Assembly (NCBI GenBank): GCA_945883545.1
Contig: CAMCXT010000004.1
Location: 29,124-93,123, forward strand
Length of the DNA: 64,000 nucleotides
Reading direction: 5' to 3'
Source of the DNA: Chitinophaga pinensis
Lineage (GTDB): Bacteria > Bacteroidota > Bacteroidia > M30B66
Part shown: positions 1 to 64,000 of the stretch, one piece after another
How the letters are laid out: each line of letters begins with the position of its first letter
How positions within the stretch are numbered: position 1 is the stretch's first letter
Position numbers and translations under genes: made by a program
The notes under the pieces: generated by a model
What the model was told of the DNA's origin: nothing
Databases searched by the model: none
The model's input: only the letters and a program-made list of their open reading frames with translations

Positions 1-1857
1 ACGCGTAACTTTCATCAAAGAGTAAACCGCCCAAACATACAAACGCTTGTATTCGTATTTCAACACCACATCAACACCTTGCGATTGTCCGCGTTCTAAG
101 ATGTAATCCGATTTGTACACTGCAGGCTTATCGGCATTTGCAGGAATATCATCGTACAGCTTATTTCTATTGATGTTGGTGAGTTGGTTGAAGTTGAAGT
201 AATATGCTTCAGCATTCAAAGTGAGGTACTTCGTAAGGTTACTTTCGAAACCAAGGATGAAGTGACGAGCCTTTTGCAATTTCGAATCAACGTCATCGCC
301 CTTGAATTTGGAAGGCGAATTTTCAGGAGCAGAAAGGAAACCATAAAACAAGTTCACCACATCGCGGTCAGAAACTCCTGCAATAAGATTTTGAGAGTAC
401 ATACCCGCAGCACCTTTCAAACGGAAGTTATTGGTTACATTAAGCTTGGCTCCAATTCTAGGTTCTGGAGATGCTTCTGCAAGTGATGCATAATATTGCA
501 ATCGGAAACTTGGTTCCAAAACAAGCTTCCCAAGGATTGCTTTGTAACGCATGTAAAGTCCGAGTTCGGAAGTGTTTTCCTCTTGCTTGATCTCACGGTT
601 AACTTCGTTGAAGAAGGTGTAATCGGTCGAAAATCCGATGGTTTCAACACCCCACTGAAAATCGTTCTTGCCAAAGAAATACTTGAAGTTCAATCCGAGA
701 TTAAATCCACTAATTCGGCTGTTTCTCGACGGGCGACTAGCCTCATCCAAGGTGATTTGATAATCTGAATAACTCATCGAACCATCGAATACAAACCCAC
801 TGTTGTTAGGAATCAACACGAAACTTGTTCCTACACCGTATGTGTTCCAGTTGAGGTCTTGAAGACTGCGGTATTTCACCTTATCGCGGAAATTGAAGGC
901 TGAAAGACCAAGCTTACTACCGTTTTCGCCGCTGAAGGAAAGTTTTCCGTAGAGGTCGGTGAAGTTGAATGGAAGTCCAGCGGTATCTACGTAAGGATAG
1001 AACAGATCGGCACTTTCTTTCAGGTAGGAAGTTCTTCCACTTACCATGAACGATGAACCAGCTGCAGAGTTTTCTTTCTGTTTTTTCAGTGGACCTTCGA
1101 GCTGCACTTTCGAAACAAATGGCGAAGCCGACACTTTTCCATGGATACCTTTTTTGTCACCATCTTTCGTGGTGATTTTCATGATCGATGAAACCCTTCC
1201 GCCGTATTCGGCGCCAAAGCCACCTGTGTAAACATCCACATTACGAATAACATCGGTATCGAACACCGAGAACAATCCGATCGAGTGGAAGGGATTGTAA
1301 ATGATCATCCCATCAAGCAACACCTTGTTCTGGATAGGCGAACCTCCACGAATGTAAAGCTGTCCACCTTGATCTCCAGTAAATGTTACCCCAGGTAAAA
1401 CTTGCAGGTATTGCGCCAAATCCGGCTCAGCTCCAATGGTTGGAAGCTTGTTCATTTCCTTCGTAGTGATCGTTGTTACCGAAGCACCCACGCGGTTTTG
1501 TTCGTTGTCTTTATCGCCAGAAATTTCGAATTCTTTCAAAAGCAGTTCCTTCTCTTTCAAATACAGATTCTGCTGTACGATTTGATTCGCTTTTACCGAA
1601 ATCCTTTGGGACACAGAGTCGAAATTGATCGCCGAAACAGAAATCATGTAATCTCCAGCCGGTACCTTGGTGATAGAGTAAAATCCATTCACGTCGGTTT
1701 GCACGCCCATTGTGGTTCCTTTCAGAAATACATTGGTAAAAATAACCGGCTCTCCGTTTTTCTTGTTGAATACAAATCCTCGAACGGTTCCTGTTTGCGC
1801 TGAAGCCGTAATAACAGCCGCTAGCAAACAAATGGTAAGTAAAAATCTGTTGCGCAT
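1..1857 (-). CDS. TonB-dependent receptor with N-terminal carboxypeptidase-like regulatory domain (3' end outside window)
   Basis: Reverse strand translates without stops from ATG at 1857 (MRNRFLLTICLLAAVITASAQTGTVRGFVFNKKNGEP...) to the window edge; signal peptide, CarboxypepD_reg and plug-like segments. Absent from the ORF track, presumably because it has no stop in the window. Confidence 0.9.
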   Translation of the reverse strand, partial: MRNRFLLTICLLAAVITASAQTGTVRGFVFNKKNGEPVIFTNVFLKGTTMGVQTDVNGFYSITKVPAGDYMISVSAINFDSVSQRISVKANQIVQQNLYLKEKELLLKEFEISGDKDNEQNRVGASVTTITTKEMNKLPTIGAEPDLAQYLQVLPGVTFTGDQGGQLYIRGGSPIQNKVLLDGMIIYNPFHSIGLFSVFDTDVIRNVDVYTGGFGAEYGGRVSSIMKITTKDGDKKGIHGKVSASPFVSKVQLEGPLKKQKENSAAGSSFMVSGRTSYLKESADLFYPYVDTAGLPFNFTDLYGKLSFSGENGSKLGLSAFNFRDKVKYRSLQDLNWNTYGVGTSFVLIPNNSGFVFDGSMSYSDYQITLDEASRPSRNSRISGFNLGLNFKYFFGKNDFQWGVETIGFSTDYTFFNEVNREIKQEENTSELGLYMRYKAILGKLVLEPSFRLQYYASLAEASPEPRIGAKLNVTNNFRLKGAAGMYSQNLIAGVSDRDVVNLFYGFLSAPENSPSKFKGDDVDSKLQKARHFILGFESNLTKYLTLNAEAYYFNFNQLTNINRNKLYDDIPANADKPAVYKSDYILERGQSQGVDVVLKYEYKRLYVWAVYSLMKVTR

Positions 1858-1875
1858 CCTATGTTTTGAAGGCGC

Positions 1876-1883
1876 CAAAGATA
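1876..1883 (-). promoter_or_regulatory. -7 box TATCTTTG (TAnnTTTG) upstream of TonB-dependent receptor
   Basis: Exact TAnnTTTG match on minus strand 18 nt upstream of ATG; no clear -33. Confidence 0.5.
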
Positions 1884-1934
1884 TACTCTTTTCCTACTTG
1901 ATGGCAGGAACATTTAACCCGTTTTATCGCTTTT

Positions 1935-2249
1935 TTAATCGGTAACGCACTCGTAAAAGGTGGAAGTCTTGTTGTCTCGCGCTTCATTTCCGCAAACATT
2001 CTCCTCTACATTGTTGTAAGTGCAGGTATATCCTTGGGCTTCGAGGAAAATTTTCCAAGAGTCTATCGAAGAACCATTCAAACTTTCATCGCCAGTACAA
2101 CCCGATACAGTTGGCAGCGCAACAGCTGTGCAAATGCCACACTTTTTGGTGCAATCATAACATTTTTCACAACTTGATAGCGTTGTGGATAAAATAATAA
2201 TTACACCTATACTGCTGAGGAATTTAAAGTTTTTGTTAAAATTTATCAT
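1935..2249 (-). CDS. small Cys-rich lipoprotein
   Basis: Signal followed by lipobox-like STTLSSC; CEKCYDCTKKCGIC cluster, 9 Cys. Confidence 0.6.
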   Translation of the reverse strand: MINFNKNFKFLSSIGVIIILSTTLSSCEKCYDCTKKCGICTAVALPTVSGCTGDESLNGSSIDSWKIFLEAQGYTCTYNNVEENVCGNEARDNKTSTFYECVTD

Positions 2250-2340
2250 TTTGGCAGCGTAAGATGTTGGGAAGAATTCTAATTATAGCCCTTTGTAGCT
2301 AATGTATAATTTGTAATTTTAAGTTGTCAAACTAAACTCA

Positions 2341-5300
2341 ATGCTTATGAAATTTAACCGCTACCTCTTTGCGCTACTGCTGATTGTGGCTTCTGGTATA
2401 GGATCGTTGAAGGCTCAATGCCCTCAAAATTTTCTGCAGATCCAGCCTCAAATGAACGGTCAGCAGTTGGGCGCTGTTGTCATCAATCAAGGCAATGCAG
2501 CAATGCCCATCAGTCTCACTATTGATTTCGGCGACAATTCGGCGCCACTTAATCAAGTGATGACTTCTGCCTTTACTTGGCAACATAGTTATCAGGCACC
2601 TGGAACTTACTTGGTTTGTGCAATTGGTGAAGACAACAATGGTTGCCTTGATACAGTCTGCGTGCCTGTAGTTGCACAACCTTGCAGCCAAAATCAATTC
2701 AATGTTTATGCAGTCGATTCGTTGGTTGGAGAAGTAGTGTATATCTATCCTTATGTTACGGGTGGAACTCCTCCTTACACCTATTTAACAACTTCAGAAT
2801 CAAACACAAGCACATCAAATCCTGCTGTTTTTGTTTATCCAAATGACGGAGCGCATGAGTATTGTGTAACCGTTTCAGATGCCAATGGATGTCAAGACAC
2901 TTATTGTGATTCTACTTACACTGGGTGTATTTTCCCAGTTCCAACAACCTTCTCTGCAGTGCCTTTGCAAACCAATAACTTTGTGAATTTTGTTGGAACA
3001 GCTCAAGGAAATATTGTTTCCTACGAATGGAATTTTGGAGATGGCAACCTTGCCACTGGACCTACACAATTTCACGAATATGCTCAATCTGGCTTATACA
3101 CAGTCTGTTTATCGGTTACCACCGAAGATGGTTGCACAGGTCAATACTGTCAAGTTGTATATGCGGGATTTAATTGTCAGCAAAGCCCAATCGTTTCCAA
3201 TTTAACCTATCAAATTTCAGGTGATACCGTGATGGTTTACCCACAAACTACTGGAGGCTGCGGAAATTATACATACCAATGGACTTCCACTGGTGGACAA
3301 TATATGGGAGGAAACAATCCTGCCATGTTCTTTTTCCCAAACAATGGAACATTCCAAATTTATACTAGTGTAGCTGATGGATGCAGTTGTTCGAATGTAT
3401 CGAGTGTTTTCGTAACCCTTGGATGCAACCAGCAAGCAACATCAACTATCATTATGGGATCAAGTTCTGTAGTGACAACATGTAGCGCAAATTTCTACGA
3501 CAGTGGCGGGTTAACTGGGAATTATTTAAACAATCAAACCCAGACCCTTACAGTTTATCCTGCAACAGTAGGAGGTCATCTTTCGGTTACCTTCAACAGC
3601 TATTCTTTGGAAGATAACTACGATTATCTAACCATCTACAATGGAACCAATATCAATTCTCCAATTTTAGCTACGCTCAACGGAAACGCTACTTCACCGG
3701 TAACTTACACTTCTACAGCAGCCAACGGAGCGTTAACTTTCCTTTGGGAATCTGATGGTTCGGTGGTGGAATCTGGTTGGAACGCTACGATTTCTTGCAA
3801 TGCCATCAACATCGCTTCAACTATCGTTGGCGGAACAGCAGCAGTATTTAATGTAGAATCAAACTTAAATAATATCGAAAGTTACGCATGGACTTTCGGA
3901 GGAATCGCTTCATCCAATTTGCCGAACCCGATCAACACTTTTCCTGACGGTGGAATGTACCAAGTTTGCTGTACGGTAACAACTACCGACGGCTGCATTT
4001 ACAGCACATGCGAATGGGTGAATATTCCTTGTCTATTTCAAGCTGAACTTCAAACTTCAGTGGTTGGAAACGTGATGCAGGTGGTGATCCCGAACATGAA
4101 TCCAAATTATTACTACTCGTTGTACATTCCAAATAGCAACCAATCATGGATGCAGGTAACCAACGATACATTGTCATATACATTTATGAATCCAGGTGTT
4201 TATGATGTTTGCCTGTATGCCGATGGAAACTGTTTCGATTCAACTTGCACCACAGTAACTATTTCTGGTGAAGGTGTTGATACCCTTTCAGGAACGCTTT
4301 GGAACGATACTGATGGTGATGGTTATTTCGATGATACTGAGCTGCCGATATCAAATGGATATGTGTATGTGTGTGCCGGAACTGATTCCTTGAATTGTCA
4401 ATGGGCAATTACAGATAGCAATGGAAACTACACTGTGTATGTGTTCGATGGTGTTTATACAATTACTGCTTATGCGAACCAGTCTTTTGCAGTGCAAACC
4501 TTCCCAGTTGGTGCACAAGGCTACACTTACACGGCATCGGGTGGTGTAAATCAGAGCAATTTCAACTTCGGTTTCCAAAACCAAGCGGTTACTATCAGTG
4601 GAAATGCTTACAACGATCTCAATGGCAATGGAATGCGCGATCCAAACGAACCAGGCATGCCTAACAAATTGATTTACGTTGGCAACACTTGGACCTATAC
4701 CAATGCCAATGGAGATTATACGCTTCAATTGTTACCGGGAACCTACGTGATCACCATCTCTTCATTGCCTTCAGGTTATGTGCTTACCGAGCCTACAACG
4801 AATCCTCCTGGTTACAATGTAACAGCAACCACAGGTAATACTTACACAGGCTATGATTTTGGTTATTATGCCGATCCTACTTTGCAAGATTTAAGTGCAT
4901 CGATTTACAACATTTCAACAGTAACTCCAGGTTTCCCTGTGATGAATTCACTTTCTTACTGCAATCAAGGTGCAGTGGCACAAAGCGGAACTTTCACACT
5001 GTATTGGGATCCATTGTTGGCGATTGCCTCTCAAAATGTGTTCAACCCACAGCCGAGTTCATTCGATGCGGCAAACAATACTGCATCTTGGAATTTCAGC
5101 AATCTCGCGGCTGGAGCATGTTCTTACATCTACTGGAATTCTTCAGCGTCAGTTTCGTTGGCACTTGGAACTTCAATCACCAACTTGGTGATGGTTACTC
5201 CATTGAATGATTACAATCCGAACAACAACATCGATACAACGCACCAAACCGTTGTAGGATCTTGGGATCCAAACGATAAGCACGGAACTCCTTATGGTGA

Positions 5301-5952
5301 AGGTGAAGAAGGAAGCATCCTTCCAAACACAAGAATCAGCTACACCGTACGCTTCCAAAATACAGGAACAGCTCCAGCGGTGAACGTAGTGTTGGTGGAT
5401 ACCATCTCTACCGATTTCATCCTCGAAACGCTTACGATGAATGCATCATCTGATCTTTACCAAATGACCTTGGATCCTCAAACCCGTGTAATTCGTTGGG
5501 TGTTCAATGGCATCATGCTTCCAGATAGCACTTCCGACCCAATTGGAAGTATCGGATTTGTAAACTTCAGCATTTCACCACAGCTCAATCAACCTGCTGG
5601 TACAAGATTGGAGAATTTCTGCGACATCTATTTCGATTTCAACGAACCTATCCGTACCAACACATCGGTGCATACAATCGATATCCCTACAGGAATCGAA
5701 GCCAATGCATCAACCATGGTGAATGTGTTCCCGAATCCTTTCAATGGAACTACACAGTTTGTAATCCACACAGCTGATAAGCAGGACGCTGATGTAACGA
5801 TTCACAATGTATTGGGATCATCGATTGCGAAGTTCAATGCTGAAAATGGTAAACCAACCATGTTCGATGCTTCAGGGTTATCATCAGGCGTTTATTTCTA
5901 CACAGTAACAAGTGCCGGAAAACAAACTACTGGTAAATTGATCGTGAGATAA
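2341..5952 (+). CDS. T9SS type A sorting domain surface protein: PKD, CUB-like, two SdrD-B-like repeats, conserved-repeat domain
   Basis: Signal peptide; PKD motifs (YEWNFGDGN); CUB-like segment; LSGTLWNDTDGDGYFDDTELP and ISGNAYNDLNGNGMRDPNEPG; C-term VFPNPFNGTTQF...GVYFYTVTSAGKQTTGKLIVR. Confidence 0.9.
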   Translation: MLMKFNRYLFALLLIVASGIGSLKAQCPQNFLQIQPQMNGQQLGAVVINQGNAAMPISLTIDFGDNSAPLNQVMTSAFTWQHSYQAPGTYLVCAIGEDNNGCLDTVCVPVVAQPCSQNQFNVYAVDSLVGEVVYIYPYVTGGTPPYTYLTTSESNTSTSNPAVFVYPNDGAHEYCVTVSDANGCQDTYCDSTYTGCIFPVPTTFSAVPLQTNNFVNFVGTAQGNIVSYEWNFGDGNLATGPTQFHEYAQSGLYTVCLSVTTEDGCTGQYCQVVYAGFNCQQSPIVSNLTYQISGDTVMVYPQTTGGCGNYTYQWTSTGGQYMGGNNPAMFFFPNNGTFQIYTSVADGCSCSNVSSVFVTLGCNQQATSTIIMGSSSVVTTCSANFYDSGGLTGNYLNNQTQTLTVYPATVGGHLSVTFNSYSLEDNYDYLTIYNGTNINSPILATLNGNATSPVTYTSTAANGALTFLWESDGSVVESGWNATISCNAINIASTIVGGTAAVFNVESNLNNIESYAWTFGGIASSNLPNPINTFPDGGMYQVCCTVTTTDGCIYSTCEWVNIPCLFQAELQTSVVGNVMQVVIPNMNPNYYYSLYIPNSNQSWMQVTNDTLSYTFMNPGVYDVCLYADGNCFDSTCTTVTISGEGVDTLSGTLWNDTDGDGYFDDTELPISNGYVYVCAGTDSLNCQWAITDSNGNYTVYVFDGVYTITAYANQSFAVQTFPVGAQGYTYTASGGVNQSNFNFGFQNQAVTISGNAYNDLNGNGMRDPNEPGMPNKLIYVGNTWTYTNANGDYTLQLLPGTYVITISSLPSGYVLTEPTTNPPGYNVTATTGNTYTGYDFGYYADPTLQDLSASIYNISTVTPGFPVMNSLSYCNQGAVAQSGTFTLYWDPLLAIASQNVFNPQPSSFDAANNTASWNFSNLAAGACSYIYWNSSASVSLALGTSITNLVMVTPLNDYNPNNNIDTTHQTVVGSWDPNDKHGTPYGEGEEGSILPNTRISYTVRFQNTGTAPAVNVVLVDTISTDFILETLTMNASSDLYQMTLDPQTRVIRWVFNGIMLPDSTSDPIGSIGFVNFSISPQLNQPAGTRLENFCDIYFDFNEPIRTNTSVHTIDIPTGIEANASTMVNVFPNPFNGTTQFVIHTADKQDADVTIHNVLGSSIAKFNAENGKPTMFDASGLSSGVYFYTVTSAGKQTTGKLIVR

Positions 5953-5972
5953 ACAAGATTTTTCGTTGCAAG

Positions 5973-6012
5973 AAAGGGCTGCCGATTTCGATTGGTGGCC
6001 CTTTTTATTTTT
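5973..6012 (+). terminator. Rho-independent terminator
   Basis: AAAGGGCtgCC-gatttcgatt-GGtgGCCCTTTTTATTTTT. Confidence 0.7.
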
Positions 6013-6454
6013 GAGGAATTTGAAGCTGCATTTCCACGAGGTCGAATCCTGTTGACCAGAAATCCTCTATACGGTTTGATTCCTTGAATCCAGCTTTTTC
6101 ATAAAACCGGTTGGCTAGCTGAGAAGTCCTCACCCAAACAGTGTCAATTTTGAAATGATCTTTTAGGTAATTGAGCCGATGCGTTACCAATGATCCTCCC
6201 AATCCTTTTCCTTGAAAGTCGGGGTGAACAATATCCCAACTGAGCCAAGCTTGTTCGGGTGTATTTTTGAAATTGATGCCACCACAAGCCACTACAATTT
6301 GATCAATGCAAATTACAAAGTAGTGTTCTCGTTCAAATTGAAGATATTGTTCGAAATCCTTTACTTCGGTTTCCGCAAATGATGATGGGATGTTGAGGTT
6401 CAACAATTCCAAAACACGCGTTGTGTCTGATTGTGTAAATTCTCGAACCACCAT
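6005..6454 (-). CDS. GNAT family N-acetyltransferase
   Basis: GNAT fold motif HPDFQGKGLGGSLVTHRLNYLK; 149 aa. Confidence 0.85.
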   Translation of the reverse strand: MVVREFTQSDTTRVLELLNLNIPSSFAETEVKDFEQYLQFEREHYFVICIDQIVVACGGINFKNTPEQAWLSWDIVHPDFQGKGLGGSLVTHRLNYLKDHFKIDTVWVRTSQLANRFYEKAGFKESNRIEDFWSTGFDLVEMQLQIPQK

Positions 6455-6460
6455 GGGAAA

Positions 6461-6865
6461 TCAGCTTCCCATTTCAACTATCCGATCGAATTCTTCCACC
6501 TTCAAAGGCATCACACTTAAGCGCCCTTGGCGGATGAGTCCGATATTGGCAAGCATTGGATCTTGCTTCATTTGCGCAAGTGAAACTGGCTTTTTGAGTG
6601 CTTTGTAAGGTGCCAAATCCACAACAACCCATCTTGGATCATCTATCGTAGGATCGGGGTAATGTTCCTTCAAAACCTTCGCAATTCCGACTACTTCCAT
6701 GCCTTCGTTGCTGTGGTAATACAACACGAGGTCGCCTTTTTTCATCGCTTGCAGATTGTTTCGTGCTTGGTAGTTGCGCACGCCATCCCAGAATGTTTTT
6801 CCATCCTTCACAAATTGGTCCCAGGCATATTTCACCGGTTCCGATTTTACCAGCCAGTAATTCAT
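6461..6865 (-). CDS. EVE domain-containing protein
   Basis: MNYWLVKSEPVKYAWDQF...WDGVRNYQARNNLQAMKKGDLVLYYHS. Confidence 0.9.
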   Translation of the reverse strand: MNYWLVKSEPVKYAWDQFVKDGKTFWDGVRNYQARNNLQAMKKGDLVLYYHSNEGMEVVGIAKVLKEHYPDPTIDDPRWVVVDLAPYKALKKPVSLAQMKQDPMLANIGLIRQGRLSVMPLKVEEFDRIVEMGS

Positions 6866-7971
6866 CAGTGTATTATTTTGAAAACGAGTTCTTTCATGAG
6901 TTTGCCTGCATCATTGTCCGACGCATTCCAGCCTTTGCTTCGCATGTCGTAATCGCGTAAATGGTGAATGATTTTGATCACTTTTCCCGGCGAATAGTTT
7001 CTTGCCATGGTTTCATATTCACGCATGAAATATGGATTTACGCCCATCTCTTGTGCCATGTTACTGGTTTTGCCCGTGCTCTTTAACCAATGGTACTGAA
7101 GCGATCGCATGAAAAAGGTGAGCAGCGTTGGCAACACCATTTGAATGGGCAAAACTTTCTCTTGTTGCCCCATAAAGAAGGCGATTTTATTGGCTTTTAA
7201 GATGTTTTTAGTGGCCAAGGCATTTTGTAATTCGAATGCAGTGTACTCTTTACTAACACCAACCGATTCTTCAACATCACGTTCGGTGAATTCGTAGCCT
7301 GGTTGATGGTTGAGCATCAATTTGTCGGCTTCGTTGGTTACTTTATCGAGTTCATTTCCGAGCGATTCTGCAAGTAAAATTGCAGCCCGCGCATTGATGT
7401 GATAGCCTCGTTTCTGGAAGTATCCAGATGCCCACTCAGGAATTTTTTCATCCTTCATTTTGCTCGATTCTACCATCACGTATTCATTGGCAGCATCGTA
7501 GAAAGACTTTTGCTTTTTCGGTGCAGGAGCCTTTTTCTCACCTGGCGGAAGAATTGCCACTGGCTTAACCGCCTTTTCTTCTGCACCACCTTCCGAAACA
7601 GCACGCTTGGGCACTTTTACGCCTCTGAAAAACAAAACCAAAATTGTATTTGGATTGGGCTTTTCAATGTAGGAAACCATGCGTTGAAACACATCTGGTC
7701 CGGGGCGTTTCATGGCTTGTGCTTCCTTAACAATAGTTACTTGGTACTCTGCCATCATCGGAAATCGGCGGGCAGCCACAACAACATCTTCCGGAGAAAC
7801 ATCAGCGCCGTAAAGTACAGTGAAGTTGAATTCCTTCTCGTCAGGGTTCAAGATATTGTCTTCCATATACTTCACGAGCTGTTCGTTGTAATATGGCTCG
7901 TCGCCATGAAACACATACACTGGAGAGAATTTTCGGGCCTTGAGGTCTTTTAGAACGGCTTCAACTTTCAT
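6865..7971 (-). CDS. holA: DNA polymerase III subunit delta
   Basis: VYVFHGDEPYYNEQL...; HolA-like architecture; overlaps EVE gene by 1 bp. Confidence 0.85.
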   Translation of the reverse strand: MKVEAVLKDLKARKFSPVYVFHGDEPYYNEQLVKYMEDNILNPDEKEFNFTVLYGADVSPEDVVVAARRFPMMAEYQVTIVKEAQAMKRPGPDVFQRMVSYIEKPNPNTILVLFFRGVKVPKRAVSEGGAEEKAVKPVAILPPGEKKAPAPKKQKSFYDAANEYVMVESSKMKDEKIPEWASGYFQKRGYHINARAAILLAESLGNELDKVTNEADKLMLNHQPGYEFTERDVEESVGVSKEYTAFELQNALATKNILKANKIAFFMGQQEKVLPIQMVLPTLLTFFMRSLQYHWLKSTGKTSNMAQEMGVNPYFMREYETMARNYSPGKVIKIIHHLRDYDMRSKGWNASDNDAGKLMKELVFKIIH

Positions 7972-8072
7972 GGGTACAAAGTAACCGGAAAAATCGACCT
8001 GATGGGTCGGAAGTTGTCAACGGTGCTGTGAATATCGCTGTGAATTGTGTGTGAGAAATGTAACTTCGCTCA

Positions 8073-8615
8073 ATGGAACTATTTACGATTAAAACCGAGC
8101 GACTCACGTTGAGGTTGATCAATCCAGCAGTTTTTCATTGGGCATTTAAGGAATTGTCGGATGCAGAAATTTGCTCGCTTTTTCAATTCAAGGAAGAGGC
8201 CGAATTGCTTGCTGCAAAGGCGCGTTATGCTGAAGGGATTGAATCGTGGTGGTTTAAATTTGCATGGTTTCAAATTTTTAGGTCGGATGATATGAAATAC
8301 CTTGGCTGGTGCGGCTATCATACCATTGTTGTAAATCACCAACGGGCGGAAATTGGATATGAGCTGCTCGCTGAAGAGGAGCGGAACAAAGGATACATGG
8401 GAGAAGCCTTAAAAAAGGTGATTCAATATGGCTTCGAAGACTTGAATTTAAATCGAATTGAAGCGCTAACAAGTCTCGAAAATGAGATTTCTAAAAAGCT
8501 AATCCTGGCTAACGGATTTGTGCACGAAGGCGAATTAAAAAGCCATTATTTGAAAAATGACGAATTCGAAAATTCTGTTTTTTTCGCACTAATTAGACAT
8601 AACTACCGAAAATAA
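8073..8615 (+). CDS. GNAT family N-acetyltransferase (RimJ/RimL-like)
   Basis: TERLTLRLINP...AEIGYELLAEEERNKGYMGEALKKVIQYGFEDLNLNRIEA. Confidence 0.85.
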   Translation: MELFTIKTERLTLRLINPAVFHWAFKELSDAEICSLFQFKEEAELLAAKARYAEGIESWWFKFAWFQIFRSDDMKYLGWCGYHTIVVNHQRAEIGYELLAEEERNKGYMGEALKKVIQYGFEDLNLNRIEALTSLENEISKKLILANGFVHEGELKSHYLKNDEFENSVFFALIRHNYRK

Positions 8616-8655
8616 ACCACCAGTTTCCTTTATTTCTGATGGCAAATTCGATTCA

Positions 8656-10047
8656 TTATTTATCAGTTTTTTCTGCTTGCTTTTCAATAGGAACAACAAC
8701 TGCCGAAATTTTGTGATATCTCGCATAGCCTTCGTTGTACCAATGCCCTGGATCGCTCGTTAAATCGCCAAAAAACATTGTATAAGGTATTTTTCTAATT
8801 GGATTTAATACCAAGGTTTTATACGGAGCTGTTTTTTTATGAATAGCAGTTTTTTCTGATCTTTCGGTTAATTCTTTCCTGAATTCATGTACCATTTTCA
8901 CATCCGAAAGCGCACCTCGAAGTCGGCTGTTGTAACTCGCTTGCCAAAGAACAATACAAAACAACATTCCACGAAGTACAAACGATTGTGGGATTTCGAT
9001 TTTTAATTTTTGCAGAATTAAAGGTGTAATTCCGATAGTCCAAACAGAGAAAAATAAAAACACAACATCATGCAATCGGCCTGGTGGTTGCGTCATGCCA
9101 GTTCCCCAGAAAAATGGGAAATACATCAATGGGATGATTAAAATACCTAAACCGGCAAAAATTAATTTGATGGGATGGATTTTAATATCAGACTTCATTT
9201 TAATTCCGATGCCAATACTGAGTGCCACCAACAACAAAGGCGTAGATCGACTCCAGTCGCGGATAACGTACCACATCATCGACAAACTGTGATTCACCGC
9301 AAACGATAAATTAGCCACCGGATTTCCAGCCGTTTCAGTGAAATATTCCATTCTGTATCTGCTGCCTGGCGCCAACAATTCTATTCCTGCTCCCAACAGA
9401 AAAACAGCCACAACTAACCAGTATTTGCGCAATTGGGGCTGATCGATTGGAAATACAAGTGCCAATACAAATCCCATGATCAACACGTTGATTTCATTGG
9501 TTCCTGCGATAAAAAATGGTAAAATAAAGTAAACCGATTTTACGAATTTATTGGGCTCTTTCTTGAAATGTAAAACCATCCAAAGTGCGATCATTGCCAA
9601 ACCAGGCTGATAAGCGATCATACCGGTGAACCAGTATATGATTTCTGAAGGGTAAGGTAGGAAGCAAAGCCAGAATGTTCCTAGAATGACACCTACTGAA
9701 ACATGGTTAAATGAAGATCCATAAATCCTTTGCAGGATTTTGCCAACCTGAAAAGCTGTAAACCAAAGCATCGAAATACCTAGAATGCCAGTAATTGCCG
9801 GGCCAACGGTTTCGCCCAATTGCAGCGGATTTAAACAAAATGCCAAGAAGTGCGAAACAAATCTTCCGCTCCAATTGAGATAATAATGGTAAACAGCCTC
9901 AAATGGTCCAAACCTTTGCAATAAATAATAATCGTAATAATCATCGCTGGCAGCCATGTTGTTTAGGGCAAGCCAAACAAATGGAGCCGAAACTAAAAAT
10001 GCAGCCGCAATCCAAGTGATTTTTTTTAGGATTTCGGATTTTTTCAT
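8656..10047 (-). CDS. multi-TM membrane protein (DUF6056-like)
   Basis: Many TM segments; ASDDYYDYYLLQRFGPFEAVYHYYLNWSGRF; likely start is internal Met (MKKSEIL) rather than 10071, which overlaps hutI. Confidence 0.65.
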   Translation of the reverse strand: MKKSEILKKITWIAAAFLVSAPFVWLALNNMAASDDYYDYYLLQRFGPFEAVYHYYLNWSGRFVSHFLAFCLNPLQLGETVGPAITGILGISMLWFTAFQVGKILQRIYGSSFNHVSVGVILGTFWLCFLPYPSEIIYWFTGMIAYQPGLAMIALWMVLHFKKEPNKFVKSVYFILPFFIAGTNEINVLIMGFVLALVFPIDQPQLRKYWLVVAVFLLGAGIELLAPGSRYRMEYFTETAGNPVANLSFAVNHSLSMMWYVIRDWSRSTPLLLVALSIGIGIKMKSDIKIHPIKLIFAGLGILIIPLMYFPFFWGTGMTQPPGRLHDVVFLFFSVWTIGITPLILQKLKIEIPQSFVLRGMLFCIVLWQASYNSRLRGALSDVKMVHEFRKELTERSEKTAIHKKTAPYKTLVLNPIRKIPYTMFFGDLTSDPGHWYNEGYARYHKISAVVVPIEKQAEKTDK

Positions 10048-10061
10048 TTTCGAAATCTCGA

Positions 10062-11294
10062 TTAAATCCAACGGCCGTTCAGCATTACTTTATCTACCAA
10101 TTGGGTTCCAAATGCATAGGGTAAAAATGCAATGGATGGAATTTCGTGGCTCACAAATAAATTGGCTTTTTTCCCTTTAGTGATGCTTCCTAATTCTTGC
10201 TGCACATTCATCGCATAAGCCGAATTTATTGTTGCAGCATTGATGGCTTCTTCAGGCAACATGCGCAAATTCACACAAGCAAGACTTAAGATAAATTGCA
10301 TTCTTCCAGAAGGAGATGAACCTGGATTGTAATCGCTTGCAAGTGCTACAGGTAAGCCTGCTTGAATCATTTCACGTGCAGGTGGTTGTTTCAACCGCAA
10401 GAAAAATGCAGTAGAGGGCAGTAAAGTCGGCATGGTGTTGCTATTGAGGAGCACTTCCATTTCTTCTTCGCCAGTATATTCTAAGTGATCAACACTTCGG
10501 GCATCGAATTTCACACCTACTTGAATGCCACCAGAATAGTCGAGTTCGTTGGCGTGAATTTTTGCTTGTAAACCATACTTTGCAGCGTTTTCGAGGATTT
10601 CGGCAGTTTCATCAACTGTGAAAAAACCTTTGTCGCAGAACACATCCACAAAATCCGCTAAGCCTTCACTCGCCAATTGTGGCAGCATTTCTTGGGTAAC
10701 TTTTTGGATGAATGCTGAACGGTTTCCCTTGTATTCCGCCGGCAAGGCGTGGGCTCCTAAAAATGTTGCTTTTATAGTAAGTGGCGTTGTTTCCTTCAAA
10801 CGACGAATTACACGAAGCATTTTAATTTCATCTTCAGTGCTTAATCCATAACCACTTTTAATTTCTACAGCCCCAGTTCCATAGGTCATGATTTCCTCAG
10901 CTCGAACCAATGCTTGGCGGTACAATTCGTCTTCGGAAGTTTGCTGAAGTCTAGCCGCAGAGTTTAATATTCCTCCGCCACGACGGGCAATTTCTTCATA
11001 ACTCAGCCCATTGATTTTATCTACAAATTCACTTTCACGACTGCCCGCATAAACGATATGTGTATGCGAATCGCACCAACTTGGAAAAACGAATCTTCCT
11101 TTGCAGTCGTAGGTTTCAGCACTTCTTTCAGGACAATTTTCCATGGTTCCGTAATCGCTGATTTTTCCATCTTTCACCAACAACCAGGCGTTAGAAATTG
11201 AAGGCAAATGCGCCATTTCTGCTCCTTTTACCATAGTAAGTGCAGGTTCGCGAACTTGAATTAATTGTCCAATATTTACCAGTAAAACCTCCAT
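10062..11294 (-). CDS. hutI: imidazolonepropionase
   Basis: FPSWCDSHTHIVYAGSRESEF; IKSGYGLSTEDEIKMLRVI; ASDYNPGSSPSG. Confidence 0.92.
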   Translation of the reverse strand: MEVLLVNIGQLIQVREPALTMVKGAEMAHLPSISNAWLLVKDGKISDYGTMENCPERSAETYDCKGRFVFPSWCDSHTHIVYAGSRESEFVDKINGLSYEEIARRGGGILNSAARLQQTSEDELYRQALVRAEEIMTYGTGAVEIKSGYGLSTEDEIKMLRVIRRLKETTPLTIKATFLGAHALPAEYKGNRSAFIQKVTQEMLPQLASEGLADFVDVFCDKGFFTVDETAEILENAAKYGLQAKIHANELDYSGGIQVGVKFDARSVDHLEYTGEEEMEVLLNSNTMPTLLPSTAFFLRLKQPPAREMIQAGLPVALASDYNPGSSPSGRMQFILSLACVNLRMLPEEAINAATINSAYAMNVQQELGSITKGKKANLFVSHEIPSIAFLPYAFGTQLVDKVMLNGRWI

Positions 11295-11354
11295 CGGTCG
11301 TAAGAATTTTGTGCGAGTTTAGTTAAAATTGCTGATTCGATTTGCATCCTATTT

Positions 11355-12143
11355 TTATTCAGGTAAAAGTGAAATTTCACCATGCGAAAATCTAAATTCC
11401 TGATTTGATCTATCCAATAGGATGAGCTTTCCTTGGTGGTCGCATCCTGTAATTTTTCCTTCAAAAATTCGATCATTCGATTGCCACGATTGCCATTCAT
11501 CCCGTTTCCAAAGTGCATAGTTGAATGCTTCCTCGATTTGATCAATTTTCCCAGATTTCAATCGCAAGTACCATCCTTCCAAAAAAGAGGATAAGGTTGC
11601 AAGCACATGCTTTACATCGACTGTTGCACCAAGTTCAAGTTTCAATGAAACAGGATTCCCAGAACCTTCTTCGAAATTCTCTTGGTTCACGTTGAAGCCA
11701 ATCCCTGCCAAGGTGCTGACAATCTGTCCTGCGTGGACGGCGTTTTCTACCAAGATCCCTGACAGCTTCTTGTTTTCCAATAAAATATCGTTTGGCCACT
11801 TAATTCGAATGAAACTTCCTGGGCAAAATGCTTCCGCAGTGTCGTGAACCGCCAAAGCAATTGCCTTATTGAGGAGGAATTGGTCCTTCAGCAGCAGCCA
11901 ATTTGGTTTAAGAATGAAAGTGCAAAGCAGGTTTTCACCTGGCGTACTTTTCCAGGTATTCGAACGCTGTCCACGCCCAGAAGACTGGTAGTTGGCTGTC
12001 ACAACAGTGCCCTCCGGCGTGCCAACCTGACGCAGCATTTCAGCGGCATAATTGTTGGTTGAGGCCGTTTCGTTCAAATGAATATGATTCCTGCCAATAA
12101 ACAAGGTTTCCACACCGGCAGAAATACTAAATTTGCGCGACAT
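11355..12143 (-). CDS. birA: biotin--[acetyl-CoA-carboxylase] ligase
   Basis: SSGRGQRSNTWKSTPGENLLCTFILKP; IKWPNDILLENKKLSGILVE. Confidence 0.9.
   Translation of the reverse strand: MSRKFSISAGVETLFIGRNHIHLNETASTNNYAAEMLRQVGTPEGTVVTANYQSSGRGQRSNTWKSTPGENLLCTFILKPNWLLLKDQFLLNKAIALAVHDTAEAFCPGSFIRIKWPNDILLENKKLSGILVENAVHAGQIVSTLAGIGFNVNQENFEEGSGNPVSLKLELGATVDVKHVLATLSSFLEGWYLRLKSGKIDQIEEAFNYALWKRDEWQSWQSNDRIFEGKITGCDHQGKLILLDRSNQEFRFSHGEISLLPE
12128..12135 (+). promoter_or_regulatory. -7 box TAAATTTG for rsfS, inside 5' coding part of divergent birA
   Basis: Exact TAnnTTTG 25 nt before rsfS ATG (12161). Confidence 0.5.
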
Positions 12144-12160
12144 ATTACTCATCAAACTGA

Positions 12161-12550
12161 ATGAAAAAAAAGGCAGAAGTTCTTGCCAAGGACGAAAATC
12201 AAATGATGCTTGATAGCATTGTTAAAGGCATAGAAGAAAAAAAAGGCAACAATATTCAAATCTTCGATTTACGCGAGATTGGTTATGCTGTATGTGATTA
12301 TTTCGTGATTTGTAACGCAGATTCAGGCACTCAAGTAGATGCCATCGCTTATTCTGTAGAACATGAAGTGAAAGTAAATACAGGAAGATCACCTTGGAAA
12401 AGTGAAGGATTCGAAAACAGAGAATGGATCCTCGTGGATTACTCTAATATCGTTGTTCATGTTTTCCAAACTCAAATTAGAGAATTTTATAAACTTGAAC
12501 GTCTTTGGGCTGACGCCATAGTGAAAGTGATTTCACCAGAAGTCGAGTAA
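12161..12550 (+). CDS. rsfS: ribosome silencing factor
   Basis: DYFVICNADSGTQVDAIAYSVEHEVK...WILVDYSNIVVHVF. Confidence 0.93.
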   Translation: MKKKAEVLAKDENQMMLDSIVKGIEEKKGNNIQIFDLREIGYAVCDYFVICNADSGTQVDAIAYSVEHEVKVNTGRSPWKSEGFENREWILVDYSNIVVHVFQTQIREFYKLERLWADAIVKVISPEVE

Positions 12551-12605
12551 TACCAAACTTTAAGCGTCTTCGTTTGTTTCGTTCGAAGCGCATACCGCAC
12601 ATAAA

Positions 12606-14756
12606 ATGGCCAACCAACCAGAACCAAACAACACCGAAGGCAATAAGCCCCAAGGCAATAAACTCGGAAAAAAGCTCTTCCCAACATCCAGTAAAGGTCG
12701 CACCGGCGGTCCAGGCGGAAACAATTTCTACTGGATTTACGGTATCATCATCCTGCTTTTTATTGGAAGTTATTTCTACAACACAGGAACTTCCTCACGT
12801 GATGTGTCAACTGAGAAGTTCAGCGAAATGCTCTCCAATGGTGATGTTAAGGAAATTACTGTTGTTAACCGAGAATTTGCAGAGATCACCATCCGCAAGG
12901 AAAAACTCTCCGATCCCAAATACCGCGATCTAAAATCGCCTTCAATGTCTGTGTCGGCCGATAAAGGTCCACACTACGTTTACAACATCGGATCTATCGA
13001 AGAACTCAGCAAGCAAATCGAAGAATCGCAGGTTGCCATCACCGATCCCAAATTAAAAGTAAAACCCAACTACACTTCCCGTAAAAACTGGGGAGGAGAA
13101 GTAATTTCTTGGGTGATCTTACTTGGTGTTGTTTTCCTATTTTGGATGCTACTGATCCGCAGAATGGGCGGCGGCGGCGGCGGCGGTCAAATCTTCAACA
13201 TCGGAAAAAGCCGCGCACAACTTTTCGACAAAGACACATCGGTATCTATCACATTCGACAATGTAGCCGGATTGGATGAAGCCAAAGTGGAAATCAAAGA
13301 GATCGTCGATTTCCTTAAGAATCCTAAAAAATACACGACCCTTGGAGGTAAAATTCCTCGTGGTGCATTGCTAGTTGGCCCTCCGGGGACAGGTAAAACG
13401 CTTCTTGCCAAGGCCGTTGCAGGCGAGGCACAGGTGCCGTTTTTCTCCCTTTCAGGATCCGACTTCGTAGAAATGTTTGTGGGCGTGGGTGCTTCCCGCG
13501 TTCGTGATCTTTTCAAGCAAGCCAAGGAAAAAGCACCAGCGATTATCTTTATTGATGAGATCGACGCGATCGGTCGTGCCCGTGGAAAAAATCCAATGGC
13601 AGGTGCAAATGATGAGCGCGAAAATACACTCAATCAGCTTCTTACCGAAATGGATGGATTCGGCACCAACAGTGGTGTTATCATCTTAGCTGCAACCAAC
13701 CGTGCTGATATTCTCGATAGAGCGTTGTTGCGTCCAGGTCGTTTCGACCGTCAGATTTATGTAGAGCTTCCAGACTTAAACGGAAGAAAAGAAATTTTCA
13801 AAGTACACTTGAAGCCTGTGAAAACAGACGATAGTTTGGATATTGATTTCTTGTCTAGACAAACACCAGGTTTCTCAGGTGCCGATATTGCCAATGTTTG
13901 TAATGAAGCGGCTTTGATTGCAGCACGTAAAAACAAGGATTTCGTTGGTAAACAAGATTTCTTGGACGCTGTCGACAGAATTATCGGTGGTTTAGAAAAG
14001 AAAAACAAGATCATTTCTCAACATGAGAAAGAAGTGATTGCTTACCACGAAGCAGGCCATGCCACAACTTCATGGTTGCTAGAACATGCATCACCACTGG
14101 TAAAAGTAACTATCGTACCACGCGGTCAATCGTTGGGTGCTGCTTGGTACCTTCCAGAAGAACGTCAGATTACCACTTTCGACCAGATGCTCGATGAAAT
14201 GTGCGCTGCACTTGGCGGGCGTGTTGCTGAAGACATCATTTTCGGAAAAGTGTCGACTGGTGCGCTAAGCGATTTGGAGAAAATCACTAAACAAGCGTAT
14301 GCTATCGTGACCATTTACGGATTGAACGAAAGAATTGGAAACATCAGCTATTACGATTCTACTGGGCAGTCGGAATATTCATTTGGGAAGCCTTACAGTG
14401 AGAAAACGGCTGAAGCAATCGATGAGGAAGTGAAGAAACTCGTTGATATGGCTTATGCGCGTACCAAGGTGATCCTCACCGAAAACAAAGACAAGCTTAC
14501 CATGCTGGCCACGAAGTTGCTCGAGCAAGAAGTGATTTTCAGAGAAGATTTGGAAGACATTTTCGGTATTCGCCCGTTCGATAGAGACCAAGAAGGTAAC
14601 TTCACCGCTGGTGAGATGTCGAAAGCTTTCAAGGAAGACAAACAACACCAAGCTGATCAGGCTATTATTGCTGATGCAAAAGCAAAATCTGAATTGCCAT
14701 CGGAAGTTGTTGAAAGCTCCGAGAAAACCGACAACGAACCATCATCATCAAATTAA
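12606..14756 (+). CDS. ftsH: ATP-dependent zinc metalloprotease FtsH
   Basis: Walker [19 protein letters not shown] zinc motif, two TM segments. Confidence 0.98.
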
Positions 14757-14768
14757 ACTGGATACATT

Positions 14769-14972
14769 ATGGAACTTAACTGGAAATTGATTCTCTCAGA
14801 TTCTGATAGTCACCACGTGCGTTTGATGCAATCTGTGCTCGAAAGTGAAGGTCTGCAAACCAGCATGATAGATCATTCTGATTCAGCTTTTCCTTCAACT
14901 GCAGAATCTGAATTGTATGTTCTGGAGGCCGATTTTGAAAAGGCTTCTGCCATCATTGCTGATCAAAAGTAA
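14769..14972 (+). CDS. DUF2007-like putative signal-transducing protein
   Basis: 67 aa; AEIVRSVLESEG-type pattern (VRLMQSVLESEGLQTSMIDHSD...LYVLEADFEKA), between ftsH and cdsA. Confidence 0.7.
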   Translation: MELNWKLILSDSDSHHVRLMQSVLESEGLQTSMIDHSDSAFPSTAESELYVLEADFEKASAIIADQK

Positions 14973-14981
14973 GATCGAGCC

Positions 14982-15821
14982 TTGCGGACGAGGATAATTA
15001 CCGGAATACTCTTCGGAATAGCACTTATCGGTGGGATTTTATTTTCACAGTACACTTTTGTTGTGCTGTTGTTGGCGATCCTATTTATCGGTCAGCGTGA
15101 GTTGTTTCAATTGCTCGTCACTCCTGCGATTGATGCCAAACCTAGTCGATTTTTATCTACGCTTTTAAGCCTCACCGTTTTTGGTGGTTTTATCTTTTTT
15201 CCGGTATTAGACAATGCCATCGGGATAAGCCCTTTAAATTATTATCTGTATTTCTCTTCCATCATTTTGTTGATTTCGGCATTGATGGTTTATGAACTGT
15301 TTCGCGCAAGTGCAACGGCCATTCAAAACATTGCAGCTGCATTTCTAGGGCCTGTTTATCTAGCAATTCCATTGGGATTCCTAGTATTGATTGCCATTTA
15401 TCCTGACGGAGGATTTCATCCGTGGACGGTCCTGTTCTTTTTCTTTTTCATGTGGTCGTCCGATACGGGTGCTTATTTCACGGGAAGATTCTTTGGAAAA
15501 ACCAAGCTTCTCGAACGCTTATCGCCCAAGAAGACCATCGAAGGATTTTTTGGAGGAATGATCGTCGCTGCATTGATGGGAATTGCCGCTTGGAGTGTTT
15601 TGGGGATGATTCCTTTGTGGACTTGGATGCTAATCGGTGCATTGATGGCATTTACCGGAACGGCTGGTGATCTTTTCGAATCGATGCTGAAACGTCAAGC
15701 TGGCATCAAAGATTCTGGGAATCTACTTCCCGGTCATGGTGGGGTTTTAGATCGTTTCGATTCCACATTCCTTTCTGCACCATTGTTTTGGTTGCTCCTC
15801 AAATTGTCGGATTTTATCTAA
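14982..15821 (+). CDS. cdsA: phosphatidate cytidylyltransferase
   Basis: CTP transferase signature SMLKRQAGIKDSGNLLPGHGGVLDRFDS; multi-TM; TTG start. Confidence 0.93.
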   Translation: MRTRIITGILFGIALIGGILFSQYTFVVLLLAILFIGQRELFQLLVTPAIDAKPSRFLSTLLSLTVFGGFIFFPVLDNAIGISPLNYYLYFSSIILLISALMVYELFRASATAIQNIAAAFLGPVYLAIPLGFLVLIAIYPDGGFHPWTVLFFFFFMWSSDTGAYFTGRFFGKTKLLERLSPKKTIEGFFGGMIVAALMGIAAWSVLGMIPLWTWMLIGALMAFTGTAGDLFESMLKRQAGIKDSGNLLPGHGGVLDRFDSTFLSAPLFWLLLKLSDFI

Positions 15822-15932
15822 TACGGTTCATCCGTTTGCAAGGATGGTTCAGAATCAAGAATCGACACTTTGTCGGATTTTGAATATGTAATTTATAGAT
15901 CAAGCACACTTTTGTGGAATAATCTTAAAATT

Positions 15933-18311
15933 ATGTCTACACCACATTTCTCAATTCGAATCATTGTAGCCCTGATCTTCTTTTCGGGCAGCATTTCTGC
16001 ACAAACTATTCTTCAAACCATCCGCGGAAGCGTTTCAGAAAAAGGCACCCAAATGCCCATTCCAGGTGCAGCTATAATTATCGAAGGAAGTTCGCCACTA
16101 AAAGGTACAACCACCGATTTAGATGGTAAATTCAGGTTGGCTGAAGTTCCAGTTGGTAGGCCAACCATAAGAATTTCGATGGTTGGTTATAGCGCTGTTC
16201 GATTGAGCAATATTGTTCTTACTTCTTCGAAGGAATTGTTGCTAACAATTGAATTGGATCCTCAGGTTATTGTTGGAAAGGAAGTTGAAATTGTAGCACG
16301 CATGGACAAAGACAAGCCACTCAATGAATTGTCGGTTGTGAGTTCAAGAACCTTTTCGGTTGATGAGGCTCAACGGTATGCAGGAAGCTTCGGAGATCCC
16401 GCTCGATTGGTAACCAGTTTTGCTGGTGTAGTTGCCGGAAACGACCAACGAAACGATATCGTGGTTCGTGGAAATTCACCTTTGGGAATTCTTTGGAGAT
16501 TAGAGGGGATCGATATTCCATCGCCAAACCATTTTTCTGGTTCTGGAACTTCAGGAGGTGCAGTTTCGGCATTGAACACAAATTTGTTGGCGAACAGCGA
16601 CTTTAGTTCTGGTGCTTTTGCAGCCGAATATGGCAATGCAACATCAGGTGCATTTGATGTGAAAATGCGCAATGGAAATAACGAAAAACATGAATTTATT
16701 GGACAAATTAGTTTCAATGGATTTGAATTTGGCGCTGAAGGCCCGTTGGGAAAAAAAGGCAAAGCATCCTACATGGCTTCATACAGATATTCAACACTTG
16801 GAGCTTTTGATGCAGTTGGAATTGAATTCGTTAAAGGAGGAGTGCCGCAATACCAAGATTTAAATTTTAAATTCAACTTTCCGCACAAAAAAGGATATAC
16901 ATCCATATTCGGGATTTTAGGAACGAGCGATATCTTCTTTCCAGGCGAAGTCGATAGCTTAGTCTGGAAAGATTCTCCAGATGATCAGCAAGACTTAAGA
17001 AATGGCTCTGATGTGGCTGTTTTAGGGCTAAATCATCTCATATTTTTAAATACGAACAATACATTAAAATTCACGGTTGCAGGTACTGGAAATAAGTTCA
17101 GAACGCTAGTAGATTCAATTACTCCAGACTATTCTAAAATTGAGGATTTTAGTTCAGCTATTACGGAAAACAAATTGCTGCTAAACACCGTGCTTAATTC
17201 AAAATTGAGTCAAAGATTATTTCTCAGAAGTGGATTTATTTTTAGTAGAATGTTTTATGAAAATGATGTACGACTTTTCAATAGCAGCAAAGGAATTTCA
17301 GAATCCTTGATCAATTTCAAAGGTAATGGAGACTTGTTGCAAGCATACAGTCAGTTACAAATAAAAGCTTCCGAAAAGTGGACTTTTAACCTAGGCTTGC
17401 ATGGTATTCACTTTTCGATCAATCAGAAAACCTCTATCGAACCTCGAGCTTCAGTTAAGTTCCAAGCGGCTTCCAATCAATCGATTAGTTTAGGTTATGG
17501 TCGTCACAGCAGGGTGCTGCCGATTAATATTTATTTAAGAGAAACAATCGCTTCGGATGGAACCACCAGTAGAACCAACGAGGACCTTGATTTATTGATG
17601 GCCGATCATTTGGTTTTAGGATACGACTGGTTAATCAAAGAGAATTTACGCTTGAAATCGGAAGTTTACTATCAGCAATTGAGTAAAGTAGGGGTTCAAG
17701 ATGGCCGTTCATCATCACTTTCGGTATTGAATTTCGGTTCCGATTTCGGCGATGTAATTGGTCCAGACAGTTTGGTAGGCAAAGGTTCAGGAGAAAATAT
17801 TGGTGTCGAATTGACTTTGGAAAAGTTTTTTAGTAAGAATTACTATTTCCTAATTACTGGTAGCATTTACGATAGCAAATACAAGGGTTCTGATGGAGTT
17901 GAAAGAAATACAGCATTCAACAATCAATTCGCCTTAAATGTATTGGCAGGAAAGGAGATTCCAGTAGGAAAAAGCAAGCAAAATACACTTGTTTTTAGCT
18001 TTAGAACTGTGGCTACTGGTGGCATGTGGACTTCTCCAATCGATTTACAAGCATCACAAGTTGCAGGAACAGAAGTTCGAGTTGAAAGTCAGGCCAACAT
18101 GCAACAATTGAAAGATTATTTTAGAACAGATATTCGAATTGGCTTCAGACGAAACAAAAAGAAATTTTCGGAAGAATATGGATTTGATATTCAAAACGTA
18201 TTTAACCGTCAAAATGTGTTTAGCGAAAGATTCAATCCATTGTCGGGCAACATTATTAGCAACAATCAAGTTGGTTTTTTCCCAATGGCATTGTACCGAA
18301 TTACATTTTAA
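15933..18311 (+). CDS. TonB-dependent receptor with carboxypeptidase-like regulatory domain
   Basis: Signal peptide from ATG 15933 (MSTPHFSIRIIVALIFFSGSISAQT); GSVSEKGTQMPIPGAAIIIEGSSPLKGTTTDLDGKFRL; plug and barrel. Confidence 0.88.
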   Translation: MSTPHFSIRIIVALIFFSGSISAQTILQTIRGSVSEKGTQMPIPGAAIIIEGSSPLKGTTTDLDGKFRLAEVPVGRPTIRISMVGYSAVRLSNIVLTSSKELLLTIELDPQVIVGKEVEIVARMDKDKPLNELSVVSSRTFSVDEAQRYAGSFGDPARLVTSFAGVVAGNDQRNDIVVRGNSPLGILWRLEGIDIPSPNHFSGSGTSGGAVSALNTNLLANSDFSSGAFAAEYGNATSGAFDVKMRNGNNEKHEFIGQISFNGFEFGAEGPLGKKGKASYMASYRYSTLGAFDAVGIEFVKGGVPQYQDLNFKFNFPHKKGYTSIFGILGTSDIFFPGEVDSLVWKDSPDDQQDLRNGSDVAVLGLNHLIFLNTNNTLKFTVAGTGNKFRTLVDSITPDYSKIEDFSSAITENKLLLNTVLNSKLSQRLFLRSGFIFSRMFYENDVRLFNSSKGISESLINFKGNGDLLQAYSQLQIKASEKWTFNLGLHGIHFSINQKTSIEPRASVKFQAASNQSISLGYGRHSRVLPINIYLRETIASDGTTSRTNEDLDLLMADHLVLGYDWLIKENLRLKSEVYYQQLSKVGVQDGRSSSLSVLNFGSDFGDVIGPDSLVGKGSGENIGVELTLEKFFSKNYYFLITGSIYDSKYKGSDGVERNTAFNNQFALNVLAGKEIPVGKSKQNTLVFSFRTVATGGMWTSPIDLQASQVAGTEVRVESQANMQQLKDYFRTDIRIGFRRNKKKFSEEYGFDIQNVFNRQNVFSERFNPLSGNIISNNQVGFFPMALYRITF

Positions 18312-18352
18312 TAATCATTCAGCTATTTTAGAAATTACCTAAATTCATCACC

Positions 18353-19006
18353 ATGGAAGCAACCAAAATTGGGCTCTACTTGCACATTGCAGGCGGTATG
18401 CTCGGACTGATCACAGGTTTTGTCAATACCCTAAACCGCAAAGGATCAACATTTCATCGTAACTCAGGTAAAGCGTATGTTTTATCGATGTTTGTGGCAA
18501 CTTTATCTGGGGTTTTGCTTGCTTTTTTGAAGGAAAATCAATTCCTTTTTTTAATTGGAATTTTTAGTTTTTACTTGTGTTTTTCAGGATGGAGAGTACT
18601 TAATTATCAATCATTGCAGCCATTTAAAGCCAAGAAAATTGATATAGTGGTGGCTTCAATTACTGTGCTTTTTTCAGTTTTTATGATTTTTACTGGAATC
18701 TATGATATTGCAACAAGTAAAATCGTCATTAATCCAGTATTACTAATCTTTGGTTCAGGTGGTTTGTTTATTTCTGTAGCTGATTTGAAAAAGTTTTTAC
18801 AATCTTCTCAATCAATTCCGGAACCTTTAAATTGGCTTTATACTCATGTGGCTCGGATGGGAGGTTCTTACATTTCAGCTGTTACTGCTTTTATTGTAGT
18901 TAATATCACTTCATTGCCTCCATTAATTTTGTGGTTAGGACCAAGTTTAATTGGTACTATCTTTATCACCTATTCTATCAGAAAATTGAAAATACAAAAT
19001 CAATGA
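18353..19006 (+). CDS. multi-TM membrane protein, DUF2306-like
   Basis: LHIAGGMLGLITGFVNTLNRKGSTFHRNSGKAYVLSMF. Confidence 0.6.
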   Translation: MEATKIGLYLHIAGGMLGLITGFVNTLNRKGSTFHRNSGKAYVLSMFVATLSGVLLAFLKENQFLFLIGIFSFYLCFSGWRVLNYQSLQPFKAKKIDIVVASITVLFSVFMIFTGIYDIATSKIVINPVLLIFGSGGLFISVADLKKFLQSSQSIPEPLNWLYTHVARMGGSYISAVTAFIVVNITSLPPLILWLGPSLIGTIFITYSIRKLKIQNQ

Positions 19007-19028
19007 TATTTCTGTAAAATCATCTTAT

Positions 19029-20063
19029 ATGAAAGGGATTTTCCGCCAAGGTAAGTACTCTATATTCATCGACTTAATCATCATGTTGGTGGTGGGTTGT
19101 TTGATTATATTTTACTTCAGCACCAGTAATTTTTTAAGTGGAAAGGGGAGTTCTGAATATGCATCTCATGCTGGATTTTCAATATTAATCACGTTCACAC
19201 TTTACTTTTTATTTCGATGGATGTTCGGTTTTTTAAATGCGAATTTTCCATGGAAAGAGTCAATTGCTAAGCGATTAATGATCGAAATTCCGTTGATCCT
19301 TGCAATTTCAGTTGGAGCAATGATGGCCTTCACACTCATGTGGAACGGAATTCTTGGAAGAGAAACAGTTTCTGCAGAGCTATTTACGAATTGTACGATT
19401 GCTTTGTTGGTTTCACTGATTGTTAATTTGTTTACTGAAGGTTCTAATTTGTTTAAATTGTATCGTGAATCAGCGGTTGGTGTGGAGGTTCTAAAGCGTA
19501 AAACCTTGGAATCGCATTTTGAAACTTTGAAAAGTCAGGTTGCACCGCATTTTCTATTTAATAGTTTGAACACTTTAATTGCATTAATCGATGAGAATCC
19601 GCAAACTGCAAAAGATTTTGTTCAGCATTTGGCCAACTACTATAGATATTCGATGCAGATTAATTCCCGCGAAACTGTAGAATTAGACACTGAATTAAAT
19701 TTGGTTCGGAATTATATCTTTTTACTTACCAGCCGTTTTGGTGATAATCTAAAGGTCCAGTTCCCTGATAAATCAAGCGATTTCGATAAACATGTTATTC
19801 CACTGGCTATTCAATTGTTGGTCGAAAATGCGGTGAAGCACAATATTATATCTTCCTCTAAACCACTGCATGTTTCAATCTTAATTCAGCAGGAAGTGCT
19901 TATTGTGAGAAACAATTTGCAAAAGAAAGATGCCTCTGAATTTTCGAATCGATTGGGTTTATCGAATATTCAGAATAGATATGAAATTGTATCTGGAAAA
20001 TCGATTGTCGTTCAAGAAACACAGGATCATTTTGAAGTTCAATTACCTTTATTAAATAGATAA
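19029..20063 (+). CDS. LytS-type sensor histidine kinase
   Basis: SQVAPHFLFNSLNTLIALI (His_kinase domain), LLVENAVKHNI, TM N-terminus. Confidence 0.92.
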   Translation: MKGIFRQGKYSIFIDLIIMLVVGCLIIFYFSTSNFLSGKGSSEYASHAGFSILITFTLYFLFRWMFGFLNANFPWKESIAKRLMIEIPLILAISVGAMMAFTLMWNGILGRETVSAELFTNCTIALLVSLIVNLFTEGSNLFKLYRESAVGVEVLKRKTLESHFETLKSQVAPHFLFNSLNTLIALIDENPQTAKDFVQHLANYYRYSMQINSRETVELDTELNLVRNYIFLLTSRFGDNLKVQFPDKSSDFDKHVIPLAIQLLVENAVKHNIISSSKPLHVSILIQQEVLIVRNNLQKKDASEFSNRLGLSNIQNRYEIVSGKSIVVQETQDHFEVQLPLLNR

Positions 20064-20064
20064 T

Positions 20065-20829
20065 ATGCATTTATTGATTGTAGAAGACGAGCCTCTCGCA
20101 GCAAAACGGTTGTATGGATTGATTGAAGAACTTAATATCGATTTTTCGAAAGTTTCATTTTGCGATAGCATCGAATCAGCTGTAAAGTTTTTTCAGCAAT
20201 CTGCCTTGCCCGATTTGGTATTTATGGACATAGAACTCGCAGATGGTAGAAGCTTTACCATTTTTGAGCAAGTGCAAGTGAATTGCCCCGTCATTTTCAC
20301 AACAGCATATGATGAACATGCGTTGGAAGCTTTCAAAGTGAATTCTATCGATTACTTGCTCAAACCAATTGAACCCAAGGAGCTACAGCGAGCAGTAGAG
20401 AAATGGGAAACCTTCCATTTGAAATCCAATGTGGATGGCGAATTGGCACGTTTTAATCAACTCATCCATCGTTTACAATTAAATCAAGAATACCGATCAA
20501 GAATCGTTGTGAGCAAATCGGATAGCTTGATCCCTCTTGATATGCAAGATGTTGCATGGATTTATGCTGAAGATAAATTAAACTTTATTGGCACATTTAA
20601 CAGAGATGTTTATCCGATCAACCAATCGCTCGATGAACTGCATCGTGAAATGAATCCAATGGATTTTCACCGTGCAAATAGATCATTGATTGTGCACCGT
20701 AAGGCGATCATTAAAGCCAGTTTTCACTTCAATGGGAAGCTCAAATTGCACTTGAATCCTGATCCTGAAATGGAAGTTTTTGTGAGCCGCGAACGAGCTC
20801 AAGCCTTCAAAAACTGGCTCGGAGCTTAA
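20065..20829 (+). CDS. LytTR family response regulator
   Basis: Receiver DLVFMDIELADG; C-term LytTR (MDFHRANRSLIVHRKAI). Confidence 0.93.
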   Translation: MHLLIVEDEPLAAKRLYGLIEELNIDFSKVSFCDSIESAVKFFQQSALPDLVFMDIELADGRSFTIFEQVQVNCPVIFTTAYDEHALEAFKVNSIDYLLKPIEPKELQRAVEKWETFHLKSNVDGELARFNQLIHRLQLNQEYRSRIVVSKSDSLIPLDMQDVAWIYAEDKLNFIGTFNRDVYPINQSLDELHREMNPMDFHRANRSLIVHRKAIIKASFHFNGKLKLHLNPDPEMEVFVSRERAQAFKNWLGA

Positions 20830-20855
20830 GCGCTTGGAGGCTCGATTGGAAAGTT

Positions 20856-20863
20856 TAGTTTTG
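20856..20863 (+). promoter_or_regulatory. -7 box TAGTTTTG upstream of acyltransferase
   Basis: Exact TAnnTTTG with a TTGG ~19 nt upstream. Confidence 0.45.
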
Positions 20864-20882
20864 CAAGTTCAAGCTTGATCTT

Positions 20883-22184
20883 TTGCTCTACAAATTTTCA
20901 CATTTCATTATAGGCTTCTGGATGCGTGTGCATTTTAGAAGGATTTTCGTAAAAACGATTGCCAACATTCCCCGGAAAGGTCCTGTATTGTTGTCGTGTA
21001 ACCATGCAAATTCTTTTTTGGATGCCGTTGCTGTATCGCTCATTTTAAAGCGTGATGTCCATTTTTTGGCTCGCTCGGATGTATTTAAAAAGCCTTGGGC
21101 AAATTTTCTACTTCGGAAATTGAATATGATTCCGATTTATCGCTTGCAAGACGGCGTTGAAAACCTAGATCGAAACAATGAAACCTTCCAAATTTGTTCC
21201 GAACTCCTTGGCAGGGGAGAAGTAGTGCTGATTTTTTCTGAAGGTAATTGCGTGGTAGAAAAGCGATTGCGGACATTGAAAAAGGGCACTGCACGTATTT
21301 GGTTTGGTGCCATGGAAGCCCACAATTGGCAACTTGAAATTCCAATCATTCCTGTGGGAATCAATTATTCCCATCCTTATGATTTTCGAACGGAATTGAT
21401 GGTTTCTTTCGGTAAGGCATTGCATTTTTCAGATCTCAAAGACGATTGGTACAACGACAATGCCCATGCGATCAAGGTATTTAACGATCGTCTCACCGAA
21501 GGTGTAACTGCTGAAATGCTTATTATTCCAGCGCAAGAATTTGATTTGGGTACTGAGGATTTACTCGATTTCAAAAGAAGTTTACACCGTTACCCACTGC
21601 TGAAAACATACTATTTTGAAGCTTCTAGATTTGATGAAGAAAATCGGTTTTTGAAGCAATTGTTTCAAACAGAAAATCACCAGCAGATTATCGAAGAAGC
21701 CCATAGAACCGGTCAAGCATTGCGTACTGCTGGTTTCAGAGTGAATCAATTTTCTACCGAAATATCAAAGTGGAATACATTGTTTCTCATCCTGGGATTT
21801 ATCCCTGCAATGGTTTCAGTTTGTATCAATGCATTGCCCATCTGGCTCACAAGAAAAGCTTTGGTGGGAACCCAAAAGGATCCAAAATTCAGAGCATCTG
21901 TGATGATGGGCGCTTCAGCAATTGTATCCTACGTTTTCTACCTTTTGATCACACTCATAGGCATGATCTTCAGTTGGAAAATGATCTTTTGTTTGGTAGT
22001 TTTTCCTTGGATAACTGTGCTGACGGTTGTTTGGTGGGAACAGTTGCAAATTCGAAGAGCCAGAATGCAGGAACATGTGTGGTACAAAAAATCTCCAGAC
22101 CTCATGATGAAGCTGGAGATGAGTAGAGAGAATCTCTTTATGCAATCGGGCGCGATTAGTCTTTCACCCGCTGAAGACGCATAG
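20883..22184 (+). CDS. 1-acyl-sn-glycerol-3-phosphate acyltransferase-like (PlsC domain)
   Basis: SCNHANSFLDAV (NHxxxxD), FSEGNC; C-term TM helices; TTG start uncertain. Confidence 0.85.
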   Translation: MLYKFSHFIIGFWMRVHFRRIFVKTIANIPRKGPVLLSCNHANSFLDAVAVSLILKRDVHFLARSDVFKKPWANFLLRKLNMIPIYRLQDGVENLDRNNETFQICSELLGRGEVVLIFSEGNCVVEKRLRTLKKGTARIWFGAMEAHNWQLEIPIIPVGINYSHPYDFRTELMVSFGKALHFSDLKDDWYNDNAHAIKVFNDRLTEGVTAEMLIIPAQEFDLGTEDLLDFKRSLHRYPLLKTYYFEASRFDEENRFLKQLFQTENHQQIIEEAHRTGQALRTAGFRVNQFSTEISKWNTLFLILGFIPAMVSVCINALPIWLTRKALVGTQKDPKFRASVMMGASAIVSYVFYLLITLIGMIFSWKMIFCLVVFPWITVLTVVWWEQLQIRRARMQEHVWYKKSPDLMMKLEMSRENLFMQSGAISLSPAEDA

Positions 22185-23205
22185 CGCTAAGCATCCAGTT
22201 AGGTAATGGCTTTGCCGGATTTCGTTTCCGGAGATCGAGGTACCAATTGAGTTTCTTCAAGATCGGTAAACGATGGGTTTGCACAAATTCGATCAACGTT
22301 CCATCTGGATCTTCGGTGTATGAAAAATGTCCAGCCGCCTCACCCATGTCGAAGCTATTCGCACTATCTACAGTAAAAGGATGTCCTTTTGATTCGCAGT
22401 TTTGCTTCAAGGCTTCCATGTCGTTCACATCGAAACAAATGTGGATGAATCCTTGGTCGCCCCAATATCTGCCTTCGTAAATCTTTTTGGCTTGTTCGTC
22501 GATCAATTGAACGAGTTCCACTTCTGCCATGCCCAAAAGGTTGCTGAAAGCTCCTCCAGGTTTGATTGTTGGTTGCAACAAAACTCTGCGGCAATTCATC
22601 CCATCAAATTCAGTTAAACGCGACGTATGATCGGCTGCAACACGACCAAATCCGAGCACTTCAGCATAGAATTTTATCGCATTTTCCATATTGCTCACGC
22701 CAATCTGGACACCTTGAACACCTCCGTTGGTATGCGAGCCACTGCCAAACCAAGTCAAGCCGTGGGTAAACGTAAAACGGTTTCCATCTGGATCCTCAAG
22801 GAAAAAACGTTCTCCATGCACAGGATCAGGAAGCAATTCGGATGGCTGTAGCCCGCGATGCAAGAAAAATTCTCTCGCACGAGCCACGTTTTGACATTTC
22901 ATCATCACGCCAAAAATTCCCAAATCGCCGGGTTTCACTTTAAATTGAGGCTTTTGAGGAGGCCGATCGGTGAATTGCCAGATTTCAAATCCACCGCCAC
23001 CTTGCATGTTCAAAGCCAATATCGCATAACGTTGTCGGGCTTCATGGCCTGTGTAACGTGTCATCAATGCTGCAGTGGATGCATCTTTGAAAACAGGAAC
23101 ATCCATTCCAAACATTTTACGGTACCAAGTCCAGCTGGCTTCGGCATCAGCACATCCAATTCCAACTTGTTGGATGCCACTGAGGAGTGATAATTTTGAA
23201 CTCAT
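22156..23205 (-). CDS. VOC family (glyoxalase/bleomycin-resistance fold) protein, duplicated domain
   Basis: IQQVGIGCADAEASWTWYRKMFGMDVPVF...VQIGVSNMENAIKFYAEVLGFGRV; probable start 23205 giving an ATGA overlap with the upstream SDR gene. Confidence 0.85.
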   Translation of the reverse strand: MSSKLSLLSGIQQVGIGCADAEASWTWYRKMFGMDVPVFKDASTAALMTRYTGHEARQRYAILALNMQGGGGFEIWQFTDRPPQKPQFKVKPGDLGIFGVMMKCQNVARAREFFLHRGLQPSELLPDPVHGERFFLEDPDGNRFTFTHGLTWFGSGSHTNGGVQGVQIGVSNMENAIKFYAEVLGFGRVAADHTSRLTEFDGMNCRRVLLQPTIKPGGAFSNLLGMAEVELVQLIDEQAKKIYEGRYWGDQGFIHICFDVNDMEALKQNCESKGHPFTVDSANSFDMGEAAGHFSYTEDPDGTLIEFVQTHRLPILKKLNWYLDLRKRNPAKPLPNWMLSAMRLQRVKD

Positions 23206-24011
23206 GTTGCTTTTACTTTTTTGATGAGCCAGTAGAAAACCGGCGGACAATATCTTCGGAGATACACAGGAAGCAATTCCATTTTTCCTATTAAAACCTC
23301 GTATTTCTTTTGTTTGATGGCACGCTCAATTACTTTGGCACAATGGTCGGCTGTGATGCCGTTTCTTTGGCCTGAATCGAGCAGATTGTGCGCACTTCCA
23401 TCGCCTTTCACAGCATTGAAAGAGATTTTGGTTAAAACCCTGCCGGGACAAATCAGCGTAACGTAAACAGGGATGTCTTTTAGTTCCAAACGGAGGGCTT
23501 CGAAATACCCGTGAAGCGCATGTTTTGCAGCAGCATAAGTGCTCCTTAGTGAAAATCCGAACTTTCCTGCAATGCTAGAAACCACCACGATATGCCCCTT
23601 TTTTCTGGAAACAAAATGTGGCAGCAACGCCTTCGAAAGTGCTACTGGTGCGAAATAGTTGATTTCCATCAACCTACGTTCTACTTCGTTAGATGTTTCT
23701 AATGCTGGCGACCGCTGACTTACACCGGCATTGTTTACCAAAACATCAACATGGCCCCAAAAACTGAGCGCTTTTTGAACAACTTCATCGAAAGTATCGA
23801 TATGGATTAGCTCAAATGGAAGGATTTCAACGGGTACATTTTGCGGAATTTCTGATTTCAGGTTTTCCAATGCTTTAACATCTCTTCCGCTGATTATGAT
23901 TGCGTTACCGGCCGTTCCAAGTCGCTTCGCCAAAGCCTCTCCAATGCCTGAAGATGCCCCAGTAATCCAGAATACCGTATGGTGCTGATCCATCGGCGGC
24001 AAGTTAATCAA
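23202..24011 (-). CDS. SDR family NAD(P)-dependent oxidoreductase
   Basis: ITGASSGIGEALAKRL, NNAGVS, SSIAGKFGFSLRSTYAAAKHAL. Confidence 0.92.
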   Translation of the reverse strand: MINLPPMDQHHTVFWITGASSGIGEALAKRLGTAGNAIIISGRDVKALENLKSEIPQNVPVEILPFELIHIDTFDEVVQKALSFWGHVDVLVNNAGVSQRSPALETSNEVERRLMEINYFAPVALSKALLPHFVSRKKGHIVVVSSIAGKFGFSLRSTYAAAKHALHGYFEALRLELKDIPVYVTLICPGRVLTKISFNAVKGDGSAHNLLDSGQRNGITADHCAKVIERAIKQKKYEVLIGKMELLPVYLRRYCPPVFYWLIKKVKAT

Positions 24012-24089
24012 AGGCTGCCTAATTTTTATAAGTAGATGCGATGTTCAATGAAACTTCTACATTTTATCCTAACCTTAGAAGTAAACTAC

Positions 24090-24097
24090 TATTTTTG
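24090..24097 (+). promoter_or_regulatory. -7 box TATTTTTG, 4 nt before ATG 24102
   Basis: Exact TAnnTTTG. Confidence 0.45.
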
Positions 24098-24101
24098 TAG
24101 G

Positions 24102-26810
24102 ATGGTAAAAACTACACATGAAAGACAATTGAAACAACTCAAATCTTTGTTGTTTCTGATTTTTTCGACAGTTTTCGGAATGTTGAATGCACAAACCGAC
24201 GACGAATTTTGGTTCGTTGCGCCTGAAGTCACTTCAAACCACGGCGACAATCCGATCGTGATTAGAGTAAGTGCATTTTCTCAAGATGCAGATATCACAT
24301 TAAGTCAACCTGCAAATCCCAATTTTACCCCAATCAATCTTACAGTTATTGCAGGATCAACCGAAACGATCGACCTCACCGCGTTTCAAACCTTGATCGA
24401 AAATCAACCTGCAAACCAAGTGCTCAACAAAGGCTTGTACTTGCAGTCGTCGGTGCCAGTTACTGCTTACTATGAAGTGAATAATTTCGTGAATCCGGAA
24501 ATTTTTGCATTGAAAGGTAAAAATGCACTTGGGCAAACATTCTACACGCCATTTCCTTCCGACTTTAACAATGGCACCTACACTCCATTAGCAATCAGCG
24601 GTTTTGAAATTGTAGCCACAGAAGACAATACCACGATCACCATCACACCAACTGCCGATTTGGTAACCCATCCAGCAGGAGTGCCTTTTACAGTTACGCT
24701 CAACCGCGGACAAACATATTCCTGTATTTCAAGTTCTACTGTTGCAGCCAGTCGACCGATCGGAACATCCATCACCTCCAATAAACCCATCGCAATAACA
24801 TTGAAAGATGATTCGGCCGCATTGGGCGGTTGCCGCGATTTAATGGGCGATCAATTGGTGCCTACCGGTGTAATTGGTAGCGAATACATTGTTATGAAAG
24901 GCTATCTGAACAATTCAGAAAAGGCTTATGTGCTCGCAGCATCTAACAATACGGAAGTTTTTATCGATGGAAATGCAACACCTGCAGCCACTTTGAACAT
25001 CGGTGAGCAATACGCAGTCGATATTTTAAATCCCACAACATATATCACTTCAAGTGCGCCGGTGTATGTGCTGCATGCATCAGGATTTGGATGTGAATTA
25101 GGAAGTGCAATTCTTCCATCAATCCAATGCACAGGCTCGTCGTCGGTGTTTTTTACCCGTTCCACAAACGAGTTTTTCGGACTCAACATTATGGTTCGTC
25201 CAGGTTCTGAAGGCAATTTTCTGCTCAACGGATCAACAACCTTGGTTCCTGCCTCTGCATTCACTTTGGTGCCCGGTTCTTCTGGCGAATGGATGACCGC
25301 TCAATTGTCGTTCAGTGATCTACAAATTCCTGTTGGTAACACATCGAGCATCGTCAATACATCAGTAAATTCTGAACTTTTCCATCTTGGAATTATCAAT
25401 GGTGGAAATTCAACAGGTTGTCGATACGGCTATTTCTCCGATTTTTCAAGTACGTATTTGGGAGAAAATCAAACAGTTTGCATCAACGATTCCTTGTTAC
25501 TGGATGGTGGTGCTGGAAAGGATACCTATCTGTGGAGCACAGGCGATACGATACAACAAATTTATGTGTACACACCAGGAGAATATTGGGTTGTAACCGT
25601 GAAAGATGGATGCGAAAGCAGCGATACCGTTACTGTTGTTCAAGATGCTCCTCAAATTCAACTTGGAAGCGATTTGGTTGCCTGTGGAACTTCAACTTTC
25701 GAGTTAAATCCAGGTCCTGGTTTTGTTGAGTTTCTTTGGAGCAACAACGCAACTACTTCAACAATCGATATCACATCACCGGGTGAATATTGGGTAGAAG
25801 CTTATACTTCAGCAGGTTGCAGAGCTCGTGACACCGTGAGTGTTACCTTCAACGAAATTCCTCCGATTTTAAATGTGCAGTATTTGTCGCCAGTTTGCGA
25901 AGGTGCTCCACTCACATTATCGGCTGTTGATGCAGTGGGCGAGGTTACTTGGACTGGACCAGCGAATTTCACATCCAACAACAGTCAGGTTTTGTTTGCC
26001 GACGTTCAACTCAATCAAAGCGGAAATTACACAGCGATTCAAACATTGAACGGATGCGACAGTCCACCAGCGCAATTTAGTATCGTGGTGAACGAAAGTT
26101 CAACGGTTTCAATTTCTGGCGATACCTTGATCTGCGAAGGCGAACTAGCTACGCTGACCGCGGAAGGGGATTTTTCTGGGCTTACATGGTCGAACGCTGC
26201 CACCACATCGAGCATCGAAGTTGGTCCGGGCGTATGGACTGTTTCTTCCAATTCTGCTGAAGGTTGCGGCGATACAGCGACTGTTCAAGTATTATTGGCA
26301 GAACCTGTTGCCTTGTTTACGGTCGATCCTTCTACTACAGTTTTGAAAGGGAATACCATTGGATTAGCGGATTCTTCATTCGTTTTTCCAAGTACCAACC
26401 AAGTGATTTATTCATGGGATTTTGGTGATGGAAATACGGCCTTAGGACCAGATCAAAATTATCTTTATGCCGATACCGGAAGTTTCAATTTGGTTTATGT
26501 TGTGACCAATTCTGAAGGATGTTTAGATACTTTGACCTCGGAGATCATCGTAATTGGCGATATTGTGGTTCCCAATGTATTCTCACCGAATGGAGATGGG
26601 AAAAACGACTTGTTTAAGATTGGCAATTTAGAAGCTTTTAAAAATCCTGCTATTTGGATTTTCAACCGATGGGGTAAACTCTTGTATTCGTCTGATAATT
26701 ATCAGAATAACTGGGATGGAGAAGAATATCCTGATGGTACATATTTCTTCGTTTTGCAACTCATGAACCCGGAAAAGGAATACAAAGGAACTGTGTTTAT
26801 TGCTCGTTAA
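24102..26810 (+). CDS. gliding-motility-associated C-terminal (T9SS type B) protein with IgGFc-binding-like N-terminal domain and PKD
   Basis: YSWDFGDGNTALGPDQNYLYADTG; C-term VPNVFSPNGDGKNDLFKI...IFNRWGKLLYSSDNYQNNWDGEEYPDGTYFFVL; ORF extends upstream to 24036 but signal peptide fits 24102. Confidence 0.88.
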   Translation: MVKTTHERQLKQLKSLLFLIFSTVFGMLNAQTDDEFWFVAPEVTSNHGDNPIVIRVSAFSQDADITLSQPANPNFTPINLTVIAGSTETIDLTAFQTLIENQPANQVLNKGLYLQSSVPVTAYYEVNNFVNPEIFALKGKNALGQTFYTPFPSDFNNGTYTPLAISGFEIVATEDNTTITITPTADLVTHPAGVPFTVTLNRGQTYSCISSSTVAASRPIGTSITSNKPIAITLKDDSAALGGCRDLMGDQLVPTGVIGSEYIVMKGYLNNSEKAYVLAASNNTEVFIDGNATPAATLNIGEQYAVDILNPTTYITSSAPVYVLHASGFGCELGSAILPSIQCTGSSSVFFTRSTNEFFGLNIMVRPGSEGNFLLNGSTTLVPASAFTLVPGSSGEWMTAQLSFSDLQIPVGNTSSIVNTSVNSELFHLGIINGGNSTGCRYGYFSDFSSTYLGENQTVCINDSLLLDGGAGKDTYLWSTGDTIQQIYVYTPGEYWVVTVKDGCESSDTVTVVQDAPQIQLGSDLVACGTSTFELNPGPGFVEFLWSNNATTSTIDITSPGEYWVEAYTSAGCRARDTVSVTFNEIPPILNVQYLSPVCEGAPLTLSAVDAVGEVTWTGPANFTSNNSQVLFADVQLNQSGNYTAIQTLNGCDSPPAQFSIVVNESSTVSISGDTLICEGELATLTAEGDFSGLTWSNAATTSSIEVGPGVWTVSSNSAEGCGDTATVQVLLAEPVALFTVDPSTTVLKGNTIGLADSSFVFPSTNQVIYSWDFGDGNTALGPDQNYLYADTGSFNLVYVVTNSEGCLDTLTSEIIVIGDIVVPNVFSPNGDGKNDLFKIGNLEAFKNPAIWIFNRWGKLLYSSDNYQNNWDGEEYPDGTYFFVLQLMNPEKEYKGTVFIAR

Positions 26811-26906
26811 TTGGTCGTTTACCGAAGTTTGAGATTTTTTTTGAGAGCTGTATAGAACTCGGGTATCCTTCATTACTTTAGGAACTTGAAATCAAAGCAT
26901 ATTAGC

Positions 26907-29720
26907 ATGCATAAATTTTACGGTTCTGTAGTTCTATTTTGTTGTCTTTTGTTTTCTGGAATATTGGGTGCACAAACCGTTACAGGCAGTGTAGTGGATT
27001 CCAAAACAGGAGATCCGCTCATTGGTGCAACTGTTGTTATTGTGGGCACATCAACCGGAACTACTGTTGATGTGAATGGAAAATTTGTGCTCAACAATGT
27101 GGGTTCGTTTCCATTGCAATTGAGGGTTTCTTATCTAGGATATTTGCCTTTCGTTTATGCGGTGAATTCTCAAGACCAGAAAGTGAAAATCGTGATGGTA
27201 GAGTTGGAGACCGTTCTAAAAGTGCAAGAAATTTCCGACACCAGAATTACCGAAAAGCAAAGAGAAAATCCATTAACAGTTGAAGCGCTCGATATTATTG
27301 CGATTAAAGAAACACCGGCAGCCAATTTTTATGATGGTTTAGGTGCGCTAAAAGGCGTCGATTTAACTGCAGCCAGTTTGGGATTTAAAATCATCAATAC
27401 CCGCGGTTTTAATAGCACTTCGCCAGTACGATCGTTGCAAATCATCGATGGGGTCGACAATCAGGCTCCTGGTTTGAATTTTTCGTTGGGTAATTTCCTT
27501 GGTTCTTCGGAGCTCGATGTGCAAAAAGTTGATATTATCGTTGGAGCATCATCGGCCTTTTACGGCCCAAATGCTTTTAACGGTGTAATCAGCATGAACA
27601 CCAAGAGCCCATTCGATTTTCCAGGGCTTTCTGTTCAAACCAAAGTGGGTGAACGTGAATTGTTCGAAACGGCTATCCGCTGGGCGCAAAAATTCAAGAA
27701 CAAAGACAGCGTCGATAAATTCGCCTACAAACTGAATATTTCCTTCATGAAGGCTTACGATTGGGAAGCCGATAATATGTCGCCTACCGAGCAGTCAATT
27801 GCAGATGCTAGAAATCCAGGCGGTTATGATGCAGTGAACCGTTATGGTGATGAAGCAATTGGAACATTTTTTAACGATTATACTTCAGCATTTAATAAGG
27901 AATTTAATTCTGGTTTGGGTGCAATATTCAGAAGTGGATACGAAGAGCGCGATTTGGTTGATTACAACACCCGAAACCTGAAGTTAAATGCGGCTTTTCA
28001 TTATAGAATCAAGCCTGATTTGGAACTCATTTTTAGCTCCAATTTCGGAACTGGAACCACCATCTATCAAGGAGAAAATAGATTCAGTTTAAGGGATATT
28101 TTATTCTTTCAAAACAGACTCGAATTGGTGAAGAAAGACAAAGGATTTATACGATTCTATGCGACACATGAAAACGCCGGTAATTCTTACGATGCAGTTG
28201 TTTCAGCTTTTGAATTACAGAATTTGTCTAAATCCAATGAAACTTGGGTAAGTCAATATTTCAATTCTTGGAAACAAGGAGGATTCAATGCACCGTATTT
28301 TAAAGTTCAGAACTTCCCGGGTTATCCAAGTGCTCAGTTCGATGAGGCTATTTATGATCAAGTAATGATCGATAATTATGATGCTTTGCTCGCTCTACAT
28401 GACAAAGTGAGAGACAAAGTGAACAAAAAGATTTATCTCAACGAATTGGATTTCTTTGAGCCAGGAACTGCTCGATTCGACTCAGCATTGGCATCCATTA
28501 AATCGAGAAATCTATCTGAAGGAGGTTCTAAGTTGAAAGACAAATCGGCGTTGTACCATCTGCATGCCGAATACAAGTTTAAAATCAACAAGAAATCTGA
28601 ATTAACAGTTGGCTCAAACGGTCGAATTTACACTCCAAATTCTGAAGGCTCAATCTTTAGCGATACATCGCAGATAGATCGAATTGAAGGAACAGACACT
28701 ACTTACAAAAGACGTGTGATCATTAACCGAGAATTTGGTGCTTATGCAGGTTATCAAATTCGTTTGCTTGAAGACAGATTGAAATTAAGCGCCACTGTTC
28801 GTGTCGACAAAAACCAGAACTTCAATTATATCTCAACACAAAGTCTTTCTGCGGTTTACACTGTGAACAACAACCATGTGTTTAGAGCTGTATTTTCAAG
28901 TGCGATTCGAAACCCAACTTTGCAAGACCAATATCTGTATTACAATGTTGGAAGGGCTATTCTTCTGGGAAATCTTGAAGGCAAGGATTCGTTGATCCGA
29001 GTGGAGTCGTTCAGAGATTATTTAATCAATGCCGACAAATCGAAGTTGCGTTATTTCAATGTGGATCCAATCAGACCTGAGCGTGTGCGCACTTTAGAAG
29101 CTGGCTACCGCGCTACTTGGTTTAAGAAGATATTCGTTGATGCAAGTTATTACTACAGTATTTACCGCGATTTTATCGGATTTAAAGTAGGCATCGACGC
29201 AGATTTCCCAACACCGATTTTTCCTCAAGTAAATGCGGTGTATCGTTTGTCTAGTAACACCAACGATTTGGTTTATACGCAAGGTGTTTCGGTAGGTGTA
29301 AACTATTATTTCGCCAACAAATACAGCCTTATCGGAAATTACTCATACAACCGCATGTCTCGTCCAGACAGCACCGATGAAATCATTACAGCCTTCAACA
29401 CTCCGCTGAATAAATTTAATATCGGTTTCAACGGAAGAGAAATCAAATTGCCATTTATCCGTGGAGAGCATTTTTCTTTCAGCATGAACTACAAGTGGAT
29501 TCAAGGATTCAGGTTTGAAGGTGCTCCTCAATTTACAGGTTCGATTCCATCTTACGCCCTTGTGGATGCTCAAGTTTCTTGGGCCGTTCCAAAGATTAAA
29601 TCGGTGTTTAAACTTGGTGCTTCAAACATCTTAAACAACAGAGTTTTCATGGTGTATGGTGGGCCAAGAGTAGGGCGGATGGCTTACTTTTCTATCCTTG
29701 TAGATATTCCGAAAAACTAG
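26907..29720 (+). CDS. TonB-dependent receptor
   Basis: MHKFYGSVVLFCCLLFSGILGAQTVTGSVVDSKTGDPLIGATVVIVGTSTGTTVDVNGKFVL; plug PVRSLQIIDGVDNQAPG. Confidence 0.9.
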   Translation: MHKFYGSVVLFCCLLFSGILGAQTVTGSVVDSKTGDPLIGATVVIVGTSTGTTVDVNGKFVLNNVGSFPLQLRVSYLGYLPFVYAVNSQDQKVKIVMVELETVLKVQEISDTRITEKQRENPLTVEALDIIAIKETPAANFYDGLGALKGVDLTAASLGFKIINTRGFNSTSPVRSLQIIDGVDNQAPGLNFSLGNFLGSSELDVQKVDIIVGASSAFYGPNAFNGVISMNTKSPFDFPGLSVQTKVGERELFETAIRWAQKFKNKDSVDKFAYKLNISFMKAYDWEADNMSPTEQSIADARNPGGYDAVNRYGDEAIGTFFNDYTSAFNKEFNSGLGAIFRSGYEERDLVDYNTRNLKLNAAFHYRIKPDLELIFSSNFGTGTTIYQGENRFSLRDILFFQNRLELVKKDKGFIRFYATHENAGNSYDAVVSAFELQNLSKSNETWVSQYFNSWKQGGFNAPYFKVQNFPGYPSAQFDEAIYDQVMIDNYDALLALHDKVRDKVNKKIYLNELDFFEPGTARFDSALASIKSRNLSEGGSKLKDKSALYHLHAEYKFKINKKSELTVGSNGRIYTPNSEGSIFSDTSQIDRIEGTDTTYKRRVIINREFGAYAGYQIRLLEDRLKLSATVRVDKNQNFNYISTQSLSAVYTVNNNHVFRAVFSSAIRNPTLQDQYLYYNVGRAILLGNLEGKDSLIRVESFRDYLINADKSKLRYFNVDPIRPERVRTLEAGYRATWFKKIFVDASYYYSIYRDFIGFKVGIDADFPTPIFPQVNAVYRLSSNTNDLVYTQGVSVGVNYYFANKYSLIGNYSYNRMSRPDSTDEIITAFNTPLNKFNIGFNGREIKLPFIRGEHFSFSMNYKWIQGFRFEGAPQFTGSIPSYALVDAQVSWAVPKIKSVFKLGASNILNNRVFMVYGGPRVGRMAYFSILVDIPKN

Positions 29721-29896
29721 AATAAACGACTTTTCTAATCGCTTTTATACGGCCATTTGCTCAATGATGCATTGGTCGTATTTTTTTGAAATTCAATGGG
29801 TTATCGTTATTGATTAATGGTTGAAAAGTCTTTGTTGAATTTCTTTTGTTGCAGCTACAAAATCCCGTACTTGCACAATAAACAAAACATAAAAAC

Positions 29897-31582
29897 ATGA
29901 AAAAAATTTACGCTAAAGTTTTGGCTGGAGCATTGTTGCTTTTCGGCGCGAACGTTCAGGCGCAGCGTTATGTGAATGAGGTTTTTACCGATGCTGAAAT
30001 CACAGTTGCTCTTGATCAAACCTATGCACAAAATTACTCTGTAGAGCCTGCTGTTCTGCAAACTGGTGTTCCTGCATTAATTACTTTAGAAGCAGACATC
30101 TACCATCCAACTAACGCGATCGATACTGAGCAAGAGCGTCCTTTGATAATTTACCTTCCAACAGGTAACTTCTTACCACCTGTTGTGAACGGTGCACCTA
30201 CCGGATCTCGCAAAGACAGTTCAGCTGTAAACATGGCAAAATTGCTTGCAAAGCGAGGTTATGTAGTAGCTGTAATTGAATACCGTTTGGGTTGGAATCC
30301 AACTTCACCTGATCAAGTTGTTCGTACTGGAACAATCTTAAATGCTGCTTACAAGGGTATGCAGGATTCTAAGGCTGCAGTTCGTTTCTTCCGTAACGAC
30401 CGCGCTACTGTTAACACCTACAAAATCAATCCGAACAAAGTTGCTTTGATCGGTGAAGGTACAGGTGGGTACATCGCGATGGCTCACGCATTCTTGAATT
30501 CTCCAAGTAAAATCGGTCGTCTTCCAGGTTTGGGTGGTACTAAATTCCTCCGTACACAAAATCCAGACAGTTCAGTAATTGATACGAACCGTGTAGGTAA
30601 CTTCAACGGAACAAACGATATTCCACTTGACATTTCTGCATTGCTTACAACTGGAGATTTAACCAAGGTTTCTGGAAACTTTGCTAACTATCCAACTTAT
30701 TCATCAGATGTGAATTTTGTAATCAATCTTGGTGGTGCGCTTGGAGATTCTTCATGGATCGACAGAGGTCAATTGCCAATGATCGGTATCCACGCTGTAC
30801 GCGATCCTAATGCTCCTTACCAATTGGGCGACGTTGTTGTTCCAACTCAACCACCAAGCATCGTTATTCCTTGGGCTACTGGTGCTGGTTACAATCTAGA
30901 ACGTGCAAACTTCTTCGAAAACAACGCATCTTTTGCTAATAAGATTTATTCTGACGCAATCACAGCATCAGTAGAAGCGCGTTACGGAACTTCAATTCCA
31001 TTCAACGGCGACATTATTGCTGTAGGAACTGGAAAAGGTTTACTTCCTTTCGTTCTTACTGAAGCTGCTGCTTATCCGCTTAACCACGGAAGTCCTTGGC
31101 AATTCTGGAATTCAACTCAGCCTTCTGCAACTCAAAACGTTCCAGGGCAACAATTTACTACGCACCAAGCATCTTCAGCTAGTAATCCATTCATGGCTCA
31201 AAGTAATGAAGTAGGTCGTAACACCGCACTTTCTTATATCGATACAATCCAACGGTTCATCAACCCACGTATGGTTTGTGCACTAGGTCTTGCGGAATGC
31301 GATCTTTATCCAACTGTAGGTATCAATGAAATTGGTGCAGCTTCAGCTTTGGTAAATGCTTTCCCGAATCCAGCAAATAACTTGATCAATCTTCAAGCTA
31401 AAAATGCAGGTTCAATCCGTAACTGGTCGATGTTTGATCTTACTGGAAGAACGGTTATGACTGAGCAAAACATCAACACAAATGCAGTTCAAATTAACCG
31501 TGGAAGCCTTTCTTCAGGTCTTTACTTGATTCGTTTTGAAACAAACAAGGGTGCAGGTTCTGTGAACATCATCCTCGAATAA
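29897..31582 (+). CDS. T9SS type A secreted alpha/beta-hydrolase (carboxylesterase-like)
   Basis: Signal peptide; RPLIIYLPTGNFLPP, GEGTGGYIAMAHAF; C-term NAFPNPANNLINLQ...GLYLIRFETNKGAGSVNIILE. Confidence 0.78.
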   Translation: MKKIYAKVLAGALLLFGANVQAQRYVNEVFTDAEITVALDQTYAQNYSVEPAVLQTGVPALITLEADIYHPTNAIDTEQERPLIIYLPTGNFLPPVVNGAPTGSRKDSSAVNMAKLLAKRGYVVAVIEYRLGWNPTSPDQVVRTGTILNAAYKGMQDSKAAVRFFRNDRATVNTYKINPNKVALIGEGTGGYIAMAHAFLNSPSKIGRLPGLGGTKFLRTQNPDSSVIDTNRVGNFNGTNDIPLDISALLTTGDLTKVSGNFANYPTYSSDVNFVINLGGALGDSSWIDRGQLPMIGIHAVRDPNAPYQLGDVVVPTQPPSIVIPWATGAGYNLERANFFENNASFANKIYSDAITASVEARYGTSIPFNGDIIAVGTGKGLLPFVLTEAAAYPLNHGSPWQFWNSTQPSATQNVPGQQFTTHQASSASNPFMAQSNEVGRNTALSYIDTIQRFINPRMVCALGLAECDLYPTVGINEIGAASALVNAFPNPANNLINLQAKNAGSIRNWSMFDLTGRTVMTEQNINTNAVQINRGSLSSGLYLIRFETNKGAGSVNIILE

Positions 31583-31601
31583 TTTCTTTTTTCTTATTTT
31601 G

Positions 31602-31637
31602 GAAGTCCTTCCCAAGTTGGGAGGGACTTCTTTTTTT
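31602..31637 (+). terminator. strong Rho-independent terminator
   Basis: GAAGTCCTTCCCAAGTTGGGAGGGACTTC followed by T7. Confidence 0.88.
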
Positions 31638-33374
31638 ATGGCAATGCCAACCCGGACCAATATTCTAGATTGTTGTTTGATCGTTGCTGCGAGCATGCTA
31701 TTTCTTTGGCCGGAAGCAGATCCATCTTGGCTCAAACCAGCCACCGATATTCACGATGCAGTTTGGTGGGCCGATCCTGCGAAGCAGAAGATTCTACACG
31801 GAACGTGGATGAATGGTCCATTTGCAGGAGCAATTGCTGTAGGTCCGCTCACGGTTTGGCTACATTTTATCACCTTCAAGCTGTTCGGAATCAGTTTTTT
31901 CTCGCTTCGTCTGCTTTCTCTCATTCCAGCTGTTTTTACTGCAGTTTTACTTCGTTTTCGGTCGAGTGATTTTTCGAGTGCCTCTGCAGCTTTATTGTTA
32001 CTCACATCTACGTCGTGCTTTACTTGGGCGCGATTGGGTTTGCCTGAATTGTGGATGGGATTTCTGTTGTTGGCTGCGATTCATTTGCTTCAGAAAGGTG
32101 GAATATGGAACTCGATTATTGCAGCGTTTTGTTTGCTCGGAGGGTTGTTGCTTAAGGCGTCGTTTGTTTACCATTTGTTGTTGATTTTACCTGTTCTGCT
32201 GCTCACTAAACACCAACAAGCCACAAACAGATGGGCATTTTTTCTTGGTGCATTTTCGATAGGTTCAGTAGTTTATTATCTAGGTTATTTGTTGCCCAAC
32301 GAAGCCTTGTTTTCGCCATTTCTTGCGGAGTTCTCGGCAAACTATTTCACAATAGAACAATTGCTCGATCCGGCTGGAATATTTGCACGAATCGTGTTTT
32401 TAACCGATCGAGAATTCTTCCTAGATCCATCTGTCGTTTTGCTGGTAATTGCCTTGCTCATTAAGTTGGGTTCTGGATATCGCCCATCTTCGAGATTGAG
32501 TTTCACTGCGCTCTTTTTCTTGGGTGTTTTTTTGCTTTTACCTTCCGACTTCGCGGGCAGAAGATTTATCCCGCTATTCCCGTTGTTGATTTTAGCCATT
32601 GTTGAGCCTTATGAGCAGAAATCTATTTCGAACCGTGTAAAAGTTCCACTCGCGGTGCTAATGAATTGGGTTATGATCGGAATGATAATCCCAGCTGCTC
32701 GACTTTTTCTATTTGAGGACGACTTTTTTCAAATTCAACCTTTGGTAGGGTTTATTTTTGGGATCCAAGTTTTAGGCTTGGCGATTATTTGGTGGCTAAA
32801 GAAATCATCCAATTCTTTGTTCTCTGTTTATTTCAAGTATTCTTCATCGGCTTTATCCTTGGCTTGGATTGCGTTGGTTTTGCAAACGCATTTACATTCT
32901 TCTTCCTGGCTGATTGTGATTTTTTCAGCCGTCGTTTTTCTCTTGATACACTTGCTGTTTTCTTCTGAGAAATTTAAGTATTCTGCCTTTGTGTTCATTG
33001 CTGGTGTTGGGTTGACATGCAATTGTGCTGCATTTTTCAGTCTATCACACACCGAGCGAGAAAATGCTGAAGTCGTGGCGAAAATATTGGACAATCAACA
33101 GGGATTGGTTGCTGGTAATGCAACTACATTTTCGTTAACCTTTCTTTCATCATCGAGCGCCATGCATTTTCCAATGAGTCCATTTTGGAGATCAACTCAG
33201 CCGCCGTTTTTCGGTGCTTATTCCACTTCCGATCAAGACAGTATAGCCACAATCGAAATGTTGGATCAACTCAAACACCACTATCCAACTAAACCTGAAT
33301 TAAGTTGCATTCCATTATCTGTGTGGAGTACGAACCAATCCGGAAGCTTTTGTTATCCCCGGAGGGAAAAATAA
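31638..33374 (+). CDS. glycosyltransferase family 39-like membrane protein
   Basis: Multi-TM, DAVWWADPAKQKILHGTWMNGPFAG...; ORF-track start 31599 falls inside the terminator, ATG 31638 preferred. Confidence 0.7.
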   Translation: MAMPTRTNILDCCLIVAASMLFLWPEADPSWLKPATDIHDAVWWADPAKQKILHGTWMNGPFAGAIAVGPLTVWLHFITFKLFGISFFSLRLLSLIPAVFTAVLLRFRSSDFSSASAALLLLTSTSCFTWARLGLPELWMGFLLLAAIHLLQKGGIWNSIIAAFCLLGGLLLKASFVYHLLLILPVLLLTKHQQATNRWAFFLGAFSIGSVVYYLGYLLPNEALFSPFLAEFSANYFTIEQLLDPAGIFARIVFLTDREFFLDPSVVLLVIALLIKLGSGYRPSSRLSFTALFFLGVFLLLPSDFAGRRFIPLFPLLILAIVEPYEQKSISNRVKVPLAVLMNWVMIGMIIPAARLFLFEDDFFQIQPLVGFIFGIQVLGLAIIWWLKKSSNSLFSVYFKYSSSALSLAWIALVLQTHLHSSSWLIVIFSAVVFLLIHLLFSSEKFKYSAFVFIAGVGLTCNCAAFFSLSHTERENAEVVAKILDNQQGLVAGNATTFSLTFLSSSSAMHFPMSPFWRSTQPPFFGAYSTSDQDSIATIEMLDQLKHHYPTKPELSCIPLSVWSTNQSGSFCYPRREK

Positions 33375-33409
33375 ATTCATCATCTTTGTTTATTATCAAA
33401 TCAAAATTT

Positions 33410-33895
33410 ATGGAAAGGTTAATGAATCTTGTATTTTTTGTCCTGAGTATGTTATTTTTTTCTGCCTGTAAAAAAGAAAAGGTAAAAGGCTGCAACGATT
33501 CAACAGCGATCAATTTTAATGTTGAAGCAGAAGAAAATGATGGTACTTGCAACTATCTGCGGGATAAATATTTAGGTCAATTTGAAGGCATCAAAACATG
33601 CCAGATTTATGCTTCCGAACCTGAATTTTCGTTCAGTATCTCACCTTCTGCAGAAAATTCCGGAAGGTTGATTATCAATGAATTTCCTGAAAGTGGGGCT
33701 TCTTTGTATGCCAATTTGGACTTTAGTGATTCTGACCAGATTATTCTTCCAAATCAAACAATAGAAAACGGGTTAGATGTGTCAGAAGTGTCTGGAATTG
33801 GCAGACTTTCATCAGACTCTATATCAATAACCTATTATAGAACAATCGAATCAGGGTCAGTCGATACTTCCATTGTGCGAGCAAAACGGATGTAA
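33410..33895 (+). CDS. small lipoprotein with GCxDxxAxNFxxxAExxxGTC motif
   Basis: MERLMNLVFFVLSMLFFSACKKEKVKGCNDSTAINFNVEAEENDGTC; start 33410 preferred over 33305. Confidence 0.7.
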   Translation: MERLMNLVFFVLSMLFFSACKKEKVKGCNDSTAINFNVEAEENDGTCNYLRDKYLGQFEGIKTCQIYASEPEFSFSISPSAENSGRLIINEFPESGASLYANLDFSDSDQIILPNQTIENGLDVSEVSGIGRLSSDSISITYYRTIESGSVDTSIVRAKRM

Positions 33896-33954
33896 CCAAT
33901 TTCCAGTAATTCGAGTATTCATTTCAATTGACAGAAATTAAAGAGAATTATTAC

Positions 33955-33962
33955 TAAATTTG
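33955..33962 (+). promoter_or_regulatory. -7 box TAAATTTG upstream of second lipoprotein
   Basis: Exact TAnnTTTG 16 nt before ATG 33979. Confidence 0.4.
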
Positions 33963-33978
33963 CAGAGACTACAGAAAA

Positions 33979-34449
33979 ATGCAATCAATATTACTGCGTA
34001 GAATTTTATTATTTTCATTGTCCTTCTTTGTGTTTGCAGCGGTTTCTTGCGACAAAAAAGGAGGATGTACAGATCCACTTGCAGAAAACTTTGATCCTTC
34101 GGCGGAAGTAGAAAATGGAACCTGCACATTGCAAAGAGAAAAGTTTCTTGGAGTTTACCTCGGCCAAGCATCTTGCCTACAACCACCAAACGGCCTTTAC
34201 CAGTCTGAAGTTATTGCTGCAAACGATAACTTAAACGATATCCTAATTACCAACCTAGCTGGTAGATTTAATAATCCTGTTCGTGCAACTGTTGATCGAA
34301 GTGCAGTCACGATTCAAACGCAAGATCCAGACGCAAACGGATTTTATATTTCAGGTTCTGGAACCATCATTGGTAACAACTTGAATATCTCTTTCCAAAC
34401 CATTTACGGTCAGGAAAACAACAACTGCCAATACGAATTGAATAAGTAA
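33979..34449 (+). CDS. small lipoprotein, tandem paralog of preceding gene
   Basis: FFVFAAVSCDKKGGCTDPLAENFDPSAEVENGTCTLQREKFLGVYLGQASC. Confidence 0.75.
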   Translation: MQSILLRRILLFSLSFFVFAAVSCDKKGGCTDPLAENFDPSAEVENGTCTLQREKFLGVYLGQASCLQPPNGLYQSEVIAANDNLNDILITNLAGRFNNPVRATVDRSAVTIQTQDPDANGFYISGSGTIIGNNLNISFQTIYGQENNNCQYELNK

Positions 34450-34483
34450 ATCTTGCGTTTCAGCTCGGTTACTTCTCAGATTA

Positions 34484-36166
34484 CTACCTACTTATTTTCA
34501 GAATATAGGCCTCATCCAACACCTTTTCCCGTGTGTTTGGATTCCCAAAGTTCATCGTAAGCAAACTCACTGCGAAACTACTTGTAGTGAACACAGCCTC
34601 AGATTTCCAACCGCCATCAGTAAGTTTTTGTCTTCCTTCACGGTTTGTAAAAACGAACAAAGTCTGGTTTCCAGCTTGCCACTCCTGCATCAAACTTTCG
34701 TCGCTACATTCCCTCTGAACGTGGTTTGTATACACATCTAACGATCGCCCATTCACGAAATAAACGAATAATCGGTCGAGTGGAAGCTTCTGTTCTAGAG
34801 CATATTTCGCAGCTTTTCCTGAGGCTTGGTATTCAATGATCGAAGGGTAAAACTGACAAGCCATCAGAATGTTGATGGCAAACGATGTACTGATCGACAT
34901 CACCATCCACTTGTCGAGATAACCGTTGAATTTCACGATCGAACCATACAAGAAAAGCAACAATCCTCCCAGAGCAACTGCGATCAGAATTGGATTTGTT
35001 AAAGGGAAAAACCAAAGGAAAATCAATCCACCAAAGACCCAAGCACCAGCCAATACGACCGTTTGCGAAATGTTGAGCCATTTCATTGCAGGCGACAAAC
35101 GGGTTCTGAGTTGTTCTAAATAATCGGCAGTAATCACTGCGGCAAAAGGGAACGTTACATAAATATAGTGAGGCAATTTATATTTCGACATCGACAAGGC
35201 GATGAACGGAAGCAAGAAACCTCCCCAAGTAATCCATTCCTTTTTTAAGCTGAAAATTCGAGTTCCATTGGTGATGATATCTCTTATCAATAGAAAGAAT
35301 GCTCCAAAGAATGCCAAAGTCCAAGGCAGGAAAGACCATCCAAGGTTGTGAACGAAGAAGAACGGACCAGTATCGTTTTTCCAAACATTCTCACCTGTAA
35401 TCCTTCCAAAGCTTTGTTCCCAAAAGTAAAAGCGAAGACCAGAAACACCAGTTTTGCCATTCACAATTTTGTCGGGTTGTAGATCGAATTGTTGGTAGAG
35501 TCCAATTAACATCGGACTTAACACAGCACCAATAATTACCAATCCTGCAAGCCATTGCCAGCGCAAGAGTACTTTCCATTCGTTTTTAAAGAGAATGTGC
35601 GTACCAAAAGCAAGAATGGGTGATATCAATCCCATCGGCCCTTTTGCAAGCATGGCGATGCCTGCAAAAAAGAAACCGCCGATCCAGTAATACCATTTCT
35701 TGTTTTGTATGAATGCTGCCAACATCCAAGTTGATGCGATCACTGAATTGGTAAGGTAAGTATCCGTTCTAACGTCATTGTTAAAGTGAAAATAACCTTG
35801 TGTAGAGCCTAGGATGAGTGCTGCTAACAATGCAGTTCGCTCGCTGTAGTATAACTTGGTGAAGCGATAAGTAGCATACATCCCCAATACAGAAAAGAGG
35901 ATAGAAGGCAATTTGAAGGCAAATTCATTGGCGCCGAAAATGCTGAAAAACAAGCCACTAATCCAGAAGATGAATGGAGGCTTATCGAGATATTCTTTCC
36001 CTCGGTCGTAAAATTCGAGGAAGTTCCCACGGTGGAGCATTTCTACCGACATCGAATAATATTGGGCAGAATCTACCTCCATGATATCCACTGGAATTGC
36101 TAGCAGATAGATGAAAACAATGCACAAAAAAAGAATCAGTGGGTGTTGGAGTATTCTTTCAATCAT
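34484..36166 (-). CDS. ArnT/GT39-like glycosyltransferase
   Basis: MEVDSAQYYSMSVEMLHRGNFLEFYDRGKEYLDKPPFIFWISG...; multi-TM; start 36166 (MIERILQHP) preferred over 36244, which abuts the SRP RNA. Confidence 0.85.
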   Translation of the reverse strand: MIERILQHPLILFLCIVFIYLLAIPVDIMEVDSAQYYSMSVEMLHRGNFLEFYDRGKEYLDKPPFIFWISGLFFSIFGANEFAFKLPSILFSVLGMYATYRFTKLYYSERTALLAALILGSTQGYFHFNNDVRTDTYLTNSVIASTWMLAAFIQNKKWYYWIGGFFFAGIAMLAKGPMGLISPILAFGTHILFKNEWKVLLRWQWLAGLVIIGAVLSPMLIGLYQQFDLQPDKIVNGKTGVSGLRFYFWEQSFGRITGENVWKNDTGPFFFVHNLGWSFLPWTLAFFGAFFLLIRDIITNGTRIFSLKKEWITWGGFLLPFIALSMSKYKLPHYIYVTFPFAAVITADYLEQLRTRLSPAMKWLNISQTVVLAGAWVFGGLIFLWFFPLTNPILIAVALGGLLLFLYGSIVKFNGYLDKWMVMSISTSFAINILMACQFYPSIIEYQASGKAAKYALEQKLPLDRLFVYFVNGRSLDVYTNHVQRECSDESLMQEWQAGNQTLFVFTNREGRQKLTDGGWKSEAVFTTSSFAVSLLTMNFGNPNTREKVLDEAYILKISR

Positions 36167-36250
36167 CAATGCGAAGATCGGATTTCCGCTTTTGAAAATG
36201 TGGCTGGTTGATAAATAATCTGCCACGACCAAACATGAAGGCAAAAAAAA

Positions 36251-36349
36251 TGGGTAAGTTACTTACATCGCACCGCTCAACCGTCTGCCCTTGCTATCTT
36301 CCGATCCTGGGGGAGTTCAACAGGAGCTGGTCGTATAAGACTTACCCAG
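36251..36349 (-). ncRNA. ffs: small (bacterial) signal recognition particle RNA
   Basis: Reverse strand contains the conserved helix-8 motif CCAGGATCGGAAGATAGCAAGGGCAGACGG...GCGGTGCGATGTAAGTAA; 5'/3' ends pair (TGGGTAAG / CTTACCCA); followed by T8. Confidence 0.9.
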
Positions 36350-36351
36350 CG

Positions 36352-36359
36352 CAAATATA
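36352..36359 (-). promoter_or_regulatory. -7 box TATATTTG of SRP RNA
   Basis: Exact TAnnTTTG immediately upstream of the SRP RNA 5' end on the minus strand; TTTG 22 nt further upstream. Confidence 0.65.
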
Positions 36360-36423
36360 GAGAATCCGGTTGGTTTTGAACCAAATTTTTTAACTCAGCC
36401 GAATGTGTTGAAAATGAGTCGAT

Positions 36424-37470
36424 TTACTTCATCCAAATATCAACAAACACAGGCAAATGGTCGCTATATCCGCCGAGATAATTCTTGCCTCCATAGGTTC
36501 TGCTAGGTTCCATTGTGCCGTACTTCTCATTTTTTACGAGTAAAAAGTCGGCCTTCAGCACTTTCGCTTGGTTGAACCAGGTTTGCATTCCTGAGCTTCC
36601 TTTAATCAATGCTTCCGAAGCTAAGAATTGATCCAAAAAGCCCCAATCGCCTTTGTATTGGTGCGAGCCAACACCTTCGCCTTTTTGCCAACCCATCATA
36701 TTGTAAATGCTACCGCTTTTATTGGTTGAGTCAATTTCAGCTTGCATTACCTCACGCATGCTTTTATTGGTAGGATAATCGTTGAAATCTCCCATCAACA
36801 AAATATTGGCGTTTTTCTCATTGGTTTGGATTGAATCGCACAAACGTTTTGCAGCTTTCGCCGCATCCATGCGCTTGGGCTCAGTTTCTGAAGCACCACC
36901 AGAACGACTTGGCCAATGGTTTACCACCAAATGAAGGCTGGATTTATTAGGCAACATACCCTTCACATACAAAAGATCGCGCGTCGGTTTGTCGTTATCG
37001 ACCGAAAAAATTACAGGGTATTTACCGCTCTTCACAAAAGTAAAACGGTCTTTACGGTAAATTAATCCAACATCAATTCCTCTTTTATCTGGCGAATCAT
37101 AATGAACAATCGAGTAGCCTTCTTTTTTTAAATCGGTGTTTTGTAACAAGAAATCCAACACTTTTCTGTTTTCTATCTCCGAAAAACCTACAACATCAGG
37201 AAGTTCTTCACCTCCAACGGCTCTAATCACCTGAGCAATATGTCCAAGTTTTACGTCCAACCGTTCTTGGGTCCATTTTGCTTCAGCAGAGGGCAAAAAA
37301 TCAGCGTCATCAACGCCTTCATCATCCTCAACGTCGAATAAATTTTCAACATTGTAGAACATCACCCGAAACGGTTTCGGCTTTTTCTTTCCCTGCGACT
37401 GATCAAAATTCAGCGCAAAAATCCCAGTGCAAAAAACAGCACCAACAACAAGAAGTGTATACTTATTCAT
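36424..37470 (-). CDS. endonuclease/exonuclease/phosphatase family protein
   Basis: MFYNVENLFD, LLMGDFNDYPTNKSM, YSDHLPVFVDIW. Confidence 0.92.
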   Translation of the reverse strand: MNKYTLLVVGAVFCTGIFALNFDQSQGKKKPKPFRVMFYNVENLFDVEDDEGVDDADFLPSAEAKWTQERLDVKLGHIAQVIRAVGGEELPDVVGFSEIENRKVLDFLLQNTDLKKEGYSIVHYDSPDKRGIDVGLIYRKDRFTFVKSGKYPVIFSVDNDKPTRDLLYVKGMLPNKSSLHLVVNHWPSRSGGASETEPKRMDAAKAAKRLCDSIQTNEKNANILLMGDFNDYPTNKSMREVMQAEIDSTNKSGSIYNMMGWQKGEGVGSHQYKGDWGFLDQFLASEALIKGSSGMQTWFNQAKVLKADFLLVKNEKYGTMEPSRTYGGKNYLGGYSDHLPVFVDIWMK

Positions 37471-37582
37471 ACTAGTCTATTATTGCTGCAAGTTAGAAAA
37501 GCTATGGTTACCAGCATCTTTAGTAATTGAATTAATTGTTAAGTAATTACATTTTGACTCACCTGGGTTTGATGCGTTTTTT

Positions 37583-37637
37583 GGGGGGCAAACGGGCTTT
37601 CCGCGGTACACGGTACCCAGCTCCAATCCCTGCCCTT
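37583..37637. repeat. GC-rich palindromic intergenic element
   Basis: GGGGGGCAAACGGGCTTTCCGCGGTACACGGTACCCAGCTCCAATCCCTGCCCTT; GGTAC/GTACC inner and GGGCA/TGCCC outer arms. Confidence 0.5.
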
Positions 37638-37790
37638 AACTGCTAATTGTGGTCTTGAATTTTCAAATGAACATTGGTTTTTGGTCTTTGAATCCTTTCA
37701 ATTTTCGGGATAATTCATGGTTTAGTGCTTCCTTTAAATTGGTCGAATTACTGCATTGTATCGATCATTTTTGTTCTGGAATTTGATTAC

Positions 37791-38252
37791 CCGATTTAAC
37801 CGTTTATATCCGTTTCATTGCCGGATCAGGTTCTCACAATTCATTAGGTTTGCCCGGGAAGGGGATGGTTGGGTTCCCTAAAAAATTAAAATTTTCCACG
37901 CAAGAACTTAGGCATCAGATGCTTTAAGAATTTACAAATTCTTGGTTTTCATCTTGTTAAAATTCAGCTATCCGATTTAACCGTTTATATCCGTTTCTAA
38001 CCGTTTCATTGCCGGATCAGGTTCTCACAATTCATTAGGTTTGCCCGGGAAGGGGATAGTTGGGTTCCCTAAAAAATTAAAATTTTCCACGCAAGAACTT
38101 AGGCATCAGATGCTCTAAGAATTTATAAATGCTTGGTTTTCATCTTGATAAAATCAGCTATCCGATTTAACCGTTTATATCCGTTTCATTGCTGGATCAG
38201 GTTCTCACAATTCATTAGGTTTGCCCGGGAAGGGGATAGTTGGGTTCCCTAA
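37791..38252. repeat. three tandem copies of a ~90-bp core with ~180-190 bp period (copy 3 truncated)
   Basis: CCGATTTAACCGTTTATATCCGTTTCATTGCCGGATCAGGTTCTCACAATTCATTAGGTTTGCCCGGGAAGGGGATrGTTGGGTTCCCTAA starts at 37791, 37972 and 38162. Confidence 0.93.
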
Positions 38253-38478
38253 TGAAAATTAAAATTCCAACCAAATTGAATGTTATATTGAATTCAATAG
38301 CCTTCATTTTCTGTTCAGTTAATTGATTTTATTCCTTGTCTCTTTTCTAAAAAATCCAACAGTCTACAAATTCCAGTTGCCACTTTCTTTTACCTTATCA
38401 CGTCATAGGGATAAACTCTCAATCTTTTTGCTTTTTGTATAAGTTACAATAACTATCTTAGTCCAAATTTAAGTTTCA

Positions 38479-39837
38479 ATGAAGCAATTCCTCACTCCAA
38501 TAGCCATTTTATTAGCGACCAATCTATTGGCGATCAATGTCACTTTTAGATTAAACATGAACGGATTGCAAGGCTTCGGAACACCCGAAGTAAATGGAAC
38601 ATTCAATAACTGGTGCGGCAACTGTAATTCAATGTCGGATGCAAACAACGATGGCATCTGGGAAGCAACGCTCAATTTGCCTGCTGGCAACTACGAATAC
38701 AAGTTTTCCTATGATAGTTGGAGTGGTCAGGAGAACTTATCTGCCACTACAGGTTGTTCAGTTACCAATGGCAATTTCACCAATAGAACTTTGAATGTAC
38801 AATCGGATGTAGTTCTTCCAATTGTATGCTGGGGCCTATGTTCCGAATGCCTTCAGCTTGAACCAGAGACTTGGCCCTTGACGTGGTCGGAAGAATTCGA
38901 TGGCAATGAGCTCAATCCAGAAACTTGGTCGTATAATATCGGTACTGGTGCAAGTGGCTGGGGAAACAACGAACTTCAATATTACACCAATGCTCCTGAA
39001 AACGCCCTTGTGAGCAACGGAAGCTTAAAGATCACAGCGAGGAACGAATCGATCAATGGAAGCAATTACTCTTCATCGAGGATCATCACCAATAATCTAT
39101 TCGAATTTCAATATGGTAGGGTAGAAGCACGTATTAAAGTGCCGATGGGGCAAGGCTTGTGGCCTGCATTCTGGATGTTGGGTGGGAATTTCGAAACTGT
39201 GAGTTGGCCGCAATGCGGAGAAATCGATATCATGGAACACATCAACAACGAGCAAGTCATAAGTGGAACCGTTCATTGGAACAACAACAACCACGATTAT
39301 AAAGGCTCTTCAGTGCCATTTACACCAAACGATTTTCATCTCTATGGAATTGTTTGGGACCAAGAAAGTGTTGTTTTTACGCTCGATAATCATCCGTATT
39401 TTGAATTTCCATTTGTTGCTAACAACAATACAGAACAAATTTTTAGGAATCCTTTCTTTTTGATTTTAAACGTCGCTGTTGGTGGAAATTGGCCAGGAAA
39501 TCCTGATGGATCAACTGTTTTTCCTGCTGTAATGGAAGTGGATTATATTCGTTTATATCAGAATGATGTCTCAAAATTAAATGACGATCAAACGGAATCT
39601 GATATTGTTTTGTATCCCAATCCATTTCAAAATACCTTGAATTTTTCACAATTTGATTTATCAGGTGATACACATATCGAAGTGCGCGATTTTACTGGTA
39701 AATTGATTCATTACTCAACCCTGAATCAATTGAATTATTCTGTCAACACAGAGTCTTGGAATGAAGGAATTTATCATGTTTCTATTGTTTCAGGTTCATC
39801 TAAAATTTTTAATTGCAGAACTATCAAGTCGAACTAA
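38479..39837 (+). CDS. glycoside hydrolase family 16 (laminarinase-like) with T9SS sorting domain
   Basis: WPQCGEIDIMEHINNEQ (GH16 catalytic motif), LTWSEEFDGNELNPETW; C-term VLYPNPFQNTLNF. Confidence 0.92.
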   Translation: MKQFLTPIAILLATNLLAINVTFRLNMNGLQGFGTPEVNGTFNNWCGNCNSMSDANNDGIWEATLNLPAGNYEYKFSYDSWSGQENLSATTGCSVTNGNFTNRTLNVQSDVVLPIVCWGLCSECLQLEPETWPLTWSEEFDGNELNPETWSYNIGTGASGWGNNELQYYTNAPENALVSNGSLKITARNESINGSNYSSSRIITNNLFEFQYGRVEARIKVPMGQGLWPAFWMLGGNFETVSWPQCGEIDIMEHINNEQVISGTVHWNNNNHDYKGSSVPFTPNDFHLYGIVWDQESVVFTLDNHPYFEFPFVANNNTEQIFRNPFFLILNVAVGGNWPGNPDGSTVFPAVMEVDYIRLYQNDVSKLNDDQTESDIVLYPNPFQNTLNFSQFDLSGDTHIEVRDFTGKLIHYSTLNQLNYSVNTESWNEGIYHVSIVSGSSKIFNCRTIKSN

Positions 39838-39945
39838 TTTGCTTCTAATTTCTGACTCATTTTTTATTCAGATTAGACGAATACAGTTTATCTTTCGGTT
39901 TTAAATAATGAATTTAGATACAGACATATACAGGTAACTTTATTC

Positions 39946-41187
39946 ATGAATTATTCTCGCCACCAATACAGTTCGCCATTTAATATGGCAGTTTTTGCTG
40001 CAGGTTTAGGATTTTTTGTTGATGCGTTCGATTTGTTGCTTTTCAATGTTATTCGCATTCCAAGTCTCAAATCATTGGGTTTTTCGGGTGATGATTTAAC
40101 TTTTGCAGGTGAATCATTGTTGGCCATACAAATGGCAGGAATGATGGTGGGCGGAGTTTTAAGCGGCGTTTTAGCCGATCGGAAAGGCCGAGCCACAGTG
40201 CTGTTTGGTTCAATCCTCTTGTATTCGATTGCTAACTTGGCAAATGCTGCAGTGACTGATTTCACTTCATATGCAATTCTTAGGTTCTTTGCAGGTGTTG
40301 GTTTAGCAGGCGAATTAGGCGCTGGTATTGTGCTTGTTGGTGAGAAAATGACTTCAGAAAAACGAGGTTTGGGTACAATTCTCGTCGCCACATTAGGAGG
40401 TTTAGGTGCCATTTGTGCTGGGTTAGCTGGAGATCTACTCCATTGGCGAACTGCCTATATTGTTGCAGGTGCAGCCGGTTTATTGCTTTTGTTTCTTCGA
40501 ATGAAAAACCTTGAAACAGCAATGTTCAAGAAATCTATTCAAAACGAAGGCATTCAACATGGTAATTTCTTCATGTTGTTCAAACCAACCGAGCGCTTTC
40601 AAAGATTTTTGAAATCTGTACTAATTGGTGTCCCCATTTGGTATTGCGTGGGAATGCTCATTTCATTTATGCCCGATTTGGCTTCTCAAACAGGAAATAC
40701 CCCAGCAAATCTTGGTACTTGCTTCATTCTTTTTCAAGTTGGAATTGCATCTGGAGATCTGAGCTCAGGTTTGTTTAGTCAATTCTTTAAAAATAGAATG
40801 AAAGTAATGACTTTTTATATGCTCATAGCTTTTATAACGTGTTTGATTTGGTTTCTCAATTTCCAATTGTGGAATCTTGCGATTTCCTTGGTATTGCTTT
40901 CTTTTTTAATGGGATTTGGTTGTGGATATTTAAGCGTATTTGTTACAACTACAGCAGAAACATTTGGAACCAACTTGCGAGTTACAGCAACGTCTTCTGT
41001 TACCAATTTTATGCGAGGATCGGTATCAATATTAATTCCATTGCAGATTTTACTCCGAAATTGTTTTGATTTATCCCTAATGTATACGCTCAGTATAATT
41101 GGCGTTTTGGTTTGGCTACTTGCCTTTTATTCGGTTTTAAAATCCAAAGAAACTTTTGGACGGGATCTTGATTTCTACGAAGAATAA
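39946..41187 (+). CDS. MFS transporter
   Basis: 12-TM pattern, VGGVLSGVLADRKGRATVLFGSILLYS. Confidence 0.88.
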   Translation: MNYSRHQYSSPFNMAVFAAGLGFFVDAFDLLLFNVIRIPSLKSLGFSGDDLTFAGESLLAIQMAGMMVGGVLSGVLADRKGRATVLFGSILLYSIANLANAAVTDFTSYAILRFFAGVGLAGELGAGIVLVGEKMTSEKRGLGTILVATLGGLGAICAGLAGDLLHWRTAYIVAGAAGLLLLFLRMKNLETAMFKKSIQNEGIQHGNFFMLFKPTERFQRFLKSVLIGVPIWYCVGMLISFMPDLASQTGNTPANLGTCFILFQVGIASGDLSSGLFSQFFKNRMKVMTFYMLIAFITCLIWFLNFQLWNLAISLVLLSFLMGFGCGYLSVFVTTTAETFGTNLRVTATSSVTNFMRGSVSILIPLQILLRNCFDLSLMYTLSIIGVLVWLLAFYSVLKSKETFGRDLDFYEE

Positions 41188-41194
41188 AAATCAT

Positions 41195-41653
41195 TTAAAC
41201 ATTAAACTGAGATAAATGATGGTCCAAGTGTTTGTAAAACATATTGTTCCATTCTGTAGTGCTGAGCTGACCAAAAGAATGCGACTCCTTGTTGTTAAAT
41301 CCAGCTCCACCAATTTCTACAGCTTTTTTTAAGTAATTAATTAATCTAGTTTTTTCAGTCTGAAAATCTTTGGATGATTTAATCAGAAATTCAGGTGATG
41401 TTTGTGAATTGTGTTTATAGGGAGTTTCATTTGTTACCAATTTCTTGACGAAGGTCTTCAACAAAAAAGCTTTCACTGCGCCTGGCTTCTTGTGTTTGTT
41501 TTCAAAACACATCTCATAAGTAACATTGCAGTGTGCTAACATTTGTGCAACATCCATTTTTCCCCAGTTGGGCCTTGATTTTTCTGTTAGTTGGTTAATT
41601 CTTCCAACAAGCTGATGTGTAACTTCTGCGGAGAAAATATTGGGTAATGCCAT
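41195..41653 (-). CDS. DUF1569 domain-containing protein
   Basis: RINQLTEKSRPNWGKMDVAQMLAHCNVTYEM. Confidence 0.75.
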   Translation of the reverse strand: MALPNIFSAEVTHQLVGRINQLTEKSRPNWGKMDVAQMLAHCNVTYEMCFENKHKKPGAVKAFLLKTFVKKLVTNETPYKHNSQTSPEFLIKSSKDFQTEKTRLINYLKKAVEIGGAGFNNKESHSFGQLSTTEWNNMFYKHLDHHLSQFNV

Positions 41654-41679
41654 TGTTCTGTTAATTGATTAGATTAATG

Positions 41680-43152
41680 TTAGTTTTTAATAGGCAAAAG
41701 TGTAGCATTTTTCTCAAAATCGAAAAGTGTTGTTCTTCTAAGTTGATACCATGTAACCCAAAAATCTCGCAAAGTGCTCACATAACTAATAATTGCTTGA
41801 TCTTTTTCGTTTTGAGCGATCAATAAATTGGTGATTTCCATCGTTCCAATTTTATAACGGTTTCTAGCCGCTTCAAACCTTTTTTTCGCAATGGTATCGG
41901 CCTTCGAAGAGATTTCAACACTGGTTTTTAATTGTTTCAATTGTAATGCCAAACCAATTGCATCGGTTTCTAATTGCTGCAAACTAGCCGCTGTTGATTG
42001 CAGTGTTGCATCATATGCATATTGTGCAGCTTTTTGTGCTGACCTATTCGACCCAAAACCCATAATTGGGATACTGAATCCTAATCCTGCATATTGAGAG
42101 TTTACAGGCGCTGCCAATGCTTGATCGATTGTTGTGCCCGTTTGGTTCAAACCGTAACTCAGAATGATATCCGATTGAGGCAATCGACTTAGCTTAGCTT
42201 CACTTAATTGTCGATTTACTTGATTGATATTGATTTCATTGGCAATTAGATCGCTTCTGTTCTTCAATGCTTCTTGCCTCGATTTTTCGGGATCAGGAAC
42301 ATTAATAGGTAATTGAAGCGGAGCAAGCAAAACAATTTTACTGTCTAATTTTCCAGTATAACGCTCCAGTTGACGACGTGCAAGTTCCACTTGAAGGGTT
42401 TGTTGCTCCACCGAATTGCGTGCATTGGTGTAACTTAATTCAACTTGTAATAGTTCACTTTCTGCAATTTTTCCAACTCCATATCTCCCTTTTGCAATTC
42501 TATAAATTGTATCGTTCATCGTTTCATTTAATTCGGCATTTAACAATTGCAATTGTGCAATATATAAATCGAAATATCTTGTAATAACCTCTGCATTTAA
42601 TGCTTCTATTTGCTCTACTTGTTGGCGTGTGGCCAATTCAAGCCTGAGTTTACTCTGTTTCCAATTAAATTTTTGAATGTTAAATTGAAACAATGGTTGA
42701 TAGAAGGTAATTTGTAAAGGATTGGTTTGATAGAAAGTTGAGTTTTCAGCTTCAAAGATATCCCCACGATTTATTCTACTTTCGAGTAAAATAGAGCCTC
42801 CAGTTGCCGGAATTGATTGACTTAACGATAATCCAACATTTGAGTATGCTTGCCTTACAGGAATAAATTGAAACGAACCATCAGGTTGAAGTACTTGATT
42901 AATTCTTCTTTGATATCCCGGTAAATCAGCATTTAATCTAATTTGTGGAGCTCTATTTCCCAATGCTGCCTTGTACAACCACTTATTGCTTTCATAGGTT
43001 GATTGTATTTGTTTGGCCACCGGACTGTTTGCTGTCGACTGTTCCAAGGCTTGTTGTAAACTCAACAAGGTTTGCCCATTTAGTGTTTGACCGAGCAAAA
43101 ATGCACCAAACAATACGATGAGAATTTGTTTATTCATAGCGTAATGATTCAA
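41680..43152 (-). CDS. TolC family outer membrane efflux protein
   Basis: Signal peptide; LSLQQALEQSTANSP; duplicated OEP repeats. Confidence 0.88.
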   Translation of the reverse strand: MNHYAMNKQILIVLFGAFLLGQTLNGQTLLSLQQALEQSTANSPVAKQIQSTYESNKWLYKAALGNRAPQIRLNADLPGYQRRINQVLQPDGSFQFIPVRQAYSNVGLSLSQSIPATGGSILLESRINRGDIFEAENSTFYQTNPLQITFYQPLFQFNIQKFNWKQSKLRLELATRQQVEQIEALNAEVITRYFDLYIAQLQLLNAELNETMNDTIYRIAKGRYGVGKIAESELLQVELSYTNARNSVEQQTLQVELARRQLERYTGKLDSKIVLLAPLQLPINVPDPEKSRQEALKNRSDLIANEININQVNRQLSEAKLSRLPQSDIILSYGLNQTGTTIDQALAAPVNSQYAGLGFSIPIMGFGSNRSAQKAAQYAYDATLQSTAASLQQLETDAIGLALQLKQLKTSVEISSKADTIAKKRFEAARNRYKIGTMEITNLLIAQNEKDQAIISYVSTLRDFWVTWYQLRRTTLFDFEKNATLLPIKN

Positions 43153-44503
43153 TTGGATTTTGTTGTGATGCTTTTCTAGCTGGATAAATTCCGAAAATCA
43201 ATCCGACACTTACTGAAACAAAGAAGGAAATGACCACCGAAGTGCCTGAAATCACTGTTTCGATATCTGCGAATATTTCGATTAAATATGAAAATACAAT
43301 GCCGAGGATAATTCCTAAAATGCCTCCACTTAAACTGATAACAATAGCTTCAGCAATAAATTGATACACAATATCGGCTCTTCTCGCACCAATGGCAAGG
43401 CGCAATCCAATTTCTTTGATCCGCTCAAGCACCGATGCCAACATGATATTCATAATTCCAATTCCACCCACCAACAATGAAATCCCGGCAATTACAGCCA
43501 AAACCAAATTAAATAGTTTCCTTGTTTTTTGTTCTTGTTTGAGCAGCAATTCGGGCACTACAATTTCATAATCTTCAGCACCGAAATGCCGTCTTTTTAA
43601 TAGTTTGTCGATTACTTCCACTGCAGGTTCCATCGAATTGCTTTCCTGCATTGTAACTACCAAACGATCGAGCTGATTGTAATTTACAACGGCTACAGAT
43701 TTACTTGAACTTTCGCCTGTTTCTTCTGCGTTGGCTTGTTCTTCTTGATACCGTTTGATTTCTTCTTTCGTTACTTCTGAGCGGTTCATCACACGCATCA
43801 AAAAGGTTTGTATAGGCACATACACTTCTTGGTTCACGTTTCGGATGCTCAATTTCGACATTGATTTTTCATCCACTTTTCTGTCATCCAATATCCCAAT
43901 TACCTTAAACCAGGTTCCACCACATTTAATTGGCTGCCCAATGGCTTCGGTATTTGCAAAAAGCTTCGATTGAATTCCTCTGCCAATCAAGCAAACGGGC
44001 ATCGAATTTTCCCACTGCAAGTCAGAAAATGATTGTCCTTGGGTTACCGAAATTCCACTGGTTTCAAAATAGGCATTTGTAATTCCAAGTAACTTGCCTT
44101 TTGTCTTTAATCCATTGGTGAAAAATACCATTTCACTCTCAATTTCGGGGCTCACCGATTTTACTCCTGGAACAGTTTGTTGAATGTTTTCAGAATCAGC
44201 CAAACTTAAGCCTGGTGAGAACTTCTCGTTTTCTTGTCCGGGTTTTCGGTTCTTCTGTTCCTCTTCGGTTTTAGGCTCAGGAAGTTTTATTTTGATAACA
44301 ATATTGTTGCTTCCAATTTGCTTGATTTGTTCGAGAATTTCTTTTTCAGCGCCGTTCCCAATCGCCAACATGGCAATCACAGCTGCTACACCAAAAATAA
44401 TCCCCAATGATGTTAGTACCGCCCTGAAACGGTTGTTTATCACGGCATCTAAGCCATTTTTAAGATTAAAGAGGACACGTTCTCTCTCCATCTTATTCCA
44501 CAA
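43130..44503 (-). CDS. ABC transporter permease (MacB/FtsX-like), no ATPase domain
   Basis: NNRFRAVLTSLGIIFGVAAVIAMLAIGNGAEKEI; GIGIMNIMLASVLERIKEIGLRLAIGAR. Confidence 0.9.
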   Translation of the reverse strand: MWNKMERERVLFNLKNGLDAVINNRFRAVLTSLGIIFGVAAVIAMLAIGNGAEKEILEQIKQIGSNNIVIKIKLPEPKTEEEQKNRKPGQENEKFSPGLSLADSENIQQTVPGVKSVSPEIESEMVFFTNGLKTKGKLLGITNAYFETSGISVTQGQSFSDLQWENSMPVCLIGRGIQSKLFANTEAIGQPIKCGGTWFKVIGILDDRKVDEKSMSKLSIRNVNQEVYVPIQTFLMRVMNRSEVTKEEIKRYQEEQANAEETGESSSKSVAVVNYNQLDRLVVTMQESNSMEPAVEVIDKLLKRRHFGAEDYEIVVPELLLKQEQKTRKLFNLVLAVIAGISLLVGGIGIMNIMLASVLERIKEIGLRLAIGARRADIVYQFIAEAIVISLSGGILGIILGIVFSYLIEIFADIETVISGTSVVISFFVSVSVGLIFGIYPARKASQQNPIESLRYE

Positions 44504-45902
44504 TTACTGTTGATTCCTCAGGATTTCCGGTGTTTCGTTTAGCAGGTTGTGCTTTTGCCAAATGGTCGAGCAACTTCTTCTGTTCTGTAGGATCAATCCA
44601 CGGTTTTGGTGGAGCTGGCTTTTGCGATAATTTCTCAGTTTCTATGCCGGTCGTATCGCCTGGAGTGCTCAAATACACTTCATCTCCAGCTTCTAAACCA
44701 CTGTAAACCAATGCCGATTGATCGTTCAATGCAGCCACAAGCACTTCTTGTTTATTGAAGGTTCCTCCTTTCTTTTTCCACACGTAGCTGATCGATTTGT
44801 CGGTGGTTAACGCTTCCAGCGGAATACTCATGGCTTCTTTGTACTCCTCAATATGAATGGTGTTGCTGGTAGTCATTGATGGCCGTAACGTAGAATCAGG
44901 ATTCAACACGTCGATCACCACTTCAAATACTTTTGCATCTTGATTCGGCCGCTGTTCTCCGATGTTGGCAACTTGAACAACGACACCTTTTAGTTTTTTG
45001 TCGGGCTCTGCATCTAAACTGATGTCGGCGGCTTGACCAGGTTTTATTTTTCGAATATCCACCTCGTTCACATAAGTCAACACTTGTACTTCACGTAAAT
45101 CGGGCAGTGTAGCTACAGCTGGTTCCCATGGTGAGATGTTGCTACCTATAATTTTCTTGCTCCCATTCCAATTTTTAACATAAATCACCATGCCGTCTTT
45201 TGGAGCTTTGATGTCCATTTTTTGCAGCAAGTCATTGATTCGGTCTAATCCATTTTGGGCTTTCGACAAATCGGCATAGATGATTTCAACTTTTGTCGCT
45301 GCTTGTGCAACCTTGGTTTGGTAATTCTCGACTTTTTGCTTGTAGTTCCGATCAGCTTTTTCGAGTGCTAATTGCTTTTGTTGCTGGTATGCAGGAGCTT
45401 CGTAGATCGATTGTTCAACTTCAAGTCTTGCTTCTTCCCGCGCCGATTTCAAGTTGAGTAGTTCATCTCTCGAATCGCGCAAAGTAATGGCAGTATCGAG
45501 GCGAGCCTGTTTAAATTCGGATGATTTTTTATCCACCTCAAGAACTGCCTCTTGAAGCATCGTCATGATGGGCGTTTTGTCTAAGGATGCCACGAAGTCG
45601 CCTTCTTTTACCAGTGTACCTTCTGGAACTAATTCCTGAATTTTGGTTCCATTCCACATTCCCGCTTGTTGCATTTCTGCGCCAGGAGCATCAATGTTTT
45701 TCTGATTTTTAGCCTTGATTTCTCCCGTGGTTTGCACCGAGATACTGAAAAGTCCTTTCGATACTGGTGCAGTAAGAACCAATCCTTGACTTGCTTTTGA
45801 ACCTCCGAAGAAAATCAAGTAAATGGCAATGACTACAACTACAACAGCTGTAATCGGAACGATTTTTTTCTTCTTCGGTGAAGCTGTAGTTGCTTTATTC
45901 AT
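44493..45902 (-). CDS. efflux periplasmic adaptor (HlyD/MFP family)
   Basis: TM anchor, SVQTTGEIKAKNQKNIDAPGAEMQ, coiled coil, C-term SALVYSGLEAGDEVYLSTP. Confidence 0.88.
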   Translation of the reverse strand: MNKATTASPKKKKIVPITAVVVVVIAIYLIFFGGSKASQGLVLTAPVSKGLFSISVQTTGEIKAKNQKNIDAPGAEMQQAGMWNGTKIQELVPEGTLVKEGDFVASLDKTPIMTMLQEAVLEVDKKSSEFKQARLDTAITLRDSRDELLNLKSAREEARLEVEQSIYEAPAYQQQKQLALEKADRNYKQKVENYQTKVAQAATKVEIIYADLSKAQNGLDRINDLLQKMDIKAPKDGMVIYVKNWNGSKKIIGSNISPWEPAVATLPDLREVQVLTYVNEVDIRKIKPGQAADISLDAEPDKKLKGVVVQVANIGEQRPNQDAKVFEVVIDVLNPDSTLRPSMTTSNTIHIEEYKEAMSIPLEALTTDKSISYVWKKKGGTFNKQEVLVAALNDQSALVYSGLEAGDEVYLSTPGDTTGIETEKLSQKPAPPKPWIDPTEQKKLLDHLAKAQPAKRNTGNPEESTVIVE

Positions 45903-45921
45903 TGTTGATGGGGTGATGAGG

Positions 45922-45929
45922 CAAATATA
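45922..45929 (-). promoter_or_regulatory. -7 box TATATTTG upstream of adaptor gene
   Basis: Exact TAnnTTTG, 19 nt before ATG. Confidence 0.5.
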
Positions 45930-46054
45930 TCTTTTTTCGAATAGGTGTTTATACTTATCAGTCCAACATCTTGAACGCTTCCTTCTTTTCTAAATTGTTT
46001 ATAATTGTGATTAATGATGAATGTCGAAAATTTGATGATTGTGGACTGATTGTT

Positions 46055-47113
46055 TTACCTATTTGCTCTGGTGTAGGATTTATTTAGCCATTTGATAAAT
46101 GTGCCTTCAATAATTCCAATCTTTTTATAGGAACTACGGAAGGTATTTTTAATGTAAACAATGGTTTCTCCTCCCTCTTCGTTTAAATACAATTCTTCTT
46201 TGAAATTCAATTCGGCAAAAAGAATTTCTTGATTTGATTTTAAACTGAACCAAATCCAATTGTAACGTGACTCTAAATTGCCGTTGGGCTTTCTGAATTC
46301 TACCTCTTCTACCAATTGCAATATATTTTTGTTCACATAGCTGAACTTCACTTTATACGACTCTCCTGTGAAGTTAAATTGTTCTTCACCAGTGAAGAAA
46401 TTAAATATTTTAAATTTTGAAGGTGTTGAATATTTCGATGTTACATGAACGGTGCTGTCTATAATATTGGCATTTAATTCATAATCAAACCAAAATTCTC
46501 TGCCATTCTTTGGGTTGATGATGGTTGTATTGTATGAGTTCTTTTCCTTCACATAATAATAGTGATCATATTTATTGTAATTAATCATTTCCTTAAATTT
46601 AAGTGGGATAATCATTTCTCCCGAATTCAATGAAATAACGCCCCACATTCCTTCTTTTTTGCAGATCAGGTGTTTGTTCGTCTGTTTATAAGCGGATGCT
46701 GCATCCATTTGAAACATTACTGGATCTGTAAATTCATCCTTTATTAAAAATTCAAATTGAGGTTCTATGGCTTTAAATTTCCCCATTGAATATTCTGCCA
46801 TAAACCCAAGTAAATTTCCTTTTCTAAGCTGGAAGAATTGTTTGTCTTTATTGATGATTTCATCATATACAATTTCCGATTTTAATCCGTTACTATGCTC
46901 ATAAAATCCAAATTTATTGCCCTTTTTTAAAACATAAAAAAATGTTTCATGACTATGCAGTTCTAGTCGATAAATTAAATCAAACTCTGCAGGAATGATT
47001 TCCTTGTTTTGATTGTCTACAAGTCCAAATTTATCGCCTACTTGATCTATTCTCTGTGCAGGTAAAAATGACAAATTCAAGCACATAATTATGAGTAAAA
47101 CCAGATGCTTCAT
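46055..47113 (-). CDS. secreted WG-repeat-like protein
   Basis: Signal peptide; GDKFGLVDNQNKEIIPAEFDLIYR, KKEGMWGVISLNSGEMIIPLKFKEM. Confidence 0.6.
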   Translation of the reverse strand: MKHLVLLIIMCLNLSFLPAQRIDQVGDKFGLVDNQNKEIIPAEFDLIYRLELHSHETFFYVLKKGNKFGFYEHSNGLKSEIVYDEIINKDKQFFQLRKGNLLGFMAEYSMGKFKAIEPQFEFLIKDEFTDPVMFQMDAASAYKQTNKHLICKKEGMWGVISLNSGEMIIPLKFKEMINYNKYDHYYYVKEKNSYNTTIINPKNGREFWFDYELNANIIDSTVHVTSKYSTPSKFKIFNFFTGEEQFNFTGESYKVKFSYVNKNILQLVEEVEFRKPNGNLESRYNWIWFSLKSNQEILFAELNFKEELYLNEEGGETIVYIKNTFRSSYKKIGIIEGTFIKWLNKSYTRANR

Positions 47114-47715
47114 TTTGATTGATTTGAGAATCGATAATGCCCAATAATTTTGTAATTGAAAAGAAAATCTTCCAGAACCTGACCAGCGCCTACATTGTGG
47201 ATGATTTTATGCCGTTTTTTATCGCTGGTGAATTGGTCCGACACCAATCCAATATGTGTAATTCCTCCGCCCAAATTCCAACACACAATATCGCCTGGTA
47301 GGTAGTCTTCTGCTTTGATGCTTGTGGTTAATTTCTGTCCCTTTCGTTCGAAAAAGACCATCAAATTGGGCACTCTGCGGTGGTCGATATTTTTATCGGT
47401 CGATTTTAATCCCCAGTTTTTAGGATACAATCCAAAATGAGCCTTCATATCTTCATGCACCAACTGCTGTAAATCGATGCCCATTTTACGGTATGCTCGA
47501 ATTATTACATCAGTGCACACACCTTTATCCGATGGCACATCCCCGTTAGGGTAAGCAATTTTAAAATACTGAGGATCGTAGGTTACTTGGTCATTTGTGA
47601 GCTTCTTCGCTTCTTGAGCCAATTTCAATTGAAATGCTCCTTGCGCCACAGACTGCTTCAAACTTGCAAAAGCGGCAATAAGAAGGAGCATTTTCCACCA
47701 GCGAAGTTTCATCAT
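47110..47715 (-). CDS. DUF1287 domain-containing secreted protein (NlpC/P60-like fold)
   Basis: GVCTDVIIRAYRKMGIDLQQLVHEDM...PGDIVCWNLGGGITHIGLVSD. Confidence 0.85.
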   Translation of the reverse strand: MMKLRWWKMLLLIAAFASLKQSVAQGAFQLKLAQEAKKLTNDQVTYDPQYFKIAYPNGDVPSDKGVCTDVIIRAYRKMGIDLQQLVHEDMKAHFGLYPKNWGLKSTDKNIDHRRVPNLMVFFERKGQKLTTSIKAEDYLPGDIVCWNLGGGITHIGLVSDQFTSDKKRHKIIHNVGAGQVLEDFLFNYKIIGHYRFSNQSK

Positions 47716-47735
47716 TTTAGCGCGTTATAGGTGAA

Positions 47736-47743
47736 CAAATCTA
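47736..47743 (-). promoter_or_regulatory. -7 box TAGATTTG upstream of DUF1287 gene
   Basis: Exact TAnnTTTG. Confidence 0.45.
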
Positions 47744-47821
47744 AGATTTTCGAGTTCATTTCCTCCAACAGAATTGGATTTTCAAAGTAGCTGAACCATC
47801 AACTTCACATCATTTTCATCT

Positions 47822-47829
47822 TACATTTG
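47822..47829 (+). promoter_or_regulatory. -7 box TACATTTG, 4 nt before hemB ATG
   Basis: Exact TAnnTTTG. Confidence 0.5.
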
Positions 47830-47833
47830 CCGC

Positions 47834-48820
47834 ATGGAACTCAATATTCAACGCCCAAGAAGGAACCGTCAATCCGAAGCAATTCGTGGAATGGTGCAAG
47901 AAACACGCATTCATCCCGACAATTTGATTTTGCCATTTTTTCTACTCGATGGAACCAACAAGAAAGAAGAAATTGCTTCCATGCCGGGCGTTTTCCGCTA
48001 CACCATTGATCTTGCCTTAATTGAAGCGAAAGAATGCTTCTCTTTGGGATTGCGCAATTTTATTTTGTTCCCAGCGATCGATGAGCAGCACAAGGACAAA
48101 TACGCCACTTGGAGCTATCATCCGAATTGTTTCTACCTAAAGGCCATCCAAGCTTTCAAGTCTGAACTGCCTGAATGTACCGTTATTACTGATATAGCGA
48201 TGGATCCATACAGTTCTGATGGCCATGATGGAATCTATCAAGACGGTAAAATCTTGAACGATGAAACCTTGGCAGTGTTGGCTAAAATGGCCGTTGCACA
48301 GGCACAAGCTGGAGCCGATATCATGGGGCCTTCAGATATGATGGACGGTAGAGTAGGGTACATCCGCCAAGCACTTGATGCGGCCGGATTTACACACGTT
48401 TCTATCATGAGTTACACCGCAAAATACGCTTCTTGCTTCTATGGGCCTTTCCGTGATGCATTGGATTCAGCGCCGAAGCATGGCAATAAACTCAGCTACC
48501 AGATGCATCCAGCCAACAAGCGTGCTGCAATCATCGAAGCTAAGCTAGACGAAGCTGAAGGTGCCGATTTCTTGATGGTGAAGCCTGCTTTATCTTACCT
48601 AGATATTATTGCGGAACTTCGTCAAACTTCTTCATTGCCCATCGTAGCCTACAATGTAAGCGGCGAATATGCCATGATTAAAGCCGCTGCCGAAAAGGGT
48701 TGGGTGGATGAAAACCGTGCAATCGATGAAGTACTTACTTCGATCAAGCGCGCAGGGGCGGATATTATCATCACCTACTTTGCCAAGCAATATGTGATTA
48801 CACAAGCAGGACTGAAGTAG
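47834..48820 (+). CDS. hemB: porphobilinogen synthase (delta-aminolevulinic acid dehydratase)
   Basis: SYTAKYASCFYGPFRDALDSAPK, GADFLMVKPALSYLDII. Confidence 0.97.
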   Translation: MELNIQRPRRNRQSEAIRGMVQETRIHPDNLILPFFLLDGTNKKEEIASMPGVFRYTIDLALIEAKECFSLGLRNFILFPAIDEQHKDKYATWSYHPNCFYLKAIQAFKSELPECTVITDIAMDPYSSDGHDGIYQDGKILNDETLAVLAKMAVAQAQAGADIMGPSDMMDGRVGYIRQALDAAGFTHVSIMSYTAKYASCFYGPFRDALDSAPKHGNKLSYQMHPANKRAAIIEAKLDEAEGADFLMVKPALSYLDIIAELRQTSSLPIVAYNVSGEYAMIKAAAEKGWVDENRAIDEVLTSIKRAGADIIITYFAKQYVITQAGLK

Positions 48821-48871
48821 TCTTTCACTAAAGTAGAGCTTTGGATTTTCTTCTTAGAAATCTGGAGGCGA

Positions 48872-48897
48872 ATTGAGTGATTTGGTATTCACTCAAT
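48872..48897. promoter_or_regulatory. perfect 9-bp inverted repeat ATTGAGTGA-N8-TCACTCAAT (operator-like)
   Basis: Exact dyad just upstream of TACTTTTG (48901-48908) and sORF ATG 48921; no T-run. Confidence 0.55.
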
Positions 48898-48920
48898 CTA
48901 TACTTTTGCGCAGAATTTAC

Positions 48921-49031
48921 ATGGAGTCTAGAAACCATTCACAAACAGGGCCGAACCGAAAAGCCAAAAGAGTAGGAAAAAAATACTATCCAATACATCA
49001 GATAATTTCTGAGATTGAATTGTTCCAATAA
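48921..49031 (+). CDS. putative 36-aa small protein
   Basis: MESRNHSQTGPNRKAKRVGKKYYPIHQIISEIELFQ*; preceded by TACTTTTG; below ORF-track length cutoff. Confidence 0.3.
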   Translation: MESRNHSQTGPNRKAKRVGKKYYPIHQIISEIELFQ

Positions 49032-49059
49032 ATCTATAATCCCAATCTCTTAAATATCC

Positions 49060-50076
49060 CTACCCAGCGGCAAACATCGGCACCAAAAACGGATCTTGGT
49101 CGAAAAGTATCTGCTCAACCAATCTTTCTGTGATGTCTGGATAATGAACCTTCGGAACATAACTGCTATTCATCCACTTTTTTAAGGCTGGAAGAATCGA
49201 AGCGTTAAACGTTTTTGCTGTTGGAATACCCAACGATTTCAAAGCTTCTGCATTACACTGCTGCTCGTATTGACCTTTGATCGGAATCACGAACAGTTTC
49301 TTGCGCAAAAACATCGCTTCAGCAGGAGATTCGAATCCAGCACCCGTTAACAAACCACTGCAGCTCGACAAACTCTGTGTGAAGCTGTCGTGGTTCACCG
49401 GACGAATGGTGATATTCTTATCGATATATGGAAACTTGATGTTTCGTGAGAAAATCTCCCAACGAACTTCAGGAATTTCATGTAAAACATCCATCAACAG
49501 TTTATCAGATACAGCAGGCAAATACACTGTAAAATGTCCGTTGTTGGATGTTTCTAAAGTCCTAATCTCTTTTCTAATAACAGGTGTAAATATATAATCG
49601 TCGTAATTCTTAAAATGTAAACCTACAGCATAACTCGCAGGCGCATATTGACTCACAATAAGCTTTGCCATTGGCGCCCAAGTGCCCGGTTTGGGACACA
49701 AATCGCTCAACAAAGAAACTTGGTGCGAAAATGAAATGCATGGAACATTGCGGTACCATGCAGCCCAAGCCGAAATACTCTCAAAATCATTTATAATTAA
49801 ATCGTAATCCTGAACTGGGAAATCACGAATTTCTTTGGTAAGTCTAATAAAGTTTGTCTTTTTCAACATTTCCCAATAGCTTAAACCGCCGCTATTGTTG
49901 TACTGTAAACTAAGTCCCTTACTACGGTATTTAACTGGATATGATAAATTCAAATTCGAATTTGATCCACTCAACATAATGTCCACATCGGCCATTTTGC
50001 GGAGGATAGGAAGTACTTCTCTTGCTCTGCTTATGTGCCCATTACCTGTTGCTTGTATGGCATACAATACTTTCAT
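49060..50076 (-). CDS. MJ1255/VC2487-type glycosyltransferase
   Basis: MKVLYAIQATGNGHISRAREVLPIL...GLLTGAGFESPAEAMFLRKKLFVIPIKGQYEQQCNAEAL. Confidence 0.85.
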   Translation of the reverse strand: MKVLYAIQATGNGHISRAREVLPILRKMADVDIMLSGSNSNLNLSYPVKYRSKGLSLQYNNSGGLSYWEMLKKTNFIRLTKEIRDFPVQDYDLIINDFESISAWAAWYRNVPCISFSHQVSLLSDLCPKPGTWAPMAKLIVSQYAPASYAVGLHFKNYDDYIFTPVIRKEIRTLETSNNGHFTVYLPAVSDKLLMDVLHEIPEVRWEIFSRNIKFPYIDKNITIRPVNHDSFTQSLSSCSGLLTGAGFESPAEAMFLRKKLFVIPIKGQYEQQCNAEALKSLGIPTAKTFNASILPALKKWMNSSYVPKVHYPDITERLVEQILFDQDPFLVPMFAAG

Positions 50077-50939
50077 GCTGCTACTTCTTGCTTTGTTAAT
50101 GAGTTTAATACGGCATACACCGACTGTGCATCAGCAAATGCCTGTTTAACTTGTTTCTCAGTAAATTTCACTTTTTTATTTTCGAATAACTTGGCAAATT
50201 CTACAATTTCCCATGCGTGGTTGTTGTATTCTAATGCTGTTAAATTCTCAATCCAATCGCCGCTATTTAAATAATCTACACTCCCTTTTGAATTCTCAAT
50301 AGTTCGCTGTGCTGGCTGGTGAATATGGCCACAAATTACATAGTCGTAACCTTGATCTATAGCGTGTTCTGCTGCAATTTGCTCAAAATCGCCAACGAAT
50401 TTTACCGCTTGTTTTACACCCGCTTTGATCTTCTTCGAAATCGAAACTTTCTCTCTGCCGGTTTTTTCTAGAATCCAATTAACGGCACGATTTAATAAAA
50501 TTAAATAGTCGTAGCTTTTTCCAGCAAACTTCGCTAACCATTTTCCGGTATTAACCGATAAATCGAATACGTCGCCATGGAAAATCCAGGCTTTCTTACC
50601 ATCAATTTCTAAAATGAGTTTGTCTGCCAAGGTGAAATTCCCCATGTGCAGATCGCTGAACCTACGAAGCATTTCATCGTGGTTGCCTGTGAGATAGTAC
50701 ACTTTCGTGCCCGTCATCAACAAACGCATAACTTCTTGTAAAACCTGATGATGTGCTGCTGGCCAATATCGTTTCGAAAATTGCCAACCGTCTATAATAT
50801 CGCCGTTTAAAACTAAAATCCTTGGTTGTATGCTTCTTAAATACTGAATAAGCTCGTCGGCGTGGCAACCATAAGTTCCCAAATGAACATCCGAAACTAC
50901 AACTAAATCAACTGGCCGTGCTTGCATAGCTTTTTGCAT
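50073..50939 (-). CDS. LpxH-like metallophosphoesterase (UDP-2,3-diacylglucosamine diphosphatase family)
   Basis: VVSDVHLGTYGC, LNGDIIDGWQF, LTGNHDEML, ICGHIHQPA; ATGA-type overlap with downstream gene. Confidence 0.88.
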   Translation of the reverse strand: MQKAMQARPVDLVVVSDVHLGTYGCHADELIQYLRSIQPRILVLNGDIIDGWQFSKRYWPAAHHQVLQEVMRLLMTGTKVYYLTGNHDEMLRRFSDLHMGNFTLADKLILEIDGKKAWIFHGDVFDLSVNTGKWLAKFAGKSYDYLILLNRAVNWILEKTGREKVSISKKIKAGVKQAVKFVGDFEQIAAEHAIDQGYDYVICGHIHQPAQRTIENSKGSVDYLNSGDWIENLTALEYNNHAWEIVEFAKLFENKKVKFTEKQVKQAFADAQSVYAVLNSLTKQEVAA

Positions 50940-51079
50940 TGGATTTTGTTTCGATAAATTTCATCCTACTAAGTCACCCCCAAGTATGCTGCATTTCAGC
51001 ATTACGTTAATTCCTGTTTAAGCAGATATTTCAATAAATTCACCCACTCAAATCTCCACTCTCATCATTTGCCCTATTT

Positions 51080-53086
51080 ATGAGCTATTCAGGACTTTCG
51101 CAGTTTAAACAATTTGTTAAGGCACTGGTTTATAAACAATTCGTTGTTGGTAGCATGGTGCTGATTTCTGGATGCTCTTCACCGAATCGCTTCTCCGACA
51201 GCAAGATCATTCAGGTGTATGAAGCCCGAGATCAACGCAACCTCGAATTGCTGGTTGAATTCCTCAGTAACCCCGACAAAAAAATCAGAGCCGAAGCTGC
51301 CCGTGCCTTTGCATCCATTCCAGATTCCTTGCTCAGCTACAAATTGGCACCTGCACTTGTGAAGGAACAAGATGAAGATGTTCAGCTGGAATTGGCATTT
51401 TCGATCGGACAAACCGGAGGCATTGTGCAAACACTTCCGTTGTTGACTGAGTTTGACAAGTTCAAATCGGTGGAAGTAAAGTCGGCACTGTGCATTTCAC
51501 TCGCAAAATGCGGACATGCACAATTTATCGGTCAACAATTAAAAAAGAAGGAATTTCCTGATGAAGTGCTTGCAGAAGCTGCATTTTATTTGGCACGTGC
51601 AGGAAAACTAAAAGATCCGGAATTATTAATTCCCATATTCAAGCTTGCTGAAAACGACAATCAAATCGGTTTTTATGCAGCCTACGCAATTTTACGCTCA
51701 GGAATTCAATTGAACGGGAAGGTGCATGAAATAACAAAATTGATTTCCGAAATCACCAATCAAGAAACACGTTTAGCGCTGATTCAATCTTTAAATCGAT
51801 GCGATTCTACTGCCATTGTTACATTGAATAAATTGTTCGATCAAGCAGCTGGCGATGAGAATTATTTAGAAAGATTAGCAACCATTAGAGCAGCATCGAA
51901 ATTAGAATTTTCAGTATCGAAGCCTTTGCTTCTGAAAGGTTTGATCGATCCCAATCACCACATCAGAGATCAAGCTTCTATATATGTTGCAGAAAAGCCT
52001 GATTTTTTCGACAATGCCTATTTATTGATGCGGTTTACAACCGAAGATTTTGCATTGGTGAAATATCGTTTTGCAGGAATGTTATTGAAGAAAAGCGATT
52101 TTTCTCAAAAGGATAGCTTATCTAAATTGTTAAAGAATAGCTTCCATGCAGAACTTGATGAATACAAGCAAGGATACATCCTTTCTGCATTGTCGGGGCA
52201 TTTCAACAATCTTTCTTTTCTCGAGGAAGTTTCCTTTTCAACCCCAAGTATTTTATTGCGCGAATTTGCTTTTTCAGCCTTATTGAATTACAGGAAATCG
52301 CCAAACTTTATTCAGTATTCAAAAGAATGGTTAAAGGTTTCTCCAACAACATTAACCGATCATTTTGCCAAATTACTCCAGAATGCCATCGAAACCGGCG
52401 ATGTGAGTATGGTGGCAATTTCATCGGAGCTGATGCGCGATACAAGCTTGTTAAATAAATATTCGGCTCAAATGCCAGTGTATTATTCCAATTTGGAATT
52501 CATGCAGCAAACGCTTGAGAAACTCATTTTGCCGCGCGATATCGAAGCGTATGGAGAATTGCTTAGAACGATGAGGATGTATATTGGAAGTCCAATAGAA
52601 GGCAACTTAAAGGCCGATTACAACAATCCAATCGATTGGGAATATCTACAGCGCATTCCAAGTAACCAACAGATTGAATTTGTAACCTCTGCAGGAAATA
52701 TTGTAGCCGAATTGTGGGTAGATGATGCACCTGCAACGGTAGCTTGGTTTATGAAATTAATTGAAAAGGATTTCTATAAATTAAAACGTTTGCACCGCGT
52801 GGTTCCCGGTTTCGTTATTCAAGACGGTTGCCCGCGGGGTGATGGCTTTGGTAGCACAATGGAAACAATTCGTAGTGAATTCTCGCGCCGTAGCTTCGAT
52901 GCAGGGGTGTTGGGAATGGCTTCAGCTGGACCAGATACCGAGAGCTGTCAGTGGTTCATTACCCACAATGCTACACCGCATTTAAATGGGCGATATACCG
53001 CATTTGGCAGGGTAGTGCAGGGTATGGAAGTCGTGCACAAATTAAAAATCGGAGATGCAATTAAGGAAATTAAAATCCTGCCGTAA
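51080..53086 (+). CDS. lipoprotein with HEAT repeats fused to cyclophilin-type peptidylprolyl isomerase
   Basis: LISGCSSPNRF lipobox; HEAT-like EARDQRNLELLVEFLSNPDKKIRAEAARAFASI; C-term RLHRVVPGFVIQDGCPRGDGFGSTMETIRSEF. Confidence 0.85.
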   Translation: MSYSGLSQFKQFVKALVYKQFVVGSMVLISGCSSPNRFSDSKIIQVYEARDQRNLELLVEFLSNPDKKIRAEAARAFASIPDSLLSYKLAPALVKEQDEDVQLELAFSIGQTGGIVQTLPLLTEFDKFKSVEVKSALCISLAKCGHAQFIGQQLKKKEFPDEVLAEAAFYLARAGKLKDPELLIPIFKLAENDNQIGFYAAYAILRSGIQLNGKVHEITKLISEITNQETRLALIQSLNRCDSTAIVTLNKLFDQAAGDENYLERLATIRAASKLEFSVSKPLLLKGLIDPNHHIRDQASIYVAEKPDFFDNAYLLMRFTTEDFALVKYRFAGMLLKKSDFSQKDSLSKLLKNSFHAELDEYKQGYILSALSGHFNNLSFLEEVSFSTPSILLREFAFSALLNYRKSPNFIQYSKEWLKVSPTTLTDHFAKLLQNAIETGDVSMVAISSELMRDTSLLNKYSAQMPVYYSNLEFMQQTLEKLILPRDIEAYGELLRTMRMYIGSPIEGNLKADYNNPIDWEYLQRIPSNQQIEFVTSAGNIVAELWVDDAPATVAWFMKLIEKDFYKLKRLHRVVPGFVIQDGCPRGDGFGSTMETIRSEFSRRSFDAGVLGMASAGPDTESCQWFITHNATPHLNGRYTAFGRVVQGMEVVHKLKIGDAIKEIKILP

Positions 53087-54727
53087 TTATTTCTTGATTT
53101 TATCGAGAACAATCATTTTTTCTAGCGTGAAAGTGCCTTCTGCTGCAGCTTTTAGGAAGAAATCGAATTCGTAAGTTTTGAAATTCGGATTTGTAACTTT
53201 AATTGAATAATTCCGGTTGCCTTCGAGCGTGCTAAAATATTGACCATTTTCATCGCTGTTCACCACTGTTACTTTACCACTTTCACGGTCGGTGATCGTT
53301 AATTCAATTTCGATTGTTTCACCTGCATTTGAATCGATAATCTTTCCTGAAACAATCGAAATCGGTGGACCTTTCGGAACAATCGCTTCTACTTTGCTTT
53401 CACTTACTGCCTCAGCTTCTTTTTTCAAGGCTGAGAAATCAATTTCATAAATGTCTAGATCGCCAGTTCCGCCATCGCGGTTCGAGCTAAACCAAGCTGT
53501 ACGACCATCGGTGCTCATACAGAAGAAACGCTCGTCGCCGTTTGTATTGATCGGATATCCTAGGTTTTCAGGTGCACTCCATTTGCCATCTACCAAAGAA
53601 CTTTTGAAGATATCGTATCCGCCCAATGCTTTCGGACTGTTTGATGCGAAATACAACGATTGGCCATCAGGGTGAATGAAAACCCCAATTTGGTCGTGTT
53701 CATCGTTGATCATTGGTCCAAGATTTACAGCCTTGCCCCATTCGTTCTTGCCTTCGCGCTTACTCATGTAGATGTCGCCCATGCCGAAACCTCCTTTTGG
53801 ACGTTCAGAAACGAAATACAACGTTTTACCATCTGGCGATACACAAGCAGAACTCTCGAAATAGCTCGTGTTTACGTCACCTTCTAACTTCGCAGCCTTG
53901 CCCCATTTGCCGGTTCTACCGATTTTAGAGATGAAAATTTCTCCCGATCCTGTGAAGCCTGTATTGCGGTAAACATAAATCTGTTTCCCATCGGGCGAAA
54001 GACTCATATTGGCATCGTGGCCATCTTCGTTTAGCTGCCCGGGCACGCTCTCCGCTTCTAACCATTTTCCGGTCATCGAATCTTTTACAGCGATGTAAAT
54101 ATCCTCGTAAAATTTGCCGTCTTCTGGATCTTGAAGTTTCCCAACACTTTCGGGACGACGGCTTGTGAAAATCATTGTTTTTCCATCTGCCGAAACCGAT
54201 GGATTGTATTCTGGATATTCTGAATTGATCTTATCTCCAATGTTTCTAATCTGAACATTGATAGGCTTTTTCATCATTTCTGATGCATTTTTGCACTGCT
54301 GAATATATGCAGCGGCCTCATCCTTTTCGTCGGTCTTTTTGGGTTGTTTTTCTAGGTATTGCTGATAGGCTTCAACCGCCAAATCGAGATTGCCTAAAAT
54401 CTGCTGCGCTCTACCCACAAAAAAGTACTTTTCAGGATCTTCATTTGGGTTTAATTGGATCGATTTATTCAAGCGATCTAGCGCGTCTTCGTAGTTCTTC
54501 AGGTGATAATTGCACTCACCACTCATGAAATACAATTCGGCAGTTGTAGAGTCGCTTTTTTCTAAATCGCGCATTACCCGCATCGCTGCGAAATAATCAC
54601 CACCCATCATCATGTTTTTCACTCTGATAAGTTGAACTTTACTGGTCCCATTGTCGCTCAAATGGGCGGAAACAGGGTTAGCACTGGATAAAAATGCAAA
54701 CAATGACAATGGCAAAATCCATTTCAT
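53087..54727 (-). CDS. secreted TPR + WD40-like (PD40) beta-propeller protein
   Basis: Signal peptide from MKWILPL; TPR AVEAYQQYLEKQPKK; repeated NPSVSADGKTMIFTSRRP / SACVSPDGKTLYFVSERP. Confidence 0.85.
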   Translation of the reverse strand: MKWILPLSLFAFLSSANPVSAHLSDNGTSKVQLIRVKNMMMGGDYFAAMRVMRDLEKSDSTTAELYFMSGECNYHLKNYEDALDRLNKSIQLNPNEDPEKYFFVGRAQQILGNLDLAVEAYQQYLEKQPKKTDEKDEAAAYIQQCKNASEMMKKPINVQIRNIGDKINSEYPEYNPSVSADGKTMIFTSRRPESVGKLQDPEDGKFYEDIYIAVKDSMTGKWLEAESVPGQLNEDGHDANMSLSPDGKQIYVYRNTGFTGSGEIFISKIGRTGKWGKAAKLEGDVNTSYFESSACVSPDGKTLYFVSERPKGGFGMGDIYMSKREGKNEWGKAVNLGPMINDEHDQIGVFIHPDGQSLYFASNSPKALGGYDIFKSSLVDGKWSAPENLGYPINTNGDERFFCMSTDGRTAWFSSNRDGGTGDLDIYEIDFSALKKEAEAVSESKVEAIVPKGPPISIVSGKIIDSNAGETIEIELTITDRESGKVTVVNSDENGQYFSTLEGNRNYSIKVTNPNFKTYEFDFFLKAAAEGTFTLEKMIVLDKIKK

Positions 54728-54769
54728 ACCTTTCAGTTTTAGCTGATTAAAAATAGTTCTTTTCACGTT

Positions 54770-55528
54770 TTATAAGTCATCAAGATTACTCAACATCTGT
54801 AAAAATGTTTCGAGCCCTTTCTGTTTCGACGAATCGAACGTGTAAGAAATAGAATGCGTAAGGTAATTTTTTACTTCGAAATAATCAGGATATTGATCAA
54901 GAACTTCTTCAGCAGCTTCTTCCGCTTGCGAAATTCCCATATTTAAGGCATTGTTTAGCTCCACTTCGTGGGATGGCGAAATCGGCTTTAGGCTGATCCA
55001 CAAGGCAAACACAAAGGGCAAGCCCGTAAATTGTTGCCAACATGTTGCCAAATCGTACACGAATGGATGTTTCATCGATTCACCGAAAGCTCGGTCTCCG
55101 ATCACCACTGCTGCGGTTTTTCCACCAACATGATCTAAGTAATTCTCAGGTGCATCCATGAATTCCGGCTGATGCTTCCAGAAACGCTTCATCAACACCC
55201 TGCACAAGGCTACCGAGGTGCGCGATTGGTAATCCAAATACACCTTTTCGATCTGCTCCACCGGAACATCACTCACCAACAACACCGATCGAACGGGCTC
55301 TACCGCACCAATGCAAGTGTCTCCAATTATATAGTACTCCTTCAGCTTGGCCAAAATCGCCACTGGAACCAAACCAATATCCGCACGGCCTTCTAACAAT
55401 GCACGCGCACATTCGGCCGGATAATAAGGATCAATCTGAAAGCGATCGGATGCCATCAATCCACTCAAGCGCAAGCCCCGCATAAACGGCGCGGTGTTCA
55501 AATAATTCACTATGGCAACCTTGATCAT
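54770..55528 (-). CDS. mqnA: menaquinone biosynthesis protein MqnA (chorismate dehydratase)
   Basis: VAIVNYLNTAPFMRGLR...CARALLEGRADIGLVPVAIL. Confidence 0.88.
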   Translation of the reverse strand: MIKVAIVNYLNTAPFMRGLRLSGLMASDRFQIDPYYPAECARALLEGRADIGLVPVAILAKLKEYYIIGDTCIGAVEPVRSVLLVSDVPVEQIEKVYLDYQSRTSVALCRVLMKRFWKHQPEFMDAPENYLDHVGGKTAAVVIGDRAFGESMKHPFVYDLATCWQQFTGLPFVFALWISLKPISPSHEVELNNALNMGISQAEEAAEEVLDQYPDYFEVKNYLTHSISYTFDSSKQKGLETFLQMLSNLDDL

Positions 55529-55533
55529 CGAAG

Positions 55534-55541
55534 CAAATATA
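55534..55541 (-). promoter_or_regulatory. -7 box TATATTTG, 5 nt before mqnA ATG
   Basis: Exact TAnnTTTG. Confidence 0.5.
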
Positions 55542-55642
55542 AAGGCATTCAGCCCATACAGTGAAGAAGTTTTTTCAGCTCCTTCTTAACAATCTGTTTG
55601 TATATTAGTTTACTTTGCGAACTGTTAACTAGTGCAACTAAC

Positions 55643-56134
55643 ATGAAGATAACCAGCATCCGCTGTCCCGATTTACCACTTAGCCGCCGCATCGCAATGA
55701 TTCTCAAGCAGTATCACGGACAAATGCGGAAACACATCCAGCATCCACTGGCAGGTAAATACTATCCACTTCTATTGCGGCTCGATAGCAAAGCAGGCCA
55801 CGTTACCCAACAAGATCTGGTCGAATACCTCGGCATCGACAAAACTTCCATGGTGCGCATCATCGACGAATTGGTGCAGGCCAACCTGATCAGCCGCGCG
55901 CCACATCCAGCCGATAGGCGCTTTCATCAAATTCTACTCACCGATTCCGGCAAAGCACTCATCCCTGAAATTCGGAATGCCATCAACTTGGTGAATACTT
56001 CCATGATGAACGGCTTATCCACCGCCGAATCCGACCAATTCATCCTCTCACTTCAACATATTCAAGATAACCTAAACCAACTCGACCAATCGCCCAACAA
56101 CGATTGTTTACCTGCTCCATCAAAAGTTGATTAA
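55643..56134 (+). CDS. MarR family transcriptional regulator
   Basis: LRLDSKAGHVTQQDLVEYLGIDKTSMVRIIDELVQANLISRAPHPADRRFHQILLTDSGKAL; start 55643 preferred over TTG 55598. Confidence 0.92.
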   Translation: MKITSIRCPDLPLSRRIAMILKQYHGQMRKHIQHPLAGKYYPLLLRLDSKAGHVTQQDLVEYLGIDKTSMVRIIDELVQANLISRAPHPADRRFHQILLTDSGKALIPEIRNAINLVNTSMMNGLSTAESDQFILSLQHIQDNLNQLDQSPNNDCLPAPSKVD

Positions 56135-56135
56135 C

Positions 56136-57197
56136 ATGAAAAGAATCCTCATTATTTTACTCGTTATCGGTTTAGCCTTAGGTGCAAAGTTTCTGTTTTT
56201 CCCAGGAAACACTGCCGCTGAATCTGCCAAAGGAGGAAAACCCAAAGGGCCATCGCCCGCCAAAGTATATGTCGTAAATCCGCAACCACTCGAGCAAACC
56301 GTTCAGGTGCCGGGCGTGGTTCTGCCCACTGAGAGTGTCGACCTCATGCCCGAATCATCGGGGCGCGTAACGGGCATCTTTTTCACCGAAGGCAAGGCGG
56401 TTTCTAAAGGACAACTGCTGGTAAAGCTCAACGACGCCGAATTGCAGGCGCAGCTTTCCAAAGTGAAACAACAAGCCAAAGTGCAAACCGACCGCCTGAA
56501 CCGACTCAAGAAGCTGCTCGAAATCAACGGAACTTCCCGCGAGGAAGTTGAACTTTCCGAAACGCAAGTGCAAGGCCTGCAAGCCGATATAGACCTCATT
56601 GCAGCACAAATTGCCAAAACAGAAATCAGAGCACCTTTTTCGGGCACCATCGGTTTACGCCGAATTTCCGAAGGCGCTTTCATCTCGCCGGGCACTAAGG
56701 TAGCCACGCTGGTTGAAGGTGCACAGTTGAAACTTTCGTTTTCGCTTCCAGGTTTTCAGGCAGTGCAAGTGGATCAAAATGCAACGGTGTACTGCCGTTT
56801 CGCAGGCGATTCTACAGTGTACAAAGCCCAGATTTTTGCATCCGATGCCATTGCATCCGACCGTTCACGGCTCGTAGAATTTAAATCCACTTTTGTGGGC
56901 AATCCGAAAGGCATGATTCCGGGCAGAAGTCTCAACGTTGACGTGCCTTTGCGCACCGTTCCAGCAGCTTTGATGGTGCCTACGCAAGCCATCATCCCCA
57001 TCCTGAAAGGCCAAAAGGTTTTTATCGCCAAAAACGGCATTGCCGAGGAACGGAAAATCATTACCGGCTTCAGGAACGAAGCGTTTGTGGAGGTTGTTTC
57101 TGGGCTGCAAGCGGGCGACAGTGTGATCACCACCGGAATTATGTCGCTCAAGCAAGGCAGCGAGTTGAAAATCATTCCTTCAAAACCTAAGAAATGA
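56136..57197 (+). CDS. efflux RND transporter periplasmic adaptor subunit
   Basis: TM anchor; ESSGRVTGIFFTEGKAVSKGQLLVKLNDAEL; IRAPFSGTIGLRRISEGAFISPG. Confidence 0.92.
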   Translation: MKRILIILLVIGLALGAKFLFFPGNTAAESAKGGKPKGPSPAKVYVVNPQPLEQTVQVPGVVLPTESVDLMPESSGRVTGIFFTEGKAVSKGQLLVKLNDAELQAQLSKVKQQAKVQTDRLNRLKKLLEINGTSREEVELSETQVQGLQADIDLIAAQIAKTEIRAPFSGTIGLRRISEGAFISPGTKVATLVEGAQLKLSFSLPGFQAVQVDQNATVYCRFAGDSTVYKAQIFASDAIASDRSRLVEFKSTFVGNPKGMIPGRSLNVDVPLRTVPAALMVPTQAIIPILKGQKVFIAKNGIAEERKIITGFRNEAFVEVVSGLQAGDSVITTGIMSLKQGSELKIIPSKPKK

Positions 57198-60100
57198 GCA
57201 GTTTATCTACCATCAGTATCAAGCGCCCGGTACTGGCCATCGTGATGAACCTCATCATTGTGCTGTTCGGGGCCATTGGTTATACGTATTTAGGTGTTCG
57301 AGAATTTCCATCGATCGATCCTCCGGTAATTACTGTTCGAACCGGCTACACGGGCGCAAGTGCCGATGTGGTTGAAAGTCAAATCACCGAACCGCTCGAA
57401 AAAGCACTCAACGGCATCGAGGGCATCCGGAGTATTTCGTCGGCTTCGAACCTAGGCAACTCAACCATCACGGTCGAATTTTCGCTCGGAACCAACCTGG
57501 AAGCTGCTGCCAACGATGTGCGCGACAAGGTGGCACAGAGCGTTCGGAATCTTCCGCAAGACATCGACGGTTTGCCTACCGTTACCAAGTCGGATGCGAA
57601 TTCGGATGCCATCATCAGCCTTACCGTGCAGAGCAATACCAAATCGCAGCTCGAAGTGAGCGATTATGCGGAGAATGTGATTGGCGAACGTTTGCAAACC
57701 ATCCCCGGCGTGAGTTCCCTGCAGATTTGGGGACAAAAACGCTACGCGATGCGCTTGTGGCTCGATCCCCAAAAGATGGCTCAATTGGGCATTACTGGTC
57801 AGGATGTGCGAACGGCCCTGGTGGCGCAGAATGTAGAACTCCCCGGAGGGAAAATTGCCGGAAACATGACCGAACTCAGCGTGCGCACCACAGGCCGATT
57901 GAGCAATCCCGAAGAATTCAACGATTTGATTGTGCGCAACACAGGCAACGAAATTGTTCGTTTGCGCGATTTTGCTGAAGCACGGCTCGGTCCAGAAAAC
58001 GAAGAAACGATCCTCCGCCAAAGTGGAACGCCGATGGTTGCCGTGGCATTGAGTCCGCAGCCTGGCGCCAATTACCTCGATATTGCCAACGAATTTTACA
58101 AGCGGGTGGATGATATCAAGAAGGATCTCCCTGAAGATTACACGCTCAACATTGCGCTCGACAATACCCGATTTATCGAGCAAAGTGTGGTGGAAGTGGG
58201 CGAAACCCTGCTCATTGCGATCATTTTGGTGGTCCTGATTATCTTCCTGTTTTTCCGCGATTGGGTGATTGCTTTTCGACCACTCATCGATATCCCGGTG
58301 TCCCTCATCGGTGCGTTTTTTATCATGTATTTGATGGGCTATTCGATCAACGTGCTTACCCTGCTGGCGATCGTGCTGGCAACCGGTTTGGTGGTGGATG
58401 ATGGCATTGTGGTAACGGAGAACATCTTCCGAAAGACCGAAGAGGGGATGTCGCCTATGGAAGCTGCGATTAAAGGCTCGAACGAGATATTCTTTGCGGT
58501 GATTTCAACCTCGGTAACCTTGATTGCCGTGTTTATGCCCGTGATTTTCCTCGATGGATTTGTGGGCCGTTTGTTCCGCGAGTTCGGTGTGGTGTTGGCT
58601 GGTGCAGTAGCGATTTCGGCCTTTGTGTCGCTCACCCTCACACCGATGCTCAATGCCTATTTGGTGAAGAAAAACAAGAAGAAAACCCGATTCTACGAAG
58701 CCACCGAGCCCTTTTTCCAGCGCCTCGATTTGGGCTACCGAAATTTGCTTGAGAAATTCATGCAGAAACGCATACGCGCCCTGTATATCCTTGCAGGTTC
58801 GGTTGCCTTGTTGGTTTTCCTCTATCCGAAATTACAAACCGAATTGTCGCCATTGGAAGACCGCAGCTGGCTTCGACTACAGGTTACAGCGCCCGAAGGT
58901 GCATCGTACGAATACACCGACAATTACCTGCTCCGTGTAACCGATTTTGTAACCGATTCGGTGCCCGAAACCAAGGTATTGCTCACCGTTACAGCGCCCG
59001 GTTTTAATGGTTCTGGAGCCGTTAACACGGGATTTGTGCGCATGGTATTGAACGATCCATCCGAACGGAAAAGGTCGCAGCAGCAAATTGCGCAATACAT
59101 GCAGAAATCGCTCGGAAGATTTCCCGAAGCCCGTGCATTTGTTATTCAACAGCAAACCATTTCGGCAGGAGGTTTTGGTGGCCAGCCGATACAGTTCGTG
59201 ATTCAAGCGCCCGATTTCGAAGCCTTGAAGAATGTGTTGCCGAAATTTGTGGATGAAGCCAACAAGACCGGTGTTTTTCAAGGATTGGATGCGAATTTAA
59301 AGTTCAACAAGCCCGAACTGAGCGTATCGATCGACAGGAACCAAGCGGCAGTGTTGGGCATTTCGGTGCAAGACATTGCGCAAACCCTTCAGCTGGCATA
59401 CAGTGGTGGGCGTTTGGCGTATTTCACGATGGATGGAAAGCAGTACCAAGTGATTGGGCAGGCGAACCGCATCAACCGCGACGATCCCACCGACTTGAAG
59501 ACCTTGCAGATCCGCACCGCATCGGGCGATTTGGTTCCATTGGAGCAGGTTGTAAAGGTGGAAGAAGTGAGCAGTCCGCCCCAGCTTTTCCACTACAACC
59601 GATACCAGAGTGCGACCATATCTTCCGGGCTTGCCCCGGGCAAAACCATTGGCGACGGCATAAAAACCATGAAAGAAGTGGCTTCGAAAGTGCTCGATGA
59701 TACGTTCTCAACCACCACCACTGGGGCATCGAGAGATTTCGAGGAGAGTTCGTCGAACATCCTGTTTGCGTTTCTGCTCGCCTTGTTGCTCATTTATTTG
59801 GTGTTGGCGGCACAGTTCGAAAGCTTCAGAGATCCATTGATTATCATGATTACCGTTCCGCTTGCCTTGGCTGGTGCGGTGTTTAGCTTGTGGTACTTCA
59901 ACCAAACGAGCAATATTTTTAGTCAGATCGGGATTATCATGTTGATCGGTTTGGTAACCAAAAACGGCATCCTGATCGTTGAATTTGCGAACCAGCTGCA
60001 GGAAAAAGGCCTTCCGAAAGCCGAAGCCATCATCGATGCTGCACAGGCGCGTTTGCGGCCTATTTTAATGACCACCTTGGCCACTGCGCTGGGTGCCTTA

Positions 60101-60262
60101 CCGATTGCCTTGGCCTTGGGAGCAGGATCGGTAAGCCGCATGGGGATGGGGATTGCGATTATTGGCGGTTTGCTGTTTTCGTTAATCTTGACCCTGTTTG
60201 TGATCCCTGCATTTTATACCATGATATCTTCTAAAAAAGTGAAGCATGAACAAGTTGATTAG
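57194..60262 (+). CDS. efflux RND transporter permease (AcrB/HAE1-like)
   Basis: ISIKRPVLAIVMNLIIVLFG, GLVVDDGIVVTENIFRK, LIGLVTKNGILIVEFANQ; 1022 aa. Confidence 0.96.
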   Translation: MSSLSTISIKRPVLAIVMNLIIVLFGAIGYTYLGVREFPSIDPPVITVRTGYTGASADVVESQITEPLEKALNGIEGIRSISSASNLGNSTITVEFSLGTNLEAAANDVRDKVAQSVRNLPQDIDGLPTVTKSDANSDAIISLTVQSNTKSQLEVSDYAENVIGERLQTIPGVSSLQIWGQKRYAMRLWLDPQKMAQLGITGQDVRTALVAQNVELPGGKIAGNMTELSVRTTGRLSNPEEFNDLIVRNTGNEIVRLRDFAEARLGPENEETILRQSGTPMVAVALSPQPGANYLDIANEFYKRVDDIKKDLPEDYTLNIALDNTRFIEQSVVEVGETLLIAIILVVLIIFLFFRDWVIAFRPLIDIPVSLIGAFFIMYLMGYSINVLTLLAIVLATGLVVDDGIVVTENIFRKTEEGMSPMEAAIKGSNEIFFAVISTSVTLIAVFMPVIFLDGFVGRLFREFGVVLAGAVAISAFVSLTLTPMLNAYLVKKNKKKTRFYEATEPFFQRLDLGYRNLLEKFMQKRIRALYILAGSVALLVFLYPKLQTELSPLEDRSWLRLQVTAPEGASYEYTDNYLLRVTDFVTDSVPETKVLLTVTAPGFNGSGAVNTGFVRMVLNDPSERKRSQQQIAQYMQKSLGRFPEARAFVIQQQTISAGGFGGQPIQFVIQAPDFEALKNVLPKFVDEANKTGVFQGLDANLKFNKPELSVSIDRNQAAVLGISVQDIAQTLQLAYSGGRLAYFTMDGKQYQVIGQANRINRDDPTDLKTLQIRTASGDLVPLEQVVKVEEVSSPPQLFHYNRYQSATISSGLAPGKTIGDGIKTMKEVASKVLDDTFSTTTTGASRDFEESSSNILFAFLLALLLIYLVLAAQFESFRDPLIIMITVPLALAGAVFSLWYFNQTSNIFSQIGIIMLIGLVTKNGILIVEFANQLQEKGLPKAEAIIDAAQARLRPILMTTLATALGALPIALALGAGSVSRMGMGIAIIGGLLFSLILTLFVIPAFYTMISSKKVKHEQVD

Positions 60263-61556
60263 TATAGTTTTTTTTATGCTGAGTGCCGTTTTGAGCAACC
60301 TGTTTGCACAGGAGATGCTTACGGCAGAAGCGGCAGTGGAGGCGGTTTTGAAGAATGGCTATGGCATCCGCATCGCCGAGCAGCAGTGGGAAGCATTGAA
60401 GACCGATGCCACCCGCGGAAATGCTGGTCAATTGCCATCGGTGGGTGTTTCGGCAGGTGGAAATTTGCAATCGACCAACATCAACCAGGAGTTTTCGAAC
60501 GGTACCGTGATTGTGCGCAATGGAGTAGGGGCGAGCACCTTGAATGCGGGCCTCAATGCCTCGTGGATGCTGTTTAACGGCAAGCGGATGTTTGTAACCT
60601 ACGACCGTTTGAAGATGGCCGCCGCGGGTGGAGAATTGCTGTGGAAGCAGGAAGTGGAAGCATCAATTCGGGAAGCCTTGGAAGTGTATTATACCTTGGT
60701 GCAGCTCAACATGGAAATCAAGGCGAGAAATTCGGCTTTGGTGCTCACCAACGAGCAGCTGTTGATTGCAGAGCGGCGGTTTAGCCTTGGTTCGGGCGAC
60801 AAGCAGGCGGTGCTCCAGTCGAAGATTGCGCGCAACGACATCCAATCGGCCATTTTGCAGCAGAAGCAGCAATCGGATGCCTTGAAGATTGCCCTTAACC
60901 GTTTGATGGGGCGTGAAGTGAATATGGAGTTTGCCGTGCCCGATTTGGTGGAGCACCGCAACGATCTCAACCTGGCGGCTTTGCAGTTGGAGTTAGACAA
61001 GCAGAACATCCGTTTGGCCTTGCAACGCAATGTGGTGGCGCAGCAGCAGTTTGGTGTGCAGGAAGCCAAAGCCGATCTGCTGCCTACCTTGCAGCTCAAT
61101 ACCGCCTATGGCTTGAACCGCAACCAGAGTGAGGGTGGATTTTCGTTGTACAATTTTAGTCAGGGCCCAGCGGCGGGCTTGGCCTTGAACTGGAACCTGT
61201 TTAATGGAGGTGCGGTGAAGCGCAATGTGGCGCAGCGGCAGATCGTGTTGCAGCAGGCGCAATTGCAGCAGGCACAGATTCAGTTGGAAGTGCAGGGCGA
61301 GTTGTTTACGGCATGGAGGAACCTCGAAAGTTGGAAGCAGCGCCAGGTTTTAGAGGACGAGAATTTGCAAGCGGCTGAGGAGAGTTTCACTTTGGCGCAG
61401 GAGCGGTTTAAGTTGGGGATAGCGGCTTTGTTGGAGGTGAAAGATGCGCAGCGATCGTTCGACGAGGCGATATCGCGATCGGCAGGGGCGAAAGTGCAGC
61501 GCAAGTTGGCCGAAATCGCGTTGTTGCAGGTAAGCGGGCGGTTACAAACCCGATAA
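60246..61556 (+). CDS. TolC family outer membrane protein
   Basis: Signal peptide, OEP repeats, overlaps RND gene by 17 bp. Confidence 0.9.
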   Translation: MNKLISIVFFMLSAVLSNLFAQEMLTAEAAVEAVLKNGYGIRIAEQQWEALKTDATRGNAGQLPSVGVSAGGNLQSTNINQEFSNGTVIVRNGVGASTLNAGLNASWMLFNGKRMFVTYDRLKMAAAGGELLWKQEVEASIREALEVYYTLVQLNMEIKARNSALVLTNEQLLIAERRFSLGSGDKQAVLQSKIARNDIQSAILQQKQQSDALKIALNRLMGREVNMEFAVPDLVEHRNDLNLAALQLELDKQNIRLALQRNVVAQQQFGVQEAKADLLPTLQLNTAYGLNRNQSEGGFSLYNFSQGPAAGLALNWNLFNGGAVKRNVAQRQIVLQQAQLQQAQIQLEVQGELFTAWRNLESWKQRQVLEDENLQAAEESFTLAQERFKLGIAALLEVKDAQRSFDEAISRSAGAKVQRKLAEIALLQVSGRLQTR

Positions 61557-61621
61557 TACCAAATTGAACACTTTGGTTATTAACGATTTGCAACAAAATT
61601 CCATCTTTTTTAACGCAAAAG

Positions 61622-61652
61622 TTTGGATGATTTAATTTAGAAAGTATATTTG
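61622..61652 (+). promoter_or_regulatory. tRNA-Val promoter: TTTG-N19-TATATTTG
   Basis: Matches the Bacteroidota -33 TTTG / -7 TAnnTTTG consensus with 19 nt spacing. Confidence 0.7.
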
Positions 61653-61680
61653 CAGCCCGATTCACCAAGGTGATTGCGAA

Positions 61681-61755
61681 GGGAGTTTAGCTCAGCTGGT
61701 TCAGAGCATCTGCCTTACAAGCAGAGGGTCACTGGTTCGAACCCAGTAATTCCCA
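61681..61755 (+). tRNA. tRNA-Val (anticodon TAC)
   Basis: Cloverleaf: GGGAGTT acceptor / AATTCCC; anticodon loop CTTACAA; T-loop GGTTCGAACC. Confidence 0.96.
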
Positions 61756-61763
61756 CATCTATT

Positions 61764-61791
61764 AAGCCTCTCCAAATGGAGGGGCTTTTTT
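61764..61791 (+). terminator. Rho-independent terminator after tRNA-Val
   Basis: AAGCCTCTCCAAATGGAGGGGCTTTTTT. Confidence 0.85.
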
Positions 61792-61955
61792 GTTTGCGGG
61801 ATTTTCATTTGAAGTAACCGTTGAATAATAGTGCACTGAAAAGGAGCCGATTTTGTTAATAAAATTCTCCTATTTTATATTGCAAAATCTCATTGTTCAG
61901 TAATTTTCAGAGCCTAATCATAGGTTTTTAATTCTAACTTTTTACTAAGTGAATA

Positions 61956-62246
61956 GTTAGCTTACCAGAAGGATTCATTGAAAGAGTTAGATTGTCAAGG
62001 GATGCTGCAGAATTAGCAGATAAGTATATTCAAGCAAAAGTAGTAGGTAAAACAAGTAGGGCTGATTGCCAGCATATTGCAATTGCAACACTTTGTCATG
62101 CAGATGTTTTGGTTAGTTGGAATTTTAAACATATTGTTAACTTAGATCGTATCAGAGGCTACAATGGAATCAATTTCCAAAATGGTCACCAAATGATTGA
62201 AATAAGAACACCCAAAGAAATTTTCAATTATGGAAACGAAGAATAA
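61956..62246 (+). pseudogene. 5'-truncated PIN-domain toxin-like gene
   Basis: Only the C-terminal part remains (SLPEGFIERVRLSRDAAELADKYIQAKVVGKTSRADCQHIAIATLCHADVLVSWNFKHIVNLDRIRGYN...); in-frame TGA just upstream; first ~60 residues of the 63050 homolog missing. Confidence 0.7.
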
Positions 62247-62385
62247 ACAAGTCGAAAAGACATTTGATGCAATTAAAGTTATGCGTCAAATTCGAGATAA
62301 ATTAAGTCTCGAAATTATGGACATGAGTTTTGAAGAAGAGCGAGCCTATTTAGACAAGTTGCTTGCCGAAGGAAATAAAAAGTAA
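62230..62385 (+). CDS. putative antitoxin-like 51-aa partner of PIN gene
   Basis: METKNKQVEKTFDAIKVMRQIRDKLSLEIMDMSFEEERAYLDKLLAEGNKK*; start overlaps toxin stop; resembles the ORF at 63504; below ORF-track cutoff. Confidence 0.65.
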   Translation: METKNKQVEKTFDAIKVMRQIRDKLSLEIMDMSFEEERAYLDKLLAEGNKK

Positions 62386-62395
62386 AACGGTCAAT

Positions 62396-62445
62396 GCCCA
62401 AATTCTGTTCGATTATATTCCTAAGAGTTTGGGCTAACTTTTTTA
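62396..62445 (+). terminator. possible terminator after first TA module
   Basis: GCCCAAA-N25-TTTGGGC followed by T6. Confidence 0.5.
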
Positions 62446-62630
62446 ATCAACTTGCCCTTAATGTGGTAAGTGTTCCGCACGGCACATGTGATGATAAGTA
62501 AATCAGGTCTCAGACTAGAGAATAACCACAAATTACTTGCAGCACACTTCTGTTCAGTGATTTCGATAAGGAACTATTACAAGCCCACTTAGCACCAATA
62601 AACCCCACCTGGACCTGGATACCAAGCGCG

Positions 62631-62774
62631 CTGGCCTCGGAAAATGCGCGAGGGTGCGTTGGGGTGAATTCCAAACCGCTTACAAAGACTGCAAAATCCT
62701 ACGTGATAGTTTGTAAGTCTTTGTTGTGGTTTGGAAGAGCGCGAGGAAGCATTGCATTTTCCTAGACTTTTTGT
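62631..62774. repeat. palindromic accessory repeat, copy A
   Basis: 144 bp identical to 63856-63999; nested arms GGAAAATGC/GCATTTTCC, CCAAACC/GGTTTGG, ACAAAGACT/AGTCTTTGT; continues into GTACTTTTT...AAAAAGTAC. Confidence 0.95.
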
Positions 62775-63037
62775 TGTACTTTTTGGTCATGAAAAAAGTA
62801 CCGAGAAGATAAGGTAAGAGATAGGTTTACGATTAAACAGAAAGTGCTCAATGTATTTTTCCAAACTAATGCAGCTATAAGAATTTATATATATTCCTTT
62901 AGAATTTATGATTAGTGAACGAGTTCAAGATTAGTGTTTTTATTCACAAGGCAGATGTGCTGCTAGTGGACTGTTTGACTAAATTTTATGAGGGACTTCA
63001 ATTAAAATCCGCACACTAGGCATCATAAAAATTTCAC

Positions 63038-63045
63038 TAACTTTG
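63038..63045 (+). promoter_or_regulatory. -7 box TAACTTTG, 4 nt before PIN gene ATG
   Basis: Exact TAnnTTTG. Confidence 0.5.
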
Positions 63046-63049
63046 AAAT

Positions 63050-63493
63050 ATGAAAAAACCGCGATTGTATTTTGATACTTCGGTATTCGGTGGCATTCAT
63101 GACATTGAATTTCAGTTCGAAACTGAACAACTATTTGAAATGGTTCGTTCTGGAGAAATCATTTGTGTTTACTCTGATTTAACTGAATTTGAATTAGAAA
63201 ATGCTCCTGAAAAGATTAAAGAACACTTCATGAATCTTGACAAGAAGACTATAGAATTTGTTGAGATAACTGAGGAAATAAATCAATTGGCAATGGAATA
63301 CGTTCTGGAAAAAGTTGTTGGAGAAACAAGTATGGATGATTGTCGGCACATTGCATGTGCTACAGTAAACAATGTTGATTACTTAATAAGCTGGAATTTT
63401 AAACACATTGTCAATGTATTCAGAATACGAGGGTATAATTCAATTAATCTGAAAAATGGATATTTGCAATTAGATATTCGTTCACCAAAATAG
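63050..63493 (+). CDS. PIN-domain toxin-like protein (complete)
   Basis: PRLYFDTSVFGGIHD...YSDLTEFELENAPEKI...TSMDDCRHIACATVNNVDYLISWNFKHIVN. Confidence 0.82.
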   Translation: MKKPRLYFDTSVFGGIHDIEFQFETEQLFEMVRSGEIICVYSDLTEFELENAPEKIKEHFMNLDKKTIEFVEITEEINQLAMEYVLEKVVGETSMDDCRHIACATVNNVDYLISWNFKHIVNVFRIRGYNSINLKNGYLQLDIRSPK

Positions 63494-63503
63494 ATAATAA
63501 GAA

Positions 63504-63656
63504 ATGAAAGCTAAAGACCCTATCAAAGAAAAAGAATTCGATACTGTAAAATTTTTTAGAGCAGTCAAAGAGAAAATCTCAAAAGAAACTCAAGGAATGA
63601 CATTCACGGAATTCAAAGAATATATAAGAAAAAGAAAATTGAAGACTGCTGAATAA
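63504..63656 (+). CDS. putative antitoxin-like 50-aa partner
   Basis: MKAKDPIKEKEFDTVKFFRAVKEKISKETQGMTFTEFKEYIRKRKLKTAE*; begins 10 nt after toxin stop. Confidence 0.68.
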   Translation: MKAKDPIKEKEFDTVKFFRAVKEKISKETQGMTFTEFKEYIRKRKLKTAE

Positions 63657-63855
63657 GTTATTTCTAATAGCGGCTTTGCGAAATGCAGGTATTTGAGGTA
63701 CACGAATGGGATATTACTTTAGCACTCAATTATCTTTCACATCTATTGCATCAATTCCGCAAGATTATTTTTGACGATAATTAAGTCTAGTTTCAAGATT
63801 AGATTAAAATCCCACTTCACACCGGAAAACCCCAGTCTAATCCCGATCCCAAGCG

Positions 63856-63999
63856 CTGGCCTCGGAAAATGCGCGAGGGTGCGTTGGGGTGAATTCCAAA
63901 CCGCTTACAAAGACTGCAAAATCCTACGTGATAGTTTGTAAGTCTTTGTTGTGGTTTGGAAGAGCGCGAGGAAGCATTGCATTTTCCTAGACTTTTTGT
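63856..63999. repeat. palindromic accessory repeat, copy B (cut by window end)
   Basis: Identical over 144 bp to 62631-62774. Confidence 0.95.
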
Positions 64000-64000
64000 G

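Follow-up and report, generated by a model that had tools for sequence, protein, structure and literature searches.

The 64,000-nucleotide stretch of DNA analysed here, referred to as the window, harbors a gap between an EEP nuclease gene and a GH16 enzyme gene. Both assignments of the earlier note were confirmed by matches to PF19580 and PF00722, respectively, and no open reading frame of 60 or more amino acids was found to lie wholly within 37476-38478, as that note had stated. The three tandem copies it described in the gap were all recovered from the window sequence, with starts at 37791, 37972 and 38162. The start-to-start spacings of 181 and 190 differ because the core of copy 2 contains exactly one additional 10-bp unit compared with copies 1 and 3. 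Over the 167-nt repeat, copies 1 and 2 were 95% identical; copy 3 reached 66% over the same length. A second conserved segment of about 90 bp follows copies 1 and 2 and stops soon after copy 3, consistent with its previously reported loss at this position. A repeat of such length and identity is far beyond chance. The GH16 gene starts at 38479, approximately 230 bp past the last hairpin of the array, and has the same direction.

Three parts make up each copy: operator A, which is an array of 10-bp repeats, then the -7 box TAGGTTTG, and finally a G-rich sequence that could form a hairpin. In the window copies, operator A consists of three to four tandem 10-bp repeats of the unit CCGTTTATAA. The -7 box starts exactly 32 nt past the last CG of operator A in all three copies, and the hairpin (GGGAAGGGGAU..UUCCC), located at the predicted +1, begins 11 nt past the first base of the box. 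The features of the array are listed below.

37791..37812, + strand: operator A of copy 1 (CCGATTTAA CCGTTTATAT CCG); the motif is also present 5′ of comEA, comEC and ssb
37845..37852, + strand: -7 box TAGGTTTG of copy 1, offset 32 relative to the final CG in operator A
37856..37878, + strand: G-rich 5′ end and potential hairpin of copy 1 (GGGAAGGGGATGGTTGGGTTCCC)
about 37857, + strand: predicted transcriptional start site of copy 1, from the position of the -12/-5 box
37879..37971, + strand: downstream body or spacer 1, 95% identical to spacer 2 and not conserved in the sister species
37972..38003, + strand: operator A of copy 2 with the extra 10-bp unit (CCGTTTCTAA)
38036..38043, + strand: -7 box TAGGTTTG of copy 2, offset 32
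38047..38069, + strand: G-rich hairpin of copy 2
38070..38161, + strand: downstream body or spacer 2, from the repeat comparison
38162..38183, + strand: operator A of copy 3, from the sequence
38216..38223, + strand: -7 box TAGGTTTG of copy 3, offset 32
38227..38249, + strand: G-rich hairpin of copy 3; repeat similarity stops shortly after it

Small open reading frames running through the core of copies 1 and 3 were rejected, since their frames are broken by the 10-bp insertion in copy 2; the core is therefore regarded as noncoding. Another conserved intergenic element (CGCGGTACANGGNACC...CAATCCCTGCCC) was observed at 37595-37645 and in the sister species (L086), upstream of the array in both, and similar elements (AGGGATTG) occur at other loci (L011). 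Elsewhere in the window, Rfam matches were obtained for a Bacteroidales small SRP RNA (36248-36354), a DUF805 RNA (48916-48982) and a tRNA (61681-61755).

Two pairings had been proposed for the core. All three copies could form the GGGAA/TTCCC pairs, although folding of the window units was only slightly better than that of shuffled sequences (z -0.3 to -1.4). TTAGG/CCTAA pairing did not prove to be a general feature, and the -7 box begins with TTAGG. The covariation check suggested for the GGGAA/TTCCC stem was negative in the units classified as type I: the stem bases were nearly invariant, and 0 pairs had changed on both sides in the predicted consensus. In agreement with the earlier failure to recognise a riboswitch, no known Rfam family matched the units at or above the gathering threshold. 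Intrinsic terminators downstream of the units were not enriched over shuffled sequences. An H-type pseudoknot formed with an upstream CCCC strand was rejected after comparison by eye, since conservation of this strand does not extend across the types.

The sigma-A -7 box of Flavobacterium psychrophilum, TAnnTTTG, occupies positions -12 to -5 (PMC9723704). Placing the box of the array accordingly would assign the predicted +1 to the second G of the hairpin. All window copies carry the Bacteroidota-type sigma-A box TAGGTTTG, and the offset from A peaks at 32. Among 127 flanks of A sites lacking a hairpin, nAnnTTTG was found at offset 32 in 11, compared with a mean of 0.47 per offset, and 13 cases were counted at offsets 20-22. 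In the hairpin units, a relaxed box showed peaks at 31-32 and 20-21 from A. Moreover, a G-run was directed away from A at 59 sites, mostly at distances of 32-38 or 41-48 nt, and these two classes are one helical turn apart. The helical phase of the -7 box from A (32 or ~21) is equal for gene promoters and hairpin units. This geometry, which com genes and hairpin units share, is characteristic of an activator array that occupies one fixed face of the DNA.

Operator A sites were studied by genome searches and in retrieved sequence stretches; a sequence model of A was used to search ten genomes of the source family, and matches were merged. In the source genome, the search for further units that the earlier note had recommended revealed the core at about 20 other loci. 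The G-rich core gave 23 exact matches and the A pattern 33 strand matches, compared with 0 for the respective reversed controls. Near-palindromic A sites match on both strands. With the sequence model, merging left about 29 sites in this genome. Four of these precede genes, namely ssb (L003/L079), a ComEA-type helix-hairpin-helix gene (L005), comEC (L093) and a four-helix-bundle 23S_rRNA_IVP gene (L013). The remaining sites (approx. 25, at 17 loci) precede G-hairpin units, and A was found in either orientation relative to the hairpin. Gene calls were based on Pfam and NCBIfam, with Competence (PF03772), ComEC_N-term and the ComEA helix-hairpin-helix repeat (TIGR00426) above cut-off, SSB assigned by PF00436 and IVP by PF05635; IVP scans were run on the orthologues from genomes G002 and G004. 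In Riemerella, transformation genes include those for YifB/ComM and for a helix-hairpin-helix protein (PMC8459023). Across the source family, including another genus, A sites precede comEA, comEC, ssb and 23S_rRNA_IVP genes. Operator A is specific genome-wide, and we consider the identification of operator and regulon well supported. The four-helix-bundle (23S rRNA IVP-like) gene carries the operator upstream in six species (L013, L164, L166, L173, L184 and L192), which suggests that it is an unrecognised competence gene.

The window locus is syntenic in the sister species (genome G002), where a single unit lies between the GH16 and EEP nuclease genes. The alignment covers about 100 bp from A through the end of the hairpin, the flanks are not alignable, and only A, the promoter and the hairpin are kept. 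Other orthologous loci likewise retain these three elements without their flanks. Within the family, TCCAAATNAAGTTNTNAACA lies 19-21 nt past the end of most type I hairpins (log-likelihood 240 versus ~60 for shuffled sequences); the window copies show no recognisable version of this motif at that position. Where type I units lack A, most of them carry a dyad, ATCAACA-N4-TGTKGATAA, whose distance to the downstream G-run is 70-71 or 81-82 nt, two values that are again one turn apart. As these units carry a different operator, the hairpin is a module shared by at least two operators and thus not exclusive to competence. Dyad-bearing type I units without A were observed at L023, L051, L055, L096 and L105, and the dyad halves resemble DnaA boxes. 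Similar hairpin units were also found in a second family. The related records are uncultured freshwater Bacteroidetes MAGs.

Beyond the source family, the A motif was detected in 19 of 395 Bacteroidia genomes, while the reversed pattern gave 0 matches in all 395. In four further families, A occupies the space separating ssb from a divergently oriented gene for a zinc-ribbon protein. The encoded zinc-ribbon protein of ~120 aa (CxxC..GRADKKFCSDQCR; L218, L219, L230, L232, L172 and L079) had no Pfam or NCBIfam match and is possibly a member of the regulon or its regulator. In family f16, A precedes comM (TIGR00368), ssb/nth, comEC, an XerA/integron-type recombinase gene, DUF2851 and an M3 peptidase gene; comM was found under A in this family only. 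A common operator is present in the upstream regions of comEA, comEC, ssb and comM. Furthermore, A precedes many G-hairpin units in f16, with the boxes TAAATTTG or TAACTTTA, and some arrays are flanked on both sides by hairpin units oriented away from them. The recombinase under A in f16 is an XerA/integron-integrase-like tyrosine recombinase (L286, 1735-2592). Integron-type recombination sites were rejected as an identity of the units, since A precedes the recombinase gene in f16 alone and the homologues in family f1 lack an A site.

In this genome, comEA, comEC, ssb and the four-helix-bundle gene appear to be driven by this operator with identical spacing. We therefore consider it probable that the array is a triplicated small non-coding RNA gene of a Bacteroidota competence regulon. 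Each repeat would be a self-contained transcription unit. A putative activator would bind the tandem 10-bp sites cooperatively, one site per helical turn, and recruit sigma-A RNA polymerase to the TAnnTTTG promoter, whose box begins 32 nt from A or a full turn closer to it. Activation rather than repression is likely, since A is placed upstream of the promoter. Transcription would start within the G-run and thereby give the RNA a G-rich hairpin as its 5′ end. The same arrangement of operator and spacing would control the four genes here and comM elsewhere, and the non-coding RNA gene would be present in about 25 copies genome-wide. By analogy with the multi-copy csRNAs, the RNA might act in trans via its conserved 5′ G-rich hairpin. 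The negative covariation result, the low folding scores and the lack of terminator enrichment speak against a function as RNA; the unrecognisable type I motif in the window copies and the type I units without A likewise count against this reading. The operator, the regulon, the spacing and the conservation are read from the sequence; beyond these, we infer transcription, the 3′ end and length of the RNA, the regulator and the action of the RNA. The earlier proposal offered two readings, a tandem small-RNA array and a multi-site cis element, and each applies to one half: the front of the core is a DNA operator, and the back half corresponds to a promoter and the G-rich 5′ end of the predicted transcript. 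The 10-bp repeats, the promoter and the link to competence were not part of that proposal. For the wider claim that members of the Bacteroidia possess an undescribed tandem 10-bp competence operator, with most sites driving multi-copy G-hairpin non-coding RNAs in at least two families, we see the chances as evenly balanced.

The main rival interpretation places the function at the DNA level. During competence, the transcribed G-rich stretch would fold into a hairpin or an R-loop that promotes recombination or marks a site, or the units would mainly serve as decoys for the competence activator, and the RNA would have no target. This would fit the end of conservation just past the hairpin at the window locus, the lack of terminator enrichment, the position of the G clusters, which in every type occupy the non-template strand from +1 onward, the different copy number of the tandem array between species, and the operator in front of the XerA/integron-type recombinase in one family. 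However, the recombinase of the source family lacks A, promoter conservation would be needless for pure decoys, and the second motif fixed 19-21 nt past the hairpin end of most type I units fits a defined product. We regard a DNA-level role as unlikely.

Three further explanations concern the origin of the array or its neighborhood. Its direction and its distance from the gene at 38479 would allow the array to be the promoter and leader of the GH16 gene. Across the loci, however, a hairpin unit and the gene that follows it point the same way in 28 cases and are opposed in 16, often at distances of hundreds of bp, and three serial promoters would be redundant. A next-gene leader was rejected for the missing clear directional bias, and we judge this explanation improbable. 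A dispersed mobile or REP/MITE-like repeat carrying the operator by chance could account for the many dispersed copies, their tandem arrangement and their intergenic position. It is disfavoured and very improbable: the loci share no common boundaries, terminal repeats or flanking identity, only the cores of A and hairpin are alike, several loci are syntenic between species, and the operator also occurs alone at com genes. Moreover, searches for phages and plasmids gave no match, which speaks against the known mobile element that the earlier note had named as a possible refutation. Finally, the near-identity of copies 1 and 2 extends beyond the core, as expected from a functionless local duplication, but the preservation of the core and not the flanks in the sister species, together with the exact promoter spacing in 3/3 copies, makes this hardly credible.

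If the array indeed consists of non-coding RNA genes of a competence regulon, entry into competence would be accompanied by a burst of small RNAs. A regulon that is mostly non-coding by number of sites is predicted, which would be unusual. In the open-access papers searched, we found no described competence operator or regulator for Bacteroidota. Our finding supplies a concrete operator, a promoter geometry and a gene list (comEA, comEC, ssb, comM, the four-helix-bundle protein and the zinc-ribbon neighbor of ssb), testable in a transformable member.

Operator A resembles the CRP-S/Sxy, ComX cin-box and LytTR (ComE/HdrR type) operators in being a site that late competence genes have in common, and in having direct repeats upstream of the core promoter (PMC6193735). 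LytTR sites are two 9-bp direct repeats spaced 11-13 bp apart (PMC6193735); in contrast, operator A comprises 3-5 contiguous 10-bp units in either orientation. Regulators of the BldC family bind cooperatively, head to tail, to a variable number of direct repeats with AT-rich and C-G elements (PMC5859096). This likeness concerns site architecture only, and no BldC-like protein was tied to operator A. Short direct repeats are likewise found upstream of numerous loci in the case of the intergenic TAACTGA repeats, some Bacteroidetes included (PMC4679880), but these are heptamers of another sequence with a proposed translational role and without a competence link or hairpin units. In streptococci, the direct-repeat regulator CiaR drives several similar small RNAs, the csRNAs (PMC8186281, PMC4507080). 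The present units share with them a direct-repeat site, several similar units, some of them in tandem, a position beside protein genes and a link to competence (PMC8186281, PMC4507080). The CiaR site TTTAAG-N5-TTTAAG is replaced here by the tandem CCGTTTATAA, and the intrinsic terminators that follow the csRNA sites were not enriched over shuffled sequences; the array is therefore not a member of the CiaR csRNA family. In contrast to the five csRNA units, the predicted non-coding units with operator A number about 25, belong to a different phylum and differ in sequence, and their contiguous 10-bp array is common to comEA, comEC and ssb themselves.
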